Assembly: GCA_027603945.1 (NCBI GenBank)
Contig: JADIIU010000136.1
Location: 1-33,392, forward strand
DNA from: Terramyces sp. JEL0728
Taxonomy: Eukaryota; Chytridiomycota; Chytridiomycetes; Rhizophydiales; Terramycetaceae
DNA: 33,392 nt
Direction of reading: 5' to 3'
Shown here: positions 1-33,392 of the stretch, piece by piece
How positions within the stretch are numbered: the stretch's first letter is position 1
How the letters are laid out: every line of letters starts with the position of its first letter
Program-made: the position numbers and the translations under genes
The notes under the pieces: generated by a model
Seen by the model: only the letters and a program-made list of their open reading frames with translations
The model's database searches: none
Told to the model about the DNA's origin: nothing

Positions 1-183
1 GCGACTGCCCTCCTGCTCAAGCTGACTTTGCTTCTCAATTCGCCATCGATCATGGTAATGCCATCAGCCAAGGAAACAGCCAACAAGACCAAGTCAACAA
101 TATCCAGCTTGGAATTATCACTCTTCAAAGATCATTCTGTTGTCCTGCAGCCTCTGTTACTTTGAATGCACAGTTAACTGCAG
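1..183 (+). repeat. Repeat copy 1 of the 453-bp coding repeat
   Basis: Codes for the CDCPPAQADFASQF...SVTLNAQL block. It is the first of two copies offset by exactly 453 bp (151 codons); the copy may extend upstream of the window. Confidence 0.85.
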
Positions 184-641
184 TACAAAATGGACAGGCT
201 CCTGCTGCAAACAATCCAGCGCCAGCTCCTGCTAATCCACCTGCTCAATCTAGCAGTGGTCAAGATCCTGGTGCAGTTTTCAGAGCCAAACGCACTTGTC
301 CTGCCCCATTACCAGCATCCAGCTCTCCTGATGCTTCAAGAGCTCAATTTGCTCCAAACCTTGGTGCTTCCCCAGGTCTCCAAGACCCTGTATGTATTCA
401 AAACCCTAATGGAGACAGAGTTAGTCAAGTCAAAGCCGGAGTTAGAGTTCCTTGCGACTGCCCTCCTGCTCAAGCTGACTTTGCTTCTCAATTCGCCGTC
501 GATCATGGGACTGCAATTAGCACTGGAAATGCAAAGAGTGACCAAGTAAATAACTTGCAACTTGGCATTATCACACTCCAAAGATCTTTCTGTTGCCCGG
601 CTGGTTCCGTAACTTTGAATGCACAGCTTGCAAGTCTTTAA
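1..641 (+). CDS. Cys-rich secreted-type repeat protein, 5' end missing
   Basis: Open from the first bases (frame of position 3) to TAA at 639-641, about 213 residues with no start in the window. The sequence is Ala/Pro/Gln-rich with regularly spaced cysteines (CDCPP, FCCPA, RTCPAP, PVCIQNP). A 151-residue module is present once in full and begins a second time: CDCPPAQADFASQF near the window start recurs 453 bp downstream. A Pro/Ala/Ser linker (about residues 65-90) separates blocks. This Cys/Pro/Gln composition with repeated modules resembles secreted or surface proteins of fungi, but I do not recognise a named family and no function is claimed. AATAAA at 641-646 overlaps the stop. The next gene converges, leaving only 26 bp between stop codons. 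The missing 5' part probably holds a signal peptide and further repeats; that is inference. Confidence 0.75.
   Translation, partial: DCPPAQADFASQFAIDHGNAISQGNSQQDQVNNIQLGIITLQRSFCCPAASVTLNAQLTAVQNGQAPAANNPAPAPANPPAQSSSGQDPGAVFRAKRTCPAPLPASSSPDASRAQFAPNLGASPGLQDPVCIQNPNGDRVSQVKAGVRVPCDCPPAQADFASQFAVDHGTAISTGNAKSDQVNNLQLGIITLQRSFCCPAGSVTLNAQLASL
454..636 (+). repeat. Repeat copy 2 of the 453-bp coding repeat
   Basis: Codes for the same block as 1-183. The first roughly 50 bp differ from copy 1 at a single position, while the following 130 bp are much more diverged, giving a mosaic pattern. Confidence 0.85.
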
Positions 642-667
642 ATAAACATATATCAATTGCACTTTAT
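642..667. terminator. 26-bp convergent 3' ends with opposing AATAAA signals
   Basis: AATAAA on the plus strand at 641-646 overlaps the first gene's stop. The complement of AATAAA at 663-668 overlaps the TAP42 stop. Both polyadenylation signals sit in 28 bp, so the two transcripts must overlap. Confidence 0.6.
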
Positions 668-1741
668 TTATCCTTTGTTATGGCGGTTTCCCCATCCTCT
701 TGGGTTGAAATCAGTGAAATTGTCCCATTCACGCTTCTTGTATGTTTCTTGATCAACAGCCTCTTCATCATTATCATCTGGGTCTTCTTTTACCGGTTGT
801 TTTCTAAGTTAATAGTAATGTACGTTCCACCAGATAAAAAGTTTCCTCTTTCCATTTCTCTATCAAGGTACTCTTCAATTGTCATTGTTGGCAAAATATG
901 GCCCGGTCTAAATACACCTTTGGCCAGCTCCTCCCGCTTATTCTGTTCAGTAGTAATTACAAATGGTCTTAAAGGCTGCATTAACATCAATTACCTTTCC
1001 TTGCTTGTCCAGCATTGGGCCAGTGAGATCAGCTAACCTGACAGTCTTTTCCGGCATCACTACCTGGTCCTGCTTATCAGTCAACTTTATTTTCTCTGCG
1101 AATTTGAGAATTTCCTGCTCATCCTTAATTTCAATCAACGTTTTAATGGCTTGCTGAGCATGCAAATCAACGGTGGTCAAGATCAGCTCTCTTTCGTAGT
1201 CAGTTTCATCCTTTAATTCTTGCTTTAACAATTCATCAAGCTCGTCCAATTTCTGTTTGGTTTCCTTTTCCCTTCTGTACTGTTTGATTTTTTCCGTCCT
1301 AATTGCATCCCCTCTTGGTTTGATATCTTCCTTGTAATTATTGAAATTCTGTTTATCAGTCGGTGAAATTATTCCATAAGAGTCGAGGATATCCCAGAAT
1401 TTCAATAGGAATGCTTGCGCTCTCTCTAAAATTTGATCCCTCGGTTGATTAATTTTCAACAATGTCTGTCCAAGGTAGCTCTGAGCTAGAAGGTATTTCA
1501 AATCCACAGTATTGATATCTTCAAGTATTTCATTGTCGGAAAACAAGGAAAGTGATTCCACTCGTGCTTGAATTTCTTGCAACAGCAACACAGTCTGAAA
1601 CACTTGTTGCTGGTATAATCCATCTCTTGACGGCAAATTGCTGTTTTCAATTTCCTGGATTTGATTTACTGCCGCTTTGAACAAGTCTGGCAAGTTTTTA
1701 TCTTCAAAAGTGCTCAACATTTTCAGAAAACTTTTTGACAT
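668..1741 (-). CDS. TAP42: TAP42/IGBP1 (alpha4) family PP2A-associated protein
   Basis: Three exons (1741-995, 975-824, 803-668) give 344 aa, the usual family size. TAP42/alpha4 binds and stabilises catalytic subunits of PP2A-type phosphatases and links them to TOR signalling in fungi. The N-terminal two thirds are helical and acidic/basic, as in the family. Splicing out the 19-nt intron at 976-994 restores LDKQGK-PLRPFVITT, followed by the hallmark FRPGHILPTMTIEEYLDRE. Splicing out the 20-nt intron at 804-823 restores the C-terminal DPDDNDEEAVDQETYKKREW and NPRGWGNRHNKG, both highly conserved in the family. The stop is embedded in TAAATAAA (AATAAA complement at 663-668). Start chosen as the first ATG of the open frame; MLSTFEDK, seven codons in, is an alternative. 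Confidence 0.95.
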
Positions 1742-1817
1742 GGCAATTCCAAAGATCGATTCGATAACATAAAGAATGGATCTGGGATTTTATCTGAAAT
1801 CCATGCATATGCCTTTA

Positions 1818-4800
1818 TTACAAAACTTGGATACCAGCTACGATTTCTTTTCCTAATCGCTGCATTTCGGCAAGAATCGCTTCCTTGTTTGGAGTAACTG
1901 AGGGTTTCTAAGTTAATAATAAGCTACCTCTTTCTTTGATCTGACAAGTTTGGCATTATATGCAAGATTCGCTTTGAAATGTGTGTCTTCTAATCTACCA
2001 GGCTTCCATACTACACAAATCTTGTCGCCGCCATAGACATCTGTAAAGAAGAGTGCAGTGTCCCCATAGTATTCCACCAATGCATCCAAGTATATGGCTT
2101 GCATATCCACAAACGATTGTTCAATTAATTTCTTATCATGAGGATCAAGGACGTTCTTGAATTTTGATTTCTTGACAGGCCCACTCGCTGGATCATAGTT
2201 GACTGATAAATGGAAATCAGGCAATTTCTGAGAATTCAAATGGATAACTGCATTGTAGCCTTGGATTGGATGGACAAATAATGGCTATGGTTAAACTAAA
2301 TTACTGAAATATCGTTGTTGTTTCCTGTTGCAAGTACATGCTTGATGAGCCCCAATGAAGATTTTGCTAAAACAGCAAACTTTTGAACTACTTTGGTTGA
2401 GATATCGAGGGTCTTCCACCAGGAGCTGCTGTGGTCGAGTTCGGTAGCAACAAACATAGATATGTGTCCCACACCTCCGCTTTCAAGTTTGTTGAAGTTG
2501 GCAGTGATTTCTTCTCTAAGCTCGGTGTTGATTTTTTCACTTTCCAATTCCACAATAAACGGTTCACTGGACCATTTATATGTGGAAACCAATTCCAAGA
2601 ACCGCACAAATCCTACCCAGCCACTAGCGGGAGGACCATATGCTGTTGGGTGAGTATAAATTCTGACACAGATTAGTTCTACGACTTCTGGAGCGATTCC
2701 TGACTCATATTTAGATAATAGCATTTGCGCTGCTAACCATCTTTTCGCCAATCTGATTGTGAAGCCCAAAAATGGAAAACGCAAACACAAGTTGCCTACT
2801 AATGATGCATGAATCGGTCTGTTGATATTATTTGTAGTATAGTTTTGTTTGTAAAGTGCTAATCCAGGCTTCTTATGTGGAGGAGCGATTTTGACAATGC
2901 TTTCCAATAAATAGATTATTCTCCCCACATATATACGCACTTTGAACAAGTATCCGGCAGAGTGAGCAATTTGTAGATAACTTTCGTTATTTAAACCAAC
3001 GCAGACTGTGGCAACCGTTTCTGAACCCGTCTCAGCCAGAGATGTTGCAATTTTGATGTAAAATGCTCTCTTCATTGTTTCGATAGCACTAATGTCATCT
3101 GGCCACTTTCCAGATGTTTCAAATTCAATTAAGAATTCAGGGATATTTGCTCTTGAAATGATATTGCTGGCAGCATCTGGCTGTGGAACAAATGCAGACG
3201 AATACGTCAAGGAATCAGAAAGCGGATGGATACGATGGATTGCCAAACTTAGATCAATAGCCTTTAATTCCTTGATTAGGTCTTGATATGCATCCATAAC
3301 ACCTTGATATGAATTAGTCGGCTTATCAACACACTTTGGATTGAGATACTTGTTCCCAAGACCAGCCCAGTATGTAACACCATCATCTTCTCCAACGTTG
3401 AAATGGAAATCGAGCAAGTAGGCAGTCATCCTGGCAACCAAAAGTGCTCTGGTTTGGATTGATCCATCACTGGTGAACACTACACTTTCCAGAATAGATC
3501 CATCTTTGTATCTACGCAGCTCAGACTTTCCGCCCCAGATTCTCTTGAATTCTTTAACCGCCTCTTTGTCATCGCCTGAAGGGCCTTGTTCAACTTCTTT
3601 GAGTGAAAACTCTGGATGCAAGATCATGCCAATTGTGATATCTTTTGATTCGTTTCCTTTTGGTGCTGACTGGTTGATTTTCCAGTTTTCAACTTTAGGA
3701 CAGCTTGCAGAAATACATAATACTCTTTTGTTCAAACCCTTTTTGAGTATCTTGTAAAGCTGGCGGAGAGAAAAGCTGTTTCTGTCTGCAAAATCAAGCG
3801 AATCTTGCAAAGTGAAAGATGCGATGGATTTTGGCAATCTAGGAATTCTGAAAATATTGTCGTATTTCAACCATGGCTGGTCAACGTTTTTCAAAAACAA
3901 GTCTTCAAACCTGTCAGATGTGGCATCATTGAAGAAATCAAGAGTCAATTGGGCTTCGTATTGGATTTCTTCCATTGCTGATTTTGTAATATATGAAGCA
4001 AGATTGATCATACCACTCGGATCGACAATAGCTACATCATAGCTGTCTACAAATGCCTGAGCGGAAAACTATTATTAATGGCTCGCTACCTCTTCCTTTT
4101 CGATTGGACCAAAGTTCTCTGTCAAGAAAAGCGGTGCTTTCGAAAAATCGTGTTTTGCTAGCATATCTAAAGTAATTTTTAGCATTTGATAACTGCTAAA
4201 TCCCTTTGCAATCCTTTTAGTTCCATTCTTTCCATTGCTTCTTATTAATGCAGCCATGATCATCGAGATCAAAAATCCAGATAGCCCAAACCCAAACTTT
4301 TGGCTTTCAGATAATCCTCTTTGAGTAATCCATACTTTAGAAAGAATGATTGCTTGTTTAAGAGAAGGGGCATCTTTTAGACTAGTGTGAATGAAATTCA
4401 AGTGCGATTGCATAGAAGTGTCTTGTAGAACCGCTGCATTATAGTGTGGAGTCGGCAATAGCTCGCCATGATCTGATGGCCGGACATTGTTACGGAGCGG
4501 TGCAAGTTTGGATTTGGAAAAAAAGTCAGAAGAGATTGCTGGAAATATTCTAAACTCTACCTTTCTCTTTGAAAAGTGATTTTTTGATTTATCTATCTTA
4601 AAAGATGGCTTACCAGTGGATTTCACAATTAGAATCGGACGCCTGATATCATTTTGGAAGGAATGGAACTCCAGGTCGTATCCTTTTGCTTTCAGCGTGG
4701 AAGCAACAATAGACAAGTAATATGCCCGCTTGTAAAAGTATCTGTTGTTGACATGATCCTTTTCAACAAATAACGAATCGGGCATCGTAATTGAGATGTC

Positions 4801-5434
4801 TACATTGGCATTTTGCTTCTTTTTAGTCATTGTTTGCAGCAGGAAACTTCCCACTACTGAAGTATTTTCTGGTTTTTTAAATTCGAATTTCAATAGCGTA
4901 TCTTTTGGTGGTGGGAAAGGATTTTCAATTCCAGCATGCTTTAAAGAACTGAGTATTTGCGATACAGCTTTTGGTTCAATATCTGGAATTGAATCCAAAA
5001 TATCTTTGATTTCATGCAAGCCATTTTGAATTGAATTGTTTTTGTTTGGGTTAAATTCAACCTGCTTGATCAATTCTTCAATTTGCAATTTAAATAAGTT
5101 AGATTTGAACATTTCCGTGGTCTGTTTCAGTGTTTGCATTTCGCTATTTGTTGGTGGTCTATAAAGTGATTTTCCATCGATTTTGGCTTTCTTTCTTGGT
5201 TGGCTATCGTCATCCAAATGTTCCTCATCGCTGAAATCTTCTTCCTCGGAAATTTCACCATCGATTTCTTCTATTTCATCCCCAATTTCTTCATCAATCA
5301 TACTGTCATCTTGAAATTCGTCAGTTTCTTTATCAATCATATCGTCATCTTGGAGATTGTCAATTTCTTCCTTTTGAATCTTTTTCTTTTCTCTTAACTA
5401 GAAATTAGAGCATTTATACTTTTTCTTTTCCCAT
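1818..5434 (-). CDS. UTP22: UTP22/NRAP, small-subunit processome protein
   Basis: Five exons (5434-5420, 5397-4090, 4068-2305, 2284-1928, 1907-1818) give 1177 aa, close to the family size; all four introns are phase 0. UTP22/Nrap acts in the nucleolus in the UTP-C module of the 90S pre-ribosome, with Rrp7 and CK2, and has a degenerate nucleotidyltransferase-like fold. Evidence: an acidic/basic N-terminus, then SLYRPPTNSEM...NLFKLQIEELI, the central FVDSYDVAIVDPSGMINLAS (restored over the 4069-4089 intron), and the C-terminal FFTDVYGGDKICVVWKPG. The last exon supplies TPNKEAILAEMQRLG, typical of Nrap C-termini. Exon 1 codes only MGKEK and is inferred from the intron at 5398-5419; without it there is no in-frame ATG until 5340. 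TGAAAAATTT lies 18 bp upstream of the start. AATAAA overlaps the stop. Confidence 0.93.
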
Positions 5435-5581
5435 GCAAACAAAAAAAATTATGAAAAATTTCAATAAGTCAATTTATCATTACGATCCCCTCTGGTGGTT
5501 GTGAAAGGCTTGCCATTCGTATTTTGAGCCTGAGATTTCCCAGTCACATTTCTATGTACCTGACCATTTTTATTCTTTCCA
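5435..5581. promoter_or_regulatory. Divergent UTP22/GH31 promoter region with RRPE-like motif
   Basis: These 147 bp separate the start codons of UTP22 (minus) and the GH31 gene (plus). TGAAAAATTT at 5452-5461 matches the yeast ribosomal-RNA-processing element (RRPE) consensus and lies next to an rRNA-processing gene. Its function here is inferred. Confidence 0.45.
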
Positions 5582-7941
5582 ATGAAATTAAAATGTCCAA
5601 CTGGTTTCCGAGTGAAATCGAGCAATCCACTAGTTTTGATTAATCCAGAACGAAGCGAATTCAGTGTAAAGGTAATCAACGAGTCAGTACTTCGGATTAC
5701 CCACATTCCACCCTCCGGATCATTACAGGAATCGCACAATTTGAATCTTCCAGAATCAAGCCCAACATTTGAGGAAAAGGAAGATTATATACTCATTACT
5801 ACTTTCAAGATTAAATTAAAGTTGTATTACAAGCAAGATCTCTATTTGGAATGGTGTACAGCGGATGATACCCCATTCTTGGCTGATTTGAAATATCGAG
5901 CATACCAATATGATTTGCATGCCGGTGCCGGACATTATATTCAGCATTCATCCGATTTGATTTATTACGGGTTAGGAGAGCGCGGATCACCATTGTATTT
6001 AAACGATCGGTCGTTTCAACTAAAGTGTACCGATGCTTTGGGCTACAATCCAGAATCAGGGGATCCATTGTACAAACATATCCCCTTCTACCTCGCACTG
6101 AACCAAAAAACAAAGTGTGCCTATGGAATATATTACAACAGCCTGTCCACCGGATACGTTAATTTTGGATCAGAAATTGATGCACTTTGGGGGCAGTTTG
6201 CAAACATCAAGTTCGACAATGGACCGCTAGACTACTATGTCATTTATGGGCCGCAAATTTCGGATGTAGTAAGTGGGTTCGCGTCAATCGTTGGAAGACC
6301 AGCTTTAGTTCCGAAATATGCATTAGGATACCTGGCTTCTTCAATGGGGTATGCTGAATCAGACAATGCACAGCAATTAATCCAAAATTTCCCAAAATTA
6401 CTGAACCAACATGATATCAGCTGCGATTTGTTGCACTTGTCCTCCGGATACACTGTAGATGAAGACACCGGTGCAAGAAATGTGTTTACCTGGAACAAGT
6501 ATTTATCACTAACACAGAAAACGATTCCCTGAACCTATCAAACTGTTCAAAGCACTACGCCTTGCTGGCATTAAAGTTGTCGCTAATGTTAAACCTTGGT
6601 TACTTGCAAACCATCCTCATTACAAACTATTGCGGGGGCAAAAAGGGCTTGTTTGGGATCCAGAGGTAATTGCTATTAATGTAGGCAGAAAGTCCAAGTG
6701 TGATTCGATTATGGAGTGCAGGCGAAGGAACAACAGCTGAAGGAAGTTATATAGACTTTTCAAGTGTAGCAGGAAAAGAATTCTGGAAAAATGGAGTTAA
6801 AGATCTATTGAATACCGGGATTGAAGGCATTTGGAACGATAATAATGAAATCAGTATCCATGATGATGATCATTTGTACGATATGGATTCCAATCCTCAA
6901 AGAGTTGGAGATGTTGGTCGAGCCTTCCAAACAATATTGATGGCTAGGCTGTCTTATGAAGCAATGATTGAAATTAACCCTGAGAAACGTCCTTTTCTTA
7001 TCACAAGGTCTGGCGCACCTGGTTCTCATATTTATGCATCGCAAACTTGGTCTGGAGATAACAACACTTCATGGCAAACCTTGAAGCACAATATACCAAT
7101 GGGACTAAATGCCGGGTTGTCGCTCTTGTCTGGGTATGGCCATGATGTTGGTGGGTTTGTCGGCCCAAGACCCTCACCAGAGCTATTTGTCAGATGGGTT
7201 CAGTCAGGAATATTCCATCCTAGATTCTGCATTCATTCGTGGAAAAAAGAAGGAATAACCGAACCCTGGATGTATCCAGAAGTATTGCCAATTATCAGAG
7301 ATGCCATCAAATTGAGGTACAAGCTCGTTCCGTATTTATACACCCTATCTATTGATGCGCACGAAACTGGAATACCTGTAATAAGGCCGACGGCGATGCA
7401 TTTCCAAAAAGATCCTCATACATTCAAACAATCCTTTGAATATCTACTAGGTCCTTGGTTGCTTATTGCTTCGGTCTTTGAGAAAGAAGCTGTCGAGCGA
7501 ACACTCGGATTACCTGCAAATACAGAATGGTGTGACTATTGGACTGGTAAATGGTACAATGGCGGCCAAACAATTACAATTCCAGTCCCTCTTGGACAAC
7601 ATGGCGGAGTTTTTGCGAAATCTGGATCAATTATTCCTATCAATCCAAATCCTGGCGCAAATACAGCGTCGGACACTGACAGAACTCTTTTGTTGTTTCC
7701 GAGTTTAGAATCTGGCTCAAGCTATTCAGTTATTAGCGATGACGATGGAATCTCACTTAACCCGCCGCGGTTTGTTTTTAAAGTGTATATGGAATGGTCG
7801 TCAATTGGCATTAATATCCAAATCGAGATAGTTCGAAGGGGATGGGAGCCAAAGTACAGAGAAATAACCGTTCAGCTGCCCCGCTCTGACAAGAGATCAG
7901 TCAACATCAATGGAAAAGCAACCAACACTTTTGAATTATAA
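5582..7941 (+). CDS. Glycoside hydrolase family 31 alpha-glucosidase-like enzyme
   Basis: Three exons (5582-6498, 6518-6665, 6685-7941) give 773 aa. GH31 enzymes hydrolyse terminal alpha-glycosidic bonds by a retaining mechanism. Visible in order: an N-terminal beta domain with YYGLGERGSPLYLNDRSFQL and DPLYKHIPFYLAL; the HLSSGYT segment; IKVVANVKPWLL restored across the first intron; the nucleophile Asp407 in GIWNDNNE; the acid/base Asp480 in TWSGDNNTSW; and HDVGGFVGPRPSPELFVRW. All key residues are present, so the enzyme looks active. No signal peptide or ER-retention motif is visible, which argues for a cytosolic alpha-glucosidase (or xylosidase-like) member rather than glucosidase II. The substrate cannot be told from sequence. 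An in-frame TGA 21 bp upstream supports the start at 5582. Introns are 19 nt each. The stop is TAATAAA. Confidence 0.93.
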
Positions 7942-7969
7942 TAAATTTCGTTCACAGTTATATTAAAAA

Positions 7970-9256
7970 TCAAAAGCTAATAGAGTGGGAGCTGATAGAA
8001 TGGGAGCCCGAGGCAGAAACTGGCAATTGAAATCCTTGACGCTTGATCTTTAGAGAGTTGACCTCATCCATAAAGTCGTCAAACAAGTATTGCGTATCAA
8101 GAGGACCCCCCATAGCTTCCGGGTGAAACTGCACCGAAGAGAATGGCAAAGATACATGGCGAATTCCTTCGTTGGATCCGTCGTTTGCATTTCTAAAGTA
8201 TGGTGCCCATCCTTGCGGTGTGGTGCTGTCATTCAATGCATAACCATGGTTTTGAGATGTAATAACACATCCACCTTTTTGAAGATTAAGAGCAGGCTGG
8301 TTGTGACCACGATTTCCATATGGCAGCTTGTAAGACTTGAATCCGGCAGCAAGTCCAAGAACTTGGTGGCCCATGCAAATACCAAAGATCGGAATCGGAA
8401 TCTTCATCGAACTGGATTTTCCCAAGATCTTCTTTACAACCTCGGTGGTTTTAGTTGCATATTTTGGATCTCCAGGGCCATTCGAAAGGAATACTCCGTC
8501 AAACTCTGACAATTTGGAAGAAAAGTCATAGTCGTGAGGGAAAGCAGTAACCTGGGCACCGCGTTCTGCAAGGCATCGAATGATATTCTCTTTGGCACCA
8601 CAATCAACTAGAGCAATCTTTGTCTTTCCATGAAAGTTGTAAACACGGATATCTTTGCGTGAGACTGAAGAGATCCAGGCTGCCGAGTCATCTGTGTATT
8701 CTGGAAGCTTTTTCGCCATGGTTTCTTCACCAATAGAGATATGCCCTACAGTAGAGCCGCGCTCACGCAATAGCGTAACAACAGCACGCGTATCTACACC
8801 GGTTAAGGCTGGGACTCCATAGCGAGAGCACCACTGCCCGAGAGATTCAATAGCGTTCCAGTGAGAATACTTGGCGGCATAGTCATTCACAATGATACCA
8901 GATACCTGGATTTTGTCACTTTCAAAGTATTTGTGAAGTCCAAACTTATCCAGAGTAGGAGGAGGGACACCATAGTTGCCCACCAAAGGCTGGGTAAAAA
9001 CCAAAATTTGGCCGTGGTAGGACGGATCAGTCATAGATTCTGGATATCCAACCAAGGAAGTAGTGAAAACCACTTCACCAGAAGTAATAGGTTTTACAGC
9101 ACCGAAAGAGGTGGCATCAAAAGTGTGGCCGGTAGCGAGACGCAAAGAAGCAGGGAAAGAAGGGCTTTCTGGTGTCTGCTTTGTAAGAAAGGCGCTATTA
9201 GAGAGCGTAGCAAGTCTGCGAAGAGAATTTTTGTTGATCTTGGTAATTAAAGGCAT
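7970..9256 (-). CDS. CPA1: Carbamoyl-phosphate synthase, arginine-specific small subunit
   Basis: A single exon of 428 aa. This is the glutaminase subunit that supplies ammonia to the large subunit for carbamoyl phosphate in arginine synthesis. The N-terminus MPLITKINKNSLRRLATLS is basic and hydroxylated, like a mitochondrial targeting peptide. Next comes the CPSase small-chain domain (TGHTFDATSFG, GEVVFTTSLVGYPESMTDPS), then the class I amidotransferase domain with the nucleophile Cys in GICMGHQVLGL and the His-Glu pair in SVQFHPEAMGGPLD. The start at 9256 is the first ATG; the frame is open 7 codons further but only from TTG. A free-standing small subunit with a presequence is the fungal arrangement, whereas animals fuse this domain in CAD or CPS1. 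The gene implies capacity for arginine synthesis. It converges with GH31, with 28 bp between stops. Confidence 0.95.
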   Translation of the reverse strand: MPLITKINKNSLRRLATLSNSAFLTKQTPESPSFPASLRLATGHTFDATSFGAVKPITSGEVVFTTSLVGYPESMTDPSYHGQILVFTQPLVGNYGVPPPTLDKFGLHKYFESDKIQVSGIIVNDYAAKYSHWNAIESLGQWCSRYGVPALTGVDTRAVVTLLRERGSTVGHISIGEETMAKKLPEYTDDSAAWISSVSRKDIRVYNFHGKTKIALVDCGAKENIIRCLAERGAQVTAFPHDYDFSSKLSEFDGVFLSNGPGDPKYATKTTEVVKKILGKSSSMKIPIPIFGICMGHQVLGLAAGFKSYKLPYGNRGHNQPALNLQKGGCVITSQNHGYALNDSTTPQGWAPYFRNANDGSNEGIRHVSLPFSSVQFHPEAMGGPLDTQYLFDDFMDEVNSLKIKRQGFQLPVSASGSHSISSHSISF

Positions 9257-9827
9257 ATTGTAAAAATCTACTGTCAATGAGGAATTACTTGTTCTGAAAT
9301 GTAGTTGTTTGATACTTTTTCGTCTTTGTGTTGATAAGGGAAACTAAACATAAACCTTTGGCTGCGCTGTAGAAACTGAGTTTCGTTAAATTATTTTCAT
9401 TTTTTTCTCTCTTTATATGATGGTGATGGAGATAGTGTGACATCTGATAGGGCGATAAGGGATTCCACCTCCCAAAGCCGAAAACCAATAAAATCTATGG
9501 AATAAACAATGGGGAAATCTTAATTGTCTCACTAATTTATTCTACCACAGAATGGCTTTCCATGGAAAGGAATGGATGTTAAAAATTCACTCTCTGTGAC
9601 TCACAAGTCCGGCGCCGAAAAAGTTTTTTAGTTACCAACCTGGAGTATTGAGTTCCTACCGGCTTATACTGACGTGTATTGTTATTACAGTTGCGAGTCC
9701 AAGATATTCATGAGATCACTGGTATCGTATTTCCAGTCTGGAGTCTTTGATGTATGGTAGCACGAGCGCAGACTTTTGACAGACAGCACACTCCAGCAAT
9801 TTCTGTTGTCGATTATCGTGCAGCCTT
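9257..9827. promoter_or_regulatory. Largest intergenic region: divergent CPA1/GPCR upstream DNA
   Basis: These 571 bp lie between the start codons of CPA1 (minus) and the receptor gene (plus). The only open frame of note is on the minus strand, 9443-9285. It has an ATG, 52 codons and a stop 28 nt before the CPA1 ATG, so it could be a leader ORF of CPA1. It lacks the arginine-attenuator-peptide pattern known upstream of fungal CPA1. I see no tRNA, repeat or convincing extra exon. Confidence 0.4.
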
Positions 9828-11123
9828 ATGTTAATTCCTGGCTGGTGGTTTCAAATAACGTGGATATTGTTGTTCTTTTTGATAATGCCTTCGCCATTAA
9901 CTGCAGACCAGTATCAAATAACTTCAATAATAACGAGGGTTTCAGCAGTGCTAGGATTGATTGGAGCCCTCGTAATCTTCTATGTCTGTAGTTTTTTATA
10001 TTAGAAACGAAAAACAACCCCGCAGTTCTTTTATAATCCCATGGGGATGCTTATGCTCGCACTCGCAATCTCTGACAGTGTCAACTCGCTTGTCGGATTT
10101 ATTGCGCGATATCCGATTGACTACAATGACCCAACATTTTGTCTAGTCGAAGGTATTTGGTATTAAGGTAGCAATATTGATGTATCAAGCAAATGTATCT
10201 TCAGCAATGCTAGCATTAGGATTAGCCTTCAACGTATATTTTGTAATCGTTTTGAATGGTGACACATCACAACTTCGAAAATACCAACTTTCTTACATTA
10301 TTATTTCGTTTATTTTACCGCCCATCGCTGCGTCAATTCCAATCATGGTTAATGCTCCGTTCTATGGGAATAGTGATTTGTGGTGCTGGATATCAGGGGC
10401 AGATCCGATGAACAGATTACTATTTTTTTATATAGAATTGTGGGCTGCAATATTTCTCATCATCATCGCATATTTCGTCACTTGGAAGCAACTAAAGTAC
10501 TTGTTTTTGATAGTAGTAAAGAAAAATCAGAGACAACTCGGCCAAATTACTACAAGCAGATGGTAATGCGGCTGATGATGGCTTATTCGGTGACAATAGT
10601 CCTGTCTTGGATTCCTGGAACGGCGAATAGAATCAATGATACCACGCTGTTGCTCCCGAGATATCCCTTGGTTCTGGCTCAAGGTTTGATTGCCCCAGCA
10701 AGAGGATTGCTGAACAGCTTTGCATTTTTCTATACAATCGGCAAAAGCCCAAAAGATCTTCGGGAAAGCGGAGAAGGGCTTACAGACCCGCATTTTGTAA
10801 TACCCAGAAAACAGTCTTACTTTATTACAACTTCAATTTCAGATCACGATGAACTGAAAACTACTGCCAATCAAAAATCAAATGCCCATTCGGATGTCAA
10901 GCCAATCAGCTCACTAAACAACTGGATTTCGTCATTAGCCCAAACCTCTGCTCCAAAACTAGTTCCTGCAGATACATTTGAAGCATATTTACTGAAATTA
11001 AACGCTTCTGGAACAGTATCCAGTATACCCGACGACCAAGCTAGTATGATTTCGAAAAAGAATGCAAAGATAGACACGAATAACAGAAACTCTGCCGAGT
11101 CTCTGCAAATTTATCCTATATAA
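9828..11123 (+). CDS. Seven-transmembrane cAMP-receptor/Git3-like G-protein-coupled receptor
   Basis: Exons 9828-9983, 10005-10152, 10172-10496 and 10517-11123 give 411 aa. Hydrophobic segments in order: a possible signal peptide (ITWILLFFLIM); TM1 (SAVLGLIGALVIFY); TM2 (MGMLMLALAISDSVNSLVGF); TM3 (ANVSSAMLALGLAFNVYFVI, after the conserved Cys of FCLVEA); TM4 (LSYIIISFILPPIAASIPIM); TM5 (LLFFYIELWAAIFLIIIAYF); TM6 (VMRLMMAYSVTIVLSWIPG); TM7 (LAQGLIAPARGLLNSFAFFY). A Ser/Lys-rich cytosolic tail of about 140 residues follows, as expected for a regulated receptor. The order and DLWCWI extracellular motif fit cAR-like/class E GPCRs; the ligand is unknown. The first intron (9984-10004) begins GTCTGT and removes an in-frame TAG, so it is the weakest junction. 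An alternative start is ATG 9885. The end converges with the next gene at 10 bp. Confidence 0.8.
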
Positions 11124-11133
11124 TTACAATATA
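11124..11133. terminator. 10-bp space between two convergent stop codons
   Basis: The receptor gene stops at 11123 and the ENT transporter at 11134. Each mRNA 3' end must therefore lie inside the other gene's coding sequence, unless the transcripts end within 10 bp of the stop. Confidence 0.7.
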
Positions 11134-12468
11134 TTAGAACGGATTGCATCTGCATGAAATAGCCTCCCAAATAAAGGCGAAAAGTGTGCCAAATGCCAAT
11201 CCAAACGTCAAACTCAAAACCATCAAATCGCCACCAACTGAAAGTAGCTTGTAATTATTTCCGTATTTCTTTATCGTTGTCCCTGATGCTGAAATAAAAC
11301 AATTTGTAGTTAGCAACCCTGTTGTCAAGTTAAAATTACCATTAGTAAAAGCAAGTGTAAATACAATAAAGTAAAATGCCCCGTCACCAAACAAAACTGG
11401 GTCGTGTCTTGGGTACGGGAGTTTAGCTTCATTATACAATATGAGGTTGCAAGCTAAAACGGCTGGGATATATAGCAATCGCAACAATGTAAAAATCAAT
11501 AACGATTTTTCACTGATACTCGAAATGAAGGAAAATCCAGTAACCGATTTGCCAAGCCAGTCTCCAACATTAAAAAATATAAAGTGATAAATCACAAAGA
11601 GTGGTGCTTTGTTGAAGGACTCGACACCCGAAGTAACCGCTGGAAACAGCGACAGAGTTATGAAATAATTGAGTGTGACGCAAAATATTGGGATCTTGAT
11701 TAGGCTAAATAGTTCCACAGTGGATAGCTCGGGATTCAGGATCTCTACTGATAAATCTGAGCCTTCTATTTGTTCTACTGATCCAGTAATATCCTCATCT
11801 TCCACTTCTTCATACACTTGATTGTCTGCTTTCGGTAATACTATATATCCAACTAACGCTAGAAGGAAAATTATTATTGTTGTGCAGAAATACGCCGTAA
11901 GCCCTGGTAGATCAACTGCTTTTCCTTTAGCTTGTTGAAATAGCAACAAGATTGATGGGATAACTCCAGCTATTCCTTGTCCAGAATTTATACCTGTTAG
12001 ACACAAGGAAGGGTATGTCGATGCCAATCCATACATGGCTGAAATATTGGCAACGCATACGCTAGATCCTGAAATCAACAAGAGTGTAAAATAAAAATAC
12101 AAGGTGGGTGATAACGATTTCCATAACGGCATCACAGTAGCAAGGACAAATATTGCAATTAGCCCTAGCAATCCATATACAATCCTGTTTCGAATCGAAA
12201 TCTTTTCAGGAAACGTCAAAAATAGACATAGTGTAAGGATATTTATCATTTGGAATGTAGTTGTAAAGTAAGTAAGAAAGTTCCCGTAGAAGGGTGATCC
12301 AGACAGCCGTAATTTGAAGAATTCCGTTAGTTGGATCCAGGTATTCCAAGGACTAAGGAGAGCCATTCCGAATACTACAAAGATTATCGGTGCCGTATAT
12401 TGCTTTAAATCTATTGACTGAGGATTGTTCATTCTTGTCCCAGATTGCGCGAACAGGGATAAAATCAT
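11134..12468 (-). CDS. Equilibrative nucleoside transporter (SLC29/ENT)
   Basis: A single exon of 444 aa, the normal ENT size, with about eleven hydrophobic segments. ENTs move nucleosides, and sometimes nucleobases, down their gradient across plasma or vacuolar/lysosomal membranes. The family signature FGMALLSPWNTWIQLTEFF is in the first membrane helix. A charged cytosolic loop (EEVEDEDITGSVEQIEGSDL) follows TM6, where ENTs carry their large loop. The C-terminal half keeps FFNVGDWLGKSVTGF, the conserved TM8 region (consensus around N.D..GR). The first ATG is at 12468; the ATG at 12432 (MNNPQSIDLKQY) has a better context and may be the real start. It lies in tandem downstream of the FPGS gene with 72 bp between them. 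Localisation, plasma membrane or vacuole, cannot be decided. Confidence 0.92.
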   Translation of the reverse strand: MILSLFAQSGTRMNNPQSIDLKQYTAPIIFVVFGMALLSPWNTWIQLTEFFKLRLSGSPFYGNFLTYFTTTFQMINILTLCLFLTFPEKISIRNRIVYGLLGLIAIFVLATVMPLWKSLSPTLYFYFTLLLISGSSVCVANISAMYGLASTYPSLCLTGINSGQGIAGVIPSILLLFQQAKGKAVDLPGLTAYFCTTIIIFLLALVGYIVLPKADNQVYEEVEDEDITGSVEQIEGSDLSVEILNPELSTVELFSLIKIPIFCVTLNYFITLSLFPAVTSGVESFNKAPLFVIYHFIFFNVGDWLGKSVTGFSFISSISEKSLLIFTLLRLLYIPAVLACNLILYNEAKLPYPRHDPVLFGDGAFYFIVFTLAFTNGNFNLTTGLLTTNCFISASGTTIKKYGNNYKLLSVGGDLMVLSLTFGLAFGTLFAFIWEAISCRCNPF

Positions 12469-12540
12469 GCCCGATTTCCAGGCTATAAATTCACCTCCAA
12501 CCAGCTGAAATATTAAGAGATATCAAAACAGAGAATCAGT

Positions 12541-14083
12541 TTATTCGACACTAGCTTCAAAGGCAGTCAAGCAGCTTCCTACCAAGTGTAAACTACCCGT
12601 AATTAAGACTTCAGAATTATCAGCATACGCTTTTTCGATGGCATCTTCGCAACTTCCTGCAACTAAAACTGCAGAAGAATCCACTCCATATTCTTTTGAA
12701 AGTGCGATCCAAGTGTCTTTAAGGTCATGCTGGCCTTTAAGAATAAGATCTGGCTCAGCCATGTTATTAACCAAGTCTCCTCCAGTATGTGCACTAGGAT
12801 CTTTCCATGGCTCGTTGGTAGTAAATACTACTTTGTCAAATGAAGTGGATTTGAGCTTCTTCAGTAATGCTGGGAAAAGATCCTTGCCCGCCCTGCCATG
12901 AGTGCAATTAAATATCAATGATTTCTTTGTAGAGGGTTTAACAGACTTTACAAACCATCCTGCACAGACCTGATATTAACAAATAGTACATCGAGCGATT
13001 CAGGTGTGTGTGCCCCATCAAGATACCAAGTAGCGCCTGGATATTTTTCAGAAATATGAGTTTGACACCTTCCCGGCCAAGTAGTTTCGGCTAAACCTTG
13101 ACGCATTGCTTCTTCGTCTCCCACGATTTCGATCCCTTGAGCGCGCTTGGCTTCAACCCAGGCTTTACTCAGCAAGACTGCAAGTTTAGCATTGATTATC
13201 TGATGATCTCCAGCCAAGCCAAGCTTGTAGTCTTTTAATTTTTCAATGTCTTTCCAAGTTGCAGCAACAAACTTGGAGGCATTTGCATCTTTTGCTCTAG
13301 ATTCAATCACTTCTCCCGCGCCTCCTGGTTGTGGAACTGTGAATGCTGGAGTGTGAGACTGCGTTACACTGAAATTACCTTGATTATCCCAGCTTTGTGC
13401 CAAGCAATCTTTTCAATAGTATCTCCCAACAGTGCAATATGATCCATTCCTAGCGAAGTAATTCCGCAAGCAACTGGCTGTTCGATTACATTAGTTGCGT
13501 CATATTCACCACCAACACCAACTTCCAGTACAACGGTATCCACTTTTTCTTCCAAAAACGTGTGGAATGACACCAATGTCAAAAATCTAAAGTAATGAGG
13601 CTTGTCCGGGTTGTAAATATCAATGGTTTTCGGGGTTGTTTCTTCCAATCTATCCCAAACAGTGAAAAAATATTTAGCAAATAATTCTTTGGAAATTGGT
13701 TTTCCATTGATTCTGATGCGCTCTCTTGCCTCCATTATGTGCGGTGAAGTGAACAAGCCTGTCTTGATAGGCACTAGCTCCCCTTCCTTTTTGATTTTAT
13801 GTTTGCGCAGAATTGATTCACAAAATGCTGATGTTGAACCTTTACCCTTTGTACCTGCAACATGAATGACGTTCAGCTGGTTTAAGGTGCGATACTAATG
13901 ATTAATCGATAGTACATCGTAGCCTATTCGACGCAAGTAGTTTTTCATTTCCATGATGGATAGGGTATTCAGCAACTTCCCAGATTTCCTAACTGCTTCT
14001 ATGATTGCAGCATTTGATTGTAATGAATTCAATGCTTGGATGGCCGCCTAAGTTAATTCGAGTCAAACATTGTAATCTCGCAT
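12541..14083 (-). CDS. Folylpolyglutamate synthase
   Basis: Five exons (14083-14069, 14047-13916, 13894-13379, 13358-12990, 12969-12541) give 486 aa; every intron is phase 0. The enzyme adds glutamates to folates with ATP, retaining them in cytosol and mitochondria. Exon 1 codes only MRDYN, which splices to AAIQALNSLQSNAAIIEAV, the typical family start. Other landmarks are the P-loop HVAGTKGKGSTSAF, TGLFTSPHIMEARERIRING, FHTFLEEKVDTVVLEVGVGG, KAGIIK-SHTPAFTVPQP (over the 13359-13378 intron), and TWYLDGAHTPESLDV-CAGWF (over 12970-12989). The C-terminal Mur-ligase-like domain includes LIFNCTHGRAGKDLF. The FPGS-type N-terminus favours FPGS over dihydrofolate synthase, a related family. It diverges from ALKBH1 with 27 bp between start codons. 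AATAAA overlaps the stop. Confidence 0.95.
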
Positions 14084-14110
14084 TTTGACAAAAATTTAGA
14101 ATTTAAAAAA
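14084..14110. promoter_or_regulatory. 27-bp divergent FPGS/ALKBH1 promoter
   Basis: This is the entire space between two opposing ATGs. It is A/T-rich and contains AAAAATTT at 14090-14097. Core promoter elements for both genes must sit here or inside the neighbouring coding sequence. Confidence 0.55.
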
Positions 14111-15229
14111 ATGGGGAGAAAAAAGGTTGTAGTCCCACCGCCAGATTCAGATTTTTGGCAGAATACCACTGAATTCAGAATATTGGAGAGAAAAGTCAAA
14201 CGCAAGGGCCAATTCGACGAAAGCCTCTTGGAAACTTTGGAAGACAAGCAAATGCACAACCTTCAGTTATTTAACCGGGCAGTTAAGGCAGTTGCCTTTG
14301 AAAAATTTCCAGGACTATATTACATCCCTAATGCTATCCCAGTAGAAATGCAAAAATCAATTGTAAAGGAAGCATTGGAAGAATGGGTCCGACCGCCAAA
14401 TGTTTGTAATTTAGACTCTCACTTCCATTTAAATCCAAATGGCGTATGGAATGAATATGTTGAGTGGATGGGGAGCGACAGCGCCGAACCTAAAGTAAAG
14501 AAAAGGAATTTTGATACTGAAATACCAGCAGACCAATACGCTCCTCCAAGCAGAAAGGAAGAAATCCCAAAGGTTGATTGTAACACGTGCAAACTAACTG
14601 CGGAATTGAAAAAGAACCCTCTTGTTAGTATACTAGATAAGGAAACGAATGTGATCATCGATGCGCCAGTCACGAAAATGTCTAGCAATGACGACCAAAA
14701 TATTACCCAAGTATTATCGAGATTGCGGTGGTGCACTTTGGGCCATCAGTACAATTGGTCCATCAAGGAATACCATTTTGACAGAGTTCCGCCGTTCCCG
14801 CAGTCCATTGTTGAAATTTCTAATGATATTGTACATGCACTCGAATGTCTAACTAGTTATCCTAAAAGCAAATGGAAACCAGAAGCTGGAATCATCAATT
14901 TTTATCAACCAGGAGACACGCTTACTGCACATCAAGATAAATCTGAAATCAATACTGAAGCGCCTTTACTATCGTTTTCATTTGGCTTGGAGTGTGTATT
15001 CTTGTATGGGACAGAAGACAAATCTGAAAAGCCAATTGCATTGAAGCTTGCAAGTGGTGACATGGTCATAATGTCAGGGCCTGGACGACGGGCATTCCAT
15101 GGAGTCCCACTTGTAATCAAAGACACTTTGCCTGAATATCTAAAAGCCGATGGAGATGCAAGCTGGGATCTATTTGCAAACTACCTTTCACACACTAGAG
15201 TAAACCTCAATCTACGACAGGTGTACTGA
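14111..15229 (+). CDS. ALKBH1: AlkB homologue 1 (Fe(II)/2-oxoglutarate dioxygenase)
   Basis: A single exon of 372 aa. ALKBH1 proteins oxidatively demethylate nucleic acids (tRNA m1A/m5C and others have been proposed) in nucleus or mitochondria. The family-specific N-terminal part is present (FPGLYYIPNAIPVEMQKSIV; WCTLGHQYNWSIKEY). The jelly-roll core follows with GIINFYQPGDTL, metal ligands His274 and Asp276 in TAHQDKSE, the distal His330 in GRRAFHGVP, and the 2OG-binding Arg of HTRVNLNLRQV, which ends the protein as in ALKBH1. All catalytic residues are present. An insert of about 90 residues between the N-terminal part and the core is charged and contains a CxxC. No intron is needed. The start has an A-rich upstream context and sits 27 bp from the FPGS start. 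Confidence 0.95.
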   Translation: MGRKKVVVPPPDSDFWQNTTEFRILERKVKRKGQFDESLLETLEDKQMHNLQLFNRAVKAVAFEKFPGLYYIPNAIPVEMQKSIVKEALEEWVRPPNVCNLDSHFHLNPNGVWNEYVEWMGSDSAEPKVKKRNFDTEIPADQYAPPSRKEEIPKVDCNTCKLTAELKKNPLVSILDKETNVIIDAPVTKMSSNDDQNITQVLSRLRWCTLGHQYNWSIKEYHFDRVPPFPQSIVEISNDIVHALECLTSYPKSKWKPEAGIINFYQPGDTLTAHQDKSEINTEAPLLSFSFGLECVFLYGTEDKSEKPIALKLASGDMVIMSGPGRRAFHGVPLVIKDTLPEYLKADGDASWDLFANYLSHTRVNLNLRQVY

Positions 15230-15281
15230 TTCATCTGTTTCTTCCATCCTGGCAATAATATTCAGGAAAATAAATAATATT

Positions 15282-15953
15282 TTATTTCAAATAGTCGTCA
15301 ATCTCCTTGTCTAATAGATAATTTACTTCTTTCAGAGGTACTACATTACCCTTGAAGCGTTTGCTGAAACAATCAAGCAGCACTGGCAATACTTGTTGAA
15401 CATTAACGTCATGTCCAGCTTCCTTGGACACTGATGTTACGGATTTGCCTTTCAACCCGCAAGCAACGATATGGTCAAACCACTTCAAATCGGTGTTGCA
15501 ATTTAAAGCGAATCCATGGCTTGTAATATGTCGCTGTACTTGAATTCCAATTGCCGCTATTTTTCTATCGTCTATCCAAATCCCTGTGTGCTCTGTTGAT
15601 TTTGCACGGATTCCAAACTGCTTGCATGCATCGATAACAGTATTTTGGAGCGTACAAATGTAATCTCGAACTCCAAGGTTGAATTGGGTCAAGTCCAGGA
15701 TAGGGTAGCCAACTAATTGGCCCGGCCCATGGAAAGTTATTTCTCCACCTCGCTTTGTCGAGTAGAATTCTGCTCCCAGTGCAATGAGGTCTTTGCTATC
15801 GTACTCTTTTATTCTCCTTCCGACAGTGTACGTTGGTGAATGTTCCAGTAAGAGAAGTGTATTTGTCCTTTTATTTTTTACGAGGTGCTCCTGAAGCTCA
15901 AGCACTTTGCCGTAAGACTGTTTTCCCTTCAAAAGCTTCCAGCCAATATTCAT
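15282..15953 (-). CDS. LIPT2: Lipoyl(octanoyl) transferase (LipB/LIPT2)
   Basis: A single exon of 223 aa. The enzyme transfers octanoate from acyl carrier protein to lipoyl domains in mitochondria, the first step of lipoate cofactor assembly. Motifs seen: LLLEHSPTYTVGRR, RGGEITFHGPGQLVGYPIL, TGIWIDDRKIAAIGIQVQR (catalytic-site Lys in RKIAAIG), the SHGFALNCNTDL segment, and VACGLKGKSVTS with the acyl-accepting Cys. It is similar in length to bacterial LipB, and no clear presequence is visible before MNIGWKLLKGKQSY, so import signals are weak or internal. A likely substrate, the lipoyl-Kgd4 protein at 24535-25247, is in the same window. AAAATTTTTT at 15959-15968 lies just upstream of the start. 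AATAAA overlaps the stop. Confidence 0.95.
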   Translation of the reverse strand: MNIGWKLLKGKQSYGKVLELQEHLVKNKRTNTLLLLEHSPTYTVGRRIKEYDSKDLIALGAEFYSTKRGGEITFHGPGQLVGYPILDLTQFNLGVRDYICTLQNTVIDACKQFGIRAKSTEHTGIWIDDRKIAAIGIQVQRHITSHGFALNCNTDLKWFDHIVACGLKGKSVTSVSKEAGHDVNVQQVLPVLLDCFSKRFKGNVVPLKEVNYLLDKEIDDYLK

Positions 15954-16017
15954 CTGGGAAAATTTTTTAATTAAAAATCTAGAAATACAGCTTTATTGTA
16001 GTCGAATAGTTACAAGG

Positions 16018-17678
16018 TTATCCCTTCATCAGTGCGCATTTGGCACAATTATAGGCACCGTTTAGCTGAGGATCTTTGAACCATTTTTGAGAATGAACAG
16101 TTGAGCAATTGGCACATTGCTTGTCAAGGGGTTCTTTAACCAAACGTCTTTGATCCATGTGATTATAGCATTTTTTACAGAGATACAAACCTGGTTGGAC
16201 AGGGTCTCTAATCCAAGTAGATGATTGCGTCGCTTGACAGGTCCCGCCTACAATTAATCAGTTTCTTACAAGTTTTGGCTTTCCCATCGTTATTTTCGGT
16301 TCTAGCCTGATATCTTTGGTTGTAACATTGCTTGCAAATATAAGCGCCAGAAATGTTTGAGTCTCTATACCAACTGGAGGATTTTGGAGCAGAGCACGCA
16401 GCACAAGTGCGGTGAATCAAATTGCCGTCAGGCAAAGTGTCAACTTTGATCTTGTGTCTTTCATGGTGGCACGAGTGACATACAAACTCGCCAGGGACGT
16501 GAGAATCTCTATACCAAATACCATTTTTGCTAACAGTTTTACATGCATTGCAGAGGTTGGACTTGTTTTCATTTTCCTTTGCGCACTTTGGACAGTTTTC
16601 AGGAGCCCTAATTCCGTTATCTTTAAGCGACAGGCAATCAGGACAGAGCTTTTGCTGGATATTGCCAATCAAAAAGTCAATTGGTTTGTTGATTCTCTTG
16701 TAGTAGCATTTTTGACAGATGACACCGGCTGGCGAGTTATGATCCTTGACCCAAAACCCAAATGCATTAGTAGACTGGCAGTCGTCGCATTTTCGTTCTG
16801 GTAACACTCTGTCGTCAGCTAGTTTAATTTTCTTTTTTGGCTGTTGGGCAGCATTGTAAATCACAAATTGCCTGTTCTTGTCGTCATTCTCTGAGTTGGA
16901 GTTATCTTCTTCAGCCCCTTGAGTTTAAAACATTGCTTACCTGGCCGTTGGGCTTTGTCATTGTATTGGAACGGTTTAAAATCCATAGGAGGACGCTCCG
17001 GATGGCTGGGAGAAGGTCTGTCCAGCGGTCGTTCTAAAGGAGGTCGTGGGTGAGGAGGTCTCTGCATTTGATAATTAGGTGGATAATTAGTTGGTCTGTA
17101 GTGCATGTCCGCATGTGGCTGATGTTTTGGAAGCGGTTGAGCATCCTTTGAATCCATCAAAGGCCGACTTTGCGAAATGGAGGTTCTTGGTTTTTGGAGC
17201 ATCAGGAGCATCTTGGCTTCTTGACTACTGTCTTGGAGTAGCTCTCTTGGGAATGGAAGACGCTTTGTTTCTTCGGATTTATTATAAATAGGTGGCAGCA
17301 CTAGAATTAGGATAAATTACCATTCTCTTGGTTTACAACTTTTTCTTTGTAAGGCGGAAGTCTCTTATCCAGCATCCGATTGTCGTAATACGGCATCGAG
17401 TTCTTTCTCTTCAAGTTTGGATGTAATGCTGGTGTGCTTGGAGGCGGACCTGCTTCCTTTGTTGAATTCTTGTAAAACAGCAGTTCCCTTTTCAAATTAT
17501 AATTTTCCTTTTGTAAAATATCAACTTGATGACTCAACTTTGACGAAATTTCAGTCTGTTGATCTAGCCTGTCTTTCCAGTAATTGATTTCTTCGATTTG
17601 AGAATTGATTCTTTTTTGCGACGCCAATTGCTCCTTCAGAAATGCAATCCTGTCTTCATTTTCTTTACCATTCGACAT
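16018..17678 (-). CDS. Coiled-coil protein with six GATA-like zinc fingers
   Basis: Four exons (17678-17321, 17300-16941, 16917-16270, 16247-16018) give 531 aa. Residues about 5-75 (MSNGKENEDRIAFLKEQL...) form a heptad-like coiled coil, probably a dimerisation segment. A Pro/Arg-rich basic linker and an acidic patch (GAEEDNSNSENDDKNRQF) follow. The C-terminal half holds six Cys4 modules of the form CxxC...W(Y/V/F/I)(R/K)D...G.(Y/F).CxxC, for example RTCAACSAPKSSSWYRD and KQCANCSTVHSQKWFKD; module 2 is shorter and lacks the Trp. Spacing (about 19 residues between CxxC pairs) and the WxRD core resemble GATA fingers. A DNA-binding regulator is plausible but not shown. The intron at 16918-16940 ends in AAG, not YAG; only that junction joins the linker to the finger frame. 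I do not recognise an orthologue. Confidence 0.8.
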
Positions 17679-17814
17679 TTGTGAGGTAAAAAGCAAAAGG
17701 ATCTTCCGAAAGTAGACGAAGCCACAGAAGCAACGGTGCGGTCTGCTCGGGCTCTCAAAACTTTTTGGGATACAAAAAATTGCTAATGAGTTTCACATAT
17801 ATTAATTAAAGGAA

Positions 17815-18777
17815 CTAATGCTCATGCTACGGTAAGATAAATAGTACTTTGAACGACAAAAAATACGGCGTGAACATGCCCACAACAAAACATATAATTT
17901 GGGCAAAAGAAAGTCGATTGTCATGGGTGTGAGTTGGCCGCAGGCTATCGATATCCGTTTTGTTGCCTCCTTGATAAATTTCAGGCAGGATATGCACAGC
18001 AGCAACGTACAAAAATGTCCCACCAGAAAATAACAGCACCAGTCCAGTCCTATATTGAATTACACTTGGTTCGCCAGACCCTACAATGTTTAATATAAAG
18101 AAAGTTAAAAGGGCTCCGATGGGAGCCGCTGCAGAGAATATCAGAAGGTGCTTTTGTATCTCATATCTGTTTAACCCCTTCTGCAATAGGTGAGTGGCAA
18201 GTCCGAATGCTGCTGGTGTCTTGTGTAACATGATAGCCACAAAGACCACCATTTGCAAATTGGATTCCTCTAAATTTAAAAAGCAGCAACCAGTAAGGAA
18301 ACTCGCACCCAGCGCTATTCCGTCTGCAGCGGAATGTATAACTAATCCTATCGTACTGGTGGTGGGCGATGCATGTCTCGTCAACTCTCCATGGTCCCGC
18401 AAATCAGATAGCGAGATTGATAGCGGCTGGTGTGAAGATTGGTGCGTATTTGTAGCTTGGTCTATCAGAAACATAAATAAAAATCCAAATATCAAAGACA
18501 GTCCAACATCGTGAGCAACATCCTTTTGCGTATCGCCTTCTGGTTCTGCTTTTGGGATCGCCTCTAACTTGGCTTTGCTGTTATACACTGTTTCAACTCC
18601 TTCTGGTATAATTACAAGAAACGCTGCCCCCAACAATAATCCTGCTCCAAATGTTGAAACCAAAACTAATTTGTCTTCATTCATGTGAAAAGTAATAGGT
18701 ATATTTCCAGCTAAAAAGGAACCGATCCCCATCATCATCGAGATTATTGTCAACACCGCCAATCTCTCTAATTTCAT
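17815..18777 (-). CDS. ZIP-family zinc/divalent metal transporter, ZIP9 (SLC39A9/ATX2) type
   Basis: Two exons (18777-17848, 17827-17815 with the 21-nt intron at 17827-17847 excluded; the last exon is 17826-17815) give 313 aa. ZIP9-type transporters move zinc or manganese from the secretory pathway into the cytosol. Eight hydrophobic segments are present. The metal site in TM4-5 is intact: STIGLVIHSAADGIALGAS and MLHKTPAAFGLATHLL. The loop after TM3 is His/Ser-rich (QATNTHQSSHQPL), as is common in ZIPs. Without splicing the protein would end FKVLFILP; with it the end becomes FLSFKHEH, matching the His-rich last residues of ZIP9 proteins. The intron branch site is CTTAC. It diverges from the TRIM37-like gene, with 60 bp between start codons. 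Confidence 0.92.
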
Positions 18778-18837
18778 TTCAAAGAAAGCAAAGTTTGTGT
18801 TTGTTGTCGAGGTGGCTTCAATTTCTTGAAAAACAAA

Positions 18838-20855
18838 ATGCGCGAAGAAGTAGAATCGCTTCCAGTAACTATCAGAGAATTGTAAAAAATATTGATGGCA
18901 GGTTCAAGTGCTTCATTTGCTACGAACCCCTAGAGAAACCACTTCTTTTGCCGTGCTGTTCGAAAAGTAATCGTGATTAATATTAGTTGGATGTAAAAAT
19001 TGTATAGACGTATGATTCACTAACGATAGAAATGGATCAATGGGAAAAACAAGTGTCCCCACTGCAGATCAATATTACAGTCAAAGCAGCTGATTCCGTT
19101 CAGGTTCATGGACGATCTAGTATCGCAATTATCGGAATCCCTGGAAAGAGAAAAGAAACCTTTGCACGATGAATATTGCGCTGTTCACAATGAATTGATG
19201 ATCTACTATTGCAAAGATTGCGACGATGGCGTTTGTTCAGACTGCATCGCCTTTGAAGAGACTGTGATTATCTTGCTAACTATAGCATCGGGATCATACG
19301 CTGGAGCGTATTCAATCTTTATATTCGCGGTGTCTTGAACAAATGAAAGATAATATGGTCAAGTTGGATGAAAAATCCTCAAACTACAAGAGCATGATCG
19401 AGTTTGCAAACACTGCGGTTCAAACTATCATGAAAAAGGGACAGGACGCGGTTAATACCCAAAAGATGATATTCAAAGAGTCTGAGAGACAAATACGATT
19501 AAAAGCTAAAGAACTGATTGCTCCGTTCCAAGGTAAAATCCTCCTTAGCTAGTGTGCGAAAGCAAGATAAAATCTGAATCTGAAAAGCTTGGAAACACAA
19601 TCAAAGTTTTAGAAACCAAGATATCCGGCTCTTCTCCCCTTCATATCATCAAAAATTCAGAAACGATAATTAGTTTGATTAATAGACATCCAACTCTAAA
19701 TTATGAGCCACAAATACCAAAACTTGATATCGATTTTCACACCGATTTGATTCCTCCGTATGAACGACGCGAGTTTACAATTTTTGATTATTCCAGTTTA
19801 AGCTACTGCTTCAGTCCTGCATTTTCGATATCTGGCTTGGATTGGAGAGTCAATTTTAGAGTTGATGATGAAATACTAACCGCATTTGTTGAATTATTGA
19901 CAGAGAGGGAATATGAAGCTGAATACCAATTTTATTTAGAAATGGTAAATCAAATTAACATTAGAAATATGGCGATCCCGAAATATCTGCTATATCCAAT
20001 GAAGTTACTTACCTTTTCGACAAGCAAAGCAAATACACTTATGTGGAAATAGCCGAAGTCACGGATATCGATAAAATGTTTGAAAACAGCAGCAAAGTAG
20101 TCATTATTTTCAATGTTCGATCCACCTCGTGGAAGCAAAAGTGCATTGATCTTGAAAATAGTATACAAAACTGCAAATCAGAAGTAAATCAAATGCCAGA
20201 ATCATCAAGCAAATTTACGTCCAAACGGAAATTGAAATCCTTGTACAGTGGAAAATCAATGCCTCCACTAGTGCACTTGAGTACTGAAAGCCGAGAAGCA
20301 GCTTTAACATTGCCCGGCCCCCATTCGGAGGAACTCTTGTCCTCAATGGATAGTACTGATAATGCGCCAGTAAATTATAATCAAACCCCTGATGTTTTTG
20401 ACGAACATGCGCAGTCATTTTCAAACACACTATTAAATACCAACCCACTATTTGGATCGCCAACAGTTCAAAGAACTATGACTTACCGCTCCTCAAACTG
20501 CACTTCCGATTCTTTCCATTCACCAATAGCCTCTAGTCCAGACATGCCTGATGGATATTTAGATGATTTGTATTCCACATTAAGAGAAGAAGAGGATGGT
20601 TTAAATTTAGGAGATATTGAAGACGATTTTTCCGAGGATTCTGAGAATCAGCCCTCAACAACTTACCTTGACACCGTCTTGGACACTCTTGACACGCTCC
20701 AATACAGCACTTCCTCTGACAACGGCGCGCTGATGCAAAGACTAAAAACCAATGTCATTGAAATGCTTGCCAGATATACTTCTATTGGCGGCATCAACAA
20801 TGAAGACGACGACGAAACAGTTTCAAATTACTCAGTTAATCTTACTGAATTGTGA
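18838..20855 (+). CDS. TRIM37-like RING/B-box/coiled-coil/MATH E3 ubiquitin ligase
   Basis: Seven exons (18838-18849, 18876-18966, 18987-19009, 19030-19263, 19286-19532, 19553-19944, 19965-20855) give 629 aa. Order: RING at about 14-55 (FKCFICYEP, LPCCSKIGCKNCIDKW, KCPHCRS); B-box at about 90-125 (EYCAVHNELMIYYCKDC, VCSDC, THRDHT restored over the 19264-19285 intron); a coiled coil to about 235; and a MATH domain at about 275-390 (SPAFSISGLDWRVNF, YQFYLEMKYGDP, SSKVVIIFNVRSTSW). The tail is acidic and Ser-rich. RING+B-box+MATH is the diagnostic TRIM37 order; TRIM37 is an E3 ligase acting in peroxisome import, centrosome control and chromatin in animals. The first intron (18850-18875, 26 nt) is the longest here and is inferred only to supply an in-frame ATG, so the N-terminus is tentative. 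Confidence 0.88.
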
Positions 20856-20901
20856 TTTCAAAATAAAGTGCTTATAAGAAATACATATAGGTATATTATA
20901 T

Positions 20902-22742
20902 CTATATCTGCAACTCAGCTAAGAGCTCGCTTAATTCCTTTTGCAAGAGGGATTCAGTTTCAATCTTGGACAATTGAGTCAACTCCATTTTGACTCCTGA
21001 ATCTCTTTTGACTTTGAGATCTTCAATCTGCTTCAATTTTTTGTTGATATTTTTTACTTTTTTTTCAATTTCTTGTTGTCTAGTTGATACACCAACGGGT
21101 TGCTGAACAGGTTGCTGGGCAGGCTTTTGTTTAGCAGACTGAGGCTTCGATAAACCAGGAATTGACTTCCCGCGGTTTAAACCTGGCGAACCTTGTTTCA
21201 CACCTTTGTCAATCTCTTCGCGATTCTAAGTTAGTTGGTCAATACGTAGAGACTGGCAGTGTTGGCAGAATTCCTTGCTCCAGGAGGCACATATTTACCA
21301 ACAGGCTTTGCTAAATATTAATTTAATTAACCTGGGGCAGGTGGTTTAACACCTTGCGGGACTGGCGAATGAGCATTTCTCTCTGGCCACAAACTAGCCA
21401 ATTCAGGTCTCCATGCAACCAAATACATTTCTTTGGCTTCCAGTTCATGAGTCAACACACCACTATAGTGCCAGATCTTTAAACCGTTATCAACTTTCAA
21501 TCTTCTGTACAAAATAGATGTCATAATATGACGGCCATCAGGACTCCATTCGCAGGCAGAAGAGTTACTGGCAGCAATAGTGGCAACTTTTTTGAACGAC
21601 TTGCGTTCATAAACGTCCATATCGCCAGCAAGGTTGCCAAACCCAGCAACAAAGAAGAAACGGCCAGTTGGTGAATATCTCACGGTGTTTCTAGGAGCCT
21701 TTTCCAGATGGTAGATTGGGGAAGCTCTGTGATCAAACAGTGTTGTTTTGGAAGGCATTGTGCCATAGGTTACAATGAATTCTTTGGCATTCGGCGACCA
21801 AGCAACATCGTGAATAGGGCCATTGTGGTCTAGATTAAAAGTATTTTACCAAACTCAACCCTACAATCAAAGTTGCCAGTGATTGAAAGATAGTACAGAC
21901 TTGTCTCCCCATAGTACGATTGGCCAGTTTTGTCAACATCAGTATGCGTAAAGACCTGCAGTTAACCAAATGCAAACCAAAACATTTGTCCCCAGAGTAT
22001 TCCAGTGGAAAGTAACAGTTTCTGCGCGATAAAATGATTTTTGTGAAAGCGGAGTGTTGAGGTTGGTCAAATCATACAACCTACAGGAGCCCGGACTTGC
22101 TTTCTTTTCAGGAAAGAATGCTGCGACGATTGGGCGTTTACCTGGGGATATGCTGAAGGAAGAAATGTTTTCAAACTTTACTTTTTGACTGGGACCTTTC
22201 TCAAACTTCTTTGAGTCATAGATGCGTAGTTCTTGGGTAAAGAGTTTAGCACAAAAAGATTCATCTTCAGTCCACTCCACATTCCTAACATTAGCGACAA
22301 TTACCATCCATCAGGCACTTTTTGGGTAAACGATAAGACAATTTCTCCTGTCCTCAAATTCCAAACAGTCATATTCTTGTGCTGTTCCTCATCTCCCTTT
22401 GGTTTAACTTTATGAACGAGAAATTACCATAGCGGGATAAAACTGAGAGATAATTATCTTTTGGTGAAAATGAGAAATCCATAATGTTGGTAACGTTTAA
22501 TTCCTGAACTAATTGAAGACTTGGCCTAGTTGCATAAACATGAACACTCGAGTTCACGATCGCTACCAGATAGTTTCCATTTGGCGAGTATTTGAAATTC
22601 TTTGGATCTTTTTCGCTAGAATTATCGTAGGTTTACAATTGCAATGTGCTGGCTTTAAATTGATCAGAAGAATTCAGAATATTCAGGCCGCTATTAGATA
22701 GGACTTGTTAAAAAGCAACTTACAGCAGATTTGGGTTGTCAT
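20902..22742 (-). CDS. Translation initiation factor eIF2A
   Basis: Nine exons (22742-22724, 22703-22637, 22615-22428, 22407-22305, 22284-21978, 21955-21850, 21829-21332, 21310-21246, 21225-20902) give 558 aa. eIF2A is a beta-propeller protein that can deliver Met-tRNAi independently of GTP. Landmarks: DGWNVEWTEDESFCAKL, FTHTDVDKTGQSYYGETSLY, FDHNGPIHDVAWSPNAKEF, FFFVAGFGNLAGDMDVYERK, RRLKVDNGLKIWHYSGVL. After the propeller come KYVPPGARN and a C-terminal helix (KKVKNINKKLKQIEDL) typical of eIF2A. It is the most intron-rich gene in the window (eight introns). Two of them, 22704-22723 and 22408-22427, use AAG acceptors, and a third (21956-21977) begins GTTTG. Exon 1 codes only MTTQIC plus one base. 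Confidence 0.94.
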
Positions 22743-22818
22743 TTTTACAAGAAAAAAATTTCGGCTACTTGCAAATTTGAAGCAACATTAAAGAGATAAA
22801 TCCTAAAAACATTGATAT

Positions 22819-24260
22819 TTATTGCGATGTAGGTCTAGTCCAGGCATAGACAGCTCCCAGCTTGTCTGCCAGCACAATCCCATCTTCTCTAAAGAAAATA
22901 CTGCTTAGTGGCACACTTCCAATCGATTTCCCCTGCGTTAGTATAGTTTACCGCAACTGGTTCTATAGTAGGAATAGCAGATTTTGGCGGTGTCGTATGG
23001 TAATTCACTTCATCGTTTCGAACAATCTCTGTATAGGATTTGGATCTGGACACTTGTTTTCTTTGGAACATGCTGTTAGAAAAATCCCAGAACAGTATTC
23101 TGGTATCTTCACCAGCGCTTGCGAACCTGAAATGTTTATCTGTGCATTTCCATTCGTCGAAAGCAACAGCTGTTGGCTATGTTAATTTCAAGGTACCCAG
23201 GAGGAATGGCCTTGACATCTGGCTAATAGTCTTCCTTTGAAAGCGTATATGCTTATTAGATCATCCTGGCTGCCAGCTACAACAAATCTCCCGTCTGGCG
23301 ACCAAGTTGCGCACGTAAATCCTCCAAAAAACGATTTATATACATCCAACAGCCTGCATCAGTATAATTTACTTTTCTGTTTGTAGATTAAATATTCTTA
23401 GTGTTCCGTCCATTGAAGTTACTGCAAAATGAACCATATCTGGCGAAAATGCAATACATGTGATACTCTTCTTGCTGATTTTCCAATATACTCTAGGGTT
23501 GCTCTTTGATCCTTTCGGCGCTTGTCGTATTAGATATTCCTCATTACACGCAGGAATGGGATAGTTTTGGTCTTCCATATCTTTATCAAAAACCATCATG
23601 CTCCCGTCGTCGAATCCTGCAATAAACATATTCTCGGAGCCTGGGATCCATTTAATATAAGTCACAGCACATTTGTGTATGATCCCACCCCTGTTTAACC
23701 TGATATATTTTCCCGATATTGGCCAGAAGCAGAGTATGTCGCCTGTAGTATGTCCAACCACAGAGTTCATTGTATCCCTAGTAACTAAATTTACATCATG
23801 GCATGTAACAAACGCTTCCTTTAAATATAACACTGACAGAGGCGCTTGCAATTTCCACATGTAATCAACCCACACTATTGCTCGCCCAGAATTGAAAAAC
23901 AAGTAAAATGCTTCATTCTTTTGCGAAATGATTTTGGCGATTTGTTCATTTGCAACGATTTTCGACACAAAAGCGGAATTTGTTTTCACAACATTGGTTG
24001 GCTTTGTTTTGTTCTTTGATTTTAAAAATGAGAATTTATCTGGCTCTGTAGGTAATTCAACGAATTTTGAAGATGGCTGTTTCTCTACTGACGGTGATGT
24101 TGCGGATTCTGATTTTATAGATGCCATACATATTCGAGTTCCTTTGTTATATAAACCTACCAATAAGCGGGTGAAACTCTGTCGAGCCATCCAGTGTAAT
24201 GATATCCCTGAGTTGGTACGCTCCTTCTGTTGATTGTATCGTTGGATCAATTGTTGTCAT
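22819..24260 (-). CDS. WDR20/CreC-family WD40 protein (deubiquitinase cofactor)
   Basis: Five exons (24260-24161, 24141-23373, 23353-23197, 23176-22952, 22932-22819) give 454 aa. WDR20 and fungal CreC bind and activate USP12/46 (CreB) deubiquitinases; CreC acts in carbon catabolite control in filamentous fungi. The N-terminus begins MTTIDPTIQSTEGAYQLRDI, matching the family's short leader. WD repeats follow, including AVTYIKWIPGSENMFIAGF, SITCIAFSPDMVHFAVTSMD, FTCATWSPDGRFVVAGSQDD, the hallmark RCQGHSSW-PTAVAFDEWKC over the 23177-23196 intron, and RFASAGEDTRILFWDFS. The closing IFFREDGIVLADKLG and AVYAWTRP are also family-specific. The first intron (24142-24160) ends in AAAG; the alternative ATG at 24190 is out of this frame path. 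The stop lies inside AATAAA (22818-22823). Confidence 0.92.
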
Positions 24261-24534
24261 CTAGTATTTATTTGAAAAAAGAAAAGTACAAAAGCCAAAT
24301 TGGCACGCCAAAATTATACTGGCAGCGGTACAAATTGCATTTCAATGATCAGTCTATCTTGGACGGCTACACGCCAGGAGCAAGGTGGCAGGAACTACAT
24401 GCAGCTACTATCAGATACTCATAGTATATAGCTTGATGGTGCTAGCTTATTTTTGTCCCCGTGGATTCTCCATATATATTATCCAATTGGATTAATGGTA
24501 GAACCTCGTAAAAAAACTCGAATCTGCAAATCTA
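24261..24534. promoter_or_regulatory. Divergent upstream region of WDR20 and lipoyl-Kgd4 genes
   Basis: These 274 bp lie between opposing start codons, the second-longest intergenic space in the window. I see no ORF of note, RNA gene or repeat. Confidence 0.4.
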
Positions 24535-25247
24535 ATGAAAAGGTTTTTTAGTTCAACCATACTTGCAAGAGGTACTCATATTTAAAACAGCTGCAAAAAC
24601 CATCAACACTCCTCAAATGGGAGAGTCAATCACAGAAGGAACCCTCACTCAATGGCACAAGAAAATCGGTGATTTCGTAAAAAGGGATGAACAAATTGCG
24701 ACAATAGAAACTGATAAAGTATTTTTATTTAATCCAGATTGATGTCCAAGTAAATTCTCCCGAATCCGGGGTTTTATTGGAGTTATTTAGCAGTGAGGGC
24801 GATACAGTTTCGGTTGGCGGACAATTATTTAAAATTGATACAGATAAGGCGGGTGATTCAGCACAGCAATCAGAATCAGGAAAGCAACCAGAATCAGGAA
24901 AGCAATCTCAACCAGAAACAGAAAAGCAGTCTCAATCCGAGCCAGTCAAGAAAGAAACCCAAAAAGTAAAGGAAACCAAAGAGCAATTGAACCCAGCATC
25001 AAAAAAAGATGACTTGCATGCACATCGCACTCCATTAATTAAATTCTTGGGTCCAAGAAAACTGCTTTGGCAAAACAGTGGACAAACTGCAAAACCTCCT
25101 GCACAAAATGCTACAGTCAAGAATGGAACAAGAACTATTCAATACGAATCATTAGCTCAGTTGCCAAAGCGGTTCCAGCCAATTACATTTAGTTCGGCTG
25201 AAATGGAAGCTATCGACAATGGTGGAGCAGACCACAGACTCAAATAA
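24535..25247 (+). CDS. Lipoyl-domain/Kgd4 (MRPS36) fusion, 2-oxoglutarate dehydrogenase component
   Basis: Three exons (24535-24571, 24591-24718, 24738-25247) give 224 aa. Residues 1-13 ([13 protein letters not shown]) look like a mitochondrial presequence. Residues 15-92 are a lipoyl domain ([16 protein letters not shown]; lipoyl Lys55 in [17 protein letters not shown]) most like that of E2o (DLST/Kgd2). Residues 93-148 are a Gln/Glu/Lys linker with ESGKQ-type imperfect repeats. Residues 151-224 match Kgd4/MRPS36: [13 protein letters not shown], then [20 protein letters not shown] and EMEAIDNGG near the end. Kgd4 tethers E3 (dihydrolipoamide dehydrogenase) to the E2o core. No peripheral-subunit-binding domain or acyltransferase core is present. 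The last exon alone contains both the second half of the lipoyl domain and the Kgd4 motifs, so the fusion does not depend on splicing. LIPT2 in this window could modify it. Confidence 0.9.
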
Positions 25248-25373
25248 TTAATAAAAAATTTGAATTATTTGCTGGATTGATTAATTCAGTGAAGCATATT
25301 CATGCATGTCCAAGCTCGATAACTGTCAAGATGAAAGTTGCAGATCGACTGAAATTTTCAATTAAAAAATTCA

Positions 25374-25593
25374 ATGAGCAAACTCAACATTAGTGAAGAG
25401 CAATTCAGCAAAATGACATACGAGCAACAGCAGCATTACAAGCGCATGCTACTAAGACCATACAGAACAAAGAATCTCCAAGTTGGAGGATGTAAATATA
25501 ATTAATTTAGTGATTATCGGTTTTGTTGGACTTATTTACGGATACACCATGTACAAGACGCAACAGGATGATTTCAAGAAGCTTGATGAATAA
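25374..25593 (+). CDS. COA3: Cytochrome oxidase assembly factor COA3
   Basis: Two exons (25374-25491, 25511-25593; 19-nt intron) give 66 aa. COA3 is a small inner-membrane protein that stabilises newly made Cox1 and links its translation to complex IV assembly. The pattern is typical: a charged N-terminus (MSKLNISEEQFSKMTYEQQQ), the matrix-proximal LLRPYRTKNLQVGG, one membrane helix restored by splicing (LVIIGFVGLIYGYTMY), then an acidic tail (QQDDFKKLDE). It lies 126 bp downstream of the lipoyl-Kgd4 gene on the same strand. TGAAATTTTCA at 25350-25360 is 13 bp upstream of the ATG. AATAAA at 25589-25594 spans the stop. Confidence 0.88.
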
Positions 25594-25671
25594 ATAAGTT
25601 ATATTTCCATTGTCTGAGTTACATGTTAGGAAATGAATTTAAAAGTGCTGGTCAAGAATCAAAAGGTTTAT

Positions 25672-26633
25672 TTATAAGGAGAGCAATTTCAAAACATCCT
25701 TTGCATCGACTTTCTCTGCATTGCTATCCAAAAACTTTTTCTGGATCTCATCCAATTGCTTGGTGGCCAACTTGGCTTTGGTTTTCATCAAGTGCAAAGT
25801 ATGTAAATCACTGTAATACTGCTTTTTAAAATCATCGTCTACTACGGGCTTGAATAACTCCAAATCGGTATTGATAAATACCTAGGTTAATAGCACCTAC
25901 TTTTAAATCTTGCTCATAGAATACTTGCGGAGGTTGCTGCTTTTGTTCCGCATTAAGATTAGAGTAGTGGCTCAATAGATTGTTCCAATCGTTAATCTCT
26001 TGGTCATATCGTTCAATTTGAGTCTTGAAAAGCAATATGCGATCTCGTAACTCTTCGTTTTTTGGATTTGGCCCTAATTCCTTATGTTCCTGAATTAAAA
26101 ACGATTACATTAGGTAAATTAAACTCGAATCCCAGCAAGTCCTGTTGAATCGCTTTGATGATTGGATCAGTGGAATTTGGGTTGAAATTAATCGGGTTTG
26201 GAAATGTTTTAGATTTGGTTTTCAGTAACCAAGTAAACAACTGTTTAAGCTTAACTAGTTCTGGAAGCTCTGGATTAATTAACTGGTAATAATTTGATGG
26301 ATCTACTGATTCTGGGATGCTTGGTTTGCTGTACATTGACGATCGCTTTCGCTTAGGTTTCATCAAAATGGATTCGATATCTTGCAGAACGTCTTCTTCC
26401 AAGATGCTCGACACGTCTATACTATCATCTAGTACAACTGTATCCAAATATTCTGTGTCTTGATAAGAGGCTTCAACCTGTATAGAATCGTCCACCACTG
26501 AAGGTTCTCCACTTTCCTGGATAGATTCTTTGTTGACAGAGTCCTTGGTTTGGTCTGTTTCTCCATCCTCTGGTAATTTTTTCCTCTTGTACACGAAACC
26601 ATTAAATTCTCTGACTTCAACTTCAGATGTCAT
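25672..26633 (-). CDS. DSN1: Kinetochore MIS12-complex subunit DSN1 (Mis13)
   Basis: Three exons (26633-26109, 26089-25901, 25881-25672) give 307 aa. DSN1 is part of the MIS12/MIND complex that joins inner kinetochore chromatin to the NDC80 complex. The N-terminus is acidic and Ser/Glu-rich after FNGFVYKRKKLPEDG. A basic KPKRKRSSMYS segment follows, a plausible Aurora-type regulatory site. Next comes the conserved helical region with INPELPELVKLKQLFTWLLK, matching the Mis13 motif where helices are followed by RxxQL.W. The C-terminal helices (LLFKTQIERYDQEINDW; VDDDFKKQYYSDLHTLHLMK) are coiled-coil-like. Both introns are 19 nt. Assignment rests on pattern and size rather than long identity. 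AATAAA overlaps the stop. Confidence 0.75.
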
Positions 26634-26767
26634 TTTTCAATTTCGGACAAACTTAATTTGGAAATTATCCGACAAATATTGTCTTGAACAGTCTGAAGTG
26701 CTGTTATTGTAACCGAAAAACATCAACTTTTGTTGAACTAAGTGTTGCGTAAAAATCTCTGATTTTA

Positions 26768-28111
26768 TTAAGAATCCAACCATTTCAGCTCACCCATAAT
26801 GAAAAATGTCTTTGGCAGCCTACCAGGATTTGGCCCCAGGACAGTCATCTTTCTCTTGACTTCATCAACTTCCGAAATGTAAACATATCCACAAACATTA
26901 CTCTTTTTCAAAAGTTCTGTTTCTTCTTCAAGTGTGTATAGCTTGATTTTACCTTCCTCATCTGTGCCTGGCAATGGAACAAAGCTCACTACGAGGATAG
27001 AGTGAAGAAGAATTTCACTGGTTTCTATTTTCACAAAGTTGATTGAGTTTGGATTGGTTTCCATGCCAATAGGCAATGTACTTGACGGAGCCAGCAATCC
27101 CTTCTTAATCTGGCGGACAATGATATCATTAAACGAAACAGTTTGCGAGAATGGCGTTAGGTCTTTGCCATAAAAGTATTCCTTTACACGTTTCGCTTGT
27201 ATTTGCCGATGCCAGTTCTTGTCTCTTGATGCAATCTATATTAACATCGAGTACCCCTCCAGATTTTTGTAATTTAATGACATTCTTGCCGAGCCGGGTC
27301 AAGATGCTGGATATGCGCTCGTTCCCAATAACGACAATGTAGTCGACTAGCATTAACGAGAGATACTGTTTAGTAGGTCTATTGTTTCTTTAAGGATTTC
27401 AATTCCCTGCTGATTTTCGACAAATTCACAAGGAGTGTCAACTATGATCCCGTCGCTCCTTATTTTGTCGTCATTTGCCAATTTCTTTTCAATAGAGTCT
27501 TTAAGATTATTCAAAAGCAAGAGATAGAATTCTTGTTTGTCAAATATATTTGATCCATAGTAATATGCAATTGGACTTGTCTTGTAAATATTTGCGTTCA
27601 GCTCTTCCTCTACATCAATTGGTCTGTTGATCACCATGGACGATATGGTTCCTGGCAATGAAATTAGTCCGGATTTAGGGTCAATATCACATAATATCGG
27701 AGATCGCTGCTGCCTAGTGGCATAATTGATCAACGTTTTTGCCAGCGCTGTTTTCCCTGTATCTCCAGAACCAACAATCATTAGCCTTGGGCCATTATTC
27801 TCTCCTCGTTTTGCTGAAATACGTAGATTCTCCAGTGCAAAATGTATATTCAAATGCTCGTTCATCATAGTTTCACTTCCAATATATTCTGAAATAGCAG
27901 GCCCGCTGGTTTCCAACTTACATCCATGCCAAGTGAATATGCCAAGTTTCTTTCCTTGAAATTCGTATTCATAATCCACAGCCAATTCAGTTCCGAATAG
28001 TTCTGCTTTTCCTTCGGTCAACTTGATGGTCAGTGTTTGCTTTGGCTCTACTTCGAATCTGAATTCTTCATTTGGCTTCAAAGTCCATTCTCTCTTTTTT
28101 GCAGTGTTCAT
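26768..28111 (-). CDS. CLP1: Pre-mRNA cleavage factor CLP1 (polynucleotide 5'-kinase family)
   Basis: Three exons (28111-27367, 27346-27255, 27235-26768) give 434 aa. CLP1 is a subunit of cleavage factor IA/IIm, which acts in mRNA 3' processing; metazoan members also act on tRNA as RNA kinases. The N-terminal beta domain (EWTLKPNEEFRFEVEP; FTWHGCKLETSG) precedes the P-loop GSGDTGKTAL and the IDPKSGLISLPGTIS segment. The C-terminal domain has VVIGNERISSILT, VKEYFYGKDLTPFS and LLAPSSTLPIGM. Walker A is intact, so ATP binding is expected; kinase activity cannot be judged. The two introns (27347-27366, 27236-27254) restore NIDYIVVIG and GGIASRDKNW. AATAAA overlaps the stop. Its start is only 30 bp from the COX16 stop, in tandem. 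Confidence 0.95.
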
Positions 28112-28141
28112 TTCAAGATCAAAAAGACTTTTATTAATAAA

Positions 28142-28414
28142 TTATTCTTGGCCAGGAGGTCTAGGTAGCCGCTTGTAATCCCAATCCTTCTCTCCATCTT
28201 TATACAGATCAAAATACACTTTTTGCAGGTTAATCTTTTCTCGTCTCTTTTTTATATTTGAATTCTCCATTGTATCAATTTCCTGCTTGTTGATATCCTG
28301 AACCTTAAATTTTGTTTCGAATAGGAATTGCAAAAAGTACGAGCCGAATACAGCGGAAGCTACTATTGGGATTCCAATTGATAATCGGGACTTTGTTTTC
28401 TGCGACAGTTTCAT
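28142..28414 (-). CDS. COX16: Cytochrome oxidase assembly protein COX16
   Basis: A single exon of 90 aa. COX16 is an inner-membrane protein needed for complex IV assembly (Cox1/Cox2 modules). One membrane helix (IGIPIVASAVFGSYFLQFLF) follows a basic N-terminus. Then come a charged segment with KVQDINKQEIDTM, a coiled KKRREKINLQKVYFDLY stretch, and the family-typical end DWDYKRLPRPPGQE (consensus DWEN.R.PRP.). It sits among other mitochondrial genes (lipoyl-Kgd4, COA3). AAAAATTTCA at 28437-28446 lies 22 bp upstream of the ATG. Confidence 0.9.
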   Translation of the reverse strand: MKLSQKTKSRLSIGIPIVASAVFGSYFLQFLFETKFKVQDINKQEIDTMENSNIKKRREKINLQKVYFDLYKDGEKDWDYKRLPRPPGQE

Positions 28415-28493
28415 TCAGAAGATTTTTTAAGTCGATAAAAATTTCACCAGCAAATCACTTTTTAACACCAAGAAAATATCATTGATATATTTA

Positions 28494-29138
28494 TTAGCCT
28501 CTTCTCTTTTCTCTCTTTTGCGTCCCCTTCTTCTTTTCTTCCTTTTCTAATTTCTGTTTTTCCAAGTTGGCTTTATTTCTTGCGGTGGTTTTTTGATGCT
28601 GCTCCTGATGCTGGAGTTTCTTTATGCGTTCCTTTTCCTTTACCAATTCGACATTGTTGTTGCGGAGTGAATCATCAATGTAGTTCTGCTTTCCTTTGTC
28701 CCTGAATACAATTTCCGTTTCTCCATCAGCTCCTTCGACAATATCTTCAAATTCATAGGCGTACTGCTTAAGAATCTGGTCTCTAGCCATCTTCTCTTCC
28801 TTTGAAAGCTGTTTTGATTGGAACCTCGTCTGTCGCTGTTCAATTTCTGGTTCAACTCTCTGGATATTCAATTTTTCTAATTCTTTTGCTTGCTCCTCTT
28901 CTTTTTCGTTATTTCGAATATCTTGAGCAAGTTGAATAATTTCCACCACCCACTGTTTAATGTCTGTCTCAGTTATTTCTTGTAGGAATTCAGTGATGAT
29001 TTCTTCCTGCTCCTCGACTGGAATCGTTTCGTCCTGCACGATTTGCAAGATATATTCTGCAAAGGTCTCATCTGTGATTTCTATTCCGGCCAGATACTGA
29101 GACACATTTTCATGTAATTCATTGAAAGATTTTGTCAT
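28494..29138 (-). CDS. CCDC43-family coiled-coil protein
   Basis: A single exon of 214 aa from the ATG at 29138. CCDC43 is a conserved eukaryotic protein of poorly defined function. Seen: the N-terminal helical domain (LAGIEITDETFAEYILQIVQ; EEIITEFLQEITETDIKQWV), KMARDQILKQYAYEFEDI matching the family's LLxQYA motif, a short acidic segment, then a long basic coiled coil ending KLEKEEKKKGTQKREKRRG, like the KEKKRTQRGERK end of CCDC43. The frame continues upstream to ATGs at 29243 and 29261, adding up to 41 residues (MQFVQGMKAYCSCYS...) that have no family counterpart; a GTATTT...CGCAG just before 29138 might instead be a 5'-UTR intron. AATAAA overlaps the stop. Confidence 0.85.
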   Translation of the reverse strand: MTKSFNELHENVSQYLAGIEITDETFAEYILQIVQDETIPVEEQEEIITEFLQEITETDIKQWVVEIIQLAQDIRNNEKEEEQAKELEKLNIQRVEPEIEQRQTRFQSKQLSKEEKMARDQILKQYAYEFEDIVEGADGETEIVFRDKGKQNYIDDSLRNNNVELVKEKERIKKLQHQEQHQKTTARNKANLEKQKLEKEEKKKGTQKREKRRG

Positions 29139-29308
29139 TCCTGCGAAAAAAAATTGAAATACTTTCAATCCATATCGAGAATAAAGCGAATGTCCGCCTG
29201 GAACAAATACAGCCCTTGAATAACAGCTGCAATATGCTTTCATGCCTTGTACAAACTGCATTGTCCTAAAAGAGCAATATATATTAGAATCAAAACTTTC
29301 AGTATTCT

Positions 29309-31246
29309 TTATGAGGTAAACATGAATGCATCTTTTTGCGACTTAATTAAGCGGTCGGCCCTTTCATTTCCTATAATTCTCTCCAAAGCCAATTTGTCGT
29401 ATTGAGAGAATACCAAGGTGCAAGTGCTCTCGTTAAAATTGTCATTATCCAACATGTTCACCAGTTCCGCATAGTATTCAAATACAGGGCAGCCGTAAAA
29501 CACAATATGCCTGACTCCTTTAAGAATTGGTCGTCTAAAGTAGTGATACCTTTCCGAATATAATAAGAACTTGATATCTCCGGCTTTAAAATAATTCCTG
29601 GTTCTGTCCACTTTTGATCTGGAGGTGTATTCCGAAATTGCTCCAGTGTTGTAATTGTGTTCCTTCAAATAATTCCTCACACGAACAAAATCAAAGTAGG
29701 ATGGAATGATAATCAAAGTATTTGACTGTTCTACCAATGACCGTCTAAGTGTTGGGAGCACTCTGGTGAGAAAGAAATTGAATCTTAAATCCGGCAGGTC
29801 TTTAAGGGGGCAATTTGGTAGCTTTAAAAATACTTGAGGTACTTGAATTGCTACATCCTGAATTACACCGTCATATTCTCTGCTGATTTTCACCCTGCCG
29901 TCAATGTTCTTACTGAACGAACTAATCAGTGAATTTATTTCCGGTACGTTAAATCTAGAAATGATGATGTTTTGGCGAACATATCGAATCCTGTATTAAT
30001 GTTTTTTACTTGTTGTCAAGAACATAGTTTCTGGTCCTTGAAAAATCGCAACCGTGATTGTTTTTGGGAATAATGTTCAAATGATTCATCAGATGCTACA
30101 GTTAGAGAAGTTTACTTTCAGATGGTCCCAGTTTTGCATCAATAGCATTTCAGAGTGATCGAGAATCACCACTTCGATTGAAGACAAAAAGTCAAAGTCT
30201 CTTTTTTTATCACTGATGTTAGATATTATTACCCTTCACTTCCAATAATCATTTGAAGCCCCAAAGGCGACGCGATGATAACATCCGACGAGTAAAAGCT
30301 GGAATAGAGCTTCAGCTGCTTTCTAGAAAATTTGATGCCAATCTTAAAGCAGTCATCAATATTTCCCTCAAACATCCTGTTAAAATCTTCGGGTTTTCTA
30401 GGATCTGCAGCTGTATCGCCGCTAAATTCGTCTATAAACCTTTTCTTGTTGTCATGTTGTGTTGTACCAGATAAATTTATGATATCCATTATCAATTTGT
30501 AAGCATGATTCTTTAATGGAAGAATAATCAACACTTTGGGTCTGGTAAATCCTTGGTCCCTCAATTCTAAAGCTGGATCTATTTTCAACTTTGCATTATT
30601 CTTCAATACCCGGTCCCTAGTTCTAACATTAGATGATGATTACTTGTAGACGTGATTTAACGTATGGAGTGCAATCAAATGCCGGATATCGTCCTGCATT
30701 TCAAAAGTCTCATTTGCGTAGAATAAATCTGAATAAGCATTAATTGTTTCAAATAATTTCGATTGTAATGGAGTGAATGTTGCTGACTTTGTCTTCTTTA
30801 GCAGTTTTCCATTTAGTTTCTGCCATGCTTCTTGCAGTCGTATTTTAATTGAACTAGCTGTGGGACGGGTAAATTTTGATTCCCTGATCTTGCTCCTTAG
30901 CACTCGTTTAAGTATTTCATCATGTTCTGCCTCGTGGCTCCATTCATTAGTGTCTATTTTAATGGACAGCTTTTCGATATTTTCAGAAATTTGATCTCCA
31001 AAGTGACTTTCAAAATAATCTGTTTAATTATGGGTTACCATCCAGATCTTGTTCGTCCATATCGACTTTATCCATCTGTTCCGTGTCTACTTCTTCTTGT
31101 TCTTCATCTTCTTCAATTAGTTCTTCATGCTGTTCCATTTCATCTTCAGTATCTTCTTCCGTCTCTTCCTCTTTTGTAAATTTATTTTCATTGGTTTTTA
31201 ATGCCTTCTTGGTACCTCCATTTTTGCTACCATGTCTCTTGCCCAT
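29309..31246 (-). CDS. UTP25: UTP25 (digestive organ expansion factor family), SSU processome
   Basis: Six exons (31246-31039, 31019-30644, 30622-30233, 30212-30116, 30095-30010, 29990-29309) give 612 aa. UTP25 is a nucleolar pre-18S rRNA processing factor with a degenerate DEAD-box helicase fold. The N-terminus is basic then strongly acidic (EEETEEDTEDEMEQHEELIE). The body has HVYKTRDRVLKNN, FTRPKVLIILPLKNHAYKL, SSDVIIASPLGLQMIIG, FDFLSSIEVVILDHSEMLL, DFSRTRNYVLDNK and YFDFVRVRNYLKEHNY, then KFLLYSERYHYFRR and IVFYGCPVFEYY near the end. Normal helicase motif I (GKT) and II (DEAD) are absent, as in known UTP25. All five introns are 19-21 nt. Its start faces the KRR1 start across 19 bp. Confidence 0.95.
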
Positions 31247-31265
31247 ATTTTTTTTTTCAAAAAAA
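31247..31265. promoter_or_regulatory. 19-bp divergent UTP25/KRR1 promoter
   Basis: This is all of the DNA between the two opposing ATGs: a run of T, one C, then a run of A. Both flanking genes encode small-subunit processome factors, so joint regulation is likely. True promoter elements probably overlap coding sequence or the A/T tract itself. Confidence 0.6.
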
Positions 31266-32461
<1,196 letters not shown>

Positions 32462-32702
32462 AGCCGAATAACAATATTAACTGGATGTTATTTTATAAGT
32501 TGATGAAAAGTTGCTATAGGGATTAAGAATTTTATTTGGCACAGCTGTGGGAATTTGAACTCATTGGCAGTACTCTATTTTGCAACACTTTCTCCAAACT
32601 TTGCAAAAACATCAATTTCCAATCAAGACAGTATTTGATAGAGTCTGATTAGCCATAAAATGAATGCCGCAGTAACTAACCACCATAGAAGAATCTTTTG
32701 AA
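32462..32702. other. Intergenic space between KRR1 and the terminal gene
   Basis: 241 bp, A/T-rich. I see no ORF, RNA gene or repeat. It holds the KRR1 3' end and the promoter of the next gene; an ATG at 32660 opens only 14 codons. Confidence 0.4.
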
Positions 32703-33392
32703 ATGGCACAGGAAGCTTCCACATTCAGTCATTTAGATAAATTCATAGCAATAAAACGAAATAACCGATTTGAATCACCATCGACAATTACAGATGCAAA
32801 TCTACATACCTATTCTTCCTACGTAGAACCAATTCAAGTATCGTTATTCAGATATTCAAAAACTATCAATTCAAGGGAGCAATGGAATAAATTTAACGAT
32901 ACTATTTTGAAACCAAGTCAAAGGGATAGAGCTGGGGCAGCAACTCAGCAGCTAGTGGAAGATGCTATGAATGAACTAAGAATTGTTCATAATAGAAATT
33001 ATACATCACAAGCAGCAAATTGGAGGTTATGGGCTAATCATATTGTTTCTCGACCAGCTATAGAAAAAGATCGGCTTATCCAGCTACCCCCACCACCACA
33101 TTTGATTTCATTATTCAATACGATTCCTACAGTCGAACAAACTATTATGAGCAATGTTCATAGCTCTTTCCGTGTCACGAACAACATTATTAATGATTTA
33201 AAGGTCAAAATTCAACAACTGAGAGAAGAGAATGACAGGCGGCATGAGATGGTAAATAGCAGAATATTCTCCATCGAACAGACTTTGATTAACTACGAAA
33301 ATGTAATCCCAGGAGTACTAGAGGCTACTAGACCAGTTACAAATGCTGTTCATATCTATGAACCAATGATAATTGATCAGGAAGATGTGGAT
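32703..33392 (+). CDS. Unrecognised protein, 3' end beyond the window
   Basis: ATG at 32703 opens a frame of 230 codons that runs off the window end without a stop. The translation begins MAQEASTFSHLDKFIAIKRN. It is polar and Asn/Arg-rich, has a short proline run (LPPPPHLI), and carries a likely coiled coil at about residues 160-195 (NDLKVKIQQLREENDRRHEM). The end turns acidic (EPMIIDQEDVD). There is no signal peptide or membrane segment and no domain that I recognise. Codon use and base composition look like the neighbouring genes, so I treat it as real. Further exons may follow. Confidence 0.65.
   Translation, partial: MAQEASTFSHLDKFIAIKRNNRFESPSTITDANLHTYSSYVEPIQVSLFRYSKTINSREQWNKFNDTILKPSQRDRAGAATQQLVEDAMNELRIVHNRNYTSQAANWRLWANHIVSRPAIEKDRLIQLPPPPHLISLFNTIPTVEQTIMSNVHSSFRVTNNIINDLKVKIQQLREENDRRHEMVNSRIFSIEQTLINYENVIPGVLEATRPVTNAVHIYEPMIIDQEDVD

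What the first reader, a model, noticed from the sequence alone, without database searches (positions are those of the whole stretch)
24535..25247. Fusion of an E2o-type lipoyl domain to the E3-recruiting subunit Kgd4/MRPS36
One 224-residue protein joins a presequence, a complete lipoyl domain (ETDKIDVQV, Lys55), a flexible Q/E/K linker and the whole Kgd4 signature ([32 protein letters not shown]). Known Kgd4/MRPS36 proteins are small tethers that bind E3 and the E2o core and carry no lipoyl arm. Here the tether would have its own swinging arm, functionally like the E3-binding protein (PDHX) of pyruvate dehydrogenase but built from different parts. It might supplement, or even replace, the lipoyl arm of E2o in this organism. 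I do not know of a described example. The last exon alone encodes both halves, so this is not a splicing artefact.
Basis: partly seen in the sequence, partly recalled or inferred. Interest (0 to 1): 0.88.

Follow-up and report, generated by a model that had tools for sequence, protein, structure and literature searches.

The report
Lipoyl arm fused to Kgd4 tether
In some chytrid fungi, and apparently independently in diatoms and a brown alga, the small protein thought to tether one enzyme of a central mitochondrial energy-making complex carries its own extra swinging chemical arm, a combination I did not find described in the papers searched.

Summary
Window 24535-25247 encodes 224 residues: a presequence-like start, an E2o-type lipoyl domain (E 4e-20, Lys55), a linker of about 60 residues, and Kgd4/MRPS36 (E 9e-7, above cut-off). 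The named match is Terramyces sp. JEL0728, a chytrid. It is the only Kgd4 found in the draft genome. E2o keeps its own lipoyl domain and shows no E3-binding domain, so the fused arm adds to E2o's arm and does not replace it. The fusion is not unique: 111 of 214 listed hits, this gene included, are lipoyl-Kgd4 proteins, in two more Rhizophydiales genera, diatoms and a brown alga among others. Trees of both halves reject one clade of all fusions (AU p 0.0006 and 6e-5). The fungal lipoyl domain looks copied from a fungal E2o gene: same intron place and phase, dN/dS about 0.12. Best reading: a lipoyl-bearing E3-binding protein of oxoglutarate dehydrogenase, laid out like PDHX from unrelated parts, invented at least twice. 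Lipoylation, binding and function are inferred.

The parts
24535..25247 (+). LD-KGD4 fusion gene, 3 exons: 24535-24571, 24591-24718, 24738-25247; 224 aa
   Evidence: translation after removal of two GT-AG introns; relatives in Boothiomyces and Globomyces
24535..24595 (+). presequence-like N-terminus [14 protein letters not shown], residues 1-14 (exon 1 and start of exon 2)
   Evidence: sequence; targeting inferred, no predictor run
24572..24590 (+). intron 1, 19 nt
   Evidence: GT...AG, restores frame; not tested with RNA; lies outside the relative-based spliced alignment
24599..24836 (+). lipoyl domain, residues 16-88 (interrupted by intron 2)
   Evidence: PF00364 E 4.3e-20; six-frame hit from 24599
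24716..24718 (+). codon of lipoyl lysine Lys55 in ETDK
   Evidence: sequence; ETDK kept in 111 of 111 fusions
24719..24737 (+). intron 2, 19 nt, phase 0 after ETDK, same place and phase as in this genome's E2o gene
   Evidence: spliced alignments of both genes
24837..25016 (+). Q/S/E/K/P-rich linker, residues 89-148
   Evidence: weak conservation: 19 of 44 aligned residues identical in Boothiomyces, against 66 of 68 in the LD
25023..25061 (+). Kgd4 N-terminal motif [13 protein letters not shown] (residues 151-163), inferred E3-binding part
   Evidence: alignments; N-terminus of MRPS36 contacts E3 in PMC9974300 (passages, section)
25101..25229 (+). Kgd4 C-terminal region (residues 177-219), with [10 protein letters not shown] 197-206 and EMEAIDNGG 210-218; inferred E2o-core-binding part
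   Evidence: PF10937; C-terminus of MRPS36 contacts E2o in PMC9974300

Best explanation
It is an E3-binding subunit of the mitochondrial 2-oxoglutarate dehydrogenase complex that has gained its own lipoyl swinging arm. The protein enters mitochondria and is lipoylated on Lys55 by the machinery that lipoylates E2o. Its C-terminal Kgd4 part docks on the E2o core and the PLIKFLGPR part holds the E3 dimer. A flexible linker of about 60 residues lets the lipoyl domain reach E3 beside it, and E1o and E2o nearby. The order lipoyl domain - E3-binding part - core-binding part is that of E2p and PDHX, but the last two parts are Kgd4 and not PSBD plus acyltransferase fold. In fungi it arose when the 5' part of an E2o gene was copied in front of KGD4; a separate event gave the same architecture in stramenopiles. 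If Kgd4 is present in few copies per complex, as reported for Chaetomium, the likely gain is not many more arms but one arm placed beside each E3, which would take electrons from E2o arms by dithiol-disulfide exchange, or hold E3 in place. Shown: domains, gene model by sequence, single Kgd4 found, E2o with its own arm and no PSBD, conservation, fusions not one clade. Inferred: import, lipoylation, both dockings, electron relay.
For: Domains over cut-off. Only one Kgd4 found in 15.0 Mb with two kinds of query. E2o of the same genome: sucB equivalog with LD and acyltransferase, no PF02817 at E<=1; PF02817 matches only on contigs C19, C4 and C107, not on the E2o contig C15. 111 of 214 listed hits (the gene's own public protein P0001 included) carry both domains, LD first in 111 of 111, linker 36-68 aa (median 51, n=107), ETDK in 111 of 111. 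Fungal stand-alone Kgd4 profile: 110 of 112 fusion tails at E<1e-3, 0 of 76 control tails. LD 57 of 72 identical to own E2o, dN 0.17, dS 1.46 by NG86. Shared intron position and phase. LD tree: fungal fusions group with fungal E2o (98/91); one clade of all fusions rejected, p 0.0006. Kgd4 tree: fungal fusions one clade (99/93) next to Spizellomyces-type and Rhizophlyctis stand-alone Kgd4 (98/98); one clade of all fusions rejected, p 6e-5. 13 of the 111 are listed under MMETSP transcript names, so the fused frame is in RNA there. AlphaFold2 model of the Globomyces relative: LD blocks at pLDDT 92-97; PDB matches are lipoyl and biotin-carrier domains, among them the OGDH lipoyl domain 1ghj.
Against: No expression, lipoylation or binding data for any fusion. 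Kgd4's role in human cells is not settled: MRPS36 added by transfection did not raise OGDHC activity (reported in PMC8146983, passage). The LD could be an unlipoylated docking module. dS of 1.46 is near saturation and the second method (YN00) failed, so the ratio is rough. The genome is a draft searched in six frames exon by exon, which missed the intron-split E2o lipoyl domain, so absence of a second Kgd4 is not proof. The trees have only 77 and 84 columns; the LD tree does not itself join all fungal fusions (p 0.105 for one clade). The Kgd4 tree alone would also fit one early fusion with many losses.
Confidence: 0.75

Rival explanations
1. The lipoyl domain is a structural or docking module, not a working arm: lipoylated or not, it binds E1o or E3 to help assembly and carries no flux.
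For: PMC10203282 discusses 'unloaded' LDs as anchors and reports sub-stoichiometric Kgd4 (about 4 per 24 E2o), so few extra arms would add little flux (passages).
Against: ETDK lysine motif kept in 111 of 111 listed fusions, in line with use as a lipoyl carrier; dN/dS about 0.12.
Confidence: 0.3
2. One ancient LD-Kgd4 fusion in early eukaryotes, later split to give the small Kgd4 of animals and most fungi, with the lipoyl domain overwritten by E2o sequence in each lineage (gene conversion).
For: The fusion is found in two distant groups; stand-alone and fused forms are mixed among the stramenopile-type rows.
Against: One clade of fusions is rejected on the LD (p 0.0006) and on Kgd4 (p 6e-5); the Kgd4 result alone would also fit losses, the LD result needs overwriting. 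Stand-alone Kgd4 in Spizellomyces and kin, Rhizophlyctis, Mortierella, Coemansia and others would each need a loss.
Confidence: 0.1
3. Gene-model or assembly artefact: two neighbouring genes read as one.
For: Two introns of 19 nt are needed for the full protein; no RNA of this locus was available.
Against: LD second half and Kgd4 lie in one open frame; same architecture in Boothiomyces (72% identity) and Globomyces (47%); 13 MMETSP-named fusions elsewhere; 20-22 nt introns in E2o.
Confidence: 0.02
4. The fused arm serves another complex (PDHC, BCKDHC or glycine cleavage) rather than OGDHC.
For: E3 is shared between complexes (established knowledge).
Against: LD is of E2o type (57 of 72 identical to E2o, 22 to E2p, 24 to E2b); Kgd4 is an OGDHC subunit in the literature (passages); the E2 genes on C19 and C4 have their own PSBD.
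Confidence: 0.05

Closest known systems
Kgd4/Ymr31 = MRPS36 = E3BPo, E3-recruiting subunit of OGDHC
   Same: Kgd4 N-terminal PLIKFLGPR motif and C-terminal PF10937 region; only Kgd4 found in the genome
   Different: stand-alone Kgd4 is small (83 aa in Spizellomyces; 135 aa in Chaetomium) and has no lipoyl domain; this has one plus a linker
PDHX / E3BP of the pyruvate dehydrogenase complex
   Same: lipoyl domain - linker - E3-binding part - core-binding part, in that order (roles of the Kgd4 parts inferred from PMC9974300; PDHX layout from general knowledge)
   Different: no PSBD (PF02817) and no acyltransferase fold (PF00198) at E<=1; E3- and core-binding parts of another family; OGDHC instead of PDC
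E2o / DLST / KGD2
   Same: lipoyl domain 57 of 72 identical to the genome's own E2o, intron at the same place and phase
   Different: no catalytic domain; the public name 'E2 component' for it is misleading
E2o with two lipoyl domains in other chytrids and in Pinguiococcus
   Same: another way to give OGDHC more lipoyl arms
   Different: the second domain sits on E2o itself

Membership tests
Kgd4/MRPS36 | PF10937 over curated cut-off | tested here: met
   30.9 bits against 22
Kgd4/MRPS36 | N-terminal PLIKFLG[PK]R motif and C-terminal EMEAI.xGG motif (as seen in the alignments) | tested here: met
   residues 151-163 and 210-218; alignments and identities with stand-alone Kgd4; fungal stand-alone profile E 3.8e-22
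Kgd4/MRPS36 | recruits E3 and binds the E2o core | not testable with these tools
   needs pull-down or structure
Biotin/lipoyl domain (E2o type) | PF00364 over cut-off with lipoyl lysine in a TDK hairpin | tested here: met
   71.8 bits against 22.1, Lys55; modelled LD fold in the Globomyces relative
Biotin/lipoyl domain (E2o type) | is lipoylated | not testable with these tools
   needs mass spectrometry or anti-lipoyl blot
E3BP/PDHX | peripheral subunit-binding domain PF02817 | tested here: not met
   no match at E<=1
E3BP/PDHX | acyltransferase-fold core domain PF00198 | tested here: not met
   no match at E<=1
E2o (DLST) | catalytic acyltransferase domain PF00198 | tested here: not met
   absent from the fusion; present in the E2o on C15

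The most novel reading that the evidence does not exclude
Eukaryotic OGDHC has at least twice re-created a complete, removable E2 arm: with no PSBD on E2o and Kgd4 binding E3, fungi and stramenopiles each fused a lipoyl domain to Kgd4. Each E3 then carries its own lipoyl relay that collects electrons from many E2o arms. The repeated invention would show that arm-to-arm electron transfer to a few E3 dimers is a limiting step of OGDHC.
Probability: 0.4. Interest if true: 0.88.

Novelty: new variant of a known kind. Interest (0 to 1): 0.77.

Why it matters
Kgd4/MRPS36 was recognised as the E3 adaptor of OGDHC only recently, and why eukaryotes use a separate small tether is open. A widespread form with its own lipoyl arm, found in fungi and in diatoms and probably evolved more than once, is a natural experiment: it makes the value of an arm next to E3 testable by one lysine mutation, supports the idea that Kgd4 is a PSBD in trans, and corrects several database entries that call these proteins an E2 component.

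Tried and rejected
Replacement of the E2o arm by the fused arm: rejected, E2o keeps its LD. A second stand-alone Kgd4 in the genome: none found. One clade of all fusions: rejected by AU tests on both halves (p 0.0021). One clade of the fungal fusions: not resolved by the LD tree (p 0.105; 0.2), though their Kgd4 halves form one clade (99/93). One clade of the stramenopile-type fusions: not rejected on the LD (p 0.266; 0.248); on Kgd4 stand-alone and fused forms are mixed. Whether the own fusion LD is nearest to the own E2o LD: not resolved (p 0.445; 0.511). Solved structures of Kgd4 by sequence: none at E<=1. PMC2705460 (oomycete fused proteins), main text searched for four terms: lipoyl 0, S36 0. 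Batrachochytrium and oomycetes could not be judged from the names in the listings.

Limits of counts: hits are the listed best 120 of each protein search (224, 2877 and 973 hits in all; only 7997 candidates were scored), so 111 of 214 is not a census, and it includes P0001, which is this gene's own public protein. Most hits are unnamed metagenome or transcript clusters. Of the 22 rows that I called SAR fusions in the trees, eight carry an organism name or code in the listings (Pylaiella, Nitzschia, Fragilariopsis, Mayamaea, Fistulifera, Cylindrotheca, and two cut-off or coded names that I read as Pseudo-nitzschia and Staurosira); the label of the rest is mine, by similarity, as is the label of unnamed rows in the fungal fusion, fungal E2o, other E2o and stand-alone groups. 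From the LD tree I left out 7 rows: own E2p and E2b, P0059 (two), P0103, P0067 and P0078. P0238 dropped out of the Kgd4 tree because my motif pattern missed it; P0039, P0047, P0052 and P0060 were not put in it; P0286, a fragment that starts inside a lipoyl domain, was counted there as a fungal fusion by my reading. The profile behind the 111 count (A2) was built from 11 of these proteins, so repeats the test with fungal stand-alone Kgd4 only; there 1 of 76 control tails scores E 0.0075. The YN00 estimate of dN/dS failed. A 63-nt second 'intron' in the fusion linker proposed by my spliced aligner is a multiple of three inside a variable linker and I read it as an alignment gap.

Full report
What is there. 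The window is contig C136 of a 15.0-Mb, 231-contig draft genome. The public protein P0001 of Terramyces sp. JEL0728 is identical to residues 22-224 of the gene's product; Terramyces is a chytrid of the Rhizophydiales. At 24535-25247 (+) one gene with two 19-nt GT-AG introns encodes 224 residues. Pfam gives Biotin_lipoyl at 16-88 (E 4.3e-20) and Kgd4-YMR31 at 177-219 (E 9.3e-7), both above their cut-offs; no PSBD (PF02817) and no acyltransferase (PF00198) match appears at E<=1. The Kgd4 N-terminal motif [13 protein letters not shown] lies at 151-163, before the Pfam match. A profile made only from 17 fungal stand-alone Kgd4 proteins finds the tail of this protein at E 3.8e-22, 110 of 112 fusion tails at E<1e-3, and 0 of 76 control tails of lipoyl proteins without Kgd4 at that level (1 of 76 at 0.0075). 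P0001 lacks the first exon and is named an E2 component, though it has no catalytic domain.

The rest of the complex in this genome. PF10937 and a Spizellomyces Kgd4 query each find only this locus. Acyltransferase matches fall in three loci. The one on C15 is E2o (TIGR01347 sucB equivalog, 496.6 bits against 378.65) with a complete lipoyl domain and catalytic domain and no PSBD. C19 and C4 read as E2p and E2b (by eye) and carry PSBDs; a third PSBD on C107 may be the PDC E3-binding protein (not followed). OGDH-type E1 C-terminal domains are on C220 and C8 and three flavoprotein dimerisation domains, candidates for E3, on C201, C36 and C191. So E2o here would need E3 recruitment in trans, and the fused arm comes on top of the E2o arm.

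Where the lipoyl domain came from. It is 57 of 72 identical to the own E2o domain, 22 of 72 to E2p and 24 of 72 to E2b. The own E2o gene has five introns of 20-22 nt in a spliced alignment, one of them after ETDK in phase 0, exactly where the fusion has its second intron. Three listed environmental fusions show in-frame inserts at the same site (P0012, P0039, P0047), which I read as retained introns. Codons of the two domains give dN 0.17 and dS 1.46 (NG86), which points to purifying selection, with the caution that dS is high and a second method failed. Between Terramyces and Boothiomyces the lipoyl domain is 66 of 68 and the N-terminal Kgd4 region 15 of 16 identical, the linker 19 of 44 aligned.

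Not alone, and probably not once. Among 214 distinct proteins listed in two searches, 111 (P0001 included) carry both domains, the lipoyl domain first in all 111, with a linker of 36-68 residues (n=107) and ETDK in all 111. Named ones include Boothiomyces macroporosus and Globomyces pollinis-pini (Rhizophydiales), the diatoms Nitzschia inconspicua, Fragilariopsis cylindrus, Fistulifera solaris and Mayamaea pseudoterrestris (diatoms by general knowledge), and the brown alga Pylaiella littoralis (names); 13 of the 111 bear MMETSP transcript names. Stand-alone Kgd4 is listed for Spizellomyces, Geranomyces, Gaertneriomyces, Powellomyces, Rhizophlyctis, Mortierella and relatives, Coemansia, Basidiobolus, Mucor, Rhizopus, and the pelagophyte Aureoumbra. 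The lipoyl tree (64 rows, 77 columns) groups the fungal fusions with fungal E2o (98/91) and leaves the stramenopile-type fusions among other E2o domains; one clade of all fusions is rejected (AU p 0.0006; 0.0021 with one wrong residue). The Kgd4 tree (51 rows, 84 columns) makes the fungal fusions one clade (99/93) next to Spizellomyces-type and Rhizophlyctis stand-alone Kgd4 (98/98), and rejects one clade of all fusions (p 6e-5). The Kgd4 result alone could also come from one early fusion with many losses; the lipoyl result would then need the domain to be overwritten by E2o sequence in each lineage. I therefore infer at least two fusions. Within the stramenopile-type set, stand-alone forms are mixed with fused ones, so further gains or losses are likely.

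How it probably works. In PMC9974300 (passages and section 2.3 read) the C-terminus of MRPS36 contacts E2o and the N-terminus E3, and eukaryotic E2o lacks the PSBD. Placing these roles on the fusion gives lipoyl domain - linker - E3-binding part - core-binding part, the order of E2p and PDHX. In Chaetomium, Kgd4 (called E3BPo because it acts like PDC E3BP) is present at about 4 copies per 24 E2o (PMC10203282, passages). If that holds here, the extra arms are few but each sits beside an E3 dimer; I therefore favour a relay or anchor role at E3 over a mere rise in arm number. This step is inference. A model of the Globomyces relative (mean pLDDT 73.3, pTM 0.42) has a confident lipoyl domain (blocks at 92-97), a low-confidence linker and a short C-terminal helix; PDB matches are lipoyl and biotin-carrier domains, among them the OGDH lipoyl domain 1ghj.

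What is known. Papers that hold Kgd4 or MRPS36 with related terms were searched (searches list 30 of 957 and 20 of 162) and passages of PMC9974300, PMC10203282, PMC8146983, PMC7050145, PMC8421416 and PMC13311838 seen (in the last two papers Kgd4 or MRPS36 occurs only in the reference list); none of what I saw describes a lipoyl domain on Kgd4. The library holds open-licence papers only, and the 2014 Kgd4 paper is not held, so a description elsewhere is possible.

Verdict. It is a Kgd4 with a new arm: works like PDHX, is not a member of that family. Novelty: new variant of a known kind, with probable repeated origin as the most telling fact.

Noticed in passing
window 15282-15992 (-): A lipoyl(octanoyl) transferase (LipB/LIPT2) gene, a step of lipoate attachment, lies about 9 kb from the fusion on the same contig; probably coincidence.
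   Followed up: partly
window 24572-24590, 24719-24737; L011 (E2o on C15): The seven introns inferred in two genes are only 19-22 nt, very short for a fungus as far as I recall; related environmental fusions show inserts of similar size at the same site. One paper search gave only a listing.
   Followed up: partly
P0121, P0123, P0125, P0148 (Siphonaria, Obelidium, Physocladia, Entophlyctis); P0127 (Pinguiococcus): E2o with two lipoyl domains in other chytrids and in Pinguiococcus (Pfam for P0123 and P0127): another way of adding arms to OGDHC.
   Followed up: partly
G000:C107:42257-42361: Third PSBD in the genome, perhaps the E3-binding protein of the pyruvate dehydrogenase complex.
   Followed up: no
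P0288 (Aureoumbra lagunensis): Stand-alone Kgd4 with a presequence-like start in a pelagophyte; in the Kgd4 tree it sits next to the fused P0102 (97/90), so the fused state may have been gained or lost within that group.
   Followed up: partly
window 24535-25247; P0001, P0002: Public annotation names these fusions '2-oxoglutarate dehydrogenase complex E2 component' although no catalytic domain is listed for them.
   Followed up: yes
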